A DNA stretch of 64,000 nucleotides from Prevotella sp. MGM1 (GTDB taxonomy: Bacteria; Bacteroidota; Bacteroidia; Bacteroidales; Bacteroidaceae), in the NCBI RefSeq assembly GCF_002933775.1, contig NZ_BEWV01000221.1:1-64000 (forward strand), given 5' to 3'. Shown here in pieces: positions 1 to 64,000 of this stretch. The notes under the pieces were generated by a model, which searched no databases, had not been told where the DNA came from, and saw only the letters and a list, made by a program, of their open reading frames with translations. The number at the start of each line of letters is the position of its first letter. Within the stretch, counting starts at the first letter, position 1. A program made the translations under genes and the position numbers.

Positions 1-88
1 ATTAACAAAACAGCATAAACGAATGCTAAAAAGTTGTTGTTTAAGGTGTTTTAACAATACGGCCTGTGCTGTCTTGTCATTTGCCGTA

Positions 89-1159
89 TTATTCCTTGCT
101 TAGCGGGTTCCAGCCCTGCGCTTTGAGCTCAAACTCGTTGTCGTCTCTGGTCACGAGGACAGTTCCAAGGCTTTCTTTGGTGATATGTCCTATCAGTCTT
201 ACATCTTCCAGTGCTTCTATCTTTCCGTAGTCTCCTATCGGCACGGTGAAGAGCAGCTCGTAGTCTTCGCCGCCGTTGAGTGCGCATGTGGTCACGTTCA
301 TGTTCAGTTCCTCGGCCATTACCGCTGTCTGATAGTCTATCGGCAGGTTTTTCTCGAAGATGCGGCATCCGGTGTGGCTTTGCTTGCAGATGTGTATGAG
401 CTCGCTCGAAAGGCCGTCGCTGATATCCATCATGGCCGTAGGGCGGATACCGGCCTCGTGCAGTCGCCTGATGATGTCGCCCCGTGCCTCGGCTTGCAGT
501 TGCCGTTGCAGCAGATATTCTTTGCCGGCAAACTCCGGTTGGAACTGTGCCAGCTCCTTTAATGCCTTTTGATCTCCTTTTTTTCTTGCCTCGTTTACCT
601 GCTGGTAGTATACGCTTTTCTCCCGTTCGAGCAGTTGCAGGCCCATGTATGCCGCTCCAAGGTCGCCCGACACGCACACGAGATCGGTTTCCTTGGCTCC
701 ATTTCTGTATATTATCTCATCTTTGTCGGCTTCTCCGATGCATGTTATACTGATGGCAAGCCCTGTGTATGATGATGTGGTGTCGCCTCCGACAATGTCC
801 ACGTTCCACTTGTCGCACGCCATGCGGAGTCCTTCGTAGAACATCTCCACGTCCTCCACTGTGAACCGTTTGCTCAGCGCGAGGCTCACCGTGAGTTGCC
901 TCGGGGTACCGTTCATGGCGAATATGTCGCTTATGTTCACCATCGCCGACTTGTATCCGAGATGTCTCATGTCGGTGTATGTGAGATCGAAGTGTACTCC
1001 TTCCATGAGCATGTCGGTGGTGATGAGAACTTCTTTGTCGGGATAATGAACAACGGCGCAGTCGTCTCCCACACCGTATTTTGTAGATTCGTTTTTCGGT
1101 TTGATGTCTTTTGTCAGTCTGCTGATGAGGCCGAACTCACCTAATTCTGAGATGTTCAT
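89..1159 (-). CDS. thiL: Thiamine-monophosphate kinase
   Basis: ThiL phosphorylates thiamine monophosphate to thiamine pyrophosphate with ATP, the last step of cofactor synthesis, in the cytosol. The 356-residue product has the normal length and the AIR-synthase-like fold signatures: GVGDD at residues 29-33, TTDMLMEGVHF at 47-57, a central GGDTT, MMDISDGLSSEL in the second half and NGGEDYELLF near the C-terminus; the acidic residues in these motifs bind the metal-ATP complex in the family. It is the last gene of a minus-strand housekeeping block, about 250 bases downstream of the phosphorylase gene, with a hairpin between them, so it may have its own promoter; none was clear. No oddities. The 88 bases beyond its stop hold nothing recognised. 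Confidence 0.95.
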   Translation of the reverse strand: MNISELGEFGLISRLTKDIKPKNESTKYGVGDDCAVVHYPDKEVLITTDMLMEGVHFDLTYTDMRHLGYKSAMVNISDIFAMNGTPRQLTVSLALSKRFTVEDVEMFYEGLRMACDKWNVDIVGGDTTSSYTGLAISITCIGEADKDEIIYRNGAKETDLVCVSGDLGAAYMGLQLLEREKSVYYQQVNEARKKGDQKALKELAQFQPEFAGKEYLLQRQLQAEARGDIIRRLHEAGIRPTAMMDISDGLSSELIHICKQSHTGCRIFEKNLPIDYQTAVMAEELNMNVTTCALNGGEDYELLFTVPIGDYGKIEALEDVRLIGHITKESLGTVLVTRDDNEFELKAQGWNPLSKE

Positions 1160-1337
1160 TCTTTAATTGGGTTGTAATTATACTGTTAATGTTGGACTGT
1201 TTGCTTGTTAATAGCATTCCTGTATATGCGGGTTCGTTTATGCGGCCTGATGTCTTGATATTCCGGTTGCTATGGCATCATGGGCACTGTTTGCCGCGAA
1301 TGTATGGCGGGTGAAATGAAATATTCTGCATAAAGCC

Positions 1338-1393
1338 ATGAATTTTGAACTATGGATGACCGTTGTGTATGTCGTCCATAATTCAAAATTCAT
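1338..1393 (-). terminator. Near-perfect hairpin downstream of the phosphorylase gene
   Basis: Arms 1338-1360 and 1371-1393 are 23 bases each and pair with two mismatches, with a 10-base loop. It lies just past the phosphorylase stop codon on its transcribed strand, but no clean T-run follows. It could be a terminator, an mRNA 3'-end stabiliser or a small mobile palindrome. The rest of 1160-1411 holds no recognisable gene. Confidence 0.5.
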
Positions 1394-1411
1394 AATCGGC
1401 CGGCGTAATTA

Positions 1412-2221
1412 TTACGCCCTGTTTATCATCTCGCGCATGATCTCCGTCATGAGCGGTTGAGCCTTGTTGGCGGCTATCTGCACTTCCTCGTGGCTCACTT
1501 CCACGGGTGTGTCCTCCAGTCCGAGGTCGGTGATGATGCTTATTCCGAAGGTCTTTATGCCGCAATGGTGCGCCACGATGACTTCAGGCACGGTGCTCAT
1601 GCCAACGGCGTCACCGCCCAGCCGGTGATACATCTTGTATTCCGCGGGTGTCTCAAATGTCGGGCCTTGCACTCCCACGTATACGCCGTGAACCACGCGG
1701 ATGCCCTTTTCGGCCGCGATTGCGTCGGCCTCGGCAATGAGTTTGTTGTCGTATGTCTCGTGCATGTCGGGGAAACGGGGACCGGTGGGGAAGTTCTTGC
1801 CGCGCAACGGGTGCTCGGGGAAGAAGTTGATGTGGTCTGTTATAATCATCAGGTCGCCTATCTTGAACTCCGGATTCATGCCGCCCGAGGCGTTGGAGAC
1901 AAACAGTGTCTCGATGCCCAGCTCGTACATCACGCGGATGGGGAACGTCACTTCCTTCATCGAGTAGCCCTCGTAGTAGTGGAAGCGGCCTTCCATGGCC
2001 ATGATGTCCTTGTCGCCGAGCTTTCCGAAGATAAGCCTTCCGGCGTGTCCCTCTACCGTCGACACCGGAAAGTTGGGTATTTCCTGATACGGGAAGTAGT
2101 ATGCGTCAGTTATTTCTGAAGCTAATTGTCCGAGGCCTGTTCCCAGAATGATGGCCGTCTTTGGACTTGTTGTCATCCTTTGCTTTAACCAGGATGCTGT
2201 TTCTTGAATTCTTTCGTACAT
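1412..2221 (-). CDS. Purine-nucleoside phosphorylase
   Basis: This enzyme splits inosine or guanosine with phosphate to the free base and ribose-1-phosphate in purine salvage. The 269-residue product matches the trimeric PNP family over its length: TAIILGTGLG phosphate-binding loop near residue 21, EGRFHYYEG near 77, FVSNASGGMN around 108, then the VYVGVQGPTFET and GMSTVPEVIVA motifs that contact phosphate and base. The start at 2221 is chosen because the residues MYERIQETASWLK fit the usual N-terminus of the Bacteroidota family; a second Met at 2176 is possible. This start lies 116 bases inside the 3' end of lpxK in another frame, implying translational coupling. Confidence 0.93.
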   Translation of the reverse strand: MYERIQETASWLKQRMTTSPKTAIILGTGLGQLASEITDAYYFPYQEIPNFPVSTVEGHAGRLIFGKLGDKDIMAMEGRFHYYEGYSMKEVTFPIRVMYELGIETLFVSNASGGMNPEFKIGDLMIITDHINFFPEHPLRGKNFPTGPRFPDMHETYDNKLIAEADAIAAEKGIRVVHGVYVGVQGPTFETPAEYKMYHRLGGDAVGMSTVPEVIVAHHCGIKTFGISIITDLGLEDTPVEVSHEEVQIAANKAQPLMTEIMREMINRA

Positions 2222-3275
2222 AACCTGTTATATTTTCGTTAAACCGTTCTTCCTGTTCGAGCATGAAGCGCACTTTCACCGGCAGTGCGTAGAGGCTGTT
2301 GCGAACCTCTTCGTCCAGTCCTTCGAGACCTTGAAGTCGCGTCGCGTCTTTCTCGGTGGTGATGATAATCTTCGGTGACGGCAGCCGCTCGAATGCCCTG
2401 TTGATCTTCTCCGCGTCTTTCTTCGTGAACGCATGGTGATCCCTGAACGTGAGCGGTGTGATGCTTCCGGTATGTTCTTTGAGGTCTATCATCATCTGTC
2501 CTGGCGACGCTATACCCGTGAGCAGCAGTATGTTCTCGTCTTTCAGCGTGCCGAGCTGCCTCTCGCCGTTGCCGAATATATGGCGTGGCGAGTCATAGTC
2601 GAGTGTAGTGAAGTACAGATGCTGGTATGGGTAAAGGTTCATAGCCTTTGTGATAACTCTGAACTCCATCGGTTTCAGTCCTTTCGGGCACTTCGTGACG
2701 ATAACGATGTCTGCCCTGTTCTTGCCTGACAGGGGTTCCCGCAGGCGTCCCGCCGGCAACAGTTTGTCGTATATTATCAGTCTGTGATAGTCTACAAGCA
2801 GTATGTTTATACCGGGTTTGACATACCGGTGCTGAAACGCGTCGTCGAGCAATATCACGTCGATGTCTTCCGCTGTGTTGTCGTCTGTAAGCCGATCCAC
2901 ACCGTGGCACCTGTCTTTGTCGACAGCTACGGTTATGTCGGGAAACTTGGTTTTCATCTGGTAAGGCTCGTCTCCGATGTCCCTCACTGTAGAGTCTGCG
3001 CCGGCGAGCACGAAGCCGCGGCTTTTACGTTTGTATCCCCGGCTGAGCACCGCCACGTTAAATCTGTCTTTCAGCAGTCTTACGAGATACTCCACGTGCG
3101 GTGTTTTGCCAGTGCCTCCGATTGTGATGTTGCCCACCGATATCATCGGGATGTCGAAAGCCCTGCTTTTCAATATTCCCACTTCGAACAGTGTATTGCG
3201 CAGTCTTACGGCAGCGCCGTATATCCAACTGAGCGGCAACAGCCGGTAGTTTATCTTTATGAGGTCTCCTTCCAT
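2106..3275 (-). CDS. lpxK: Tetraacyldisaccharide 4'-kinase
   Basis: LpxK adds the 4'-phosphate to the lipid A disaccharide at the cytoplasmic face of the inner membrane. The product has 389 residues. A hydrophobic N-terminal segment is followed by the Walker A loop GNITIGGTGKTP at 48-59 with Lys57, then VLSRGYKRKSRG, GDEPYQMKTKFP and the DDAFQHR motif typical of LpxK. The last 30 or so residues are hydrophilic, rich in Lys/Asn/Ser, and overlap the first 116 bases of the phosphorylase gene. It starts 22 bases after the sppA stop, so the order sppA-lpxK-phosphorylase looks like one transcription unit. Identity is secure; only the reality of the last residues is less so. Confidence 0.93.
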   Translation of the reverse strand: MEGDLIKINYRLLPLSWIYGAAVRLRNTLFEVGILKSRAFDIPMISVGNITIGGTGKTPHVEYLVRLLKDRFNVAVLSRGYKRKSRGFVLAGADSTVRDIGDEPYQMKTKFPDITVAVDKDRCHGVDRLTDDNTAEDIDVILLDDAFQHRYVKPGINILLVDYHRLIIYDKLLPAGRLREPLSGKNRADIVIVTKCPKGLKPMEFRVITKAMNLYPYQHLYFTTLDYDSPRHIFGNGERQLGTLKDENILLLTGIASPGQMMIDLKEHTGSITPLTFRDHHAFTKKDAEKINRAFERLPSPKIIITTEKDATRLQGLEGLDEEVRNSLYALPVKVRFMLEQEERFNENITGYVRKNSRNSILVKAKDDNKSKDGHHSGNRPRTISFRNN

Positions 3276-3297
3276 TTTGTCCTGTGCCGTTTCCGGG

Positions 3298-5070
3298 TTA
3301 TTTCATTACTATCCTGTAAGGCATTCTGGCCTGTATGGCGTTCTGGTTGTTTATGTCTTTGATGAACATAAACGGTGCGTAGAACTCTCCGAGCACGCTC
3401 TTCATTTGCTCGTTGAGATAGTTTCTGCCCGACATTCTTGACACGAACTGATCCATGAAACTCGGAGGTGCCGGATAGCCGGTCGTATGGTATTCGTCGA
3501 GTTTTGCCAGTCGGGCGGCTTTCTTCACAGCCTTGTCAAGACCGCCAAGCTCGTCGACGAGTTTCACTTTCAGTGCGTCGCTGCCTGTCCATACACGTCC
3601 CTGGGCTATTTTCTCCACGGCGTCTACCGACATCTTGCGGCCGTCGGCCACACGTTTGCGGAACAGATTGTATCCGCGGTCTATATATTTGTTGAGATAG
3701 GCTATCTCTTCCTCGTTGAACGGGCGTGCCGGTGTGCCGAAAGCGCTGTGCCGGTTTGTCTTTACCTCATCGAATTTCACTCCGAGCTTGTCGGTCAGCA
3801 GGCCGCTGTAATCAGGGAACATACCGAATATGCCGATGCTTCCCGTGAGTGTCGTCGGCTCTGCATAGATATGGTTTGCGGCGCAGCTCATGTAGTAACC
3901 GCCGGAGGCGGCATATCCTCCCATGGAAACCACCACGGGCTTTTTCTTTTTCAAGTTAACCACCGAGTGCCATATCTGCTCGGATGCGTATGCGCTTCCG
4001 CCGCCTGAGTTGACTCGGATGACTACTGCTTTCACGTCGTCATCGTCGGCGAGCTTGTCAAGATCCCTGCATACGACTTGGGCGTTGATGCAATTCTCGC
4101 TCGACAACCCTCCGGGTGCCATGTCGACGATGTCTCCGTAAGCGTAGTAAACGGCAATATTGTCTCCCTTGTCGCTGTTTTTGCGCTCCACGTTTGCCAT
4201 GTCGCCGAGTGACAGCTGGTTTATAGTCTCATCATTGTCGATGCCGAGCAGTTTTTTTATCTCGACTTTGACCTCGTCCGTGTACATAAGTTTGTCTACG
4301 AGTCTCATGGATATGTAACTCTCCGGCTCGGCCGTCATGATGAGGTTGTCGGCATATTCGTTGAGTTTTTCCGTTGAGACCCTGCGGCTGGCGCTCACGT
4401 CTTTCACCATTGAGTTCCATGTGCCTTGCAGGTATGCGGTCACCTGTTCTCTGTTAGGCTCGCTCATGCCGTCGGCCGTGAGTATTTCGGGGGCGCTTTT
4501 GTATTTGCCTACTTTAGACAGCTGCACCTTTACTCCGAACTTCGCGAGCATGTCTTTCAGAAAGTAAGGCTGTGACGCCAGGCCGTGCCAGTCTATCATT
4601 CCCTGCGGGTTCAGAAATACCTTGTCTGCCACAGAGCATATATAGTATGCGTTTTGGGTATAGCTGTCTCCATATGCCACAATCCACTTGCCGCTCTTTC
4701 GGAAGTCGCTCAACTTGTTGCGTATTGCCTGTGCCGAAGCGGGAGCGTCGGGGGCGAACATGCCGGCCTCGATGTATATTCCTTTAATGTCATTGTTTTC
4801 TTTGGCCTTTTCTATTGCTTCAAGTATGTTGTCAAGCCCGAGGCTTTCTCCTGCGCTGCCCATGATAATGCTCATCGGGTCGTCTTTCGCTCTTTCTTGT
4901 AGGATTCCCGACAGGGAGAGTACAAACACGGAGTTGTCTTTCACTGCCATTGTAGCGCTTCCGGATAGAGCCATGCCTATCAGTGAGAAAATGCAGATGG
5001 CGGTCATCAGCGAGACGGATAGGGCTAAACCGGTAACGGTGGCCAGTGTGTACTTGATGAAATCTTTCAT
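3298..5070 (-). CDS. sppA: Signal peptide peptidase SppA, long (67K) form
   Basis: SppA is an inner-membrane serine protease with a Ser/Lys dyad that degrades cleaved signal peptides. The 590-residue product has the double-length architecture of the 67K type: one N-terminal membrane anchor at about 8-36, an N-terminal S49-like domain carrying the general base Lys191 in GKYKSAPE, and a C-terminal S49 domain carrying the nucleophile Ser389 in YAASGGYYMS; NSGGGSA at 354-360 forms the oxyanion region. Both catalytic residues are present. It leads the block sppA-lpxK-phosphorylase. A promoter-like TATATTTG lies 34 bases upstream of its start. Confidence 0.95.
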   Translation of the reverse strand: MKDFIKYTLATVTGLALSVSLMTAICIFSLIGMALSGSATMAVKDNSVFVLSLSGILQERAKDDPMSIIMGSAGESLGLDNILEAIEKAKENNDIKGIYIEAGMFAPDAPASAQAIRNKLSDFRKSGKWIVAYGDSYTQNAYYICSVADKVFLNPQGMIDWHGLASQPYFLKDMLAKFGVKVQLSKVGKYKSAPEILTADGMSEPNREQVTAYLQGTWNSMVKDVSASRRVSTEKLNEYADNLIMTAEPESYISMRLVDKLMYTDEVKVEIKKLLGIDNDETINQLSLGDMANVERKNSDKGDNIAVYYAYGDIVDMAPGGLSSENCINAQVVCRDLDKLADDDDVKAVVIRVNSGGGSAYASEQIWHSVVNLKKKKPVVVSMGGYAASGGYYMSCAANHIYAEPTTLTGSIGIFGMFPDYSGLLTDKLGVKFDEVKTNRHSAFGTPARPFNEEEIAYLNKYIDRGYNLFRKRVADGRKMSVDAVEKIAQGRVWTGSDALKVKLVDELGGLDKAVKKAARLAKLDEYHTTGYPAPPSFMDQFVSRMSGRNYLNEQMKSVLGEFYAPFMFIKDINNQNAIQARMPYRIVMK

Positions 5071-5103
5071 AATGATATATTTATAGATAAATTACGATTT
5101 TAG

Positions 5104-5111
5104 CAAATATA
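5104..5111 (-). promoter_or_regulatory. Candidate -7 element for sppA
   Basis: On the minus strand this reads TATATTTG, matching the Bacteroidota -7 consensus TAnnTTTG, 34 bases upstream of the sppA start. No good -33 TTTG was seen at the expected distance, so the call is moderate. Confidence 0.45.
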
Positions 5112-5293
5112 ACGCGGATATGGCGAAAGGAGCGTGTCTCCGGTCAATCCGTCTCGTTCGCTGTCGCCGGCCGGTGTCAGGCACATGCTTTATCTTGCAA
5201 AGATACGAATAATCACCGTAATAAACGAAATTATTTTGAATTATTATGACAATGGGAATTGTGACCGTGTTGAAAGGTATGGCAAATGTAAAA

Positions 5294-5680
5294 ATAATGT
5301 CATAAATTTAACGTTTTGTTTTTGGACGAAATAGAACGTGAACGCGATATACAATGCGCTATATGCGATGTGGTTCAAGGGTCGGTGGTATGGGGTGATG
5401 TCACGTTTAGACACCCGTTGGGTTGCATTCGGCCGCTCGTTGTCTTGCAACGGGATACCCGTTACCTCGCGATATGCCGCTGAATGGACTCCAACGGGTA
5501 TCCCGTTGCAAGAAAATAGTGCCCGGCAACCGATGCCAGGAGTGCAGGTTTAGGCGAGGTTTGGTGTATTGTATTGATATTCAGGCTGTTGTGAGGGGAG
5601 TGTGATATTTCGGGAAAATCGGGTCGGGCGGTAGTTTTTTCAAAACGGGTGAGTTTTGAAAGGCTTTTTGTCGGATTTTT
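5294..5680 (+). repeat. Dispersed palindromic element, copy A (about 390 bp)
   Basis: First of four related intergenic elements (others at 19596, 35980 and 52483). The left box (about 5294-5370) carries TAACGTTTTGTTTT then a GAAATAGAA-like stretch and ACGCGATAT. The centre is a palindrome with perfect 21-base arms at 5443-5463 and 5493-5513 built on GCAACGGGATACCCGTT, with further CCCGTTG words just upstream. The right box (about 5620-5680) carries AAAACGGGTGAGTTTTGAAA followed by CTTTTTGT. It sits between the divergent genes sppA and the GH28 gene. No open reading frame with family features is present. It may be a structured RNA, a REP/MITE-like element or a regulatory island; the function is unknown. 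Confidence 0.75.
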
Positions 5681-5882
5681 TGATATCTTTCATGATAGTG
5701 CGTAAGGTGTTTTGCGGATTCATGGAAGAACGGCTTTTTTATGATGGAGAGCTTTGTCCAGTGTGTTGTATTCCCATGTGTTTCTGCCGGAGACTTGTTC
5801 TTTTCCGTATGTGCGTGATTTTCATTTTATTTTGACGCTTCATGCGCTTTGTCGTTTTGAAAAGAAATTATCGGTGTGCCGG

Positions 5883-5915
5883 TTGTCCTTTATTAGGAAA
5901 AAAATATTATCTTTG
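5883..5915 (+). promoter_or_regulatory. Promoter of the GH28 gene and following cluster
   Basis: TATCTTTG at 5908-5915 is an exact match to TAnnTTTG; a TTG at 5883-5885 lies 22 bases upstream, a little further than usual. The GH28 start codon follows 38 bases downstream. The remaining stretch 5681-5882 holds no gene. Confidence 0.6.
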
Positions 5916-5953
5916 CGGTCAGTAAACTAATCAACAAAACAGTATTAAGGAAA

Positions 5954-7303
5954 ATGAATATCAGAATGATTGTCACGTTGTCGCTCGCAGTGATTTGCAC
6001 GGCATCGTTCGCGAAGAAAAAGAAAGTCGAACTTTTCCCTGACGGTACACCTGTTCCCGAGTGGTTCAGTGACACGTCGAAAGTTGACGTGGAGACGCTC
6101 GGCCGTAAGTATGTCATCACCGACTATGGAGTGAAGAATGACTCTACGATAGTGCAGACGGAGCAGATACAGGCCGTGATAGACAAGGCGGCAGCGGCCG
6201 GTGGCGGCGTGGTGGTGATACCGAAAGGAACATTCCTTTCCGGTTCGGTGTTCTTCAAGCAGGGCACGCACCTCTATGTCGAAGAGGGCGGCACACTGAA
6301 AGGCAGCGACCGCATACGCGACTTCAAACTGCTTACCACCCGCATGGAGGGCCAGACACTCAAGTATTTCGCCGCGTTGGTGAACGCCGACGGTGTGGAC
6401 GGTTTCACGATAGCGGGAAAAGGAACTGTCAACGGTAACGGCCGCAATTATTGGGAGGAGTTCTGGATACGCCGCCAGTATAACCGTCAGTGTACCAACC
6501 TCGAAGCCATGCGCCCCAGGCTGGTATACATATCAAACAGCAAGAACGTCACCGTGCAGGATGTGCGCCTCATCAACAGCCCTTTCTGGACAAACCACTT
6601 ATATAAGAGCGAGTATGTGCGCTATCTCGGCTGCTATATTTATGCGCCCAACAGCGGAGTGACACCGGTAGACCCGAAGCGCGGTGCCCCCAGCTCCGAC
6701 GCGATAGACCTCGACGTGTGCAAGAACGTACTCATACACGGATGCTACATGAGCGTGTGCGATGACGCGGTGGTGCTCAAAGGCGGCAAGGGAACTTGGG
6801 CGGACAAAGATCCGAACAACGGTCCGTGCTCGAACATCATCATCCAGGACTGTACATACGGCAAGGTGCACGGATGCCTCACTCTCGGCAGCGAGAGCCT
6901 GCACGACCGTAATGTAATCCTGCGCCGGTGTACCGTGACTCAGGCAAACCGTGTGCTGTGGCTCAAAATGCGTCCTGACACGCCTCAGCATTATGAGTAC
7001 GTGACGGTGGAAGACCTCACGGGAGACTGCAACAGCTTCCTCGTGGTGCGTCCGTGGACACAGTTCTTCAAGCCCGAACAGCGTGACGACATGCCTCTCT
7101 CCACATGCAACAACATAACATTGCGCAATATAAAGATGGACTGCAAGAACTTCTTCGACGTGGGCAAGTCGGACAAATACCGCCTTACGGATTTCACGTT
7201 CGAGAACTGTGACGTGCAAGACAAGAAGAATGCCTTTGACAAGACTGTGATAGAAAACTGCGTGGTGAAGAACTTGAAGATAAACGGCACAGCCGTCAAA
7301 TAA
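5954..7303 (+). CDS. GH28 polygalacturonase-like glycosidase, secreted
   Basis: GH28 enzymes are inverting right-handed beta-helix hydrolases that cut galacturonan or rhamnogalacturonan. The product has 449 residues with an N-terminal signal peptide (about 1-20). An N-terminal pectate-lyase-like lead-in, DYGVKNDS at 57-64, is typical. The catalytic set is visible in slightly altered form: Asp249 in SSDAID, the pair Asp270/Asp271 in VCDDAV, His306 in KVHGCL and Lys338 in LWLKMR. It probably acts in the periplasm or at the surface on pectin fragments, matching the pectin locus at 48-63 kb. The next gene begins only 19 bases after its stop with no terminator, so it may share a transcript with five genes of quite different function. 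Exact substrate cannot be read from sequence. Confidence 0.9.
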   Translation: MNIRMIVTLSLAVICTASFAKKKKVELFPDGTPVPEWFSDTSKVDVETLGRKYVITDYGVKNDSTIVQTEQIQAVIDKAAAAGGGVVVIPKGTFLSGSVFFKQGTHLYVEEGGTLKGSDRIRDFKLLTTRMEGQTLKYFAALVNADGVDGFTIAGKGTVNGNGRNYWEEFWIRRQYNRQCTNLEAMRPRLVYISNSKNVTVQDVRLINSPFWTNHLYKSEYVRYLGCYIYAPNSGVTPVDPKRGAPSSDAIDLDVCKNVLIHGCYMSVCDDAVVLKGGKGTWADKDPNNGPCSNIIIQDCTYGKVHGCLTLGSESLHDRNVILRRCTVTQANRVLWLKMRPDTPQHYEYVTVEDLTGDCNSFLVVRPWTQFFKPEQRDDMPLSTCNNITLRNIKMDCKNFFDVGKSDKYRLTDFTFENCDVQDKKNAFDKTVIENCVVKNLKINGTAVK

Positions 7304-7322
7304 CGGAAATAAAAAACAGGCC

Positions 7323-8432
7323 ATGGACAACAAGAAGATAACCGTGACATCGCCGCTTCTGCCGGAGTTGGAAAGTTTCAGCGAGTCATTGAAAGAGATT
7401 TGGGAAAGTAAGTGGATAACCAACAACGGCGCTTTCCACAAGCGTCTTGAAAGCGCGTTGTGCGAGTATCTCAAAGTACCCTATGTAAGTCTCTTCACCA
7501 ATGGTACGCTTCCGCTCATTACGGCATTGCAGGCCATGCGGGTCACGGGCGAGGTGATAACCTCTCCTTACAGTTTCGTGGCCACGAGCCATTCTCTTTG
7601 GTGGAACGGTATCAAGCCTGTGTTCGTGGACATAGACCCGGCGACGGGAAATATTGATCCGGAGCGGATAGAGGCCGCCATTTCACCGAAGACAACGGCC
7701 ATAATGCCGGTACATGTGTATGGTACGCCATGCGATACCGATGCCATACAGAGCATAGCCGATAAGTATGGACTTCGTGTCATATACGATGCGGCTCATG
7801 CTTTCGGTGTGGAGAAAGACGGGGTGAGCGTGCTGAACGCCGGCGACATGTCGACGCTCAGCTTTCATGCCACCAAGGTTTTCAATACCATTGAGGGGGG
7901 AGCGCTGGTGGTGAGAGACGCCGAGACAAAAAAACGTATCGATTATCTTAAAAATTTCGGATTTGCCAGTGAGACGGAAGTGGTGGCTCCCGGGATAAAC
8001 AGCAAGATGGACGAGATACGCTCGGCCTACGGATTGCTGAACTTGAAACAGGTGGACAGGGCGATAGCGGCACGCCGGAATGTGGCTTTGCAATACCGTG
8101 AGAGGTTGAAAGACGTTGCCGGCCTAAGGTTTTTCAACGACATGCCAGGCGTAAGGCATAATTATTCGTACTTCCCCGTATTTGTGGACGAGAGCGAATA
8201 CGGCATGTCGCGTGATGAGCTGTATTTCAAAATGCGCGATGCCGGAGTGTTCGGCCGACGGTATTTCTATCCGCTCATAAGCACGTTCTCTACCTATCGC
8301 GGCCTTCCTTCTGCTGCACCGTCGAATCTTCCCGAGGCCCACCGCATGGCCGACAGCGTGATATGCCTGCCGATGCACCATGAGCTGGGCGGTGAGGATG
8401 TGGAAAGAATATTATCACTGATAGAAAGATGA
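7323..8432 (+). CDS. DegT/DnrJ/EryC1 family PLP aminotransferase
   Basis: Members transfer an amino group, usually from glutamate, to a keto group on a nucleotide sugar or cyclitol. The 369-residue product has the expected length. FTNGTLPL near 58 binds the PLP phosphate, Asp156 in YDAAHAFG pairs with the ring nitrogen, and Lys185 in FHATKVFNTIEGG is the internal aldimine lysine. It resembles enzymes that make dTDP-4-amino-4,6-dideoxy sugars, but no dehydratase or other sugar-nucleotide gene is next to it. Its stop codon overlaps the following start in an ATGA, showing coupled translation with the ATP-grasp gene. Likely a step in a surface-glycan or small-molecule pathway; the substrate is unknown. 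Confidence 0.88.
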   Translation: MDNKKITVTSPLLPELESFSESLKEIWESKWITNNGAFHKRLESALCEYLKVPYVSLFTNGTLPLITALQAMRVTGEVITSPYSFVATSHSLWWNGIKPVFVDIDPATGNIDPERIEAAISPKTTAIMPVHVYGTPCDTDAIQSIADKYGLRVIYDAAHAFGVEKDGVSVLNAGDMSTLSFHATKVFNTIEGGALVVRDAETKKRIDYLKNFGFASETEVVAPGINSKMDEIRSAYGLLNLKQVDRAIAARRNVALQYRERLKDVAGLRFFNDMPGVRHNYSYFPVFVDESEYGMSRDELYFKMRDAGVFGRRYFYPLISTFSTYRGLPSAAPSNLPEAHRMADSVICLPMHHELGGEDVERILSLIER

Positions 8433-9637
8433 AAATACTTGTGTTGGCCGGAGGGGCCGATCAGATTGCTCTGATATGCGAATTGAAACGTCGCGGACAT
8501 ACGGTCGTACTGATAGACTATTTTGAAAATCCGCCAGCCCGTGATTATGCGGATAAACATATAGTGGCGAGCACTCTTGATGTGGAGCGGGTGAAAGCCA
8601 TAGCTGTCGCGGAAAGGGTGGGGCTTGTTTGTACGGCTTGCACCGATCAGGCTCTGCTCACCGTGGCAAATGTTTCAGAGCAGTTGGGGCTGCCGTGTTA
8701 CCTGTCTCATCGTCTGGGACTTAATGTGACCAACAAGTCGTATATGAAGAAGATACTGGCGGACAATGGAATTCCGACGGCCCGATATGCTATTATCGAC
8801 AAACAGGATGTTGGTATATTGGAAAATTTCACTTTTCCGCTGGTTGTAAAGCCGGTTGACTGTAATTCTTCGAAAGGTGTCAGTCTTGTGGATGAAGAAG
8901 AGCAACTGGCTTTATGTATCGAGAATGCCATAAAGGCGAGCCGCACTTGCACAGCCGTTGTGGAAGAATACAAAAAAGGAGATGAGATTTCCGCTGATTT
9001 TTATATTAAAGACGGGAAAGCGATATTCCTGTCTGCCACCAAGTCCGTGAAAATACCGAAGAGATCGTCTTTCACTATTCTCGCAAGCATATATCCGGTG
9101 GTTGATTTGGCAAAGCAACGTGAGTTGGAAAGAATAGCAGACTGTATATCGGCTGCTTTCGGCATAGTTAACGCCCCGCTGTTGGTACAATTGATAGACG
9201 GTGAAGAGGGTATGAGTGTAATCGAGTTCAGCGCAAGAATGGGAGGCGGCTCGAAGTACAGTTTGATCCACAGGTTGACAGGGGTTGACATAATGGCGGA
9301 ATATGTGAGTCTGATACTGGGAGAGACACCCTCCGTGAATCCTTCAAAGCAAGTCGAATATGCCAAGATGGTTTATATATATTGTACCCCAGGAGTGTTT
9401 GATCATCTGGAAGGTTTCGACATGTTGAAAGATACTGGTGTGATAGATGATTATTTCCAATATAAGACAGCAGGGATGAAGATAGAACATGTCAAGACAA
9501 GCGGTGACCGCCCTGCGGGTTACCTCATAACGGCTAACACGGCGAAAGAGCTTGATGACAAACAGTTTTTTGTGGATTCGCACGTTAAGGTTATATCATC
9601 AATCGGTGAAGATATGATGATACATGGTTTGTTTTAA
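8429..9637 (+). CDS. ATP-grasp carboxylate-amine ligase
   Basis: ATP-grasp enzymes activate a carboxylate as an acyl-phosphate and join it to an amine or other nucleophile. The 402-residue product begins with a Rossmann-like pre-ATP-grasp domain (MKILVLAGGADQIAL), followed from about residue 100 by the ATP-grasp domain: FPLVVKPVDCNSSKGV holds the nucleotide lysines and glycine-rich loop, VVEEYKKGDEISADF the hinge, and VIEFSARMGGGSKY the metal-binding Glu with the conserved Arg and Gly-rich loop. It most resembles the biotin-carboxylase-like or CarB-like ligases found in natural-product and capsule clusters. It overlaps the aminotransferase gene by 4 bases. An amide-forming role is inferred; the acceptor is unknown. 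Confidence 0.85.
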   Translation: MKILVLAGGADQIALICELKRRGHTVVLIDYFENPPARDYADKHIVASTLDVERVKAIAVAERVGLVCTACTDQALLTVANVSEQLGLPCYLSHRLGLNVTNKSYMKKILADNGIPTARYAIIDKQDVGILENFTFPLVVKPVDCNSSKGVSLVDEEEQLALCIENAIKASRTCTAVVEEYKKGDEISADFYIKDGKAIFLSATKSVKIPKRSSFTILASIYPVVDLAKQRELERIADCISAAFGIVNAPLLVQLIDGEEGMSVIEFSARMGGGSKYSLIHRLTGVDIMAEYVSLILGETPSVNPSKQVEYAKMVYIYCTPGVFDHLEGFDMLKDTGVIDDYFQYKTAGMKIEHVKTSGDRPAGYLITANTAKELDDKQFFVDSHVKVISSIGEDMMIHGLF

Positions 9638-9652
9638 GTGAAGAGCGGTGCT

Positions 9653-10711
9653 ATGCGGAAGATTACTGTTATCGGAACAGGCAACGGAGGACAGGCGGTA
9701 GCGGGATATTGTGCTGCCATGGGATTGCCGGTATGCCTTTACGGACGAAGGAAACCTGATATACCGGATAACATAATAAGACTCGAAGGGGCATTGAATG
9801 CCGTAGGGGTGGTGGAAATTATAACGGACAGTATTGAAAAGGCTGTGTGTTTTGCCGATTTGATAATGATTGTCACAACTTCTACCGCACATAGGGAAAT
9901 AGCGAATCTGATGTTGCCATTTCTCCGTAACGGGCAGGCAATTATCCTCAATCCGGGAAGAACGCTGGGAATAGTTGAACTGAACGGAGTGTTGGCACAA
10001 CGGAAAGAACTCAATGTCATGATAGCCGAGGCGCAGACTTTATTATATGCGTGTCGTAAGGTCAGGGACGGGGTGGTGAAAGTGATAGGAGTAAAAGACA
10101 ATGTGCCGTTGACCGGCCGTACTCCGTTGGAAACCGAAACTATAATAAGTCGGTTCGGTGATTTGTTCCCTGGGTTTATTCCTGCTGTGAACTTTATCCA
10201 TACAGGTTTGGAGAATATAGGAGCTATATTTCATCCGTCGATAGTTATTTTTAATGTGGCTACCATCGAGCGTAACGATAAGTTTTATTTCTATCGTGAT
10301 ATGACCGATGAAGTTGCGGCTTTTATCGAGAAACTTGATAAAGAGCGGTTACGTATCGGCAGAGCGTATGGTATAAGGCTTATGCCTGTTTTTGAATGGA
10401 TAAGGTATGCGTATCCGGAAACCGAAGGGTGTACATTGAAAGAGCGGTTCAGGAACAATCCTGCTTATAACGATATTCTCGGGCCGGGAACTATATTTAC
10501 GCGTCAATTGACGGAAGACATTCCTACCGGTCTTTTGCCGATGAGCGAGCTTGCCCGTTTGGCAGGCGTGGACACCCCTTTGATGGACTCGCTGATAGTA
10601 TTGACATCTTCTTTGCTTGACATTGATTTTCGTGAAAAAGGGCGTACGCTTGACAATTTGAACCTTTCCGGAATGTCGAAAGACGAAATAATAAAACTTT
10701 TTCAAGGTTAA
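9653..10711 (+). CDS. Octopine/nopaline dehydrogenase-like NAD(P)-dependent oxidoreductase
   Basis: Opine dehydrogenases reductively condense an amino acid with an alpha-keto acid. The product has about 352 residues. The N-terminal Rossmann fold begins MRKITVIGTGNGGQAVAGY, whose GTGNGG is the dinucleotide-binding loop; the C-terminal helical domain carries FIHTGLENIGAIFHPSIV, matching the conserved catalytic His/Asn region of the family. A GTG at 9638 is in frame, but the ATG at 9653 is chosen because it puts the Rossmann strand directly at the N-terminus. It lies between the ATP-grasp and B12-protein genes with gaps of 15 and 4 bases. The family includes octopine, tauropine and staphylopine-type enzymes and also N-(1-carboxyethyl) amino acid makers; which applies here is unknown. 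Confidence 0.8.
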   Translation: MRKITVIGTGNGGQAVAGYCAAMGLPVCLYGRRKPDIPDNIIRLEGALNAVGVVEIITDSIEKAVCFADLIMIVTTSTAHREIANLMLPFLRNGQAIILNPGRTLGIVELNGVLAQRKELNVMIAEAQTLLYACRKVRDGVVKVIGVKDNVPLTGRTPLETETIISRFGDLFPGFIPAVNFIHTGLENIGAIFHPSIVIFNVATIERNDKFYFYRDMTDEVAAFIEKLDKERLRIGRAYGIRLMPVFEWIRYAYPETEGCTLKERFRNNPAYNDILGPGTIFTRQLTEDIPTGLLPMSELARLAGVDTPLMDSLIVLTSSLLDIDFREKGRTLDNLNLSGMSKDEIIKLFQG

Positions 10712-10715
10712 CAGA

Positions 10716-12569
10716 ATGGACACATCGGAGGTTTATGGATTAATAAAGCCATTGGTTGATGTACACACAATGGGACTGTTCACAATAGCCAATCTTTTGA
10801 GAGATTGTGGTTACAAGGTATGTATTGCCGGCGATGACGTGAATGGAGCGTTGGAAAACCTGACCCGTCTTAACAATTATGGTCTGGTAAAGCGTTGGAT
10901 AGGGGAGAACGGGATAACACGTCTCGGCTTTAGTTACAGACTTGACCCGCAGAAAGGTTGTGAATTGTTTCTTTCTTTATATGAGCGGCTGTTGGGTGAC
11001 AAGATGTTCTCAAAAGACGGAGGCAGGCTGAAAGGCATTCATTTCGCCGGATTACCGGATACTTGCGATATGGTGTCGGGGAAAACAGGAGGTTCTGTTC
11101 TTGTATTTCGTGGAGACGAACCGCCTGTACGGTCGTTGACTATGCTTGGTGTGCCACAGGAACGTATACCAGTATCAGTCTCTCAGGATGACGAGTATGA
11201 TAGGATGCGATGGAATTTTGCCAAGGAATTGATTGAGTCGGAGAGATATAGGCATATTGTCTCTCCTGATCATTTCGGCTATGCGCAATGTGGCAAAGAT
11301 GATGACTCATATCTCGCCCGCCTTGATTATGCGACAGCCAAGCATACATTACCTATAATAAGAACACATTCCGGACCTTATAATGTAAATCGTGAGGAGG
11401 CATTGAAAGAATACAATTCATGGTGTGAGGAACTTGCGGCATCCGGATTGCTTGATGTTTTGTCGATAGGCAGCTCGCAGTTGACACAATCTCATTTTGG
11501 AGAAAATTGGGAAGGACTGTCAAACGGCGGCGGAATACCAGTAAATTCGGAAATCGAATATCGGGTGATAAGAGAAAACGCACGTCCGATGCTTACACGG
11601 ACATATTCAGGGACAAAGAATGTTCCTGAACTGGCACGCATACATGAGCGTTCTCTTAATATTTCATGGCATGCTCTGTCTTTTTGGTGGTTTAATGAAT
11701 TGGATGGGCGCGGAAGTAATACTCTGCTTGAAAATTTGAGAGAGCATTTTGATGCTATTGGTTATATCGTAACCACAGGTAAGCCTGTCGAACCTAATGT
11801 CCCTCATCATTTCGCGTTCCGTGGATGCGACGATGTTAGTTACATTATATCAGGTTATCTTGCGGCAAAAGCATGTAAGAGGCTTGGGGTGCGTCATCTT
11901 ATATTGCAGAATATGTTGAATACGCCGAAATATACAATCGGTATACAGGATTTGGCAAAGGGGCGGACGCTGATACGGCTTGTGCGTGAGTTGGAAGACG
12001 GGAACTTTCGTTTCAGTCTTCAGTCGCGTGCTGGGCTTGATTATTTCTCTCCTGATTTGGAAGATGCTAAAATACAGCTTGCCGCCGTCACTTGTCTGAT
12101 GGATGATTTGGAACCGGATAATAGTGACAGTCCGCAAATTGTGCATGTGGTGAATTACTGCGAGGCAGTCAGGCTGGCAACACCTCCTGTTATAAAGGAA
12201 AGTATACAGATAACGTTGTCTGCCCTGAGGGAGTATAGGCAAGCCCGGATTAAGGGACTCGTACCGGACATGAAACACCATATGGAGACACTTGAACGGG
12301 CAGAAGAACTGTATGAGGAGTGCAAAACCGCTATTTGTATACTGGAAGACAATATACCGAACTTATATACTCCGGAAGGTTTTGAGAAGGTTTTTACAGA
12401 AGGTTTCCTGCCTGTTCCTTATCTGCTTGACCATCAGCGGAAATATCCTAAGGCCACGATGTGGAAGACGGCGGTAAAGAATGGTAGTGTTCGTGTCGTT
12501 GACGATGATGGCCGTATAATATCAACGGAAAGCCGTTATAGGTACATTGTAAATCAAATGAAAGATTAA
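10716..12569 (+). CDS. Single-chain B12-binding / glutamate-mutase-E-like protein
   Basis: The 617-residue product starts with a cobalamin-binding signature: Asp15-Val-His17-Thr-Met-Gly20 fits the DxHxxG motif in which His replaces the lower axial base of B12, and LGFSYRLDP and a later Gly-rich segment fit the rest of that Rossmann domain (about 1-150). From about 200 to 540 it resembles the TIM-barrel E subunit of glutamate mutase, with WEGLSNGGGIPVNS matching the barrel's conserved glycine-rich motif. In known glutamate mutases the two parts are separate polypeptides (S and E); here they appear fused, with the B12 domain first. A carbon-skeleton rearrangement is therefore inferred, with an unknown substrate. 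No MutL-type reactivase is nearby. It is 4 bases from the opine-dehydrogenase-like gene. Confidence 0.65.
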   Translation: MDTSEVYGLIKPLVDVHTMGLFTIANLLRDCGYKVCIAGDDVNGALENLTRLNNYGLVKRWIGENGITRLGFSYRLDPQKGCELFLSLYERLLGDKMFSKDGGRLKGIHFAGLPDTCDMVSGKTGGSVLVFRGDEPPVRSLTMLGVPQERIPVSVSQDDEYDRMRWNFAKELIESERYRHIVSPDHFGYAQCGKDDDSYLARLDYATAKHTLPIIRTHSGPYNVNREEALKEYNSWCEELAASGLLDVLSIGSSQLTQSHFGENWEGLSNGGGIPVNSEIEYRVIRENARPMLTRTYSGTKNVPELARIHERSLNISWHALSFWWFNELDGRGSNTLLENLREHFDAIGYIVTTGKPVEPNVPHHFAFRGCDDVSYIISGYLAAKACKRLGVRHLILQNMLNTPKYTIGIQDLAKGRTLIRLVRELEDGNFRFSLQSRAGLDYFSPDLEDAKIQLAAVTCLMDDLEPDNSDSPQIVHVVNYCEAVRLATPPVIKESIQITLSALREYRQARIKGLVPDMKHHMETLERAEELYEECKTAICILEDNIPNLYTPEGFEKVFTEGFLPVPYLLDHQRKYPKATMWKTAVKNGSVRVVDDDGRIISTESRYRYIVNQMKD

Positions 12570-12583
12570 GACATACGGAATTT

Positions 12584-13621
12584 ATGTTTATAAAGGAATT
12601 ATATAATCGTTTTCGAATGCAGGTCGAGTATCTTGGCGACAAGAAACCGGTGAACAGTATGCATCCGTTGGTATCGGTAGTAGTGACTACTTATCAGCAC
12701 AAGGAGTTCATACGTCAATGTATAGATGCAATACTTATGCAGGATGTGAATTTCGATTATGAGATAGTGATAGGTGATGACGGCTCAACGGACGGGACAG
12801 CGGAAATATGTAAGGAATATGCTTTTGCGCATCAGGACAAGATAAGGCTATATGTACGCGACAGAAATGTTTCACATATTATTATAGACGGGAAAGACAC
12901 ACGTTATAACGGAATATGGAACAGAATGTCGGCAAGGGGCAAATACATAGCTCTTTGTGAGGGAGATGACTACTGGACAGACCCTTTGAAGCTTCAAAAG
13001 CAAGTGGATGTATTGGAAGGTAATCCGGAAATAGCCATGTGTGTTACAAATGCCTGTCAACTATCAGAAAACGGATTATGTGACGAACAAGGCCGATATA
13101 GTGAGAGCGGGATAGCTTCCACGGAGGATGTGATGCGTATAGGCGGTGGTTTTGCCCGTACTGCCACGTTCATGTTTCGCAAGAGTCTTATAGATAATTA
13201 CCCGGAGTGTTGCCTTACTTGCCATGTGGGTGATTTCCCGTTGCAGACATTTGCGCTGATAAACGGAGGTATTTATTATCTGATTGACCGTACGGCTGTG
13301 TACAGATATTTCACTACAGGTAACTCATGGACGGCAAGGGTTAAGCGGGCAAGTGTAGAAAATCTGATGAAAGGCTGGCGGTCGGAGTTTGACATGTTGT
13401 CCGGTCTTGATGAGTACAGCGGTGGAAAGTACCACGAATTGTTCGCTTGGCGTGCCGCAAGATTGTTATATGAGAATATGAGCAGGCATCGTAATAAACG
13501 GAAAATGATAATAGACAATTTCGAAGATGTATATGCCTGTTTCGATTTTAAGATGAAATTGAAAGAACGATACCATTATTTGTTGTATCGGATAAGAAAC
13601 GTCTGCCACTTTGGCAGATAA
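12584..13621 (+). CDS. GT2 family glycosyltransferase
   Basis: A cytosolic inverting glycosyltransferase that moves a sugar from a nucleotide donor to a growing glycan. The 345-residue product has the GT-A fold: VSVVVTTYQHKEFIRQCID at the start of the domain, EIVIGDDGSTDG with the first acidic pair binding the nucleotide, and ALCEGDDYWTDP as the DxD-like metal motif. No membrane segment is evident. The last of the tightly spaced genes from 5954, it starts 14 bases after the B12-protein gene. Its presence suggests that the product of the preceding enzymes ends up in a surface polysaccharide or glycoconjugate. Confidence 0.88.
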   Translation: MFIKELYNRFRMQVEYLGDKKPVNSMHPLVSVVVTTYQHKEFIRQCIDAILMQDVNFDYEIVIGDDGSTDGTAEICKEYAFAHQDKIRLYVRDRNVSHIIIDGKDTRYNGIWNRMSARGKYIALCEGDDYWTDPLKLQKQVDVLEGNPEIAMCVTNACQLSENGLCDEQGRYSESGIASTEDVMRIGGGFARTATFMFRKSLIDNYPECCLTCHVGDFPLQTFALINGGIYYLIDRTAVYRYFTTGNSWTARVKRASVENLMKGWRSEFDMLSGLDEYSGGKYHELFAWRAARLLYENMSRHRNKRKMIIDNFEDVYACFDFKMKLKERYHYLLYRIRNVCHFGR

Positions 13622-13715
13622 TGCGTTTGGCATGGTTTTGGCATAATACACGATGAAATAGGATAAATGAATAGAAATTAATAGTTTAAAATAAAACAAT
13701 AAATACATTAGAATT

Positions 13716-13985
13716 ATGAACATTAAACCATTAGCAGACAGAGTATTGGTGCTTCCTGCGCCGGCAGAAGAGAAAGTTGGCGGTATTATTATTCCCGACA
13801 CGGCAAAAGAGAAACCGTTGCACGGTAAAATCGTTGCGACAGGCAAGGGGACAAAGGATGAAGAGATGGTTCTCAAAGAGGGCGACGAGGTGCTTTATGG
13901 AAAATATTCAGGTACAGAACTTGAATTTGAGGGCGAAAAGTACCTTATGATGCGCCAGAGTGATGTGCTCGCGGTGATAGGGTGA
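13716..13985 (+). CDS. groES: Co-chaperonin GroES
   Basis: Ten-kDa lid of the GroEL chaperonin. The 89-residue product is full length: [13 protein letters not shown] opening strand, the mobile loop [17 protein letters not shown], then [18 protein letters not shown] and a C-terminal LAVIG. It precedes groEL by 187 bases, a longer gap than in most groESL operons. No CIRCE operator for HrcA was found. Confidence 0.97.
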
Positions 13986-14163
13986 GATATTCCTGACATG
14001 TAGACTATAAATCAGGATTAAAAGGAATATAATATATAATGTTTAGATTGAATTGTCCGGATGGTGAAAAGATGTTGTCTTTATGACAAATAGTTCTTGT
14101 CATGATATCCGATAATTCATCATATTTTCAGAAAATAAATAGAGAATACTATTTAAATAATAA

Positions 14164-15804
<1,641 letters not shown>

Positions 15805-15830
15805 TATTGCAAACCATAGATAGCAAAATG

Positions 15831-15870
15831 ATAAAGGCCGATGAAATCATCGGCCTTTATTTGTATTTTA
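15831..15870 (+). terminator. Intrinsic terminator of groESL
   Basis: Perfect 14-base arms at 15831-15844 and 15847-15860, GC-rich core GGCCGATGA, followed by a T-rich tail. It lies 26 bases after the groEL stop. Confidence 0.9.
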
Positions 15871-15903
15871 TACACTTATAAGTATAAAATTTTACCGATT
15901 TTG

Positions 15904-15935
15904 TTTTGTAAGGAATAATAAAGTACATACCTTTG
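15904..15935 (+). promoter_or_regulatory. Strong promoter not next to any protein gene
   Basis: TTTTG at 15904-15908 and TACCTTTG at 15928-15935 with a 19-base spacer match the Bacteroidota -33/-7 pattern very well. The next protein start on this strand is about 640 bases away and a terminator intervenes, so it probably drives a short RNA. Confidence 0.7.
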
Positions 15936-15942
15936 CAATGTA

Positions 15943-16070
15943 AGAAGATTATAAATATCAATGTGATAAGATGATACATATACAAGATATTTTTGATTTG
16001 TTTTAGTAGATTAGTTTTTAAGTAGTTTGTTTTTAGAAACCTATTGTCGGGATGACAATAGGTTTTTTTA
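15943..16070 (+). ncRNA. Candidate small RNA of about 130 nt
   Basis: Bounded by the promoter at 15904-15935 and an intrinsic terminator with 12-base arms at 16037-16048 and 16054-16065 followed by a T-run. The body is AT-rich. A possible micro-ORF of 11 codons starts at the ATG at 15971 (MIHIQDIFDLF), so a leader peptide is an alternative. No known RNA family was recognised. The rest of the 769-base gap, 16072-16483, holds no gene or signal I can name. Confidence 0.5.
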
Positions 16071-16483
16071 TTATAATAATTCGTGTTTCTCGTAAATAAT
16101 GGCTAAATTTGCATCTATGACTTGCAGCCTGTCTTATTGCGGTTGCCGGTGGTATACGGGCAATTGTAAATGTGTGCTTTCGTTAATGGAAGCCGGATTG
16201 GAGTTAACGGATAAACCAACGGGTCATCCGCAAATTATAAGCAGGCATTCCGTGACGGTCCGAACGGATAATCAGTAGGTGTTGACAGGCTATCCGTAAA
16301 TACAGAATAAGCTGTCTTTAAATGATAAACAGGCGTTTATACCATATACACAAACGAACTGTGAGAGCATAATATGCAGACTGTGGTTCATGTACAAGCA
16401 GGGGGTGGCTGTCGGATAAAACATATTTAACGGTAGGGCAGGATAAGTTTAATTATCAAATCAAGAAAGTCCAGTACGTAAAT

Positions 16484-16566
16484 GAAACAAACTATAATTA
16501 TTGAACGGAGCAAGCTATAATTATTGAACGAAACAAACTATAATTATTGAACGACAAACTATAATA
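16484..16566 (+). repeat. Tandem repeat, 23-24 bp unit, about 3.5 copies
   Basis: Units at 16484-16507, 16508-16530 and 16531-16553 and a partial one to 16566 share the core AACTATAATTATTGAACG (second copy has one change). They end 7 bases before the start codon of the next gene, so they form its 5' leader. The repeat may hold binding sites or simply be slippage-prone sequence in the untranslated region. Confidence 0.85.
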
Positions 16567-16573
16567 CAAAACA

Positions 16574-19555
16574 ATGAAACTATCGGTATTAAAACAAATC
16601 AATGTCGGTTTGACGCTATTGCTTTGTGCCCCTTCTATGGCACAGAAAACCGTGGGAGATTTTATCGAGTCGCGTTCGTATAATGAGGCAAGGCGCGGAG
16701 CGGAGCGGGTGCTCAGGTATCAACCGGACGGCAACGACTTCGTTTGCGTGAACGGAATAAACCGTTACAGCCGTGCGCTCTATGGCGGATATACTGACTA
16801 TCGCATAGAGACGAGCGACCGTCCTATATTTGCCATATACAAGAAACGTGATTATCGTAATATCCGTTTCCGTGCGGTATATGAAGGCCGAGAGCTCCAA
16901 CTCGATTCCACCAACTATTGTGAGGCACGCTATTCGGACGGCACACGCCGCTATGTGCTTGCCGATAAGTCATGGGGTGACGGCCGGCTGTATGTGGAAG
17001 TGGTGGCTTTGACAGACGAGGAAGGCGCTATCTGGAAATTCAGAGCCGACAACTTCAAGTCGCCTCTTTCGGTAAAGGCTCTTGTGTGCAATATCGCCAA
17101 TCCGAAGTTACACCGTAACGGAGACATCGGAGCGGACAAACCCGGATGCTTCGAGCCGGCCGCCGGCGACGCGGGGCTGACTACATCCGAATGGACTGCC
17201 GCCGATGGCAAGGCGGTGAGTGCCACGAGCTACTTCGCCGTGTCCGGTTCAGCCATAAAGAATACCGACAGCCGGCAGGCGGCAAAGCGTTTCGATGCTA
17301 CCCGCGACTATTTCAAGACGCTTGCTGCCCGTGTTGTTTTCAGCACGCCCGATCCCTATATAAATACTCTCGGAGGTGCTCTCGTGGTGGCTGCCGACGG
17401 CGATTGGGACGGACAGACATGGCTGCACGGTTGTATTGGCTGGCGCATGCCGCTGGCCGGCTGGCGTGCCGGTTATCTGGGCGACGTGCTCGGATGGAAC
17501 GACCGTGCCCGCTCTCACTTCGACGCATACGCCAAGAGCCAGGTGACAAAGGTTGAGCCAACCATTCCTCACCCGTCTATGGATCCGAAGATGAACATGG
17601 CCCGTGCCGAGAAGAAGTGGGGTACACAGATGTACAGCAACGGATACATCTGCCGTAATCCCGAGCGAGACAACCAGATGCACCACTACGACATGAACCT
17701 CAACTACATGGACGAGCTGATGTGGCATTTCTGCTACAACGCCGACACTGTATATATGCGCAAGATGTGGCCTGTCATCAAGTCGCATCTGGCATGGGAG
17801 AAGCGCAATTACGACCCCGACGGCGACGGCCTTTACGATGCCTACTGCTGTATCTGGGCGAGCGACGCCCTATATTACAGCGGCGGAGCAGTGACCCACT
17901 CGTCGGCTTATAACTACCGCAGCAATCTTCTCGCCGCCCGCATAGCCGAGATTATAGGTGAGGACGCCGCCCCATATCGTGCCGAGGCCGACCGCATATT
18001 GAAAGCCATGAATGCCCGTCTGTGGCTTAACGACCGCGGCCACTGGGCCGAGTTTGAGGAATCTCTCGGTTTGAAGCGCAAGCATGAGAGCGCAGCCCTG
18101 TGGTCTGTTTATACACCGATAGACTGCGGCGCCGGTTCGCCCGAGCAGTTCTATCAGGCGACAGAGTATGTGGATAACGAGATACCCCACATCACCGTCG
18201 CCACGAAAGACGCCGAGTATGGCTCAACCATATCCACATCCAACTGGCACCCCTATTCGTGGAGTATCAACAATGTGGCTGCCGCTGAGGTGATGCACAC
18301 CGCCCTTGCATATTTCGAGGCCGGACGTGCCGATGCCGGTTTTGCCCTCATGAAAGCGAATATTATGGATCAGATGTATCTGAGCGACAGCCCCGGTAAT
18401 TTCGGACAGCTCAGTTTCTATGATGCCGCCCGCGGCGAGTGTTACCGCGACTTCGGAGACTGTATCGGAATATCGTCGCGCACGCTGTTGCAGGGACTTT
18501 TCGGTATCGTTCCCGATGCCCTGAACGGCCGTTGCGTTGTCCGTCCAGGTTTCCCGTCATCGTGGGACAGCGCCTCTGTGGCCACTCCTTATATGACATA
18601 TAAGTATAAGCGCGTGGGTAATAAAGACGTGTATGATATTACACAGAACTTTGCCCAACCGCTCAAGATCGTGGTGCGTCAAAATCTGGCAAACGGCCGT
18701 TATCGTGACATCGAAGGCTCGGCCGAGGCTCATCAGGTGATAACCGTGGAGCGTCCCGAGGTCATCTCCGGACGCAGGGCCGTGCGTGCTGCGGTCGTGA
18801 GGCCGTCCGCGCGTGCGCTCGGACTCGACGAACCGACCGCCGGCCGCTATGTTCCGGTGAAGATGGACAAGGCCATGAACGCCAATGTGGCCGATATTTA
18901 CAAGAATGAATACCTCTCTCCTCGCTCTCCTTACACCACGTTGCAGATACCGGTGCAGGGTATCGGCGAGTGGTGTCACCCCACTTTGACCGCCGAGATA
19001 AACGACTCTGTGTTCCGCACGCTTGTCAAGAACGACATGTTTACCGTGGCGGGAGTACCTTTCCGCACGATGAAAGAAGGCCGCAACATCGTCTATACCT
19101 CTTTGTGGGATAACTATCCAGACAGTGTCACCGTGCCCCTTTCAGGAAAGGCGTCTGCCGCCTGCCTTCTCATGGCCGGCTCTACAAACCACATGCAGAG
19201 CCGTATAGACAATGGCATCGTCGTGGTGAGATACAAAGACGGTACGTCAGACACTCTCAGACTTGTCAATCCCGACAACTGGTGCCCCATAGAGCAAGAC
19301 TATTTTGAAGACGGAAAGGCATTCTGTCTGGCCTCTTCCCGTCCTTACCGTGTGTGCCTCGGCAACGGTAAGGTGAGCCGTGACCTCGGCCGCGAGCTTG
19401 GAATAACCGGCGTCTACGGCCGTCCCATTCCCGGCGGAGCCGCCCAAATGCTCAACATGCCTCTCAATCCCGAAAAGAAACTGGAGTCCATAACCGTGCG
19501 TACTCTATCGTGCGATGTCGTGATAGGACTGATGGGCGTGACACTTAAAAAGTGA
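16574..19555 (+). CDS. DUF4450-like secreted glycosidase-type protein
   Basis: The 993-residue product has a signal peptide ending in SMAQ near residue 23. The N-terminal part (about 40-250) is a beta-rich region; from about 270 to 700 it resembles an (alpha/alpha)6 barrel with glycosidase-like segments such as DWDGQTWLHGCIGWR, DPDGDGLYDAY and STSNWHPYSWSINN; the C-terminal 300 residues are beta-rich. This order fits the DUF4450 family of Bacteroidota polysaccharide loci. Catalytic acids cannot be assigned with certainty. It stands alone after the tandem repeat and before repeat copy B. A role in plant glycan breakdown is inferred from the fold and the nearby pectin genes, not shown. Confidence 0.65.
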   Translation: MKLSVLKQINVGLTLLLCAPSMAQKTVGDFIESRSYNEARRGAERVLRYQPDGNDFVCVNGINRYSRALYGGYTDYRIETSDRPIFAIYKKRDYRNIRFRAVYEGRELQLDSTNYCEARYSDGTRRYVLADKSWGDGRLYVEVVALTDEEGAIWKFRADNFKSPLSVKALVCNIANPKLHRNGDIGADKPGCFEPAAGDAGLTTSEWTAADGKAVSATSYFAVSGSAIKNTDSRQAAKRFDATRDYFKTLAARVVFSTPDPYINTLGGALVVAADGDWDGQTWLHGCIGWRMPLAGWRAGYLGDVLGWNDRARSHFDAYAKSQVTKVEPTIPHPSMDPKMNMARAEKKWGTQMYSNGYICRNPERDNQMHHYDMNLNYMDELMWHFCYNADTVYMRKMWPVIKSHLAWEKRNYDPDGDGLYDAYCCIWASDALYYSGGAVTHSSAYNYRSNLLAARIAEIIGEDAAPYRAEADRILKAMNARLWLNDRGHWAEFEESLGLKRKHESAALWSVYTPIDCGAGSPEQFYQATEYVDNEIPHITVATKDAEYGSTISTSNWHPYSWSINNVAAAEVMHTALAYFEAGRADAGFALMKANIMDQMYLSDSPGNFGQLSFYDAARGECYRDFGDCIGISSRTLLQGLFGIVPDALNGRCVVRPGFPSSWDSASVATPYMTYKYKRVGNKDVYDITQNFAQPLKIVVRQNLANGRYRDIEGSAEAHQVITVERPEVISGRRAVRAAVVRPSARALGLDEPTAGRYVPVKMDKAMNANVADIYKNEYLSPRSPYTTLQIPVQGIGEWCHPTLTAEINDSVFRTLVKNDMFTVAGVPFRTMKEGRNIVYTSLWDNYPDSVTVPLSGKASAACLLMAGSTNHMQSRIDNGIVVVRYKDGTSDTLRLVNPDNWCPIEQDYFEDGKAFCLASSRPYRVCLGNGKVSRDLGRELGITGVYGRPIPGGAAQMLNMPLNPEKKLESITVRTLSCDVVIGLMGVTLKK

Positions 19556-19595
19556 AAATATGTTGTAAATGACTTTGTTACCGATGTATTACTGT

Positions 19596-19997
19596 AATGA
19601 AAAAGTCATGGAATTAACACTTTGTTTTCTGTTGAAATAGAAAACGAATACGATACACACTGCTATATGCAATGCGATATGCCGCTTTTCGCCGTTTGGC
19701 GAAAAGCGGCTTTTTTTGCGACGGGACACCCGTTGGAGCGCGATTGGATGCCGGTTGCGATGCGTTTAGCGTCCCGTTGGCTTCCGTTCAGACGCTAAAC
19801 GCAACGCAACGGGACGCTGAATGAAAAAAATATTCATGGTATGTGGCGTAGGTTTGATAGTGGAAGTGGGTGCGGTAAGCGTATTGGGTTGAGATACAGG
19901 TACTTATGTGAAACGGCTCATAATTCGCTTATTTTCGGCCGTGGGATTTTGATTTTTAAATAATCGAAATATAAACGGGCTTTTGTCAATATTATTG
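19596..19997 (+). repeat. Dispersed palindromic element, copy B (about 400 bp)
   Basis: Same family as copies A, C and D. The left box starts 40 bases after the DUF4450-like stop with AAAAAGTCATGG, TTAACACTTTGTTTT, GAAATAGAAAACG and ATGCGATAT. The centre holds a terminator-like hairpin and then a palindrome with 19-base arms at 19755-19773 and 19791-19809 (one mismatch), built on GCGTTTAGCGTC and CAACGGGAC words, flanked by T- and A-runs. The right box reads TTTTCGGCCGTGGGATTTT, then AATCGAAATATAAACG and CTTTTGTCAATATT, nearly the same as copy C. The region from 19998 to 20263 holds no gene. Confidence 0.8.
19681..19717 (+). terminator. Terminator-like hairpin inside repeat copy B
   Basis: Arms GCCGCTTTTCGCC (19681-19693) and GGCGAAAAGCGGC (19698-19710) pair perfectly and are followed by seven Ts. 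It could end the DUF4450-like transcript, and it is part of the repeat architecture. Confidence 0.8.
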
Positions 19998-20263
19998 ATA
20001 GCTACCCGTTTTGCCGGATAAACCGGCCTGAGATCTCTTGCCGTTGGTATCTTTGCGCATCGAAATGTCATCTGACAGCCATTCATGTAGCATTGTTTCG
20101 ATAATGACGGTCATCATTGGTCGTTTTTGTCTGTTTTGACATAATGACATGAAAAGATGGTATTCGGATTGATTTATGTCATGTGATAAAGCCTTTATTT
20201 AATCTTTATGTAAAAAAATCTTAAAATCGGGGAGGTAATTAGTAAAAATTTATATAAAAAACA

Positions 20264-20271
20264 TATCTTTG
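20264..20271 (+). promoter_or_regulatory. Candidate -7 element for the M6 protease gene
   Basis: TATCTTTG matches TAnnTTTG exactly and lies 88 bases before the start codon. The -33 region is AT-rich without a clear TTTG. Confidence 0.5.
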
Positions 20272-20358
20272 CACATGGTGATACCAAAATGTCGATAATT
20301 GAGCGGTTATTCCGTTAAAAAGTAATTGAAGTATTGCTGATTGTGATAAAATGAACAA

Positions 20359-23166
20359 ATGAAAAGCTTGAAACGATTCATATTGATAACGTCTGTCGCT
20401 CTGTCCGCTTGTGTCGGAGCGTTTGCCATTCCGGCCAAGCCGGGGCTTGTCACCATGCGTCAGGCCGACGGAACGGAGTTGAAAGTTCGCATCGTCGGCG
20501 ACGAGCGTTCGCACCATTATCTCACCGAAGACGGTTATCTGATTGTAAATAAAGAAAACATTTTTTACTATGCCTCCGCTGATGACCATGGCAATATCGT
20601 GCGTTCGGACATACAGGCACGTCCTGTCGGCATGCGTTCGGCCGAGGCTCGTGATTATCTTGCCAAGGTGGATCTTCCGGCAGTCATGACAGCTCTTGAA
20701 AACCGTGACGTGCGTCGCCGTGCGGCTCTCGCCCCTCGTCGTAATGTGGGACTTTTCGAGACAGGCTTCCCGTCGAAAGGAGAGCAGAAAGGTCTTGTGG
20801 TGCTCGTGGAGTATAAGGATGTGAAGTTCAATCTGTCTGATCCTTACGACTATTTCAACCGCATGCTTAATGAAGACGGCTTTTCTGACTATGGCGGCAC
20901 AGGCTGTGCGGCAGAGTACTTCCGGGAGTCTTCCGTCAATCAGTTCCGTCCGCAGTTTGATGTCTACGGTCCTGTAACGCTGTCGCAGAACATGAGCTAC
21001 TATGGCGGAAACGACTATAACGGCAACGACAGTAATCCGGAGCAGATGGTAATAGAGGCATGCCGGCAACTCGACCCTACGGTAGACTTCTCTGAATACG
21101 ACCGTGACGGAGACGGGTATATAGATAATGTGTTCGTATTCTATGCCGGCAGGGGTGAGGCCAGTGGCGGAAGCCCCAGTTCCGTGTGGCCGCATTCGTG
21201 GAATGTCACATCGGCCACGAACACTCCTTGCATATTCGACGGTGTGGGACTCGACCGGTATGCATGCAGCAATGAGTGGGAAGGCTCGCGCCCCGACGGC
21301 GTTGGTACGTTCATTCACGAGTTCTCCCATGTCATGGGGCTGCCCGACCTTTATGCCACGAGCTATACGGGCGCTTTCACCCCGGGAGCATGGTCGGTGC
21401 TCGACTACGGGCCATACAATAACGACGGCCGCACGCCGCCGCTCTATTCGGTGTACGAGCGTTACGCTCTCGGGTGGATTTCGCCGCAGGTTATCGACCG
21501 TCCGGCCAATATGACAATGGAAGCCATAAGCCGTAACAAAGCCTGCATCATCCCAACGGCCGACGAAAACGAGTTTTTCCTGCTCGAAAACCGTCAGCAG
21601 GAAGGGTGGGACAAATATATACCCGGCCATGGAATGCTCGTGTGGCACGTGGATTTTGATGAATATGTGTGGGCTCAAAACACAGTGAACAACAACGCCT
21701 CCCATCAGTATGTGGACCTCGAAGAGGCCGATGGCAGGCCGACCGAATATACGCGGGCGGGCGATGCCTTTCCAGGCACCGGCAATGTGGCGTCTTTCAC
21801 CGACGACACCAATCCGTCGATGCGCGCTTGGAACGGAACACGGCTAAATCTGCCGATAACCGGCATCACCGAGACCGGCGGAGTGATAAGGTTTGCCGTG
21901 GCCGGCGGTGTTGAATTGCCCGATCCCGTCAAGGCACTCGGCGCCACTGATATTACGGCCGTTTCGTTTACGGCCAACTGGGAACCGTCGCCTGTGGCAT
22001 CGTCATATAAGATATCGGTATACACAAAGCAGACCACACCCGGTGGCAGGGAGATGACTGTTTATGTGGACGGATACAACATGCGCGATGCGGACGGAGC
22101 GCGAGCGACCGCGGTGACAGGACTAAGTCCTGAAACGACCTACTACTATGTGGTCTATGCCGTGGGCGAAGGAGGCAGGAGCGAAGCCTCGAACGAGATA
22201 ATTGTAACCACGTCGGAAGCCACGTTCGAATACCTGTCGCCAAAGTCATTGCCGGCCGAGAAAGTGACAGACAAATCGTTTGAGGCACGTTGGGAAATGA
22301 TGGCGGACGCCACGGGGTATCTCATAGACATATTTGAAATCACGCTTGGTGAGCCTTTCCGCGACACGGTTGACTTTGCGGACGGTGTGAGAAACCTGCC
22401 GGCGGGGTGGAAGACAAACTCCACGCTGTCTTATGCCAACACGGCATATTCGGGCGAGGCGGTGCCGTCGCTGCGCTTTGCCCGTGACGGATATATTGAG
22501 TCGCCGGTATATTCGGCCGATGTACGCTCGCTGACTTTCTGGCACAGGGGCGTGCAAGCTACGGCAGACAACCGGATTATAGTAAGCGCCTGCAACGAAA
22601 AGGGTGCGTGGAAAGACGTGGCCTCGCTTCCGGTAGTCAATGCGGCGGGTGGCTCGGTCACACGAATAGACTCGATCCCAAGTGGTACGAGAGCGGTGAG
22701 CATCACCTATGACTTACAGACAAAAGGCTCGTTGGCGCTTGACGACATAATCGTGGAATGGGGAGGAGACGAGAATGTGGCCGGCGGATATACCTTGGAG
22801 CTCACATACGCTACGGATAGGGTTGATGTTAAAGGGCTGGAACCGTCTTCTACATATTATTACCGGGTGACCGGCTGTGCTGGTGGCATGCGCTCGTTGC
22901 CCTCTGCCAAGGTTAAAGTGACGACTCTCCCGTCGGAAGAAACGGGTGTCGGGGATGTGGCATGCATGCGGAAGAGTGTCAGGGCAGACGGCCGGAAACT
23001 CATCCTTGACACCGATGACAAGGAACTGCCGATTACGGTATTCGGCATATCGGGTCATGTCATATATGCCGGGAAGGTGAACGGGCCGGCGGTACTGGAT
23101 CTCCCCGCTGCCGGATTGTATATAGTGCGGTTAGGCGACGAAAACCATAAAATATCGGTGAGATAG
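20359..23166 (+). CDS. M6 family metalloprotease, secreted, type IX-like tail
   Basis: A zinc endopeptidase of the immune-inhibitor-A family, likely exported and cell-surface or secreted. The 935-residue product has a signal peptide to about residue 23, a pro-region, then the catalytic domain with HEFSHVMGLPD at 320-330 (His320, Glu321, His324 and Asp330 match HExxHxxGxxD). DRDGDGYID at about 248-256 looks like a calcium site. Two fibronectin-III-like domains follow (about 520-620 and 630-850), and the last 75 residues end in a beta-sandwich tail with ITVFGISGHVIYAG and GLYIVRLGDENHKISVR, the pattern of type IX secretion cargo. The adhesin gene follows 143 bases downstream. Target proteins are unknown. 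Confidence 0.9.
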   Translation: MKSLKRFILITSVALSACVGAFAIPAKPGLVTMRQADGTELKVRIVGDERSHHYLTEDGYLIVNKENIFYYASADDHGNIVRSDIQARPVGMRSAEARDYLAKVDLPAVMTALENRDVRRRAALAPRRNVGLFETGFPSKGEQKGLVVLVEYKDVKFNLSDPYDYFNRMLNEDGFSDYGGTGCAAEYFRESSVNQFRPQFDVYGPVTLSQNMSYYGGNDYNGNDSNPEQMVIEACRQLDPTVDFSEYDRDGDGYIDNVFVFYAGRGEASGGSPSSVWPHSWNVTSATNTPCIFDGVGLDRYACSNEWEGSRPDGVGTFIHEFSHVMGLPDLYATSYTGAFTPGAWSVLDYGPYNNDGRTPPLYSVYERYALGWISPQVIDRPANMTMEAISRNKACIIPTADENEFFLLENRQQEGWDKYIPGHGMLVWHVDFDEYVWAQNTVNNNASHQYVDLEEADGRPTEYTRAGDAFPGTGNVASFTDDTNPSMRAWNGTRLNLPITGITETGGVIRFAVAGGVELPDPVKALGATDITAVSFTANWEPSPVASSYKISVYTKQTTPGGREMTVYVDGYNMRDADGARATAVTGLSPETTYYYVVYAVGEGGRSEASNEIIVTTSEATFEYLSPKSLPAEKVTDKSFEARWEMMADATGYLIDIFEITLGEPFRDTVDFADGVRNLPAGWKTNSTLSYANTAYSGEAVPSLRFARDGYIESPVYSADVRSLTFWHRGVQATADNRIIVSACNEKGAWKDVASLPVVNAAGGSVTRIDSIPSGTRAVSITYDLQTKGSLALDDIIVEWGGDENVAGGYTLELTYATDRVDVKGLEPSSTYYYRVTGCAGGMRSLPSAKVKVTTLPSEETGVGDVACMRKSVRADGRKLILDTDDKELPITVFGISGHVIYAGKVNGPAVLDLPAAGLYIVRLGDENHKISVR

Positions 23167-23309
23167 CGGGCTTATATATCGTTTGAAAGAGAAAAGAATA
23201 TGAAATAAGAATATAAAGAGGCAGGACGCTTCTGACACACTTTGCCGGAATAAAAGGGGATTTCTTCCGGTGAGGTGAGAAAACAAGATAATCCCCAAAG
23301 TAGACAATA

Positions 23310-26300
23310 ATGAAAAAAATGTTTACTATTGCTGTTGTCGCGATGGTTGCATCGTTGACATTCGCGCAGCTTCCTTTGGCAAAGAAGAAAACAGCTTCTG
23401 CCAATAAGCTGGAGCAGCTTGTCGACATGAAGACGTTGGCAAAGGAAGCAAAACAGGTAAAAGAGATGAAGGCTGCAATGGCGGAAAAAGCCGCGGCCGC
23501 TAAGGAAGAGTCTTCTTCTGTGTTACGTAAAAACAGTGTAAAGCACGGTTTTTTCCGGAACATAGAGGGGAAAGTTATCAACACATGGACGCTTGGCGGC
23601 TATCGTTCGGCATCTTCAGGCAAGCCTTACAAGTCGACGGCGCGTAAGACAACAACTCAGGAAGGCAACGTTACCGTAACCACCGATGCCCATGGTATCA
23701 TTACCGACGTTGCGGGTGTTGCTCCGAAGTACTATCAGCGTGCCGCTACCGGAACGGCATATTATCCTTCCAACAACCAGATGGCTATGGGAAGCCAGTC
23801 GGGTACAGTCACTGTCATTGAGGATGGTGACAATGTTTACATCAAGAACCCTATCACGCGCTATACGACAGGCGCATGGGTGAAAGGTGCGAAGAGTGGA
23901 AATGTCATTACTGTGGCTGCCCGTCAACCGTTGGATTATGATGCTGATTACAACGCGACAGCAAGTCTTCGTTGGGCTGTTATCACCACTGCCGGCAAGA
24001 TTCAGGCAGCTGATGAATATGCGCCGGTTTTCACGTTCACCGTAGACGGTGACGTGCTTACTCTTGAAGGCACGGCTGCTTTCACGGAAGAGGCCGATGC
24101 TTATTATATGGGTTTGTTATGGGATGATGACAACTCGAATGGAGGTTATGGCGATGCGGAGACCGTTCTGACATACGATCCCGCTTATGTGGCTCCTTCT
24201 ACGGAACTCGTCACGCTGCCTGCCGGTGCCGCACCTGCCGAATGGTACATGAATTGTGTATCTGTCTCAAATAGTGACGAGACCCTTGTTAATAACCAAA
24301 AAGTGAACGTCGCATTCGTTGACAACGACGTTTACGTGCAAGGTATATCGGAAGATTTCCCCTCAGCGTGGGTGAAGGGTACTATTGATGGTAATAACAT
24401 CACGTTCGCCAAGTTCCAGTATGCGGGCCAGTATGGCTCATACGATTGCTGGTTCATTGGTGTTGACGCGACAGGAGAGGCAGCCGTGATAAAGGATGCG
24501 GTGGCAACATACGATGCCGGTGCCAAGACCATTACATTCAAGGATGAAGTTCTCTTCAATGCGTCCGTGGATCGCGTATATTATCTCAACTGGTATTCGG
24601 ACGTGGTACTTAGTGCGGAGGAAAAGGAAATAGTTGAGCCTGTCATCACAGAGCTTACCGCCGATTTACCTTACAAAAACACATTTGATACGGAGGAAGA
24701 GCGGGCGCAGGCCGCTATCTATGACGCCAACAATGATAAGAGCACATTCACGATAGAAGAGCATTCAACGACAAAAAGCATGGTGGCGCGTTATCGTTAT
24801 AGTACCACTAATAAAGCTGACGATTATCTCGTGTTCCCGGGCGTAGCTTTGGAGGCTGGTAAGAAGTATAAGGTATCTGTCGATGCCGCTTCCAATGGTA
24901 TATCGTATGTTGAACGTGTGGAAGTATTGGCCGGTAAAAAGGCACAGGTATCCCAACTTACTATCCCGGTGATAGCCGCAACCGAAGTGACTGCCAAGGA
25001 ATTCACTACTCTCAGAAACGCGGAGTTTACGGTATCGGAAGACGGTACATACTATATCGCCGTCCACGCAATATCGGATCCGAATAAGTTCTATCTTTTT
25101 GTTGACAACTTCTCTATATCGGAAATAGACCAATTGGCGCCTGCCACAGTCGACGGCCTTAATGTCGTTGCCGATGCACAGGGTGCCAATAAGGCCACGG
25201 TCACATTCTCGGTTCCGGCCAAGAAAGTCAATGGCGATGACATAACAGAAGACGTGAAGGTTGTCGTTGAGCGCAACGCCGAGAAGATTTACTCTGAGAC
25301 AAAAGCTGCCGGAGCGGAGGTTGTCATAGCGGACGACAATGTTCCAAGCGCAGGTGACTATACCTATACCGTGACGGCTTATTGCGGTGATAAGGTCGGA
25401 GAGTCCGCCTCTGTGAAAGTTTACGTAGGTTATGACACGCCGGATATCGTCAGCAACATTACAATTGCCGATAAGAGCGGCTCCGTTGACCTCTCATGGG
25501 ATGCCCCGACAAAGGGAGCCAACGGTTATGTCATCAATCCGGCCGATTTCACATACGATGTCTATCCGGTTGATATTATGGATTTCTTTGGTATGCAGAT
25601 TCCGGTGACAGACTATGCAAATCCTTACGTAACAGGTCTGAAGGAAACTTCTGCCAATGTAGCTTACGATACGAACAGTGGAGAGCATGGTTTCACATAC
25701 TTCGCGGTTACGACATCGAACACAACCGGTCGGTCGGATGACGCGTATGCCTCAGTTGTTACAGGTGCTCCTTATCAGATGCCGGTATTCGAATCGGTAG
25801 CCGGTGGTGAGCTTTCTTACTGGTGGGGAATAGCATGCGATGCCAACAACAATTCTCTTCAAGGTGGTATGACCCTCGGAGAAAACGCTTCCGACGGTGA
25901 CGGGGGTTGCTTCTTGATGGCAGCCAAGACGGCAGGATGGATTAATTTGCAGTCAGGTAAGATCGCGCTTGCGGGAACAGTCAATCCTACACTCACATTC
26001 GACTGTGCGGCAGATGCGGCAACTCCTCTGACTGTCACTGTGATTACTCCCAAAGGCAAAAAGAAGATAGCAGACCTTACGGCTGGCACAAGCTATGCTA
26101 AGGCAGAGATTTCTTTGGCCGAGTATACGAATGAAGACTGGGTACGTGTGATAATCGAGGGCACGTTTACTGCCGCGTGCAACGCATACCTTGACAATAT
26201 ACGTGTGTTCAACATGGTTGATAACAACCTTGTTGCAAAAGGTATCGCAGCGAAAGGGTCGATTACTGCCGGTGAGGATGTGAAAGTAACCGTCACGGTT

Positions 26301-27596
26301 GAGAACCAAGGAACCAAAGCGGCGGCAGCCGGCGCATATACGGTAGACCTCTATTGCAACGACACCAAGGTGCAGTCGCTTCCCGGAACCGAACTCGCAA
26401 GCAATGCACAGACATCGTTTGAATTCACTGAAAAAACAACAGTGATGACACCGTCTGAACTCGTATGGAAAGCCATCGTAGAGTTTGCTGACGATAATGA
26501 TAAGAGTAACAACACCACGAATACGGTGAAGACTGTCATCAAGACAAATAATTACCCTGTCGTTACCGATCTTGCGGGTATGCAGACTGATAATGGGCTG
26601 AGACTGACATGGAGCGAACCTGACATGGGTGTATCCGCGCCTGTGATTGTAACGGACGACTTTGAGAGTTATGATGGCTTTACAAGTTCTGCGGGAGAGT
26701 GGACGTTTGTCGATGGAGATGGCGCACAAGTGGGAGGTTTCCAAGGTAAAGACTTCAATGTGGACGGTACGCCTATGAGCCAGTCTCTCCGTTCGTTCTG
26801 GGTACACGATGTATCGGATGGCGATACTTGGAACCAGACTTTTGCCGCTCATTCGGGCATTCGGTATCTTGCTTCAATGTACCGTGCAGACGACGGACAG
26901 GTTGACGACTGGGCTATTTCACCTGTTCTCAGCGGTAATGCACAGACAATCTCGTTCTATGCACGCAGCTATTCATCTGAATATCCCGAGAAGATAGAGG
27001 TGCTGTACTCTACCGGTAGCAAAGACACTAAAGACTTTATATCCGTAAAGCCGGCATCTGTTGTGCCCGGAGAATGGACAGAGTATACGGCAGAACTGCC
27101 GGAGGGAGCTAAGTATTTCGCAATTCGCTCATGTGCTGAAGGCAGCTTCATGCTGATGATAGACGATGCGAAATACGAAACAATAGAAGGCTTTGGTGAC
27201 TTGGCCATTGTAGGTTACAACGTATATCGTGACGGTGTCAAGCTCAATTCGGAGCCGGTTGCCGAAACAGTTTATGTTGACGCGGACGCAGCTGATGGAG
27301 AGCATTCTTATGTAGTTACTGTCGTTTACGATAAGGGCGAGTCAAAGGTGTCTAACGTAGTGACTGTAGACGTAACTAACGGCATCGCTGGCATCGCAGG
27401 CAAGTCAATGCGCATATTCACTGCCGGCAAGGCTATCGTGGTGGAAAACGCAAATGGCGAGAACGTAAGCGTATACACTGTTGACGGCAAGGCCGTATAC
27501 AATGCCGCAGGGACAGAGACAGACCGTGTCAGGGTTGAGAGCGGTGTGTATATTGTCAAGGTAGGCAAGACGGTCATGAAGACAGTGGTAAGATAA
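23310..27596 (+). CDS. Cleaved-adhesin / choice-of-anchor J surface protein with type IX-like tail
   Basis: A 1428-residue secreted protein with a signal peptide (about 1-19), an Ala/Lys-rich region that looks coiled-coil (30-70), two repeated beta-rich modules (about 110-440), a carbohydrate-binding-like module near 460-610, fibronectin-III domains, a CARDB-like segment near 990-1075 (VKVTVTVENQGTKAA), a cleaved-adhesin/choice-of-anchor J domain near 1105-1300 (DDFESYDG to FMLMIDDAKYE) and a C-terminal tail VSVYTVDGKAVYNAAG to VYIVKVGKTVMKTVVR typical of type IX cargo. Related domains occur behind the catalytic part of Porphyromonas gingipains. A role in adhesion or matrix binding is inferred. 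It follows the M6 protease on the same strand. Confidence 0.75.
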   Translation: MKKMFTIAVVAMVASLTFAQLPLAKKKTASANKLEQLVDMKTLAKEAKQVKEMKAAMAEKAAAAKEESSSVLRKNSVKHGFFRNIEGKVINTWTLGGYRSASSGKPYKSTARKTTTQEGNVTVTTDAHGIITDVAGVAPKYYQRAATGTAYYPSNNQMAMGSQSGTVTVIEDGDNVYIKNPITRYTTGAWVKGAKSGNVITVAARQPLDYDADYNATASLRWAVITTAGKIQAADEYAPVFTFTVDGDVLTLEGTAAFTEEADAYYMGLLWDDDNSNGGYGDAETVLTYDPAYVAPSTELVTLPAGAAPAEWYMNCVSVSNSDETLVNNQKVNVAFVDNDVYVQGISEDFPSAWVKGTIDGNNITFAKFQYAGQYGSYDCWFIGVDATGEAAVIKDAVATYDAGAKTITFKDEVLFNASVDRVYYLNWYSDVVLSAEEKEIVEPVITELTADLPYKNTFDTEEERAQAAIYDANNDKSTFTIEEHSTTKSMVARYRYSTTNKADDYLVFPGVALEAGKKYKVSVDAASNGISYVERVEVLAGKKAQVSQLTIPVIAATEVTAKEFTTLRNAEFTVSEDGTYYIAVHAISDPNKFYLFVDNFSISEIDQLAPATVDGLNVVADAQGANKATVTFSVPAKKVNGDDITEDVKVVVERNAEKIYSETKAAGAEVVIADDNVPSAGDYTYTVTAYCGDKVGESASVKVYVGYDTPDIVSNITIADKSGSVDLSWDAPTKGANGYVINPADFTYDVYPVDIMDFFGMQIPVTDYANPYVTGLKETSANVAYDTNSGEHGFTYFAVTTSNTTGRSDDAYASVVTGAPYQMPVFESVAGGELSYWWGIACDANNNSLQGGMTLGENASDGDGGCFLMAAKTAGWINLQSGKIALAGTVNPTLTFDCAADAATPLTVTVITPKGKKKIADLTAGTSYAKAEISLAEYTNEDWVRVIIEGTFTAACNAYLDNIRVFNMVDNNLVAKGIAAKGSITAGEDVKVTVTVENQGTKAAAAGAYTVDLYCNDTKVQSLPGTELASNAQTSFEFTEKTTVMTPSELVWKAIVEFADDNDKSNNTTNTVKTVIKTNNYPVVTDLAGMQTDNGLRLTWSEPDMGVSAPVIVTDDFESYDGFTSSAGEWTFVDGDGAQVGGFQGKDFNVDGTPMSQSLRSFWVHDVSDGDTWNQTFAAHSGIRYLASMYRADDGQVDDWAISPVLSGNAQTISFYARSYSSEYPEKIEVLYSTGSKDTKDFISVKPASVVPGEWTEYTAELPEGAKYFAIRSCAEGSFMLMIDDAKYETIEGFGDLAIVGYNVYRDGVKLNSEPVAETVYVDADAADGEHSYVVTVVYDKGESKVSNVVTVDVTNGIAGIAGKSMRIFTAGKAIVVENANGENVSVYTVDGKAVYNAAGTETDRVRVESGVYIVKVGKTVMKTVVR

Positions 27597-27633
27597 TCGG
27601 AGCCAAAGGCCTTATGTAAGGTCTGGTAGCAAC

Positions 27634-27677
27634 AATAAATAATGTGACTTCCTTTACGGGAGGTCACATTATTTATT
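27634..27677 (+). terminator. Intrinsic terminator after the adhesin gene
   Basis: Nineteen-base arms at 27634-27652 and 27659-27677 pair with one G-T mismatch around a 6-base loop; the ends are A- and T-rich, so it could work on either strand. Confidence 0.85.
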
Positions 27678-27822
27678 ATATCAGGTTGATTGCCGGATTT
27701 ATTATATAGGTTTGATTGACTGTCTGCCATTAAAGCAGGGAGGCCATGCAAGGATACATTTTTTTATTGTCGTATATGTTAATTATGATATGGCAAAATC
27801 CCGTTTCCTCGTTTTTTTTGTC

Positions 27823-27830
27823 TAACTTTG
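27823..27830 (+). promoter_or_regulatory. Candidate -7 element for the kinase-RapZ gene
   Basis: TAACTTTG matches TAnnTTTG 22 bases before the start codon, giving a very short leader. Confidence 0.5.
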
Positions 27831-27852
27831 CAGCATTCTTTGCACCATTTTT

Positions 27853-29382
27853 ATGCAGAAGCTTTTAGAATTATATAAGCAATGGGCGGGAGCGGAACCG
27901 GCAAGAGTGGAAAAGCTGCCGGTCGCCGGAAGTAACCGTGACTATTACAGGCTCGCGGCCACCGACGGCTCGACGGTGGTCGGGGTGGTAGGAACGAGCC
28001 GCGACGAGAATCACGCATTCATATATCTGACCAATCATTTTGCCAAGCGCAGGCTTCCTGTTCCGGCGGTATTGGCCGTGAGCGATGATGAACTGCGTTA
28101 TTTGCAGACGGATTTGGGTTCGGTGTCTTTGTTCGATGCCATTGCGGGAGGACGTGCGGCCGGAGGCAGATATACCGTTAAGGAGAAAGAACTGCTCATA
28201 AGGACTATACGTGAGCTTCCTAACTTCCAGGTTCGCGGCGCGCGTGACCTTGATTTCAGTAATTGTTATCCTCAACCGGAGTTTGATGAAGACAGTGTGC
28301 TCTTTGATTTGAATTACTTTAAGTATTGTTTTCTGAAAGCTGCTGATCTGGATTTCCATGAGTTGAAGCTCGAAGCCAACTTCCGGTTGTTTGCCAAGGA
28401 CCTTACCTCCGAGCCGTGCGACAGTTTCCTTTATCGTGATTTTCAGGCACGGAACGTGATGCTTGACGATGCCGGCAATCCGTATTTCATAGACTATCAG
28501 GGCGGCCGCAAGGGACCTTATTACTATGATTTGGCCTCGTTCCTGTGGCAGGCATCAGCCAAATATTCGCATAAACTGCGCCGTGAGCTTGTGGCGGAGT
28601 ACTACCAGTCGCTTAAGAACTATGTAGAGGTACCGTCTGTACGTCATTTTGTCAACAGGCTGAGTCTCTTTGTGCTTTTCCGTACGTTGCAGGTGCTTGG
28701 CGCCTACGGTTTCCGTGGATATTTCGAGCGCAAGAAACATTTTATCGATTCGATACCTCCCGCAATACAAAATCTCAGAGAGTTGCTTGAACTTGACTGT
28801 TTTCCGTATCCTTATATGGTGGACATGTTGCGCAGGCTTACGGAGCTTCCTCAGTTCGCGCGTATCGAACAGCCGGCTTTGAGTCGTGCCGACGGTTACC
28901 GGACGGCGGGAAGCAATGTCTATGAGGCGCATCCACAGGATGGCCCGGCCACGTTTTCAAAGTATGACGGGAAAGGCCCGCTCGTTGTTCGGGTATTCAG
29001 TTTCTCGTTCCGTAACGGCATACCGGAAGACGAGAGCGGCAACGGCGGAGGATATGTGTTTGATTGCCGCGGCACGCATAATCCGGGACGGTATGAGCCT
29101 TACAAGAAGCTCACGGGACTTGACGAGCCGGTCATCCGTTTTCTTGAAGACGACGGGGAGATTCTTGCATTCCTCGACAGTGTATATGAGTTGGCGGACG
29201 CACATGTAGATAGATACATGCAGAGAGGATTTACCGACTTGATGTTCTCTTTCGGATGTACGGGCGGACAGCATCGGAGCGTGTACAGTGCGCAGCACCT
29301 TGCCGAGCATATACATGGCAAGTTCGGTATCGAGGTTCGTATATGTCATCGCGAACAGGACATCTGCTTGACATTGAAATAA
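27853..29382 (+). CDS. AmgK-like sugar kinase fused to RapZ C-terminal domain
   Basis: The 509-residue product joins two domains. Residues 1 to about 330 form an aminoglycoside/choline-kinase-like phosphotransferase: LYRDFQARNVM has catalytic Asp196 and Asn201, and FIDYQGG supplies the metal Asp214. This family includes AmgK, which phosphorylates N-acetylmuramate and N-acetylglucosamine at the anomeric position in peptidoglycan recycling. Residues 375-509 match the C-terminal half of RapZ, with FDCRGTHNP, TGLDEPV and GCTGGQHRS at 468-476; in E. coli RapZ that half binds glucosamine-6-phosphate. The ATPase half of RapZ is absent. A MurU-like nucleotidyltransferase follows 42 bases later, as AmgK and MurU pair in Pseudomonas. 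A feedback-sensing role for the RapZ part is inference. Confidence 0.8.
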   Translation: MQKLLELYKQWAGAEPARVEKLPVAGSNRDYYRLAATDGSTVVGVVGTSRDENHAFIYLTNHFAKRRLPVPAVLAVSDDELRYLQTDLGSVSLFDAIAGGRAAGGRYTVKEKELLIRTIRELPNFQVRGARDLDFSNCYPQPEFDEDSVLFDLNYFKYCFLKAADLDFHELKLEANFRLFAKDLTSEPCDSFLYRDFQARNVMLDDAGNPYFIDYQGGRKGPYYYDLASFLWQASAKYSHKLRRELVAEYYQSLKNYVEVPSVRHFVNRLSLFVLFRTLQVLGAYGFRGYFERKKHFIDSIPPAIQNLRELLELDCFPYPYMVDMLRRLTELPQFARIEQPALSRADGYRTAGSNVYEAHPQDGPATFSKYDGKGPLVVRVFSFSFRNGIPEDESGNGGGYVFDCRGTHNPGRYEPYKKLTGLDEPVIRFLEDDGEILAFLDSVYELADAHVDRYMQRGFTDLMFSFGCTGGQHRSVYSAQHLAEHIHGKFGIEVRICHREQDICLTLK

Positions 29383-29424
29383 GTCGGAGGCTTGAACAAT
29401 GTGATTATAAGAGATAAATATATT

Positions 29425-30195
29425 ATGGAAATGAATGTCAAAACGTCCAAGCAGGCCATGATTTTTGCCGCAGGGCTTGGCACACGGCTGAAACCGCTTA
29501 CCGACACGATGCCCAAAGCGCTTGTACGTGTAGGTGGAAAAACGTTGCTCGAACATGTTGTCGAGCGGTTGAAAGGGGCCGGTTTTGAACATATCGTCGT
29601 CAATGTGCATCATTTTTCCGGCATGATAGTCGATTATCTGCGGCGGAATAATGATTTCGGTATAGACATACGGGTATCCGATGAGACGCCGGCGTTGCTC
29701 GATACCGGCGGTGGTATAAAGCATGCGGCCTCGCTGTTTGACAGCGATATGCCGGTACTCATTCATAATGTTGATATATTCAGTGACATAAATCTGACAG
29801 AACTGTACTGTGCCGGCATGGCGAGTGACGCGACCTTGCTTGTCAGTAGGCGCACGACCTCGCGTTATCTGCTTTTCGATGATGATATGACGCTTGTAGG
29901 ATGGACGAACGTCGAGACAGGAGAGGTGCGCAGCCCTTATGCCGGCCTTGATGTATCAAAGTGCCGGATGTATGCGTTTTCCGGAATACATGTCTTTTCT
30001 CCGCGTCTTTTTTCTCTTATGGACACTTTTCCTGATAAGTTCGGTATAATGGATTTCTATCTGAAAATATGTGATAAGATTAGGATAAGGGGAATGGTGA
30101 AAGACGGTCTTCGGCTGATGGATGTCGGAAAAACGGATATTCTTTCCGATGCGGAGGCTTTCTTATCGCAATGTAATGCCGATGGAAATAATTGA
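29425..30195 (+). CDS. MurU-like sugar-1-phosphate nucleotidyltransferase
   Basis: Transfers a nucleotide to a sugar-1-phosphate. The 256-residue product opens with the signature [19 protein letters not shown] for NTP and metal binding, followed by [11 protein letters not shown] and HNVDIFSDI, in which Asp binds the metal. Its short length without a C-terminal left-handed helix fits the MurU (N-acetylmuramate-1-phosphate uridylyltransferase) type better than GlmU. An upstream in-frame TTG at 29392 is possible, but the ATG at 29425 is more likely. With the kinase before it, it would rebuild UDP-MurNAc from recycled wall sugar. Mannose-1-phosphate or glucose-1-phosphate as substrate cannot be excluded. 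Confidence 0.8.
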
Positions 30196-30239
30196 CAGAT
30201 GAAAATAAAACAATAATAATAACCAAAACCAATAATAAT

Positions 30240-31784
30240 ATGCAACAGAAGATAATCATTCTTGATTTCGGTTCGCAGACCACGCAACTCATTGGCCGTC
30301 GTGTCCGTGAGCTTGATACTTTCTGTGAGATTCTTCCTTACAACAAGTATCCGGAAGACGACTCTTCGGTGATTGGAGTGATCCTCAGCGGCTCTCCATA
30401 CTCGGTACACGACCCTGAGGCGTTCAAGGTTGATCTCAGCCGGTTTGTCGGTCGCCTGCCTGTACTTGGTATTTGCTACGGAGCGCAGTTCATATCGCAC
30501 AGCAACGGCGGAAAGGTCGAGAAGGCCGACAGCCGTGAGTATGGCCGTGCCAACCTCACTATGTTTGATGCCGGCGATCCGTTGTTCAAGGGATTTGAGG
30601 ATAATTCGCAAGTGTGGATGAGCCATGGCGATACCATTACCGCCATTCCCGATGACTGCCATGTGATCGCTTCTACCGCCAATGTTAAGTATGCCGCTTA
30701 CGCCGGCAATGAAACCCCGCTTTGGGCCGTCCAGTTCCATCCTGAGGTTTTCCACTCGTTGCAGGGCAAGCAGTTGCTTGAGAATTTCGTTGTAGGCATC
30801 TGCGGCAGCAAGCAGGAGTGGAGCCCGGCGTCTTTTGTGGAGACAACCGTGCAGGAACTCAAAGCCCAACTCGGCGACGACCGTGTCATTCTCGGTCTCA
30901 GCGGCGGTGTGGATTCTTCCGTTTGCGCCGTGTTGCTGAACAAGGCGATAGGCAAGAACCTCACTTGTATATTCGTCGATCACGGAATGTTGCGCAAGAA
31001 CGAGTTTGCTCAGGTGATGAAAGATTACGAGTGTCTTGGCCTTAACGTGATTGGGGTAGACGCGAGCGAGAAGTTCTTCAAAGACCTCGAAGGAGTGACC
31101 GACCCGGAGCAGAAGCGCAAGATAATAGGCCGTGATTTCGTTGAGGTGTTCAATGCGGAGGCCAAGAAGATAACGGATGCCAAGTGGCTGGCTCAGGGTA
31201 CGATATATCCCGACCGCATTGAGAGTCTCAACATTACAGGAAAGGTGATCAAGAGCCATCATAATGTGGGCGGACTGCCCGAGGAGATGCACTTGCAATT
31301 GTGCGAACCGTTGAAATGGCTGTTCAAGGATGAGGTGCGTCGTGCCGGCTATCAGCTTGAAATGCCCGAACGGCTCATCAAGCGTCACCCGTTCCCGGGG
31401 CCGGGATTGGCCGTGCGCATACTCGGTGACATTACCCGTGAGAGGGTTCGCATACTGCAAGATGCCGATGACATATATATCACCCACATGCAAAACTATA
31501 TCTGTGAAGACGGTGAAAGGCTTTACGACAAGGTATGGCAGGCCGGTACGGTGCTTCTGGCTACCGTTCGCAGTGTAGGCGTGATGGGCGATGAGCGCAC
31601 ATACGAGCATCCCGTTGCCTTGCGTGCCGTGACTTCGACGGATGCCATGACTGCCGACTGGGCACATCTTCCATACGATTTCATGGCGAAGGTGTCAAAC
31701 GAAATCATCAACAAAGTGCGCGGTGTGAACCGTGTCTGCTATGATATTTCGTCGAAACCGCCATCAACGATAGAGTGGGAGTGA
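30240..31784 (+). CDS. guaA: GMP synthase (glutamine-hydrolysing)
   Basis: Converts XMP to GMP using glutamine amide nitrogen and ATP. The 514-residue product has a class I glutamine amidotransferase domain (about 1-190) with the nucleophile Cys79 in GICYGAQ and the HPEVFHS histidine motif, then an ATP-pyrophosphatase domain with the PP-loop SGGVDSSV near 220, and a C-terminal dimerisation domain ending STIEWE. A TTG start at 30192 overlaps the preceding gene, but the ATG at 30240 gives the normal N-terminus [11 protein letters not shown]. It is followed by a hairpin shared with the convergent oxidoreductase gene. Confidence 0.97.
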
Positions 31785-31846
31785 TTGTGTTTTGAGTATA
31801 TTCGGCTCCGGAACCAAATAGGTTCTGCAAGTTTAAATAATAATAT

Positions 31847-31894
31847 AAAATCCGGATTTGGCATGGATGTATAATTCTGTCAAATCCGGATTTT
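31847..31894. terminator. Bidirectional terminator between convergent genes
   Basis: Fourteen-base perfect arms at 31847-31860 and 31881-31894 (AAAATCCGGATTTG and its complement) with a 20-base loop and A/T-rich flanks lie between guaA (plus) and the Gfo/Idh gene (minus). Confidence 0.8.
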
Positions 31895-31933
31895 ATTGTT
31901 TCATCACGGCTTTTACAATGTCACCGGCCTGTT

Positions 31934-33046
31934 TTAAAAGGTTCGTTTCATTTTGTCTGCATTCCCGTGTGTCCTTGTCCGGATATCTTCCATGAGCCGG
32001 TATGTATCTTGCAGCGTTTCAAATGAAGACAGGCATTTCGATGGTTTTCCTTCGACTAAGTCACAAAATGCTTTCAACTCGTTGTAAAATCCCTGTGTGT
32101 ATATCTGGTTGTTTATTGTTGTCGGAATGAAATTGTTTCTCGACAGCAGGCATGTCGATGTAGGATGATGGCCGAAGACCTTGTCCGCTGGGATGCCGAA
32201 AGGTGTTGCCGGCTTGCGTGTGTATGTCAGTTCTTCCATGTTCCGTATCCGGTAGACACCTTGGCGGGTGTTTATCGTCATTGTTTCCGATGCTTCCGTC
32301 CATGTATATGCTGTCGACAGTTCGAGCGTTCCGGCCGTGTCTCCGTGTCGTAATAAGAGCATCATGGTCTTTGCTCCGTGTGAGTGGCTTACACTGTCGA
32401 TGCCTGTTATCTCCGCTCTGCCGAACAGGAATGTCACGTAGTCGAGCGGATGTATGAATAGGTCTGACAGCATGTCGCCCTCAGGATAAGAGCCTGTGAG
32501 GTATTTCATGTTATAGCTTATCGGCCTTTGGTGTCTGAGCCTCGATTTCAGTATCTGTGTCGCGGGAGCATAGCGTTTCTGCATGCCGGCCATTGCCGTC
32601 GGAGTGCCGTGTAGTATAATCATGTCCTTGAGTCGGCCAAGTTCTTCAGCCGATGAGCACGGAGGTTTTTCGATGAACAGCGACTTGCCGCTTCCGAGTA
32701 TTTTTGCGGCGATGTCGAAATGGGCCGCAGGTGATGCCGACACGAAGACACCGGCAATCTCGTTGTCTTCCAGAATTTCGTCGAGCGATGTGGTTACTTT
32801 GATGCCGGAGAACTTCTCCGCTGCCACTGCGGCTTTGGTTGTCGACCGGCAGCAGATGTACTTCACCGGCACGCGCAGGTGTGCCAGTACCGGGTATAGG
32901 TTGGCAATGCTGTGACTGCCTATTCCCACGAAAGCGTATCGCTTGCGGCATACGTCGCCCAACTGTCGGCGGGTTCGTATGCTCTTATATCTCTGTATTA
33001 TATTTTCCGTAAATGTCATGTTTGCGTGTATGTGGTTTGTTTTCAA
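31934..33046 (-). CDS. Gfo/Idh/MocA family oxidoreductase
   Basis: NAD(P)-dependent dehydrogenases of this family act on sugars, inositols and sugar nucleotides. The 370-residue product has an N-terminal Rossmann fold starting at about residue 37 (YAFVGIGSHSIANLYPVL, an altered GxGxxG), then LFIEKPPCSS, where EKP is the family's conserved catalytic/NAD motif near residue 135, and a C-terminal alpha/beta domain with the substrate His in LFIHPLDYVTFLFG. Its start overlaps the stop of the radical SAM gene by 4 bases (ATGA), so the two are translationally coupled; the 35-residue N-terminal extension before the Rossmann strand is a consequence of that start, and a Met ten codons in is an alternative. 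Substrate unknown. Confidence 0.85.
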   Translation of the reverse strand: MKTNHIHANMTFTENIIQRYKSIRTRRQLGDVCRKRYAFVGIGSHSIANLYPVLAHLRVPVKYICCRSTTKAAVAAEKFSGIKVTTSLDEILEDNEIAGVFVSASPAAHFDIAAKILGSGKSLFIEKPPCSSAEELGRLKDMIILHGTPTAMAGMQKRYAPATQILKSRLRHQRPISYNMKYLTGSYPEGDMLSDLFIHPLDYVTFLFGRAEITGIDSVSHSHGAKTMMLLLRHGDTAGTLELSTAYTWTEASETMTINTRQGVYRIRNMEELTYTRKPATPFGIPADKVFGHHPTSTCLLSRNNFIPTTINNQIYTQGFYNELKAFCDLVEGKPSKCLSSFETLQDTYRLMEDIRTRTHGNADKMKRTF

Positions 33047-34119
33047 GTATTTCGCCTTGCCGTCCTTTTGATGTATTGCCTGTATGTCTCTTTACCGTTT
33101 TCGCTCCAATGATATTCTCCGAAGAAAGCCTCTATGATTTTACGTGGCATCAGTCTTTCAAGATTGCGTAGCAGGATTATGTCGTACTTTCGGTGGAAGT
33201 TTATCCAGCAGCCGTTGCATTTTCGTGAATACCGGCATTGTATTTCGCGTGCTTTCTCGGAATTGAAGATCTCGTCGAGTGTTTTCTCGTGAATATTGCC
33301 CAGCGAGATGTCGAGGTTCTGGCATATAGGCACATTTCCGTCGGAGTGCACCGCGAGCATGCTGCGGATGCTGTGGCACGGCAGCTTGAGGCGTCCGTTT
33401 TTCCATTCGTCGTACAGTGCGATGAAGTCGAAGTTCTCTTCTGTGTTGTGGACGCATTCGGGTATGCTGTCCTTATATCCCTCCGTGCCGGTGTCGAGCA
33501 TGTCAACGGCGGTGTCGAAGAAAGCCATGGTGCCGTATACGCCTATCCTTATGTCCACGCCATAGCGGTTGCTTACTTCTATGACGTGCTCCATGTCCTT
33601 GAAACTGTTCCATGGCGAGAGGCAGAACATGAGCGATACGGGTATGTCGTCTTTCACTTCCTCAACTACCCGGATGACTTTGTCGTATCCGTCGCAGCCT
33701 CTCATCCGTTTATATGCCTTCCTGTCTCCGTCGAGTGAAACATACAGTCGCGCGGGACGATACTTTCTCACGGCCTCTATGGTTTTTCGTGTGGCAAGGC
33801 AATTCGACAGCAGCGTATATTTCGGATGGTGCTCCATAAACCACTCCATGATCTCGTCGGCTTGCGGGTGCAGCACAAACTCGCCGCCTTCGAGACCTAT
33901 GTTAGTGTTCTTTGTGACGCACTTTGCCGTCATCAGCCTCTTTATGTCGGCAAGAGTGAGATGCTCTTGCGGCTTTTTCCATATATTGCAGTGCTTGCAT
34001 GCAGACTGACATCGTGTGGTAGCGTATATCATCAGGGTGTCGAGACGCTTGTGGCCGGGGCGGATGCTGTTGTTGACGTATGTAAATCCGCTGCGCAGAT
34101 AGTCGTTGAGGTTGTACAT
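33043..34119 (-). CDS. Radical SAM / SPASM domain protein
   Basis: The 358-residue product binds a 4Fe-4S cluster through Cys37, Cys41 and Cys44 (TRCQSACKHCNIW, the CxxxCxxC motif) and would cleave S-adenosylmethionine to a radical. GLEGGEF near residue 75 is the SAM-binding GGE motif. The C-terminal region (about 245-320) has a SPASM-like cysteine set: LPCHSIR, VPICQN and RYSRKCNGCWINF, for auxiliary clusters. SPASM proteins include peptide-modifying enzymes, sulfatase maturases and some sugar or lipid modifiers. No short precursor peptide was recognised beside it. It lies 82 bases downstream of the sigma factor fusion and overlaps the oxidoreductase gene, so the three probably form one unit. 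Confidence 0.85.
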   Translation of the reverse strand: MYNLNDYLRSGFTYVNNSIRPGHKRLDTLMIYATTRCQSACKHCNIWKKPQEHLTLADIKRLMTAKCVTKNTNIGLEGGEFVLHPQADEIMEWFMEHHPKYTLLSNCLATRKTIEAVRKYRPARLYVSLDGDRKAYKRMRGCDGYDKVIRVVEEVKDDIPVSLMFCLSPWNSFKDMEHVIEVSNRYGVDIRIGVYGTMAFFDTAVDMLDTGTEGYKDSIPECVHNTEENFDFIALYDEWKNGRLKLPCHSIRSMLAVHSDGNVPICQNLDISLGNIHEKTLDEIFNSEKAREIQCRYSRKCNGCWINFHRKYDIILLRNLERLMPRKIIEAFFGEYHWSENGKETYRQYIKRTARRNT

Positions 34120-34200
34120 GTTTCTTTTGATAATGTTTTGGTTTCTGTGAGTATAGAGACCTCAACCGTCAAAAGACTGCCTGCTGTCATCGTTTTTTTA

Positions 34201-35865
34201 CTACCACGTGAGGCGTATGCCGAACGGAACGGAGAATGAGAACGGGTGTTCCGACCATGTGGTGCGCACTCCGCTGCCCGTGGGTATGTGATAGTTAAGT
34301 GTCGGTTCGATGTAGACCCCGATATTTGGCGTTATGTCGTACTTTATGCCTGCGCCTGCGTTGACCGACCATTGGAACGGAACATTTAGTTTGCGGCTGC
34401 CGGTGCACATGGACATGGTGTCCGTCACCAGCCATTCTTTGCTCCTCCCGCCTATCGGGATATTCACTACCATGCCTGCCGTGCAGTATGCCGACAGTTT
34501 CTTGTAGTCGGCAATGCGGTATGACATGCGCAGCGGTATGCCGATATAATGTATCTTTCTGTCGTTGCGTATGTGGTTTTCGCCTCCCATGAACGATGAA
34601 GAACGCAACAGCGAGTATTGCAGTCCCGACTCGAAAGCTGTACGGCTGTTTATTTTCTTGGTCAGTGTGATACCTATTGTGACTGGCTTCTCGTGTTTTT
34701 CCCGTTCCACGATCTTTCCGCTGTTGCTCTTGGCGATATCTGTAAGCAGGGTGGTGTCGGCCGGTGTGCCGGGATGTTGCTTGGCCAACAGATACTCGTG
34801 AAGTTCTTCCCATGTGCTTATGTTTGCAGGGATGGAAGTGTCTATGTCCGGACTGTTGCCTCCAGTGGAAATCATCTTGTATATGTTATGTGCGAGAGCG
34901 GGGCCGACAGATCCGGCCACTACCATTTCCCATTTGCGTAGCCTTTTCTTTCCTTTGTTGGCTGCCGTGTGGGTGTATTGTCGGCGTTCGGGATGTGAGG
35001 GTGGTATGGCGGGAGCGTTCTGTGCGCTGTCTTTGGGCTCATCCGTCTCGCCTTCTGTGCTTTTTGTGCCTGTGTCAGTATGGGCTTTTGCCTTTGTCCC
35101 TGTATCTTTTTCAGGGTATTTATGCGTGTCGGTTGCGTTTGTATATATGTGTGCTGATGTTTTCCCGTATGTCCCTGTGTCTTGCTGTGTATCCTTCTTC
35201 CGCCCGTCCATATCTTTTATTGTCCTTCCGCCTGTGCTTTCGTTACCCGCCACCTCGGTGTCCTTCTTTGTTTCGAAATATTTATATACAGGGAGCAATA
35301 TCATGGATATGATTATAAGTACCGGAGTCATGCTGTCGGCCAATATTTTTCTTAGCATGTTTTTTGCACGGTACAGTTGCGATGACGACGTGTGCGGCCT
35401 GATACCGAGGGTCTCTGCGATTTCCTTATGGGACAAACCTTCGAGCACAGACATCCGGAATACGTGCCTGTAACCCTCTGGCAGTCTGTCTGTCAGTGAT
35501 ATAAGCTCTTCGGTCGTAATGTCGGTATATGTTTCGCGGCCGCTTTCCGGATCAGTCATGTATTCCTCGTGTGCGTCGGAAAGCGCCACGATATTTTCGC
35601 GCTTTCTGTCGTTAATGTATTTCAGTGTGATATTTCTCGTGATGGTAGTAAGCCACTCGCCGAATCTTTTCGGGTCTCGCAGCCTGTTTACAGACATTAA
35701 CGCAACGACAAAGGCGTCGTGCACAAGGTCGTCCGCTATGTCTGTGTCGTGTCTGAGAATATTGATGCACACGCCTTTCATCTTTTCGGCGTATGCCACG
35801 TACAGTAACCCGAAAGCCTCTGTGTCGCCGTTTTTCGCGCGTTTCACGAGTTTCTCCGTATCCAT
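34201..35865 (-). CDS. ECF sigma factor fused to an outer-membrane beta-barrel
   Basis: The 554-residue product (start Met at 35865; an upstream Met at 35937 is possible) combines parts that belong in different compartments. Residues 1-90 are sigma region 2 (DIADDLVHDAFVVAL, WLTTITRNITLKYI); about 115-175 are sigma region 4 with the helix-turn-helix LEGLSHKEIAETLGIRPHTSSSQL. One membrane helix follows at about 178-196 (MTPVLIIISMILLPVYKYF). Residues 200-395 are a hydrophilic Thr/Lys/Asp-rich linker. Residues 395-554 resemble a small outer-membrane barrel: alternating strands, LHYIG-like IHYIGIPLRMSYR, FQWSVNAGAGIKYDITPNIGVYIEPTLNYH and a C-terminal aromatic (GIRLTW). In related Bacteroidota loci the sigma factor and barrel are usually two genes. 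A signal passing from the outer membrane to transcription is inferred. Confidence 0.8.
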   Translation of the reverse strand: MDTEKLVKRAKNGDTEAFGLLYVAYAEKMKGVCINILRHDTDIADDLVHDAFVVALMSVNRLRDPKRFGEWLTTITRNITLKYINDRKRENIVALSDAHEEYMTDPESGRETYTDITTEELISLTDRLPEGYRHVFRMSVLEGLSHKEIAETLGIRPHTSSSQLYRAKNMLRKILADSMTPVLIIISMILLPVYKYFETKKDTEVAGNESTGGRTIKDMDGRKKDTQQDTGTYGKTSAHIYTNATDTHKYPEKDTGTKAKAHTDTGTKSTEGETDEPKDSAQNAPAIPPSHPERRQYTHTAANKGKKRLRKWEMVVAGSVGPALAHNIYKMISTGGNSPDIDTSIPANISTWEELHEYLLAKQHPGTPADTTLLTDIAKSNSGKIVEREKHEKPVTIGITLTKKINSRTAFESGLQYSLLRSSSFMGGENHIRNDRKIHYIGIPLRMSYRIADYKKLSAYCTAGMVVNIPIGGRSKEWLVTDTMSMCTGSRKLNVPFQWSVNAGAGIKYDITPNIGVYIEPTLNYHIPTGSGVRTTWSEHPFSFSVPFGIRLTW

Positions 35866-35979
35866 ATCTGAATTGTTTTTACGATATGAAGATTTATAAA
35901 TGCGGAAAAGACTGCTTTGCGATTGGTTAAAATACATTAAACGACGACAAGCCTTATATGGTGTAAAACTTTTAAATGT

Positions 35980-36377
35980 AATAATAAAGTCACGGATTTA
36001 ACGCTTTGTTTTTCTTCAAACCAGAGCGTGCGGCACGATACGCAACACTGTATAGAATGCGATAGTGGCTTGATTTTTAAACGGGAAAAAGGGTGGTTTA
36101 TTGCAACGGGACGCTCGTTGGAGCGCATTGGGACGTTAATTGGCTTGCGTTTAGCCGCCCGTTGCGATACAACGGGCGGCTAAACGCAAGCCAATTAGCG
36201 TCTCGTTGCGAAAAAAACGGGAAAGTATGTGTGCGGATTTAATCGCTAAAAGTGAATAGTCTGATGTATGGGGCTGAAACACAGGTTGTTGTGTAAAAAT
36301 CCGAATACGGCGATATTTACGGCCGTGGGATTTGTATCTCGAAAAAAATCGAAATATAAACGACCTTTTGTAAATAT
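35980..36377 (+). repeat. Dispersed palindromic element, copy C (about 400 bp)
   Basis: The left box begins about 115 bases upstream of the sigma-fusion start with AATAAAGTCACGG, TTAACGCTTTGTTTTTC and ACGATACGCAAC. The centre is a perfect palindrome with 27-base arms at 36138-36164 and 36170-36196 and a 5-base loop, built on GGCTTGCGTTTAGCCGCCCG; the outer flanks GCAACGGGACGCTCGTTG and AGCGTCTCGTTGC continue the stem imperfectly and end in AAAAAAA. The right box reads TTACGGCCGTGGGATTT, AATCGAAATATAAACG and CTTTTGTAAATATT and abuts the esterase stop codon on the opposite strand. Confidence 0.8.
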
Positions 36378-37217
36378 TTATCTGGGTTTTATTTCCTTCA
36401 CCATGTCAAATCTGGTTTCCTCGGGTGAGAGATCTTCGTATGCCGTTTTCAAGTCGGGCAGGGATATGGTTATATCCTTGTCTGTCTCCCTCGGATTGTC
36501 GTTTAGCGAGTGAGAGAACAACCAGTCGTATGTCTGTTTGAGGTATAGGATGCGCGCCAGGTCACCGTGCGACGCTCCTTTCAGCCAATCGTAGCGCAGA
36601 AGTCGGTCATTTCCGGATTTCTTTATCGACTCAACCACTGTCTTCGACTGGCTTACGGGTACGGCACGGTCGGCCGTGCCGTGCAGGATCCACAGCGGAA
36701 TGCGTCCAAGTCCTTCGAAATCCCTCAGTGTGCTGCCGCCGCACAGAGCCATGGCCGCCGCCACCCTGTCGGGGTAAGTTCCAGCGAAGTCGAGGGTGCC
36801 GTAGCCGCCGAGGCTCATTCCGATCACGTATACCCGTGTGGTGTCTACGTCGTGGTGCTGTGTCACCCAGTCGAGTATTCCGGCTATCTTCTTCGGGTTC
36901 CATGCTCCTCCCGGATTTTGCGGAGCTACAACCATGGCCGGGTAGTAACGGCCTTTCTCGATAGCATGCAGCAGTCCGTAGCGGCGGACTTTCTGCATGT
37001 TGTTGCCGCACAGGCTCGCTCCGTGCAGGAATATTATCAACGGGATGCGCCGGCGCTCGGCCACATATTCTCTCGGGGCATATAACCAGAAGTTATAGCT
37101 GTCTGCCACGGTGTTGCGCATGGCAGCCAGTTGCCCGCTCTGGGCAGCGGTGGTGAGGCATGTGGCGCATAACGCTATGCAGGCCGTGAGCCGTCTTATG
37201 AAAGCCGGAGTTCTCAT
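36378..37217 (-). CDS. Secreted alpha/beta-hydrolase esterase
   Basis: The 279-residue product has a signal peptide (about 1-26) and an alpha/beta-hydrolase fold with the oxyanion motif IIFLHGAS near 61-68. The catalytic triad can be placed as Ser135 in GMSLGGYG, Asp183 in HGTADRAVP and His217 in KGASHGDL. It resembles the CE1/feruloyl-esterase-like and dienelactone-hydrolase-like group, which removes acyl or phenolic esters from plant glycans; a peptidase role is less likely. Its start shares one base with the mscL stop (TGATG), so translation is coupled. Substrate is not known; a link to pectin or xylan side chains is plausible but unproven. Confidence 0.82.
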   Translation of the reverse strand: MRTPAFIRRLTACIALCATCLTTAAQSGQLAAMRNTVADSYNFWLYAPREYVAERRRIPLIIFLHGASLCGNNMQKVRRYGLLHAIEKGRYYPAMVVAPQNPGGAWNPKKIAGILDWVTQHHDVDTTRVYVIGMSLGGYGTLDFAGTYPDRVAAAMALCGGSTLRDFEGLGRIPLWILHGTADRAVPVSQSKTVVESIKKSGNDRLLRYDWLKGASHGDLARILYLKQTYDWLFSHSLNDNPRETDKDITISLPDLKTAYEDLSPEETRFDMVKEIKPR

Positions 37218-37645
37218 CAGCCTTGTTTCTCTTTGAGCAGGTCACGAATTTCGCTCAGCAGTTTCTCTTCCGCCGACGGCGCCGGAGTGGCGGCGGGCGT
37301 TGCCGGCTCTTCGTTTTTCTTCTCGGTGAGTTTCTTTATACCCCTTACGAGCATGAAAACGCAGAAAGCTATGATGATGAAATCGAACGTTGTTTGCAGG
37401 AAATTACCGTAGTTGATGGTCACGGGTTCGAGCTTTTCCATGCCGAGATCCACTCCCGGCAGTTCCATTTTGAGGTCTGTAAACTTCACACCTCCGATCA
37501 GCCATCCTATCGGTGGCATGATGATGTCGTTCACGATGGATGTGACAATCTTGCCGAACGCCCCGCCGATAATCACACCGACAGCCATATCGACAGCATT
37601 TCCCCTTACGGCAAACTCTTTGAATTCATTTAAAAATTTGCTCAT
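37217..37645 (-). CDS. mscL: Large-conductance mechanosensitive channel
   Basis: Forms the pentameric inner-membrane pore that opens under hypo-osmotic tension. The 142-residue product has the normal length: N-terminal [31 protein letters not shown] with the glycine-rich first membrane helix, a periplasmic loop, the second helix [20 protein letters not shown], an Ala/Pro-rich linker and the C-terminal bundle [16 protein letters not shown]. It shares a promoter region with the divergent GAPDH gene. Confidence 0.97.
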
Positions 37646-37686
37646 TGTTTTTTGATTTTTATATTATTTAATACTGGTTTCTGCCA

Positions 37687-37694
37687 CAAAATTA
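37687..37694 (-). promoter_or_regulatory. Candidate -7 element for mscL
   Basis: On the minus strand this reads TAATTTTG, matching TAnnTTTG, about 42 bases upstream of the mscL start. It is 13 bases from the divergent GAPDH element, so the two promoters overlap. Confidence 0.55.
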
Positions 37695-37706
37695 GAAAAA
37701 AAATTG

Positions 37707-37714
37707 TAACTTTG
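37707..37714 (+). promoter_or_regulatory. Candidate -7 element for the GAPDH gene
   Basis: TAACTTTG followed by CGG matches the -7 consensus. The start codon is 134 bases downstream, leaving a long leader. Confidence 0.6.
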
Positions 37715-37838
37715 CGGTCGTTAAGGAGAAAATGTGCATAAAAGATATTTCACTTGCGGCGATGGCAGGCCGTAATGTGTACTTTTGCTGGCATTACATA
37801 TAGAATACGAAATATTAAACCCTTTATTAAAATAATAA

Positions 37839-38858
<1,020 letters not shown>

Positions 38859-38889
38859 TTCATTTATCACGTTCTAATACGATAATGGA

Positions 38890-38919
38890 GCCGTCCGACG
38901 TATAGTCGGGCGGCTTTTT
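38890..38919 (+). terminator. Intrinsic terminator of the GAPDH gene
   Basis: Arms GCCGTCCGAC (38890-38899) and GTCGGGCGGC (38905-38914) pair with one G-T wobble and are followed by five Ts, 31 bases after the stop. Confidence 0.9.
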
Positions 38920-39072
38920 CATGCAAATGCCGATAGGGGCAAGTCCTGTCGTGTTCTTCTGTCTGCTGACGGCATGGCTTTAATCTGTGCTATGTAGCAA
39001 AAAACACAAAAAGCATTTGGTCGTTTCATGTAAAATTTATATCTTAGCCAACGTAAAAATACCCACAGATTT

Positions 39073-39948
39073 ATGGCAGACTATATACGATTTGACTGGG
39101 CTATGAAGCGTATGCTCCGCAACAAAGCCAATTTCGGAGTTCTCGAAGGATTGTTGACAACACTGCTCGAAGAAAAGATAACCATTCGGCACATGCTTGA
39201 AAGCGAAAGCAATCAGGAGGAAGAATACGATAAGTATAATCGTGTGGATATGTTGGCCGAAAATTCGAAGGGCGAACTGATATTGGTTGAAGTGCAGAAC
39301 AATAATGGGTTCGCGTATTTTCAACGCATGCTTTTCGGCACGTCTAAGCTTGTGGCTGAATATATCAAGCGCGGAGAGGACTATCAGAATGTGAGAAAGA
39401 TATATAGTGTGAACATTGTTTATTTCTCGCTCGGGCACGGGTCGGACTATGCCTATCACGGAACTACGGAGTTTAGGGGAATGCACGACAATGATATCTT
39501 GCAACTGTCGCCGTTTCAGGCGGAAAAGTTTAAAGTCGATACGGTGAGCAAACTTTTCCCCGAATACTATATATTAAAGGTGAACGACTTTAACAGGATG
39601 GCCAAGACACCGCTCGAAGAATGGATATACTATCTGAATACAGGAAATATTCCTGAAAAGTCTAATGCTTCAGGACTTGATGAGGCAAGGCAACGGCTAT
39701 TGCTTGATCGCATGACAAAAGACGAACTTGCCGCTTATTACAGACACCTTGACAATATCGTTATATTGCGTGACAATATAACAACAGAGCGTGCGGAAGG
39801 TAGAGCCGAGGGAAGAGCGGAAGGGGAAGCCCGGGGGCGTATTAAGGAAAAGTTGGAAATAGCCAGAAAGATGAAAGTTTTGGGTATAGACACGGTGACG
39901 ATTGCCGGAGCGACAGGACTGAATGAAAGTGATATATCCGCATTATAG
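39073..39948 (+). CDS. Rpn/PD-(D/E)XK nuclease family protein
   Basis: Rpn-type proteins are small PD-(D/E)XK DNA endonucleases once mislabelled as transposases. The 291-residue product has the family N-terminus (IRFDWAMKRMLRNKANFGVLEGLL) and an active-site array NRVDMLA with Asp59 and ILVEVQN with Glu73 and Gln75, the E-x-Q variant of the motif. The C-terminus (about 240-291) is a charged helical tail with a repeated AEGR unit, typical of the family and prone to length change. A likely promoter (TTTG at 39016-39019, TATCTTAG at 39040-39047) precedes it, and miaA follows 20 bases later. Cellular role in this group is uncertain: recombination, defence or toxin-like activity are all suggested. 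Confidence 0.85.
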   Translation: MADYIRFDWAMKRMLRNKANFGVLEGLLTTLLEEKITIRHMLESESNQEEEYDKYNRVDMLAENSKGELILVEVQNNNGFAYFQRMLFGTSKLVAEYIKRGEDYQNVRKIYSVNIVYFSLGHGSDYAYHGTTEFRGMHDNDILQLSPFQAEKFKVDTVSKLFPEYYILKVNDFNRMAKTPLEEWIYYLNTGNIPEKSNASGLDEARQRLLLDRMTKDELAAYYRHLDNIVILRDNITTERAEGRAEGRAEGEARGRIKEKLEIARKMKVLGIDTVTIAGATGLNESDISAL

Positions 39949-39968
39949 TATCTCTGGGAAACGGAATA

Positions 39969-40898
39969 ATGAATAAACTCATAACTATACTCGGGCCCAC
40001 GGCCAGCGGAAAGACTGCGCTTGCCGCCGCGCTTGCCGCGGATACAGGAGCCGAGATCATAAGTGGAGACAGTCGTCAGGTTTACAGGCGGATGGACATA
40101 GGGACAGGAAAAGATATTGCCGACTATGTCGTAGATGGAAGAAAAGTGCCGTATCATCTGATTGATATAGCCGAGCCTGGGACAAAATATAACCTGTTTC
40201 AGTATCAACACGACTTCTTGAAAGCCTATGATGATATTACGGCTCGGGGTGTTTTGCCGATACTTTGCGGCGGCACGGGGCTGTATATAGAATCCGTGCT
40301 CAAAGGATACAGACTGGCCTCGGTACCGGAAAACAAGACTCTCAGAATGTCGCTTGAAGGCAAGACGCTTGGAGAACTGACCGCAATACTGATAGAGTTG
40401 AAGCAAAGGAACGGCTCGAACATGCACAATACCACGGATGTGGATACGGCAAAGAGGGCGATCAGGGCAATAGAGATAGAGACATTCAACGGAGAAAACC
40501 CGACAGCTGCGGCCATGATGCCGTCGATAGACTCTTTGGTTATAGGTATAGACATAGAGCGTGAGGAGCGGAGAAGGAAAATCTCCGCGCGGCTAAAAAG
40601 CCGGCTCGAAGAGGGGATGGTGGATGAGATAAGGGCGTTGCTCGATAGCGGAATACCGGCGGATGACCTTATTTATTACGGTCTCGAATATAAGTTCGTG
40701 ACGGAATACATAATAGGAAAACTTTCTTATGATGAGATGTACGGGCGGTTGGAGATAGCCATCCATCAGTTTGCCAAACGGCAGATGACATGGTTCAGGG
40801 GGATGGAGCGCAGAGGGATAAATATTCATTGGATAAACTCAACATTGTCTTTGGATAAGAAGTTTGAAGAGATAAAACAATTGATGGGCGGATGGTAA
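39969..40898 (+). CDS. miaA: tRNA dimethylallyltransferase
   Basis: Adds an isopentenyl group to A37 of tRNAs reading UNN codons. The 309-residue product has the P-loop GPTASGKT at 9-16, ISGDSRQVYRRMDIGTGK (the DSRQVY substrate motif), GGTGLYIESVL and a C-terminal KRQMTWFRG segment that contacts tRNA. The central insertion is shortened compared with the E. coli enzyme, as in one of the two MiaA types found in Bacteroidota, so a second copy may exist elsewhere. It follows the Rpn gene by 20 bases. Confidence 0.93.
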   Translation: MNKLITILGPTASGKTALAAALAADTGAEIISGDSRQVYRRMDIGTGKDIADYVVDGRKVPYHLIDIAEPGTKYNLFQYQHDFLKAYDDITARGVLPILCGGTGLYIESVLKGYRLASVPENKTLRMSLEGKTLGELTAILIELKQRNGSNMHNTTDVDTAKRAIRAIEIETFNGENPTAAAMMPSIDSLVIGIDIEREERRRKISARLKSRLEEGMVDEIRALLDSGIPADDLIYYGLEYKFVTEYIIGKLSYDEMYGRLEIAIHQFAKRQMTWFRGMERRGINIHWINSTLSLDKKFEEIKQLMGGW

Positions 40899-40942
40899 AT
40901 CCGTTTGGATGAAACGATAATATTTCAATAGAAAATACGATA

Positions 40943-41878
40943 ATGGCAGTTGAAGCATCAAGATGGGGAATACTTTATTGTCCCAAGAAAGGAATAAACC
41001 GCAGACGCAGGCAATGGGAAAAAGTGCGTCGTGCTCTTGATGAGCGCGGTGTGCTTTATGATTTTGTTCAAAGTGAGAATACGGATAGCGTGGAACGGCT
41101 GATGCGTATGCTGATACACAACGGATACAAGACAATAATCATTGTCGGTGGAGACTCTGCGCTTAATGATGCTGTGAACTGTCTCATGATGGAGGAAAAG
41201 AATGTAAGGGACGGGATAGTTCTCGGTGTTATCCCTAACGGTGTGGTGAATGATTTCGCACGGTTCTGGAACTTCAAGGAAAGCAATATCGTGCAGACTA
41301 TAGACTGGCTCGTCAAGCATAGGGTGAGGAGAATAGACCTTGGATGCATACGTTATACGAACAAGAGGGGAGAGAAATGTCACCGCTATTTCCTGAATTG
41401 TGTGAACATAGGTCTTATTGCCGATATAATGAATCTGCGGCGTCAGACCCGCAGTCTACTTGGATCGCGTACCCTGTCGTTTTTTGTCTCTTTGGTGTTA
41501 ATGGTTTTCCATCGTCTTGATTATAAGGTGGATGTGAAAATAAATTCGGATGTAATAAAGAGAAGGGTCATGACGATATGTGTGGGAAGCGGTCCGGGAT
41601 ACGGACAGACACCCAATGCCGTGCCATACAACGGTCTGCTTGATGTTTCTGTGGTCTATCATCCGGAGGTTGTCCAATTGATTGGTGGTTTGTGGCTTCT
41701 TGTTACAGGGCGTTTCCTTAATCATCGTTGTGTCCATCCTTATCGCACTCGTGAGGTTATTGTGCGTGAGGCGAAGCATGCGATGGTTGGTATAGATGGA
41801 AGATTGATGAAAACACCGGTCGGGGAGTATAGGATAAGTGTGGAACAGGAATTGATAAACTTCCTTATTCCTGACTGA
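40943..41878 (+). CDS. Diacylglycerol-kinase-like lipid kinase with altered motif
   Basis: The 311-residue product has the two-domain fold of DagK/YegS-type soluble lipid kinases: an N-terminal nucleotide-binding domain and a C-terminal beta-sandwich. The nucleotide loop normally reading GGDGT is here GGDSALND (69-76), and the second motif normally PLGTGND reads PNGVVND (98-104). GPGYGQTPNAVPYNGLLDV matches the family's substrate region and VGIDGR the final motif. It probably phosphorylates a lipid, such as diacylglycerol or a sphingolipid base, at the membrane; the motif changes leave activity uncertain. It follows miaA by 44 bases. Confidence 0.8.
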   Translation: MAVEASRWGILYCPKKGINRRRRQWEKVRRALDERGVLYDFVQSENTDSVERLMRMLIHNGYKTIIIVGGDSALNDAVNCLMMEEKNVRDGIVLGVIPNGVVNDFARFWNFKESNIVQTIDWLVKHRVRRIDLGCIRYTNKRGEKCHRYFLNCVNIGLIADIMNLRRQTRSLLGSRTLSFFVSLVLMVFHRLDYKVDVKINSDVIKRRVMTICVGSGPGYGQTPNAVPYNGLLDVSVVYHPEVVQLIGGLWLLVTGRFLNHRCVHPYRTREVIVREAKHAMVGIDGRLMKTPVGEYRISVEQELINFLIPD

Positions 41879-42037
41879 TAAGATATTATTATGATTGGTA
41901 CAAATGCTTTTATATCGGCATCTGTACTGTTTCCACCGGCCTGTCTGTTTCTTACCGGCAGTTTGTATGTTTTTTTTGTCTCAGGATGAAAAATGTCTGT
42001 TGTCAGCCAGGTGGTTATGCCTATTGTATGGCAGGAG

Positions 42038-42739
42038 TCATCCCTTTTCCGATATGTTTTGCAGTTTGGTCTCGTTGATAATCTTTATTTTGCGGCCGTC
42101 GGTGGCAATAAGGCACTCGGACGCGAAAGCGGACAGGGTGCGGATAGCATTGCTTGTAGTCATGTTTGACATGTTTGCGAGGTCTTCTCTGCTCGGGTTG
42201 ATGCTCAGTGTGCTTCCGTCTTCTTCTATGCCGTATTTCTCTTTGAGAAAAAGCAGAGACTCCGCAAGTCTGGCACGGACATGTTTTTTTGTAAGGCTTA
42301 TTGTCCGCATGTCGGCAGCGCCAAGCATCATTGACAGTTCTTTTATGAAATAAAGAGACAGAACGGTATTCTCGGATATTAATTTTTTTATGACTTTAAT
42401 CGGTATCATACACACGGTTGAGTCTTCAAATGCGGAAGCTCCTGTTATATAATTCTCATCGGCAAATGCCGCTCTGTATCCGAAAAAGCCTTTTTCACCG
42501 ATTATTCTTACGATCTGATTATGGTTGTTGCACTCAATAAAAACCTTGACTTTGCCTTTCAGCAGGCACATGATGTATTCCGGACGTTCGTTTTCCTTGT
42601 ATATAGGTTCGTTTTTCGGGAATATCCTTATTTCAATGTTGTCTAATAAAAAATTGCGTTGTTTGTCGGTAAGCGGATCCCACAAAACCGATATTGATTT
42701 TGCAATATCAGTTTTTACTGTGTTTATGTTTCTGTTCAT
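42038..42739 (-). CDS. Crp/Fnr family transcriptional regulator
   Basis: The 233-residue product has an N-terminal cyclic-nucleotide-binding-like barrel (about 15-135; IMCLLKGKVKVF and GEKGFFGYRAAF) and a C-terminal winged helix (about 160-225; SREDLANMSNMTTSNAIRTLSAF is the helix-turn-helix). The Arg/Glu pair of true cAMP binders and the N-terminal cysteines of FNR are missing, so the ligand, if any, is unknown. It is divergently transcribed from the glycogen operon across a 255-base gap that holds a promoter for each direction, so control of that operon is plausible. Confidence 0.88.
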   Translation of the reverse strand: MNRNINTVKTDIAKSISVLWDPLTDKQRNFLLDNIEIRIFPKNEPIYKENERPEYIMCLLKGKVKVFIECNNHNQIVRIIGEKGFFGYRAAFADENYITGASAFEDSTVCMIPIKVIKKLISENTVLSLYFIKELSMMLGAADMRTISLTKKHVRARLAESLLFLKEKYGIEEDGSTLSINPSREDLANMSNMTTSNAIRTLSAFASECLIATDGRKIKIINETKLQNISEKG

Positions 42740-42765
42740 GGCTATTGGGGTTTATATCCTTAGTG

Positions 42766-42773
42766 CAAAAATA
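42766..42773 (-). promoter_or_regulatory. Candidate -7 element for the Crp/Fnr gene
   Basis: On the minus strand this reads TATTTTTG, matching TAnnTTTG, 27 bases upstream of the start codon. Confidence 0.55.
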
Positions 42774-42864
42774 GCAAAAAAACCTATAAAACAGTATAAT
42801 CTTATGTGAAATGTATTACATGGTATGTAAAAAAGTATGCTTTTATTAAATATTACTGTTTTTG

Positions 42865-42896
42865 TTTTGTAATGCCGATGAAATTTCTTAATTTTG
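42865..42896 (+). promoter_or_regulatory. Promoter of the glycogen operon
   Basis: TTTTG at 42865-42869 and TAATTTTG at 42889-42896 are separated by 19 bases, an excellent Bacteroidota promoter. The debranching enzyme starts 99 bases downstream. Confidence 0.75.
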
Positions 42897-42994
42897 GAAA
42901 TGATTTGTGAGACAATTTGTACGGATTGTTCAGCAATAAATATAAGATAAAAGCGGATGCTAACTAATGAATTAAAAACCTTAATATAGGAACT

Positions 42995-44941
42995 ATGAGT
43001 TATTTACGATTTGAGAAAGCTGTAATGACCAACTTGGAAGAGTCTCTACGTCGTGAATTGCTGAGAACCAATCAGTCGGGCGCTTATTCGTGTTCGACGT
43101 TGGCGGATTGTAATACACGCAAATATCATGGCCTGCTTGTCGTGCCCGTACCGGAGCTTGACGATGAGAACCATGTGCTGCTGTCTTCACTTGATGTCAC
43201 GGTAATTCAGCATGGGGCGGAGTTCAATCTCGGACTTCATAAGTATCAAGGAAATAATTACAGTCCGAAAGGTCACAAGTACATTCGTGAGTTTGACTGT
43301 GACAAAGTGCCTACAACCTTGTATCGTGTCGGTGGAGTGTTGTTGAGGAAAGAGGTTGTCTTCCAACATCATGAGGATCGTATATTGTTGCGTTATACCC
43401 TTGTTGACGCTCACTCGGCAACGACATTGCGTTTCAGGCCGTTCCTTGCGTTCCGGAGCGTAAGGCAGTTTACACATGAGAATTCTACTGCCAGCCGCGA
43501 GTATCATCTGATAGACAACGGTATCAAGACGTGCATGTATTGCGGATATCCTGATTTGTATATGCAGTTCAGCAAGAAGAATGAGTTTGTTTTCCAGCCA
43601 GACTGGTATCGTGGAGTGGAGTATCCCAAAGAGCAGGAACGCGGTTATGCCTCAAATGAGGACCTGTATGTGCCCGGATACTTCGAGATGCCGATAAAGA
43701 AAGGCGAGACTATTGTTTTTGCCGCGTCCACTTCGTCTATCCGTACGAGCGGATTGAAGAAGTTGTTTGATTACGAAGTTGAGAAACGGTCACCGCGTGA
43801 TAATTTCTTTCACTGTCTGGTGAATGCGGCTCACCAGTTCTATAATGAAAAAGGGAACGAGCGTTATTTCCTGTCCGGATACCCTTGGTTTAAGAGTCGG
43901 GCCAGAGATACGTTTGTCTCTTTGCCTGGACTGACGCTTGCGATTGACGAACAGGATAAATTCGAACTCGTGATGAAGACAGCGGAGAAGGCACTGCGTG
44001 AGTTTATGGAAGATAAACCGTTGACGGTGAATATCTATGAGATGGAGCAACCTGATGTATTGTTATGGGCTGTATGGGCTATTCAGCAGTATCGCAAAGC
44101 TGCCGGAGCTGAGAAATTCATCGCAATGTATGGCAAACTGCTTCAAGACATTATCAGGTATATAATAGAAGGAAAGCATCCTAATCTGCGTCTTGACGAT
44201 AATGGCCTGCTGTATAGCAACGGCCGTGACCGTGCTGTGACGTGGATGAACTCTACGGCAAACGGCCGTCCGGTTGTTCCTCGTACAGGATATATCGTCG
44301 AATTTAACGCTTTATGGTATAATGCTTTGAAGTTCTGTGCGGCAATAGCCGCTGAGGCAGGAAAGGAAGGTGCCGTAAAGTCGCTCGAAGAAAGGGCGGA
44401 GTTGTGTAAGACATCATTTGTCGATACATTCCTTAACGAATACGGATACCTTCTTGACTACGTGGATGGCAATATGATGGATTGGAGCGTGCGTCCGAAT
44501 ATGATATTCGCCGTGGCGTTCGATTATTCGCCGTTGAACCAGGACCAGAAGAAAAGCGTGCTTGATGTCTGCACACGTGAGTTGCTTACTCCGAAAGGTC
44601 TTCGCTCCTTGTCTCCTAAGAGTGGCGGGTATAACCCTATGTATGTAGGTGCGCAGACACAACGTGACTATGCTTACCATCAGGGTACGGCATGGCCGTG
44701 GCTTGGCGGCTTTTATATGGAAGCGTGTCTGAAACTTTATAAGCGCACGCGCTTGCGTTTCATTGAGCGTCAGATGGTCGGATATGAAGATGAGATGAAC
44801 TATCATGCCCTTGGCACCATATCTGAGTTGTTTGACGGTAATCCGCCGTTTCATGGCCGTGGAGGCATGTCTTTTGCCATGAATGTCGCCGAGATATTGC
44901 GTACATTGAAACTTCTTGAGAAATACACATACCAGAAATAA
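42995..44941 (+). CDS. Glycogen debranching enzyme (GDE N + C domains)
   Basis: Removes alpha-1,6 branches from glycogen. The 648-residue product has the archaeal/Bacteroidota-type layout: N-terminal GDE_N domain (about 15-235; LADCNTRKYHGLLV is the usual signature) and C-terminal (alpha/alpha)6 amylo-alpha-1,6-glucosidase domain (about 280-640) with YFLSGYPWFKSRARDTFVSL, MNSTANGRPVVPRTG and YHQGTAWPWLGG; acidic residues in the first and last of these are the expected catalytic ones. No signal peptide, so cytosolic. First gene of a three-gene operon with spacings of 15 and 31 bases. Confidence 0.93.
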   Translation: MSYLRFEKAVMTNLEESLRRELLRTNQSGAYSCSTLADCNTRKYHGLLVVPVPELDDENHVLLSSLDVTVIQHGAEFNLGLHKYQGNNYSPKGHKYIREFDCDKVPTTLYRVGGVLLRKEVVFQHHEDRILLRYTLVDAHSATTLRFRPFLAFRSVRQFTHENSTASREYHLIDNGIKTCMYCGYPDLYMQFSKKNEFVFQPDWYRGVEYPKEQERGYASNEDLYVPGYFEMPIKKGETIVFAASTSSIRTSGLKKLFDYEVEKRSPRDNFFHCLVNAAHQFYNEKGNERYFLSGYPWFKSRARDTFVSLPGLTLAIDEQDKFELVMKTAEKALREFMEDKPLTVNIYEMEQPDVLLWAVWAIQQYRKAAGAEKFIAMYGKLLQDIIRYIIEGKHPNLRLDDNGLLYSNGRDRAVTWMNSTANGRPVVPRTGYIVEFNALWYNALKFCAAIAAEAGKEGAVKSLEERAELCKTSFVDTFLNEYGYLLDYVDGNMMDWSVRPNMIFAVAFDYSPLNQDQKKSVLDVCTRELLTPKGLRSLSPKSGGYNPMYVGAQTQRDYAYHQGTAWPWLGGFYMEACLKLYKRTRLRFIERQMVGYEDEMNYHALGTISELFDGNPPFHGRGGMSFAMNVAEILRTLKLLEKYTYQK

Positions 44942-44956
44942 AGGGAGGATAAGACT

Positions 44957-46228
44957 ATGAAAGTATTAATGTTTGGTTGGGAATATCCCCCTCATGTATA
45001 CGGCGGACTCGCCACGGCCAATTACGGAATAACAGAAGGGCTGCATGCCCAGGGTGATATGGATATCACTTTGTGTCTGCCAAAGCCTTGGGGCGATGAA
45101 GACAGAAGTGCCGCCAATATTTTGGCGATGAACGCAGTGCCGATAGCCTGGCGTGATGTAGACTATGAATATGTAAGAAATCGTGTGGGGAATATAATGT
45201 CTCCGGAACTTTATTATAAGTTGCGTGACAATATTTATGCCGATTTCAACTATATGAACGTGAACGATCTCGGTTGCATGGAGTTTGCCGGCGGATATCC
45301 GTCAAATCTGCATGAAGAGATAAACAACTACTCGATAATAGCAGGTGTGGTTGCCCGTGCCGAGGATTTTGACATAATACATGCCCATGACTGGCTTACT
45401 TATCCTGCCGGTATACACGCTAAGCAGGTTAGCGGGAAACCCCTTTGTATCCATGTGCATGCAACAGACTTTGATAGAAGCCGCGGGCAGGTTAACCCCA
45501 CTGTTTATTCGATAGAAAAGAACGGTATGGATTGGGCCGATTGCATAATGTGTGTGAGTGAGCTTACACGCCAGACAGTCATCAATCAGTATCATCAGGA
45601 TCCGCGTAAATGCTTCACGGTTCATAATGCTGTTTATCCGTTGAAACAGGAATATGCGGATATTCCGCGTCCGGATCATACCAATAAGGACAAGGTTGTC
45701 ACTTTCCTTGGTAGGATTACCATGCAGAAAGGTCCGGAGTACTTCGTGGAGGCGGCCAATATGGTGCTCCACCGCACACGAAACGTTCGTTTCTGTATGG
45801 CCGGCTCGGGCGATATGATGAACGCCATGATTCATCTTGCTGCCGAACGCGGTATCGCCGACCGTTTCCATTTCCCGGGATTTATGCGCGGCAAGCAGGT
45901 ATACGAATGCCTGAAAGACTCGGATGTATATGTGATGCCGTCTGTAAGTGAGCCTTTCGGCATATCGCCCCTTGAAGCGATGCAGTGCGGTACACCCTCT
46001 ATCATATCTAAACAGAGCGGATGTGCCGAGATTCTTACCAACTGCATAAAGGTTGATTATTGGGACATACATGCCCTTGCCGATGCCATTTACTCTATCT
46101 GTGCCAACGACAGCCTCTTCAAATACTTGAAAGAAGAGGGTAAGCGTGAGGTTGACCAGATAACATGGGAGAAAGTAGGCCTGTGGATACGTGAGCTGTA
46201 TGAGCGCACATTGGGAACCAGACAATGA
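44957..46228 (+). CDS. Glycogen-synthase-like GT-B glycosyltransferase
   Basis: The 423-residue product has a GT-B fold. The N-terminus MKVLMFGWEYPPHVYGGLA is the acceptor-side glycine loop of GT4/GT5 enzymes; DIIHAHDWLTYPAG is typical of starch/glycogen synthases; the C-terminal half has FLGRITMQKGPEYF and SVSEPFGISPLEAMQCGTP, the E-x7-E nucleotide-sugar motif. Between a debranching enzyme and a GH57 gene, elongation of alpha-1,4-glucan from UDP- or ADP-glucose is the likely job. Cytosolic. Confidence 0.88.
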   Translation: MKVLMFGWEYPPHVYGGLATANYGITEGLHAQGDMDITLCLPKPWGDEDRSAANILAMNAVPIAWRDVDYEYVRNRVGNIMSPELYYKLRDNIYADFNYMNVNDLGCMEFAGGYPSNLHEEINNYSIIAGVVARAEDFDIIHAHDWLTYPAGIHAKQVSGKPLCIHVHATDFDRSRGQVNPTVYSIEKNGMDWADCIMCVSELTRQTVINQYHQDPRKCFTVHNAVYPLKQEYADIPRPDHTNKDKVVTFLGRITMQKGPEYFVEAANMVLHRTRNVRFCMAGSGDMMNAMIHLAAERGIADRFHFPGFMRGKQVYECLKDSDVYVMPSVSEPFGISPLEAMQCGTPSIISKQSGCAEILTNCIKVDYWDIHALADAIYSICANDSLFKYLKEEGKREVDQITWEKVGLWIRELYERTLGTRQ

Positions 46229-46259
46229 AATAACGATAAACAGAAATACAGAAACAATT

Positions 46260-47636
46260 ATGAAAACAATATGTCTATACTTTGAGATACATCAGATAAT
46301 CCATCTCAAAAGGTACCGTTTCTTTGACATAGGTACGGACCATTACTACTATGACGATTATGAGAACGAGCGTAGCATAAGTGATATTGCGGAGCGTTCT
46401 TATATGCCGGCATTGAATACTCTTCTTCAAATGATAAAGGAGAACGACCGGTATTTCAAGGTTGCCTTTTCTCTTTCGGGTGTCGGTATAGAGCAGTTGG
46501 AGATGCATGCGCCGCAGGTTCTCGATAAGTTGCAGGAGCTTAACGATACCGGATGTGTGGAGTTTCTTGCCGAGCCGTATTCCCACGGACTGTCATCATT
46601 GGCGAATGAGGAGACATTTGTTGCCGACGTGAAAAAGCAATGTGGGAAAATAGAAGAGTATTTCGGGAAGAAACCGACCGTACTTCGCAACTCATCGCTC
46701 ATATATAGCGATGATATAGGCGGGCAGGTGGCGGCCATGGGTTTCACGGGAATGCTCACCGAGGGTGCCAAGCACGTGCTCGGTTGGAAGTCATCGCACT
46801 ATGTATATAACTGCAACATAGCCCCGAGCCTTAAACTTTTGCTCCGCGATGTAGAGTTGAGCGATGATATTTCTTTGCGGTTCAGCAATACCGATTGGCC
46901 CGGTTATCCGTTGTTTGCCGATACATACGTTAACCGTATAGCCTCTTTGCCGCAGGAGGAGCAGGTGATAAACATCTTCATGGAACTCTCGGCACTCGGT
47001 ATCGCCCAGCCGCTTTCATCCAATATACTTGAATTCCTGCGTGCCATTCCTGGATGTGCGCGTGAGAAAGGCATCACGTTCTCCACTCCTACGGAAATTT
47101 GCAAGATGACGAAGAGTGTAGGGAATTTGGATGTTCCCGATACATTGTCATGGGTAGACGAGGAGCGTGATGTCAGTTGCTGGCTGGGAAATGCCATGCA
47201 GCGTGAGGCGTTCAACAAGTTGTACAGCATCGCCGATCGTGTACGCATCGCCCGGGATCCTCGTGTAAATCAGGATTGGGACTACTTGCAGGCAAGCAAT
47301 AACTTCCGTTTCATGACTACAAAGCCGTCTAACGTGGGGCTCGACCGTGGCATATACAGCGATCCCTTCGATGCTTTCACCAACTATATGAACATCCTTG
47401 GCGACTTCATCAACCGCGTGAACAGTCTCTATCCGGAGGAGATAGATAATGAAGAACTTAACAGTCTGCTCACGACAATCAAGAACCAGGGCGATGAGAT
47501 TGAGATGAAAGATAAGGAAATCAGCCGTTTGAAGACAAAGTTAGCCAAGATGGAAGCGGCCGAGATAAAGGTAAAGTCAGAAAAGAAAGCAACTGTCAGG
47601 AAAGCCGCAGCCAAGAAACCGGCGGTAAAAAAGTAA
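46260..47636 (+). CDS. GH57 alpha-amylase-like glycosidase
   Basis: GH57 enzymes are retaining alpha-glucan hydrolases or 4-alpha-glucanotransferases. The 458-residue product begins MKTICLYFEIHQIIHL with the first conserved motif; VEFLAEPYSHGLSSL, LRNSSLIYSDDIGG and GMLTEGAKHVLGW are the following motifs, and NIFMELSALG is another. A longer start at 46191 would overlap the preceding gene, but 46260 gives the conserved N-terminus. The last 60 residues form a coiled-coil and then a Lys/Ala-rich tail (KKATVRKAAAKKPAVKK) that is not catalytic and might bind nucleic acid or glucan. No signal peptide. Last gene of the glycogen operon. Confidence 0.9.
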   Translation: MKTICLYFEIHQIIHLKRYRFFDIGTDHYYYDDYENERSISDIAERSYMPALNTLLQMIKENDRYFKVAFSLSGVGIEQLEMHAPQVLDKLQELNDTGCVEFLAEPYSHGLSSLANEETFVADVKKQCGKIEEYFGKKPTVLRNSSLIYSDDIGGQVAAMGFTGMLTEGAKHVLGWKSSHYVYNCNIAPSLKLLLRDVELSDDISLRFSNTDWPGYPLFADTYVNRIASLPQEEQVINIFMELSALGIAQPLSSNILEFLRAIPGCAREKGITFSTPTEICKMTKSVGNLDVPDTLSWVDEERDVSCWLGNAMQREAFNKLYSIADRVRIARDPRVNQDWDYLQASNNFRFMTTKPSNVGLDRGIYSDPFDAFTNYMNILGDFINRVNSLYPEEIDNEELNSLLTTIKNQGDEIEMKDKEISRLKTKLAKMEAAEIKVKSEKKATVRKAAAKKPAVKK

Positions 47637-47700
47637 GCAATTAAGGCAGAAGATACGACGAAGTGAAAAACATCGGTAGGATGTTCTAATTTGATTACAT

Positions 47701-47737
47701 AAATAAAAAGGAGCGGTATTGCCGCTCCTTTTTATTT
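47701..47737 (+). terminator. Intrinsic terminator of the glycogen operon
   Basis: Perfect 16-base arms at 47701-47716 and 47722-47737, with GGAGCGG at the core and an A/T-rich outer stem giving a T tail, 65 bases after the GH57 stop. Confidence 0.92.
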
Positions 47738-47912
47738 ATAGCCATAGTTGAATTTTTTAATTTGAAACTCCTTCTTATATCACCAGCCATAGCCGTACAT
47801 TTTAATTGTGAAATACAGAGAGGGATAAAAGCGGCATGCCTGTCGTGATTTTACACTTTCGGCCGAGTGATGTTTGTTAATGTAGGTGGTACCGGGTAGG
47901 TGTGTATAAAAC

Positions 47913-47957
47913 TTAAATCACCGATATGCTCCATACAGAGTCATATCGGTGATTTAA
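47913..47957 (-). terminator. Intrinsic terminator of the GH3 gene
   Basis: Perfect 16-base arms at 47913-47928 and 47942-47957 (TTAAATCACCGATATG and complement) around a 13-base loop lie 49 bases past the GH3 stop. The stretch 47738-47912 holds nothing recognised. Confidence 0.85.
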
Positions 47958-48005
47958 ACATTCGTGCTTATTTCCGGCTGACATGTCCTGATAATGGGTG
48001 CCGCC

Positions 48006-50648
48006 TTATTTGATTTTCACGATGATAGTATTTAATTTGTCATCGGCACTTGAATTTCCTACCATCAGTTCGTACTTGCCCGGTACAACCCGCATGGTGT
48101 TCGTCGCGGCGTCCCAGCCTTCGAAACTCTCTCTCGGCAGGTCGATGACGGCCGTTTGCTTCTCGCCGGCTTTCAGTCCTATGCGCTTGTATGCCCGCAG
48201 GGTCTTTATAGGACCTTCTGTGTCGGCCGTGTTGCGCATGTATACCTGCACCACCTCCTCGCCGTCACGGTCTCCGGTGTTTTTGATTTCCACCGTCAGT
48301 TTGCCTTTTCTGGCGTTGTACGACGGTTTGCCTGCCTCGAACGTGGTGTAGCTCAGTCCGTGTCCGAACGGGAACAGGGGCTCGCCTTTGAAGTACCTGT
48401 ATGTGCGTCCGGCCATTCGGTAGTCCTCGAAATCAGGCAGTTGGTCGGTGCTCTTGTAGAAGGTCACCGGCAGCTTGCCGCTCGGGTTATAATCGCCGAA
48501 GATAATGTCGGCCACAGCCTCTCCGCCGCGCTCTCCTCCGTACCAGGCCTGTATTATGGCGTCGCAGTGCTCGCTTTCAGGTACAAGTGCCATGGCACTG
48601 CCCGAGCAGTTGACGAATATAACCTTCTTTCCTGCCTCGTGAAGCATGGCGAGCATGTCGCGCTGCACCTGTGGCAGTTCGATGCTCGTGCGGTCGCCCC
48701 CTTTGAAGCCCGGTTCGTCAACCCTCATTTCCTCCCCTTCGAGGCGTGGAGATATTCCGCCTACGAAAATCACCGTTCCTGCGTCACCTATCTCGGCAAG
48801 TAGTTTCTCACGTGTGGGGTTGCTCTTGCTCGCAATGTCGAATTGCAGTGTAGCCATGTCGTACCTCTGCGTGTAATCAAGTTTGATGTCATAGCGTTTT
48901 CCTGCCACGATGTCAATCTCGGTAGTCTTGTATCCGAGTTTGTCGCTTCGCTTCTCCACGTCTATGATAGTGTCTCCGTTCACCGTCAGCACGCCTCTGT
49001 CGTCGCATTGCAGGGTGATTTGCAGTTTCTCGTTTTCCGTGGCGGTGTATGTGCCCTCATATCTGGCCGAGAAATTTTCCAGGTTCACTCCCGGTGCAAA
49101 CACCGTGTTTCCGCCGTTGCTCAGGTTTATTGGCTCTGTGAGATATGCCGTTGCCACCGGCTCACCCTTGTGGTCGGTGTTGTTCCGGTATGTCGCTTTC
49201 ATGCCCCGTTTTCCGTCGGGTGATGTGATGTTGCCGAAACGGCTTTCGTGCACCTCGCCTCGTGTCAGGCCGCATCCCCTTATATATTTTACGTTGCCGG
49301 CCTTGTTTCTTATACCTTGCAGCACGGTTACCGTCTGTGTGGGAAATCCGCTGTAATTGCCCCACATCATTACCGAGTCGGCGGCATTTGGTCCCATGAC
49401 TACGATAGAACTGTCTGTCGATGTGAAAGCGCCGTCACGCTCCTTTTTATTCTTCATGCCTCTGTTCTCAATCCCGGAGCCGTATTTGTTCAACGGCAGC
49501 GCTCCGTTCTTGTTCATCAGCAGCACGGTGCCTTTGCGTGCCATGTCGAGTGCCATTTGTTTGTGTTCCTTGCATGCTATCACGCTCGACGGGATTTTCG
49601 CCCATTCCACGGTTTCTTCCGGATCGAAGTCTCCAAGCACGATGCGTGCCATGAGCAGCCTTTTCAGGCTGCGGTCGATGTCCGCCTCGCTGATGTCTCC
49701 CCGTTCCACGGCCTCAGGCAGTTTGTTGTATTCCGCTCCGCACTCCACGTCGGTGCCCGCAAGCACGGCTTTTGCCGATGCCGATGCCGCGTCTTTCGAC
49801 ACTCCGTGGCGTCCGGGCTTGTAGAAGTCGCCGATAGCTCCGCAGTCGCTCGTGATAACCCCGTCAAATCCCCACTCTTCGCGCAGTATCTGCTGCTCGT
49901 ATCTGGCGCTTCCGCAACACGGCTCACCGTCTATCCGCTGGTAGGCGCACATCACTTCGGCCGCTTTTCCTTTCTGCACGAGAGCCTTGAAGGCTGGCAT
50001 GTACGTCTCCCACAGGTCGCGTGCCGGCAGGTTCTCGATGTTGAACGAGTGGCGGTTCCATTCCGGACCGCTGTGCACGGCGAAGTGCTTCGCGCACGCA
50101 AGCAGTTTGAGGTGTCGCGCGTCTTCCGGGCCTTGCAGTCCGCGTACCACGGCCAGGCCCATCTTTTCCGTCAGATACGGGTCTTCGCCGTATGTCTCTT
50201 GCCCGCGTCCCCACCTCGGGTCGCGGAATATGTTGATATTGGGCGTCCAGAAAGACAATCCCTGATATCTGTCTATTCTGCCGCGTTTTCTAGCCTCGTT
50301 GTTCTTGGCGCGTGCCTCGTCGCTCACCGCGGTGAACACCTTTTCGAGCAGCTCGTCGTCCCATGACGATGCCATGGCCATGGTGATGGGGAAGACGGTT
50401 GTGAAGCCGTTGCGCCCCACGCCGTGCAGCGCCTCGTTCCACCATTCGAACTGCGGGATGCCGAGTCTCGGTATTGCCGGCGAGCCGTTTCTCATCAGTT
50501 TGACCTTCTCTGTGAGTGTCAGTCGTCCTATAAGGTCGTCGGCCCGTTGTTCGGCAGTCAGATTGGTGTCCCGGTAGGGTAGTGTCTGCGCTACGGCGTG
50601 CATGGCGCATGTAGTCAGCAGCGCGGTGACAATATTCCGTATTTTCAT
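48006..50648 (-). CDS. GH3 beta-glycosidase with PA14 insert (xylosidase-like)
   Basis: An exo-acting retaining beta-glycosidase, probably periplasmic. The 880-residue product has a signal peptide to about residue 21, the GH3 N-terminal barrel with nucleophile Asp268 in GVITSDCGAIGDF, the (alpha/beta)6 sandwich interrupted by a PA14-like domain (about 470-600), and a C-terminal fibronectin-III-like domain (about 780-880). LLACAKHFAVHSGPE with the paired Lys-His and YDPYL-like GEDPYLTEKMG are as expected. The TSDC context resembles beta-xylosidase/arabinosidase members rather than glucosidases. It lies 15 bases after the pectate lyase gene and is likely co-transcribed with it, finishing oligosaccharides released from pectin side chains. 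Confidence 0.9.
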   Translation of the reverse strand: MKIRNIVTALLTTCAMHAVAQTLPYRDTNLTAEQRADDLIGRLTLTEKVKLMRNGSPAIPRLGIPQFEWWNEALHGVGRNGFTTVFPITMAMASSWDDELLEKVFTAVSDEARAKNNEARKRGRIDRYQGLSFWTPNINIFRDPRWGRGQETYGEDPYLTEKMGLAVVRGLQGPEDARHLKLLACAKHFAVHSGPEWNRHSFNIENLPARDLWETYMPAFKALVQKGKAAEVMCAYQRIDGEPCCGSARYEQQILREEWGFDGVITSDCGAIGDFYKPGRHGVSKDAASASAKAVLAGTDVECGAEYNKLPEAVERGDISEADIDRSLKRLLMARIVLGDFDPEETVEWAKIPSSVIACKEHKQMALDMARKGTVLLMNKNGALPLNKYGSGIENRGMKNKKERDGAFTSTDSSIVVMGPNAADSVMMWGNYSGFPTQTVTVLQGIRNKAGNVKYIRGCGLTRGEVHESRFGNITSPDGKRGMKATYRNNTDHKGEPVATAYLTEPINLSNGGNTVFAPGVNLENFSARYEGTYTATENEKLQITLQCDDRGVLTVNGDTIIDVEKRSDKLGYKTTEIDIVAGKRYDIKLDYTQRYDMATLQFDIASKSNPTREKLLAEIGDAGTVIFVGGISPRLEGEEMRVDEPGFKGGDRTSIELPQVQRDMLAMLHEAGKKVIFVNCSGSAMALVPESEHCDAIIQAWYGGERGGEAVADIIFGDYNPSGKLPVTFYKSTDQLPDFEDYRMAGRTYRYFKGEPLFPFGHGLSYTTFEAGKPSYNARKGKLTVEIKNTGDRDGEEVVQVYMRNTADTEGPIKTLRAYKRIGLKAGEKQTAVIDLPRESFEGWDAATNTMRVVPGKYELMVGNSSADDKLNTIIVKIK

Positions 50649-50663
50649 TCGTACTCCGGTATG

Positions 50664-52343
50664 TTATTTGATGACAACTTTTCTTTTATTGATGATATAT
50701 ATACCTTTTGGCAACGTCTCGATGTCCGTTCCCGCCATGCGTCCGTCGAGGGTGTATACTCTGTTGTCGTATACGGTGTCCGCGTCCTTTATCACGCTGT
50801 CTATTCCGGTTGATAAAGACCCGTCTTCGTTTATTACATATCCCATGATTGTTCCGCCGGCGTTCTGTGCTTCGGTGATGTCGGCCACGAGACTGTTTAG
50901 ATAGTTCTCAAGGTTTGTATATCCGTTGTCTGCAGTCTTTGCGCCGTCGGTCTTGTCGTTGGGGTTCAGGCCGTTTGCCGTTTCCCACTCATCAGGTATT
51001 CCGTCGCCGTCGCTATCCTTAGGCGCTTCGGTACCGTTGAGCACTGGCCATCCTCCGCAGTCGTCCTGGCTGTTGACAAATCCTTTCCCAAGTCCCGAGC
51101 CTGTGTATGTCGCCTTGCCGTTGCGGGCGTCGGCGGCCAGTGTATTGTCGTATGAGTCGCGGCTCTTGCTGCATCCCGCATAGTCGAGAACACGTCTGTA
51201 AGCGTCTTCGGCCGTGTGTGTCGTAACGGCGACGAAGTCTATGGGCGTGTTTATCCTCATCGTGTCCTTTGTCACCGGTGTGAAGGTGTTGTCGACCTTG
51301 CTGTTCGTGATCTGGTTGTATATGCCGTATGTCCAGTTGTCTTTCGTCACGTCGCTGTATTTGGGGTTCACGTTGCCGTCGACAAAGAATTTTCCCCACA
51401 CACGCCACATGATATCCCATTCGTTGGGGTTGTCGGTGTCGTGCTTGGTATACGATGATGTGCGTATGCCGATGTTGGCTATCCGTCGTTGTATGGTGGT
51501 GTTGCGGCTCTCCGTGCCGGGACCAGGCTTGTAGTAGTTGTTTACGATGTTCACGTTCATACCCTCGCCACCGTAGCATCCCTCGCCGGCCCAGTTGTAT
51601 ATCACGTTGTTGCGCATGTCCATGCGCTCGTCTGTCTGGGTGCCGGGGCGCGGTCCGAGGCGCGGAGTGCGTGACGTGTGGTGAATCATGAGGTTGTGGT
51701 GATATGAAGCCCCGCTTCCTCCCCAGTTGCCGCCGTATCCGTGGGCGCCTTTCGAGTGTCCGGAGTTCACCATGCTGTGCGACGCTATGCACCACTGCAC
51801 CGTGGTGTTGTGGCATCCGTAGAGCGACAGGCACTCATCCACGCTCCAACTCACCGAGCAGTGGTCTACGATAATGTTTTTCTTGTCCATTCCGCCGAGT
51901 CCGTCACCCTCGTGCTGGTCTACGTGGCGGTTACCTACACGGAAGCGGAGATAGCGGATGATGACGTTGTCGGCACTGATCTGAAACGGATAGTCGGCGA
52001 TGCAGATGCCGTCGCCCGGTGCCGTCTGTCCGGCTATGGTCACATCGCCGCGGTTCAGCTTGAGCTGTGATTTGAGATATATCGTTCCCGACACGTCGAA
52101 TACAATCGTGCGCTTTCCGCTTCTGCCGCATGCCCAACGGAACGAGCCTTCCTGGCCTGTGTCTTCGAGCGTGGTCACGTGATACACAGTGCCTCCACGG
52201 CCGCCCGTGGTGTAGCGTCCGAAACCCTCTGCTCCGGGGAAAGCCGGCAGTTTCTCCTTTGTGTCGGCCGCTCCGGCCGGCATTGCCGCCGTTGTGAGCA
52301 TGAGTGACATTACACCCATGATGATGCTTTTATCTATTCTCAT
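50664..52343 (-). CDS. PL1 family pectate lyase, secreted, type IX-like tail
   Basis: Cuts polygalacturonate by beta-elimination using calcium and an arginine base. The 559-residue product has a signal peptide (about 1-25), then a right-handed beta-helix: FPGAEGFGRYTTGGRGG, VTIAGQTAPGDGI, IIRYLRFRVG, VDHCSVSWSVDE and HHTSRTPRLGPRPG, where the last Arg residues are catalytic in PL1. After about 455 comes a calcium-binding DSDGDGIPDEWE segment followed by a linker and a C-terminal tail DNRVYTLDGRMAG to GIYIINKRKVVIK like type IX cargo. Repeat copy D lies upstream. The promoter was not clear. Confidence 0.93.
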   Translation of the reverse strand: MRIDKSIIMGVMSLMLTTAAMPAGAADTKEKLPAFPGAEGFGRYTTGGRGGTVYHVTTLEDTGQEGSFRWACGRSGKRTIVFDVSGTIYLKSQLKLNRGDVTIAGQTAPGDGICIADYPFQISADNVIIRYLRFRVGNRHVDQHEGDGLGGMDKKNIIVDHCSVSWSVDECLSLYGCHNTTVQWCIASHSMVNSGHSKGAHGYGGNWGGSGASYHHNLMIHHTSRTPRLGPRPGTQTDERMDMRNNVIYNWAGEGCYGGEGMNVNIVNNYYKPGPGTESRNTTIQRRIANIGIRTSSYTKHDTDNPNEWDIMWRVWGKFFVDGNVNPKYSDVTKDNWTYGIYNQITNSKVDNTFTPVTKDTMRINTPIDFVAVTTHTAEDAYRRVLDYAGCSKSRDSYDNTLAADARNGKATYTGSGLGKGFVNSQDDCGGWPVLNGTEAPKDSDGDGIPDEWETANGLNPNDKTDGAKTADNGYTNLENYLNSLVADITEAQNAGGTIMGYVINEDGSLSTGIDSVIKDADTVYDNRVYTLDGRMAGTDIETLPKGIYIINKRKVVIK

Positions 52344-52482
52344 GATTTTAAGTAAATAGGTTAGATTGATATTATCATTAATTGTTGTAAAGGTAATAAA
52401 AAATATTGGAAGGGCGGTTGCCGTGCGGCCATTATTTGAATATTTTTAATACAATGATTGTCAGAGTCGTAGCAGGTGCTCG

Positions 52483-52876
52483 GAATAATTTTTACAAAAT
52501 GCTGTTTAAAACTCGCTCGTTTTAAAATATAAATATGCCGGTCGCAAATACGCAAGTTTTAATGCGTTTTATGTAACATATTGTGTATCAATGTTATATG
52601 CTTATTGGCGCACGATACTGGCGATATATGCTTTTCTGTTTCTTGCAATAAGGCTCTCGTTAGGTTGCATTTAGCGTCTCGTTGGAAGACAACGGGATAC
52701 TCGTTGTCTTCCAACGAGACGCTAAATGCAACCTAACGGGATGCCCGTTGCAAAAAAAATAGAAAATGATGGCACATCCGTGAACATTCTATCGCGATGT
52801 GTATGGCCGTCTGTATCGTGTTGTTTTTCTATTTCGCGAAAAAAGAAAGTGTTAAATTTGTGACTTTTTTATTACG
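52483..52876 (-). repeat. Dispersed palindromic element, copy D (about 390 bp)
   Basis: Read on the minus strand, the left box (52876 down to about 52790) has AAAAAAGTCACAAATTTAACAC, then TTCGCGAAATAGAAA and CACGATACAGAC, matching copies A-C. The centre is the strongest palindrome of the family: perfect 37-base arms at 52658-52694 and 52702-52738 with a 7-base loop, containing CAACGAGACGCTAAATGCAA, with an imperfect outer stem GCAACGGGCATCCCGTT. The right box (about 52545-52483) has TTAAAACGAGCGAGTTTTAA and CATTTTGTAAAAATTA, close to copy A. It lies between the glycan-binding lipoprotein gene and the pectate lyase gene. The rest of 52344-52985 holds no gene. Confidence 0.8.
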
Positions 52877-52919
52877 AAACCAACATGGTACAGAGTGGCA
52901 AGGCACTTTTCATTCGGAT

Positions 52920-52962
52920 AAAAAAAGAGGAGGGAGCCGGCTTGCATGGCGGTTCCCTCCTC
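52920..52962 (-). terminator. Intrinsic terminator of the susCD operon
   Basis: Arms at 52927-52939 and 52950-52962 (GAGGAGGGAGCCG and near-complement, one G-T wobble); on the minus strand the hairpin is followed by a T-run at 52926-52920. It lies 24 bases past the lipoprotein stop. Confidence 0.88.
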
Positions 52963-52985
52963 ATTGTCATTGTTTGTAATTATGC

Positions 52986-54629
52986 TTACTCGGCCGCATA
53001 CCAGCGCGGGTCGCCTGCGCTGATGAATGCTTTGAGGGTAAAGTCGCCGTTGGCGGGGTCGGTAAACAGGTCGTCGGCCGTGCCCTCGAACGTCATGTCC
53101 GTGGTGAACTTGTTGCCTGCCAGCACGAAGTCGGAAGTCATGTAAGAGTTAGAGAAATTGGTAGTTCCGTCGGTGCGGATGCCTTTCGCTTTCTCGTTGT
53201 TTGTCTTCGCGAATATCGTGTTGGTGACATTTGTCGTCACGCTTGAGCCTTGTGCGTCGATGAAATACCTTCCGCTGCCGATGATGTCGTAGAATGTGCA
53301 GTCTGCAATGTCTATCTTCTCTACCGTTGCGTTGGGACATTGTATCACGTTGTGCTTCATCGTGCTGAGCGTAGAGTTCTTGATGGCGATGTTTCTTACC
53401 GTATATGCGGCGTTGTTGAAGTACATCAGCGCATATCCGTCTCCCTCGTTGTGTATGATGGAGTTGTCTATCACGAGGTTCTCTATGGTCTTCGGTGTAT
53501 CGCCTTGCAGGCGCACGAGAGAGCGGGGCATGTCGGTCATCATGAAATCCTTGAATTCGAGCGTGCCCACGGTGCACCCGGCAGACTGGTTGATGAGATA
53601 GTCGCATCCTCCGTTGGTAACCTTCACGTTCTCGAAGCGGACGAACGCGTGGCTGCCGTCCAGGCCGATAGACTTGGACAGGTTGATGACGGGAGCGTCG
53701 CCTCCGGCAAGTCCGAAGAATGTCACTGACATTCCGTCGGGAATCTTGATGCTTGTCGCGCTGCCGTCGGTATCGGACACGCCGTGGATGTCTATCGTGG
53801 TGTTGGCCGGAATACCTATTGTGGCACTGTAGCTGGCGGTGCTGCCGGCTGCTTCCTGTGCCATCCGGGCTATCTCTTGGAGCAGGGTGGTGGTTATGAC
53901 GTCTACTCCCTCTTCGAGCATGTACTTGAAGTCGGCGGCAGGCATGGCGGCCGTCGTGCTGGCGGTGAGCTGTCCGCGCTTAGCCTCGCCGTTGAAGATA
54001 GTGAACACGTATGTGCTCGACGGTGCGAGGTTTGTCACGGTGTATTCGCCGGCAGCCTTGTCCGTGTCTGTGAGTATGATGGAGTCTAACAGCTCTTCGT
54101 CTTGTCTCACGGTGATGGATGTCACGTCGGCATTCGGCATCCAGCTCAGGCGTATGCGGTCTTCGCTGCGGTCTTCGGCCGGAATCTCGTTGAATATTTG
54201 CTCGGCCTTTGTCCTGAAGGTCTTGCCTTCTCTGTAATATACCCATTTGGAGTCGGGTTTGTTGGTAGCCATGGCTTTCATTCGCATGTAGTATTTGGTG
54301 TCGCCGGCAAGTCCCTGCACCGTCACGGGAGACTTCTTGATGCTGCCGTCCGTTCCAACGACCAGTGCTTTCGGGCCGCCCATCTCCACCTCGTCGTAGA
54401 GAGTGTCGGTGCTGAACTCTATCACATAGTATTCGGCTCCTTGGATGGTGGAGAAGCTGACTGTGGCCTGTGTCTCTTCGGCTTCCACCGAGATGTTCTT
54501 GCCGTCTATTCCAAACAGTCGGTTGAACGAGCCGTCAGTCTCCCAGTCGTTTCCGTCTGTGCAGGCGGTAATGCCGAGCCCCAATGCTCCGGCAAAAGCG
54601 ATGCTTAATATATTGTTTATTCTTTTCAT
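52986..54629 (-). CDS. Surface glycan-binding lipoprotein (FN3 + DUF4957/DUF5123-like)
   Basis: A 547-residue lipoprotein: lipobox GITAC with the modified Cys23, then acidic residues that fit the Bacteroidota surface-export rule (TDGNDWETD). A fibronectin-III-like domain covers about 45-135, a second beta-rich domain about 135-230, and from about 260 to 547 there is a beta-helix of the DUF4957/DUF5123 type (IDIHGVSDTDGSATSIKI, IKNSTLSTMKHNVIQC, IFAKTNNEKAKGIRTDGTTNF). Such proteins sit behind susD in pectin loci and probably hold pectic chains at the cell surface; catalysis has not been established for the group. It follows susD by 27 bases and ends at a strong terminator. Confidence 0.82.
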   Translation of the reverse strand: MKRINNILSIAFAGALGLGITACTDGNDWETDGSFNRLFGIDGKNISVEAEETQATVSFSTIQGAEYYVIEFSTDTLYDEVEMGGPKALVVGTDGSIKKSPVTVQGLAGDTKYYMRMKAMATNKPDSKWVYYREGKTFRTKAEQIFNEIPAEDRSEDRIRLSWMPNADVTSITVRQDEELLDSIILTDTDKAAGEYTVTNLAPSSTYVFTIFNGEAKRGQLTASTTAAMPAADFKYMLEEGVDVITTTLLQEIARMAQEAAGSTASYSATIGIPANTTIDIHGVSDTDGSATSIKIPDGMSVTFFGLAGGDAPVINLSKSIGLDGSHAFVRFENVKVTNGGCDYLINQSAGCTVGTLEFKDFMMTDMPRSLVRLQGDTPKTIENLVIDNSIIHNEGDGYALMYFNNAAYTVRNIAIKNSTLSTMKHNVIQCPNATVEKIDIADCTFYDIIGSGRYFIDAQGSSVTTNVTNTIFAKTNNEKAKGIRTDGTTNFSNSYMTSDFVLAGNKFTTDMTFEGTADDLFTDPANGDFTLKAFISAGDPRWYAAE

Positions 54630-54656
54630 CGTAAATTCTTTAAGTTATGTTTCCTT

Positions 54657-56603
54657 TTAGTTCGAATATCCGTAAGAATTGCTCAACATGCCGTTTGACG
54701 CGGAAATGGTGGAAGCGCCGATAGGCATCAGGTAACGGTTCTTGACGGTGACGTCTGTACCGACGAGTCCGCTCGAAATAGACGGGAGGTTGGTGTCTAC
54801 CTGTGTGTCGTTGCCTGATGTCGGGTCGGCCTTGCCGAATGAGTCGGCACTTCCGGCGTAGTCGGCTGGGGTCTTGTCGGCCGGCAGTCCGTGCCATGTG
54901 ACGCTCGACATGTCTATCTGTGTCTTTGCCTCGTCCTTGTAGTTGAAATATACTGTCTCCTGGTATGTGCCGTCTTGGAGTTGGCGCATGTACGTTTCTT
55001 TGGACTCCTGGATTTTGGCGACGAGCAGATTCCAACGGATGAGGTCAAACTTTCTGTAACCCTCGCCGGCAAATTCCCATGCGTTCTCGTCTACGATGGC
55101 GTTGAAGAGCGCGTCCTTGTTGGCCGGGATGTTGTCTATATATTGCTGTGCGTCGGCCTTATGCTCGTTGTTGAAGGCGCGGTTGTGTACCATCGCCAGA
55201 GCCTGGCGGGCGGTGATACCGGCATCTCCTGTGTAGTTTCCGGCCGGGCCGGCCAGTTCGTTCATGACCTCTGCATAGTAAAGGAGCACCTGTGAGTAGC
55301 GGATTTTCACCACGTTGATGCCCGTGGCGTGCTTACCTGTCGCGGCCTTATTGTTTTCAAGCCATTTCTGGCTCATTTTCCTCGGATCCCATTTGCCGAC
55401 ATACATACCGAAGGGGGCGTTTTTCAGCATCTGCTCTTCTGTCAGGTTGGTTGTGCTGTTCTGGCGGATTTCCATGCAAGAAGCGGTCACGTCGCGGCGT
55501 GTGTCGTTCTCGTCGTAAGAGTAGAGCAGGGGAGCTGTCACTTTAAGCACGCCCGATGAGTTGCCGTAGCCATAGAGGGTGGTGGGCTGGTTCATGCGCA
55601 CGCCTACGGTATATCCTAGCTCTCCTGTAGCGTTCTCGCCCATAGGGATTTCAAAGAGATTCTCCTTATAGGTCCGGTCGAGTTGCAGCTGGTTGAGCAG
55701 ATACCACTCGTTTTCGAACGACGGGTTGAGCTGGTGGCGGCCTTCGGTAATCACGGCGGTGAGATGTTTCAGCGCTTTTTCATACAGAGCCTTGCGCTCT
55801 GCTGCTCCGGGACGTTGCGTGGGATACACGGCATCGGTGTAATCGGCGGTCTCGTAGCCGTCTTTCGCCTTCTCGCGGATGGCGTATCCGGCGCGTGTCA
55901 GTGCTATCTGGGCGAGCAGTGCGTGGGCATATCCCTTGTTCATGCGCTCTGTCGTGTAGCCGCTGACATCGCCCGCCCACGGTAACAGCTCAATGGCTTC
56001 TTCGAGGTTGAGCATAAGCGTGTCCATGATGATGTCACGGTCGGTCTTCGGTTTATAAGCGTTGCTCAGGTCATGCTTTGCCGGGGTGAGGTTCAATGGT
56101 ATGTCTCCCCAATAGCGCAGCATGTCGAAATAAACCATGGCGCGCAGCGTGAGGCTCTCGCCGAGATAGCGTCTCATGGCTCGCTTGTTCTCGCCTTCGC
56201 TCCGCATGAGCGGGCTGTTTCTGATGCCTTCGATATTGAGGTTGGCGTCTTCGATAATTCCGTACAAGGCGGTCCATGAGCCGTTGAGGGCACTGAAACC
56301 GGAGTTCACGTTGTAGTTGCCAACACCGCGGTAGTGGGTCTGGTTGTAGGCGTTCTGTCCGAGACCGTCTACAAGCTCGCAGTCACTGTTTGTTCCCCAT
56401 TTGATGGGGATGTCCTGCGAGTAAGTGCGGTCTTGCGCGAGCGCTCCGTAGAGCTTGTTCACTCGGAGGCCTGTGTAGTATGTGTTATTGTATACAGCCG
56501 TACCGGTCATTTCAGACGGGGAGTTCTGATCGAGAAAGTCGGAGCATGAAGACATTCCCGCCATGCCGGCAGCCAATGCTATTATAGAAAATATCTTTTT
56601 CAT
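54657..56603 (-). CDS. SusD/RagB family nutrient-binding lipoprotein
   Basis: SusD-type lids sit on the SusC transporter and capture oligosaccharides. The 648-residue product has lipobox GMSSC with Cys20, the N-terminal SDFLDQNSPSEM pattern, a tetratricopeptide-like scaffold (about 70-330) and the C-terminal RagB/SusD domain with AWEFAGEGYRKFDLIRWNLL. It follows susC by 16 bases. In a pectin locus its ligand is probably a galacturonate-containing oligosaccharide, inferred from the neighbours only. Confidence 0.95.
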   Translation of the reverse strand: MKKIFSIIALAAGMAGMSSCSDFLDQNSPSEMTGTAVYNNTYYTGLRVNKLYGALAQDRTYSQDIPIKWGTNSDCELVDGLGQNAYNQTHYRGVGNYNVNSGFSALNGSWTALYGIIEDANLNIEGIRNSPLMRSEGENKRAMRRYLGESLTLRAMVYFDMLRYWGDIPLNLTPAKHDLSNAYKPKTDRDIIMDTLMLNLEEAIELLPWAGDVSGYTTERMNKGYAHALLAQIALTRAGYAIREKAKDGYETADYTDAVYPTQRPGAAERKALYEKALKHLTAVITEGRHQLNPSFENEWYLLNQLQLDRTYKENLFEIPMGENATGELGYTVGVRMNQPTTLYGYGNSSGVLKVTAPLLYSYDENDTRRDVTASCMEIRQNSTTNLTEEQMLKNAPFGMYVGKWDPRKMSQKWLENNKAATGKHATGINVVKIRYSQVLLYYAEVMNELAGPAGNYTGDAGITARQALAMVHNRAFNNEHKADAQQYIDNIPANKDALFNAIVDENAWEFAGEGYRKFDLIRWNLLVAKIQESKETYMRQLQDGTYQETVYFNYKDEAKTQIDMSSVTWHGLPADKTPADYAGSADSFGKADPTSGNDTQVDTNLPSISSGLVGTDVTVKNRYLMPIGASTISASNGMLSNSYGYSN

Positions 56604-56619
56604 AATTATTGCTTCTTAT

Positions 56620-59600
56620 TTAAAATGTGATGTTTATACCGCCAACAAATGAACGGCTCTTGGGATAGGCGGCATAGTCGATACCGGGAGTCATCGGGTT
56701 ACGCTTGCTGCTGGTGTCCACTTCGGGGTCGTATCCGCTGTAATCGGTGATGCAGAGGAGGTTGTAACCGGTGAAATAGATGCGTACATTTGTGAGGAAA
56801 ATAGATTTAACCCACTTCTTGGGAAGGGTGTAGCCAACCGTAACGTTTTGCAGACGGAGGAATGATGCGTCTTCGACAGCATAGTCCGTGAGTTCCATCC
56901 GGCTTGCGGTAGACGGGTTGTAGATAGTGGCTCCGGCGTTTATCTCGTTCAGTCGGGCTATCAATCCTTCGGCACCGCCATATATCGCCAGTGTGGCGTT
57001 GGTGGGGTTGCCAAGGTTTACGCCGTTGGCCGGGTCGATGTTGGTATAGCGGTTGCCCATGCTGAAATCGTCGACGATGTTCTGGTATCTGCGGGTGTTG
57101 TAGAAACCGGCGTTCGCGAGTTTCGTGGCATTGATAACCTTGTTGCCGAGTGAGTAGTTGAAGAACACGTTGAAGTCGAAGTTATGGAAGCGACCGTCAA
57201 ATCCGAAACCGCCGGTTGTGGTGGGGATTGTGTTTCCGAGGCGCTGCTTTATCGGATTACCGTTCTCGTCGACTTCAAGTCTCAGACCGCCGGGTTTGAG
57301 GGTTCCGCCGGTTATAGAGGCGCTGTTGTCTTTGATACCGTCGCGCAGTGCCCATGAGTTTCCGTTGAGGACGAGCTGTCCGTTCGGGTTGCTCACAGGG
57401 TCGTAAACAGTGAAGAAGCCGTTTGTCTTGTAGCCCCAGACCTCTCCGAGGCGTCCGCCCTCTTCAAGGCGGAAGTCTTCGTATTTGGCGATGGTGCTTC
57501 CACCCCAGTTTGAACTCTGCCAGGGGTTGTCCATCGCGAGCTCGTCAATCTTGTTCTTGTTGTATGCAATGTTGAAGTTGAAGTTGAGGCCGAACTTCTT
57601 TTTGTCCACAAGAACGGCGTTCATAGTGAACTCTACGCCCTTGTTTGAAGTCTTGCCGAAGTTCTGGTACTGGTATTCGTAACCGGTATTCGAAGGTATT
57701 ACCGAGCGCATCAGCAGGTCTTTGGTAGTGTTCCAGTACAAATCGATGGTACCGTTGATTCGTCCTTTGAGGAAACCGTAGTCGATACCGATGTTTCGTG
57801 TGATGGTGGTTTCCCATTTCAGGTCGGGGTTGTAGAGGTTGGAACCGTGCTCGAGCATGTCTCCGAGAGTCTCGTCGAAGTACGGGTATTTGGTTCCGCT
57901 GCCGCTCGGCGATGAGTAAAGCGGTGTGAGCAGGCCTGAGTTGATGCGGTTGTTGCCTGCCGTACCGAAGCTGAGGCGGAGTTTAAGGTTTGACAACCAT
58001 GATGAGGAACTCTCCAGGAACTTCTCGTCAGATACGCGCCAGGCCAAAGCCAGGGATGGGAATACGCCCCAACGGTTGTCTTTTCCGAATTTGCTTGAAC
58101 CGTCGGCACGGAGTGTGAACGTGGCAAGATACTTCTCGTCGAGTGTGAAGTTGATACGGCCGAAATATGAAAGGAGATTCTCATCGGCCGAGATTACACG
58201 CTCATTCTTCAGCGATGTACCGTTTGACGGGTTGGCGAGGATTTCGTTTATGGTCATTGAAGCAGGGAAGTTGACAGAGTAATTGGTGGTGCTTGTTTTC
58301 TCCACGCTGCTCACTTCATGGCCCAACAGCACGTTAAGATGTACATGGCCGTTGAAAAGTTTGTTGTGATCGTATGTCACGGTGTTGGCGTTGCGCCATT
58401 CTTTCTGCTCCAGGCGTGTGAACATAAGCTGGGGTCTTCCGTCTTGCGCGCCCTGGCCGCTGAACTTATTGTTCGTCACGGCGTCGGCGGCCCATGCCTG
58501 GTCGGTGTTGTTGTGTCTCCAGCTGTATCCGAATTCGCTGCGGAACGTGAAGTGTTTGAATGGTTTCCAGTTCAAGCCGGCGTTGTAATTCTGTTGCAGG
58601 CGTTCCTGGTATTTGTATGTGGATGTGATACGTTGCAATGGAGTACGGCGTGTAGATGTACTGTTCTCTTCGTCATCGTCATCACTTGCTTTCAACTGGC
58701 TGATGGGTTCGTAGTTCACGGAATTGGCAACAAGGCTGTTTGCCGCGTTTGTCTCATTGGTATCGGCACCTCCGCTCAGTCCGTCCAGCTTGGTGAAAGC
58801 CAGTCGTGCGTTGAAGTCGAGTGTCATCCACTTGTTGAGTTTGGCGTTGAGTTTGGCGTTGACATTGTTTTTTGCGAAGCCGGAGCCAAGCATTATGCTC
58901 TCCTCGTCAATGTGGGAGAAACCGATGTTGAACTTCAAGTCTTTCGAACCGCCGTTCACACTTACGTTATATTGTTTCTGTAAACCGGTGCGTCCGAAAA
59001 GTATATCCTGATAGTCGGTGCCTTCAACAGATTTCCAAATCTCCAAGTCCTCGAAATTTCCGTATGCAGTGCCTCCGTTGTTGTTTTCCCACTGGTACAT
59101 GGCGAAGTCGTAAGGATTGAGCGTATGGACTGTCTTTGTAATCTTTTTCCAGCCCAAAGAACCGTTGAAGCTGACCTGGGTTTTTCCTTCTTTGCCGCTT
59201 TTTGTTGTCACGATGATTACACCGTTCGCTCCACGCGCACCATAAATGGCTGTTGAAGAAGCGTCTTTCAAGATGTCGATGCTCTGTATCTCGCTCGGGG
59301 CAATATCTCCGATGCTTGATACGGGGAAGCCGTCAACGATATAAAGCGGTGAGTTGTCTTGCGAGAGCGACCCCCCCCCCACGCACACGTATCTTTACGT
59401 CTGCATCTGGCGAGCCTTCGGTTGTTGTGATGTTCACACCGGCCATCTTACCTGTCATGGCCTCGCTGATATTGCTTACGGGTATGTTCTCGATTTGCTT
59501 GGCGCTTACAGATGATACAGCGCCGGTAAGGTCTTTCTTTCTCACGGTACCGTAGCCGATGACAACCACATCGTTCAGTGTTGTGGCATCGTCTTCAAGA

Positions 59601-59884
59601 GTGACGTTTACAGAGCTCTTTCCCTTCACGTCTACGGTCTTTGTCTTCATTCCGATGTATGATATGACAACGGGATTTTTGCCGGAGACTTTGATGTTGC
59701 AGATACCGTTGAAATCGGTAATACCGCCGTTGCGCGTGCCTTTTTCAAGTACGCTGGCTCCGATGACAGCCTCACCGTTGGTGTCTTTTACGGTGATTTT
59801 TACTGTCTGCGCCGATATGGCCCCTGCCAACAGCAACATGGCGAGGATCAGCGTCGTTCGAATTTTCTTCAGTTGTTCAGACAT
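56620..59884 (-). CDS. SusC/RagA TonB-dependent transporter, frameshifted at a G run
   Basis: The outer-membrane importer of the SusCD pair. As read, the gene is split: codons from the ATG at 59884 to the G run give a signal peptide (about 1-25), a carboxypeptidase-regulatory-like domain (about 26-105) and the start of the plug ([22 protein letters not shown]), then after VKIRVRGGG the frame runs into a stop near 59333. In the next frame the plug resumes as [17 protein letters not shown] and continues through the full barrel to a C-terminal GGINITF. With nine Gs instead of ten the frame would be continuous, about 1090 residues, with the usual RGGGS consensus. All other parts look intact. Either a sequencing error, a phase-off allele or a recent mutation. 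Confidence 0.9.
59371..59380. repeat. Run of ten G/C bases inside susC
   Basis: Ten Cs on the plus strand (Gs in the mRNA) encode the glycine run of the plug domain. Length modulo three decides whether the downstream 900 residues are in frame; ten is out of frame, nine would be in frame. Such runs are prone to slippage both in cells and in sequencing. Confidence 0.95.
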
Positions 59885-60195
59885 AAATTAGTGTTTTAAA
59901 TTATACATTGTTTGATATTTACGATTAAATTATATTTGGTTTTGGTTTAACAGGTCTTTCTTTTGTGGGTGGTTGGCGGTTTCTTTTATCGATAGGTATA
60001 CTTATATTTTTACGTTAGTCTTGATTTTGCCTTACGGTTTCTTTTGTTTCGCAAATCATGTATGCTGTTATTCACGGCCGCTTTCAAATTACTGGAATAT
60101 TATTTTGCGCGTAAAATTAATCAATTCTTTTTATAAGGGCTTTACAATAAATACGGGAATAGGTATAGATATTACAGATTTTATGTGATAAAAAG
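59885..60195. other. Leader region of the susCD operon
   Basis: AT-rich stretch between susC and the pectinesterase terminator. It must contain the susC promoter, but no exact TAnnTTTG on the minus strand was found. No gene or repeat seen. Confidence 0.4.
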
Positions 60196-60245
60196 CAAAC
60201 ACGCCCTTTGCTCTCGAAATATGACCGGAGCAAAAGGCGTGTTTG
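60196..60245 (-). terminator. Intrinsic terminator of the pectinesterase gene
   Basis: Eighteen-base arms at 60196-60213 and 60228-60245 pair with one mismatch (CAAACACGCC at the base, GAGC at the tip). On the minus strand the stem is followed by CTTTTT. It begins 5 bases past the stop. Confidence 0.88.
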
Positions 60246-60249
60246 ATAT

Positions 60250-63200
60250 TTATTTGATTACTTTCTTTCCGTTGATGATATACAGGCCTTTTGTGGCTTT
60301 GTCAATGCGGATACCCTGCATGTTGTATATCACGTCTTTACCATTGGCATTGCCGTTTATCTCGTTGATGCCGTTACCGTCGCCGGCAATTGCGGCTTTA
60401 CCGAAACCTCCCATTTCATTGGCAGCGCGTACTTCAACCATTGTCGCGCTTTCTGTCAGATTGTAAGAAGTCTCCGTTCCGTCGACAATGGCGACGAATT
60501 TACCGTCGGCAAATATGGCATATGCCTTTGCGCCGTCAACAGCTTCCCATGTCAGTGTAGTTGCGGCCATGGTCACGGGGTTCATGGTTACTTGCCCGGC
60601 AAGAGCGGCCGGGGTCCAGTCTGTGAACACTTTGTCGATGGCATACTCGGCAGCCTGTGCGGCAGTGAGTATCGTTTCGTATGTTTTCTTGTTGTTGTCT
60701 TTGGTGAATGTGAGTACATTGCTTGCCGGAGAAACAACATTTCCGTTCTTATCCGTTGAGTTATACTCTACAAACTTGTCTGCCGCAACGTTCATTCCGC
60801 CTGTCGTGAAACGGCTCTTGGCAATCTCGCTTGGCTGGTTGAGTGTGGTGTTGAGGAATGCAAGACGTGAAACGCCTCCCCATGAACGTCCGAAGTTGAA
60901 CTTGGCAGCGAGGTTTTCTATGGTACAACCCTCAAACACATATCCGAATTTGTTGGCAGCGTCTGTATATGGTGCCGTTATCGTGACATCGCCGCTCTTC
61001 GGTGTTTTGCTGCGGCTCTCGTTAACGAGAAGACACTTGTTGAAGTAAACGTCACCTCCACCGCAGATATAGTCTACCACGCCGTGTATCTCACTTGTTT
61101 CCCAATAGAACTGGCTTACGGCGTTGCTGTAATACGTATCCTGGTATGAAAGCAGTTTTACGTTCTTGCAGATTGTGCGTTTACCCTTGTCCTGCAGGGC
61201 AACGGCACGTCCGGCAGTGCTGCTGTTAAAGTAATCGAGAGCGTTTTTAAGCGTGATGTCTTGCAGATAGGTGTTTTCGCCTGTCACGAGAATTGTCGCG
61301 GACACGCCTATTCCCTCCACCGGAGCCGTGTTTACGATGATGGTATTGTCCATATCTTGTCCGATGAGCGAGATATTCTTTCCGCTGATAGCGGTCAGGC
61401 ATTTCTCTCCGAGGTCGTAGGTTCCATTTGGAACGAATACGTATGTACGTGTGTCGTTGGTTGCGGACGCGTTTGCTATTTCAAGTGTGGCAAGGAAATT
61501 ATCCGCGTCGCCGGCTTTTACGACGAAATATCCCTGTTCGTTCTTTGTGATGCTTTGGTTCTTGTCATTGATGATGGTAAGGTTGTGCATGTACATTCCG
61601 TTGTCGGCTGTTAGCGTGAGTGTGCCGGCCTCACCGTCGTATTCGAATGCCGCCGTCTCACCGTCGCTACCTGCCGGAACTTTTGTCGACCACAGTGCCT
61701 TGCCTGTATTGTCGCTGATGGTAATGTCGCTTTCGCTTCCATATCTGCAGAGGCCGACTATGATGTATGCGTGTCCGCCTACGGTCAGTTCGAGTTTATC
61801 GCCTTTGTCTATCGTCCATCCGTGCTGGTTGTCATGGAATTTGCCTGTACCTATGAGGTTGAATGCCTCGTGGTCTTCAGGATAGAAGAACGGATCGCCG
61901 AGATTATAGTACAGGCGGCTATTCTCGTTGTTCACTATTTCATTTTGTGTCACTACGGCATATAGTTTTGTGTTTGCCGTGATAACCTCGTCCGTGGTAT
62001 ATTTGCGACCGCCTTTGTCACTTACAAACCATCCGCGGAACACGTCGTTTTCCTGCATTGACGGTTCGATTGCCTTTGCGTCATAGGCGAATTCCGTGAT
62101 TTTGGCGTCTTTTTCTATCGTCTGTGTGCCGATTGTCTTACCGTCGATGTTAATATATGTAAGAGTGAAATCGGGCTTGAAGATGATATTTGCCTTGTAT
62201 ATTGCCACATCTTCGCCGGCCTTTATACTGATTGTGGCGACACACGACTTTCCGTCTGCCGCAAGAGCGTATTCCGTGCTTTCGATATTTCCGTTGTCAG
62301 CGACTATTTCTGTGATGGGGTTTGAGGCGGATATCATTGCCTCGGCTTTGGAAATCTCGATTGTTGCGGTGTTTGTTCCGTCTGCCTGCTCCATGAATAT
62401 GTCCGCTGCCTGATATGTATTACCGTTCACTTTGAATGAGCCGAGAGTAGGGCTTTTGGACAAATCGACCATGCCGAAGATGTCCAGTTCAAACATATAA
62501 GCGTTCTGGCTGGCGTTGAGGTTCTCCCATTTCAGTTGCACGTTTGTGCGGTTCACATTGGCATTCACTTCGCACCATGCGGCCGGTTCGGCCACGGATT
62601 CTGAAACGACGACCCAATCGGCATCGCCGTCACCTTTGGCGAGAAGTTTCCACCCGCGCTTTCCGCCGGTGGCAGCATGCACATAACGTACTCTGCTTAC
62701 CGACGCGAATGTCGACGTGCGTATGTACGGATCAGCCGCTTTTGCCGCCATGAGCCAACCGAGCGGCTGGCCGTTATTGAATTTGTCATTCTGCCCGTTG
62801 GGATTGACATCTGTGTTGTAAACAGATATTCCGAAATCCTCTTTGCTGTACTTTGTCTTTAAGTTGACCGTGGTTTCCTTTTTTGATGCTTTTACTGATT
62901 GCCAGTCGGAGAAATTGGTGGAGTAAAGCATCTTTTCCTGTATCAGTGACACGTGGACCACTTTCACACCGTAGATATAACTGCCGCCGGTGGATATTAT
63001 TTCCACATATCCTTGCGCGGCTTCCGCAGAGGTGGCTCTGTGAGATGTTATATCTTCCGTTGCTGCCACACCGCCGATGGTGTAGTTGATGTATCCAGGA
63101 TAACCTTTTACTGTTACCGTGTCTTTTGCTGTTTTCACCGGGACACGCAAGATTGTTCCGTTGTTGAATTGGGCATTGTTTCTGCCGACACAGTTCAATT

Positions 63201-63411
63201 TGCCGTTGGTTGCGTCAACGTGCATGGATATTCCGTCGATGTTGGAAGGAATGTCGGCAACTTTGCCTTCGTAGTTAGTAGCGTCACAAATGCCTTCGGG
63301 AATGTTTTTCTCAAAGTTCCACTCGGCGATTATATCACCTTGTGCGTTTGCTGCAATAGGGAATAAAAGTGCAAGGCACATGATTCCCACGAATTTAAAT
63401 AGTTTATTCAT
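60250..63411 (-). CDS. CE8 pectinesterase-like multidomain secreted protein
   Basis: Pectin methylesterases de-esterify homogalacturonan so lyases can cut it. The 1053-residue product has a signal peptide to about residue 23, two or three beta-rich modules of unknown or carbohydrate-binding type (about 25-330), an InlB/list-like repeat region (about 410-500, GWFVSDKGGRKYTTDEVITAN), another beta-domain, then the CE8 beta-helix (about 640-930). CE8 motifs are recognisable but altered: GRAVALQDKG, YQDTYYSN, GVVDYICGGGDVYF in place of DFIFG, and FGRSWGG in place of LGRPW. The catalytic Asp and Arg candidates remain. The C-terminus IYNMQGIRID to GLYIINGKKVIK resembles type IX cargo. It is transcribed just ahead of susC, from its own promoter. 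Confidence 0.85.
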   Translation of the reverse strand: MNKLFKFVGIMCLALLFPIAANAQGDIIAEWNFEKNIPEGICDATNYEGKVADIPSNIDGISMHVDATNGKLNCVGRNNAQFNNGTILRVPVKTAKDTVTVKGYPGYINYTIGGVAATEDITSHRATSAEAAQGYVEIISTGGSYIYGVKVVHVSLIQEKMLYSTNFSDWQSVKASKKETTVNLKTKYSKEDFGISVYNTDVNPNGQNDKFNNGQPLGWLMAAKAADPYIRTSTFASVSRVRYVHAATGGKRGWKLLAKGDGDADWVVVSESVAEPAAWCEVNANVNRTNVQLKWENLNASQNAYMFELDIFGMVDLSKSPTLGSFKVNGNTYQAADIFMEQADGTNTATIEISKAEAMISASNPITEIVADNGNIESTEYALAADGKSCVATISIKAGEDVAIYKANIIFKPDFTLTYINIDGKTIGTQTIEKDAKITEFAYDAKAIEPSMQENDVFRGWFVSDKGGRKYTTDEVITANTKLYAVVTQNEIVNNENSRLYYNLGDPFFYPEDHEAFNLIGTGKFHDNQHGWTIDKGDKLELTVGGHAYIIVGLCRYGSESDITISDNTGKALWSTKVPAGSDGETAAFEYDGEAGTLTLTADNGMYMHNLTIINDKNQSITKNEQGYFVVKAGDADNFLATLEIANASATNDTRTYVFVPNGTYDLGEKCLTAISGKNISLIGQDMDNTIIVNTAPVEGIGVSATILVTGENTYLQDITLKNALDYFNSSTAGRAVALQDKGKRTICKNVKLLSYQDTYYSNAVSQFYWETSEIHGVVDYICGGGDVYFNKCLLVNESRSKTPKSGDVTITAPYTDAANKFGYVFEGCTIENLAAKFNFGRSWGGVSRLAFLNTTLNQPSEIAKSRFTTGGMNVAADKFVEYNSTDKNGNVVSPASNVLTFTKDNNKKTYETILTAAQAAEYAIDKVFTDWTPAALAGQVTMNPVTMAATTLTWEAVDGAKAYAIFADGKFVAIVDGTETSYNLTESATMVEVRAANEMGGFGKAAIAGDGNGINEINGNANGKDVIYNMQGIRIDKATKGLYIINGKKVIK

Positions 63412-63468
63412 TTAATTATTATTAGGTTTTTAATAAGGTAAATACGTTGGTATTTTATTATTTGGAGG

Positions 63469-63476
63469 CAAAAGTA
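63469..63476 (-). promoter_or_regulatory. Candidate -7 element for the pectinesterase gene
   Basis: On the minus strand this reads TACTTTTG, matching TAnnTTTG, 58 bases upstream of the start codon. A good -33 box was not seen. Confidence 0.5.
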
Positions 63477-63637
63477 ATTAAAAAATGTGTAAATTTATAA
63501 TTTTATCTTTGTTATTTTCTATTTCACTTGATAATGATATGTGTTTCTTTTATTTTACAGTTGTATTTTGACTGGGTGCAGATAGGGGTATGGGGAGATA
63601 ATATACATAATTTATTTTTGTGGTATATGTGTAATCC

Positions 63638-63705
63638 GTTCCTATGGATACCATAATCCGTTTCCGGTACACATGACCTGTTCCTATGGATGCTATAATC
63701 CGTTT
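63638..63705. repeat. Direct repeat pair upstream of the pectinesterase gene
   Basis: Two 26-base copies at 63638-63663 and 63680-63705 differ at three positions; the shared parts are GTTCCTATGGAT and ATAATCCGTTT. They start 42 bases apart, about four helical turns, so they lie on the same DNA face, about 230-295 bases upstream of the start. They look like regulator sites. TAATCCGTT occurs a third time at about 63632. Nothing else was recognised in 63477-63850. Confidence 0.7.
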
Positions 63706-63850
63706 TAAAGGCATGTATGAATAAGTTCCGGTGATATATAAAGTATTTAAGGCTTAGGCGACTGAATTATTGTTTGGTATTACATGTCTGTGATGTCGTT
63801 GTGCCGGCGGTATGCGATGGTAATGGATATCTTAATTCAATCCGGGAAAT

Positions 63851-63887
63851 GACAATGCCGGAATGTATTTGACATCCCGGCATTGTC
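63851..63887 (-). terminator. Hairpin, possible terminator of the gene entering from the right
   Basis: Perfect 11-base arms GACAATGCCGG (63851-63861) and CCGGCATTGTC (63877-63887) with a 15-base loop. It lies 65 bases past the stop of the partial minus-strand frame at the window edge. The T-rich tail is weak. Confidence 0.6.
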
Positions 63888-63952
63888 GCTGTCTACGGCA
63901 AAAGAATATTTACCGTTTTTATTCGTGTTTTCGTTTGTCGTCCGGTGAGTAT

Positions 63953-64000
63953 TATTTGTTAACAGTTTTACGGCTAATTCTCTTTCCGCTGCTTAACACG
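63953..64000 (-). CDS. Possible 3' end of a secreted protein with type IX-like tail
   Basis: An open minus-strand frame enters from the right edge and stops at 63953-63955. Its last residues read LSSGKRISRKTVNK, similar in pattern to the C-termini of the pectate lyase and pectinesterase here (…GKKVIK). Only 15 codons are visible, so identity is a guess; another exported pectin enzyme would fit the context and the hairpin downstream. Confidence 0.35.

Follow-up and report, generated by a model that had tools for sequence, protein, structure and literature searches.

The window, that is, the whole stretch of 64,000 nucleotides analyzed here, encodes a single polypeptide in which an ECF sigma factor is followed by one predicted membrane helix, a disordered tether and an OmpA-like barrel. 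This protein probably acts as a one-protein envelope switch of the Dma3 type: the barrel would sense a cue, proteolysis would free the sigma domain, and the gene itself and the adjoining operon would be transcribed. Translation of 34201-35865 on the minus strand gave 554 residues with one terminal stop, and the plus strand contains stops. According to the ORF list, a start 24 codons upstream of 35865 is also possible; 35865 was preferred because the upstream promoter-like element falls within the extra 24-codon stretch. The initial annotation, which gave no strand, had described a single polypeptide that combines sigma regions 2 and 4 with one membrane helix and a barrel of the outer-membrane type. 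This observation holds on the minus strand, and it was borne out by Pfam, hydropathy, AlphaFold2 and structure matches (Table 1).

Table 1. Coordinates of the fusion gene, its predicted parts, the promoter-like elements and the adjoining genes in the window.
Feature	Position	Strand	Basis
Sigma-TM-tether-barrel fusion gene, 554 aa, stop codon included	34201..35865	-	Translation, Pfam, AlphaFold2, 108 distinct homologous sequences
ECF sigma region 2, residues 21-89	35599..35805	-	Pfam Sigma70_r2; sigma-E structure match
ECF sigma region 4, residues 119-170, conserved recognition helix PH[ST]SSSQL	35356..35511	-	Pfam; conservation
Single inner-membrane helix (predicted), about residues 178-196, proline at 192	35278..35334	-	Hydropathy, alignment, model
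Disordered tether, residues 205-307, presumably periplasmic	34945..35253	-	pLDDT below 50
OmpA-like eight-stranded barrel, residues 310-554, C-terminal Trp	34204..34938	-	Pfam, AlphaFold2, structure matches; first strand pLDDT only about 66
Helical loop joining barrel strands 1 and 2 (residues 352-380), conserved; candidate sensor	34726..34812	-	AlphaFold2 and conservation
Promoter-like element 1, GCAGTCTTT-N14-TCT, 24 bases upstream of the fusion ATG	35890..35915	-	Sequence search
Promoter-like element 2, GCAGTCTTT-N14-TCT, between the fusion stop and the radical SAM gene	34155..34180	-	Sequence search
Radical SAM/SPASM protein, 358 aa, predicted target	33043..34119	-	Pfam; similar gene after the fusion in 50 of 105 loci
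Gfo/Idh/MocA oxidoreductase, 370 aa, TTG start as listed, predicted same operon	31934..33046	-	Pfam, ORF list

In Pfam, the protein matched Sigma70_r2 at residues 21-89 (9.6e-09) and Sigma70_r4_2 at residues 119-170 (7.7e-14), and its residues 1-93 superposed on region 2 of E. coli sigma-E in VIA-align (Z 15.4, 1.5 Å, 91 residues aligned). With regions 2 and 4 both present and solved ECF structures close to it, the fusion belongs to the ECF sigma class. Twenty-two residues of the sigma part are invariant among 75 fusions. Hydropathy analysis revealed one hydrophobic helix after region 4, and the model also predicts one helix, in agreement with the position (178-196) proposed at the outset. In the AlphaFold2 model based on 75 sequences, helix 157-203 (block pLDDT 76-87) comprises the recognition helix of region 4 and, without a break, the membrane helix. 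The best hydrophobic window of 17 residues begins a median of 2 residues past the end of the sigma model in 108 fusions (range -2 to 7). A proline was found within this window in 99 of the 108 fusions, in some of them also at its edge, versus 4 of 17 separate barrel proteins of relatives, in which all four lie at the window edge; the eighteenth frame of the latter set, L054, is a broken fusion and gave no helix window. The nine fusions lacking the proline include three early-branching ones (L155-L157) and L154. Helix-breaking residues favor cleavage by site-2 proteases, and the proline difference between the fusions and the separate barrel proteins may be taken as a lead only. Residues 205-307 had a pLDDT below 50 in the same model. 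Thus, the disordered tether exists where a linker of 200 residues had been described, but its length is about 100 residues if the first strand is at 312-319.

OMP_b-brl_2 passed its Pfam cut-off of 27 by only 0.3 bits (27.3 bits, residues 394-518), and OMP_b-brl scored 26.0 bits at residues 392-526, below its cut-off of 28.7; therefore, the barrel is weakly supported by sequence alone. A first AlphaFold2 model from 11 sequences had a mean pLDDT of 64.5, and a second from 75 homologues had a mean pLDDT of 75.9 and a pTM of 0.48, with block values of 94-98 for residues 1-80. The C-terminal part, for which a structure prediction had been suggested, was modeled as eight strands between 312 and 553, i.e. 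strand 312-319 (pLDDT about 66) and others from 395 to 553 (blocks 76-97). In comparisons with solved structures (VIA-align), the region of about residues 310-554 matched the N-terminal barrel of OprF (Z 13.8, 2.7 Å, 132 aligned), NspA (Z 13.6, 3.1 Å, 149 aligned) and OmpA (Z 13.0, 3.4 Å, 158 aligned). The C-terminal aromatic residue noticed initially is Trp554, which is nearly invariant among homologues, being Trp in 11 of 11 rows of a small alignment and in no less than 90% of a larger one with 75 rows. The long loop after strand 1 contains two helices (352-361 and 369-380, block pLDDT 92-96), and loop 352-380 would face the outside, provided that strand 1 is modeled correctly and the chain comes in from the periplasmic side.

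This architecture is that of Dma3, which was reportedly first described by Pardue et al. in PNAS in 2024. In the available part of a published account, members of the Dma family consist of an anti-sigma domain, a helix, a disordered tether and a barrel, and Dma3 of Bacteroides thetaiotaomicron (locus bt_2778-2779), described as very little known, has its own N-terminal sigma domain (PMC13088901). The window fusion likewise has its own N-terminal sigma domain and no adjoining cognate sigma gene, and it is likened to Dma3 by description, not by sequence. Hence, the layout proposed earlier for a one-protein envelope sensor was confirmed, but as an architecture it had already been published as Dma3 (PMC13088901). 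According to the same part of that account, the two-gene dma3 locus is upregulated in both dma1 and dma2 mutants, and deletion of dma3 did not revert the vesiculation of either mutant (PMC13088901). It also gives a rise of das2 by a log2 fold change of 4.54 on deletion of dma2 (PMC13088901), which would fit self-activation. The Dma3 locus comprises two genes, whereas the predicted unit of the window consists of the fusion, the radical SAM gene and the Gfo/Idh gene.

The window's assembly contained one full-length match to the fusion and seven weaker matches of ECF type, of which the nearest ECF-like one lies about 55 kb from the fusion on the same contig. A family scan of 301 genomes detected a near-full-length match in at least 61, two of these with an in-frame stop, and in at least 7 further genomes both halves of the fusion as two matches in one open frame. 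Of 124 frames that matched both a sigma and a barrel sub-model, two are repeat copies of the window and were set aside; the other 122 include some in which one gene is represented twice, and the one-frame fusions with an assignable start amounted to 108 distinct sequences. The best 80 of 376 relatives were from Prevotella, Prevotellaceae, Bacteroidaceae, Bacteroidales, Alloprevotella, Candidatus Colivivens and Muribaculaceae; L067 was the closest of these 80 (43% identical over the best segment), and none of them was from Bacteroides thetaiotaomicron. The initial annotation, in which a search for orthologues with the same domain order was proposed, had also considered that an assembly or frameshift artefact might have fused two genes into the window frame. 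Nothing was found in favor of this possibility, and the same order was seen in all 108 distinct sequences, each in one frame and some from single-contig genomes such as G016 and G024. It is therefore virtually certain that the fusion is not a frameshift artefact, and a frameshift or chimera was rejected because both halves are joined in one frame across homologues.

Separate adjoining sigma and barrel genes, the split version that had been envisaged as well, were present in many relatives. These pairs, which were compared here without being matched to B. thetaiotaomicron genes by name, have the same parts as the fusion in two genes, and their barrels resemble the fusion barrel by sequence. In the separate barrel proteins, the helix lies at about residues 41-64 onward, after a cytosolic segment. 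The fusions have no cytosolic segment before the helix, and the ECF sigma domain occupies that place. The Dma protein of separate pairs carries a cytosolic anti-sigma domain (PMC13088901), whereas the fusions are without one. Since the fusions leave no room for the cytosolic segment, the fusion does not amount to a sigma factor joined to an entire Dma.

A sigma tree of 76 rows (55 fusions, obtained by thinning the 122 frames by similarity, and 21 others) placed 54 fusions on one side of a branch with an SH-aLRT of 100. A preceding tree had 86 rows, ten of which (L002-L006, L008, L152, L019, L054 and L058) were left out of the second; L054 and L058 are fusions each interrupted by a single in-frame stop, and L019 lies at a contig end. 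Both trees were quick searches. The closest separate sigma genes in the tree adjoin Dma-type barrel genes. L154 (G213:C19) is a distant member of the sigma-barrel fusions; both its sigma domain and its GCAGTATTT-type element resemble those of the separate pairs. It grouped with these pairs in the free tree and possibly represents a second fusion event. However, a second origin is not claimed, the likelihood with all 55 fusions together being higher by 8.47 (p-AU 0.649).

Each of the two promoter-like elements precedes a gene in the fusion region, and both elements, as well as the adjoining operon, had been missed by the initial annotation. On the minus strand, GCAGTCTTTT was present at 35906-35915 and 34171-34180 and nowhere else in the window, and two copies were obtained in 0 of 100 shuffles of the window. 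The pattern GCAGTCTTTN{14,15}TCT occurred three times in the 2.95-Mb assembly; two of these flank the fusion, and the third falls within an ORF of 418 codons that runs on the other strand. By k-mer count, GCAGTCTTT was found in 78 of 90 non-redundant fusion upstream regions, compared with a count of 7 for the best 9-mer in one dinucleotide shuffle. It starts 49-53 bases before the fusion start in 61 of the 78 regions and 64-120 bases before it in the others. A -10-like block (GGAC, TATCTA, TATCTT, CTCCTT or ATCTTC, selected once the alignment had been viewed) starts 20-22 bases past the element in 67 of the 78. Furthermore, GCAGTCT was present in the last 150 bases before the fusion at 78 of 90 non-redundant loci versus 0 of 88 in the preceding 150 bases.

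A copy of GCAGTCT was also observed within 200 bases past the fusion stop at 69 of 105 loci (57 of 87 non-redundant), and within 60 bases in 66 of the 69; the three that lie over 100 bases from the stop may have arisen by chance. Further downstream, the counts were 0/98 at 400-600 bases, 7/96 at 700-900, 0/92 at 1000-1200 and 4/87 at 1300-1497. The relaxed form GCAGT[CA] was found before the fusion in 86 of 90 cases and after it in 92 of 105, and two loci (L011 and L012) had neither an upstream nor a downstream copy of the element. At many loci nearest to the window protein (e.g. L069, L070, L075 and L077), GCAGTCT was absent after the stop and the neighbor is convergent. TGCAGT[CA] was present within 130 bases before the neighbor's own start at 8 of 9 convergent loci; these are variants, none of which is a full GCAGTCTTT on that strand.

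Among same-genus genomes, the strict A-tract form was detected in 15 of 16 with a fusion (beside one in 13) versus 2 of 12 without one. The matches in G134 and G006 were not beside a fusion, and the window's genome had no match to this form. The pattern GCAGTCTTTN{12,13}CTC gave 25 matches in 10 fusion genomes, 17 of them flanking a fusion, and 10 matches in 10 genomes for which no full-length fusion was listed. The eight non-flanking matches are therefore at background. A search with GCAGTCTTTTCC and one mismatch was discarded as too loose (30 matches in the window's assembly versus 9 in the reversed control). In one genome, a promoter-like element with an A-tract at G012:C84:31114-31155 is distant from the fusion locus, and it could mark a distant target.

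Upstream of the separate sigma genes, GCAGTCT was found in 0 of 19 cases. A related TGCA-type element is located 44-56 bases before the start of 9 of 21 separate sigma genes, and the examined stretch of the other 12 contained no convincing element. GCAGTATTT or GCAGTACTT was found upstream of L147-L150, and GCAAC followed by a pyrimidine- or T-rich run was found upstream of five separate sigma genes. The fusion L157 has GCAGTATCC together with a PHSSSSQL helix. The recognition helix and the element thus appear to covary only in part.

The Gfo/Idh/MocA gene overlaps the radical SAM gene by 4 bases and is followed by a convergent gene, which we take to be guaA-like. Downstream of the fusion, a radical SAM-like gene was found at a minimum of 50 of 105 loci (at least 38 of 87 non-redundant), a Gfo/Idh-like gene at no fewer than 32 (at least 23), a lipoprotein of about 187 residues at 34 or more (at least 28) and a methyltransferase gene at 25 or more (at least 19), seven of the latter being on the opposite strand; these counts are lower bounds because the flanks are short in many loci, and the cluster names rest on one or few members each, the clusters having been joined by single linkage. 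No Pfam family was found for the two lipoproteins tried, and NCBIfam gave only sub-cut-off matches for the one tried. Other fusion loci contained a CotH/lamin-tail protein or a protein with a sub-cut-off fucosyltransferase match. Surface modification would be the common theme of the output genes. In L070, the CotH kinase/lamin-tail ORF (5734-7746) lies beyond the convergent methyltransferase; similar ORFs are present in L072, L074-L076 and L078, the family having been assigned in L070 only. In L069, L070 and L074-L076, GACTGCA and TGCAGT point away from each other upstream of the methyltransferase gene and may form a bidirectional promoter.

In the Dma3-type switch that we favor, for which sigma release, the signal and promoter use are what we infer, the N-terminal ECF sigma factor would be kept at the inner membrane by the helix after region 4. 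The disordered tether would span the periplasm, and the OmpA-like barrel would reside in the outer membrane with its helical loop probably outside. Either a cue sensed at the barrel or a failure to insert the barrel would expose the tether to a periplasmic protease, and a site-2 (RseP-type) protease would then cut the helix and free the sigma domain, as in the case of IutY of Pseudomonas putida. The free sigma factor would act at the GCAGTCTTT/-10 element before its own gene, which would create a positive feedback, and also at the next operon, which in the window encodes the radical SAM/SPASM protein and the Gfo/Idh oxidoreductase. The strong promoter-like signature predicts self-activation together with a private target operon. 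One RseP-type M50 protease was found in the window's genome; however, M50 proteases were present in 14 of 14 control genomes, and therefore their presence says little.

IutY (ECF243), whose sigma domain is released by Prc and RseP, provides the nearest precedent for the mechanism and resembles the fusion in that a sigma factor and a membrane-bound regulator form one polypeptide (PMC5411451, PMC8999054). In the available portions of these sources, it has a FecR-like periplasmic part and a separate outer-membrane receptor, whereas the barrel of the fusion is in the same chain. ECF48, ECF52 and ECF53 are sigma factors with a membrane-bound C-terminal extension for which activation by proteolysis is expected (PMC8999054). 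On the other hand, they are actinobacterial and have a zinc-finger domain, and the available part of that source mentions no outer-membrane barrel, which the fusion has.

The signal itself may differ from the cue considered above. In a variant with the same output, the barrel would have no ligand and the protein would read outer-membrane assembly, failed insertion leading to cleavage of the tether. The nearly invariant C-terminal Trp fits this variant, as a substrate of barrel assembly would be expected to have such a residue. The helical loop conserved between the first two strands, however, suggests a specific interaction, and the predicted targets are narrow and are not folding factors, and we regard this variant as possible but somewhat unlikely. 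As the initial annotation held, tethered action and proteolytic release of the sigma domain are two live options. The sigma domain could act while tethered, with the signal altering its exposure at the membrane without proteolysis; there is no cytosolic anti-sigma segment by which silencing could be explained, and the single model helix formed by region 4 and the membrane helix could pass on a change. On the other hand, region 4 would lie against the membrane, so that RNA polymerase, when on promoter DNA, would need to dock at the membrane. In addition, IutY, the nearest studied sigma-membrane fusion, depends on RseP (PMC5411451), which by analogy would disfavor action in the tethered state. 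Tethered action is therefore considered rather improbable.

An alternative reading treats the sigma domain as an anchor that has decayed and assigns the promoter-like element to a different sigma factor. It could draw on the seven further ECF-like matches in the window's genome, any of which could use the element. This reading is hard to reconcile with the invariance of the 22 sigma residues and with the strict element that accompanies the fusion across genomes, and it is given very little credence.

The present analysis adds to the Dma3 architecture the breadth of the clade, the absent anti-sigma segment and the promoter-like signature. The absent cytosolic segment and the promoter-like element are additions beyond the open-access literature searched, and an earlier description elsewhere is possible. 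We see about an even chance that this Bacteroidales clade possesses an anti-sigma-free switch in which one chain is sensor, periplasmic cable, membrane lock and initiator, deployed as private sensor-output cassettes. In such cassettes, the shared element would drive essentially only the fusion's own gene and the adjoining genes, and the outputs would differ (radical SAM/oxidoreductase, methyltransferase, glycosyltransferase-like and lipoprotein). If this is true, the signaling path across the Gram-negative envelope would be unusually short, and the element would let the output of each cassette be read from sequence. The predicted promoter, the adjoining targets and the absent anti-sigma segment make the function of Dma3-type proteins directly testable.

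Elsewhere in the window, the plus strand encodes a fusion of an APH-type kinase with a RapZ C-terminal domain (27853-29382), and a nucleotidyltransferase gene (29392-30195, plus strand) follows 9 bases after it. The two presumably resemble the AmgK/MurU pair of cell-wall sugar recycling with an added RapZ domain. A transposase-type protein of the PD-(D/E)XK nuclease family (PF12784) is encoded at 39073-39948 on the plus strand.
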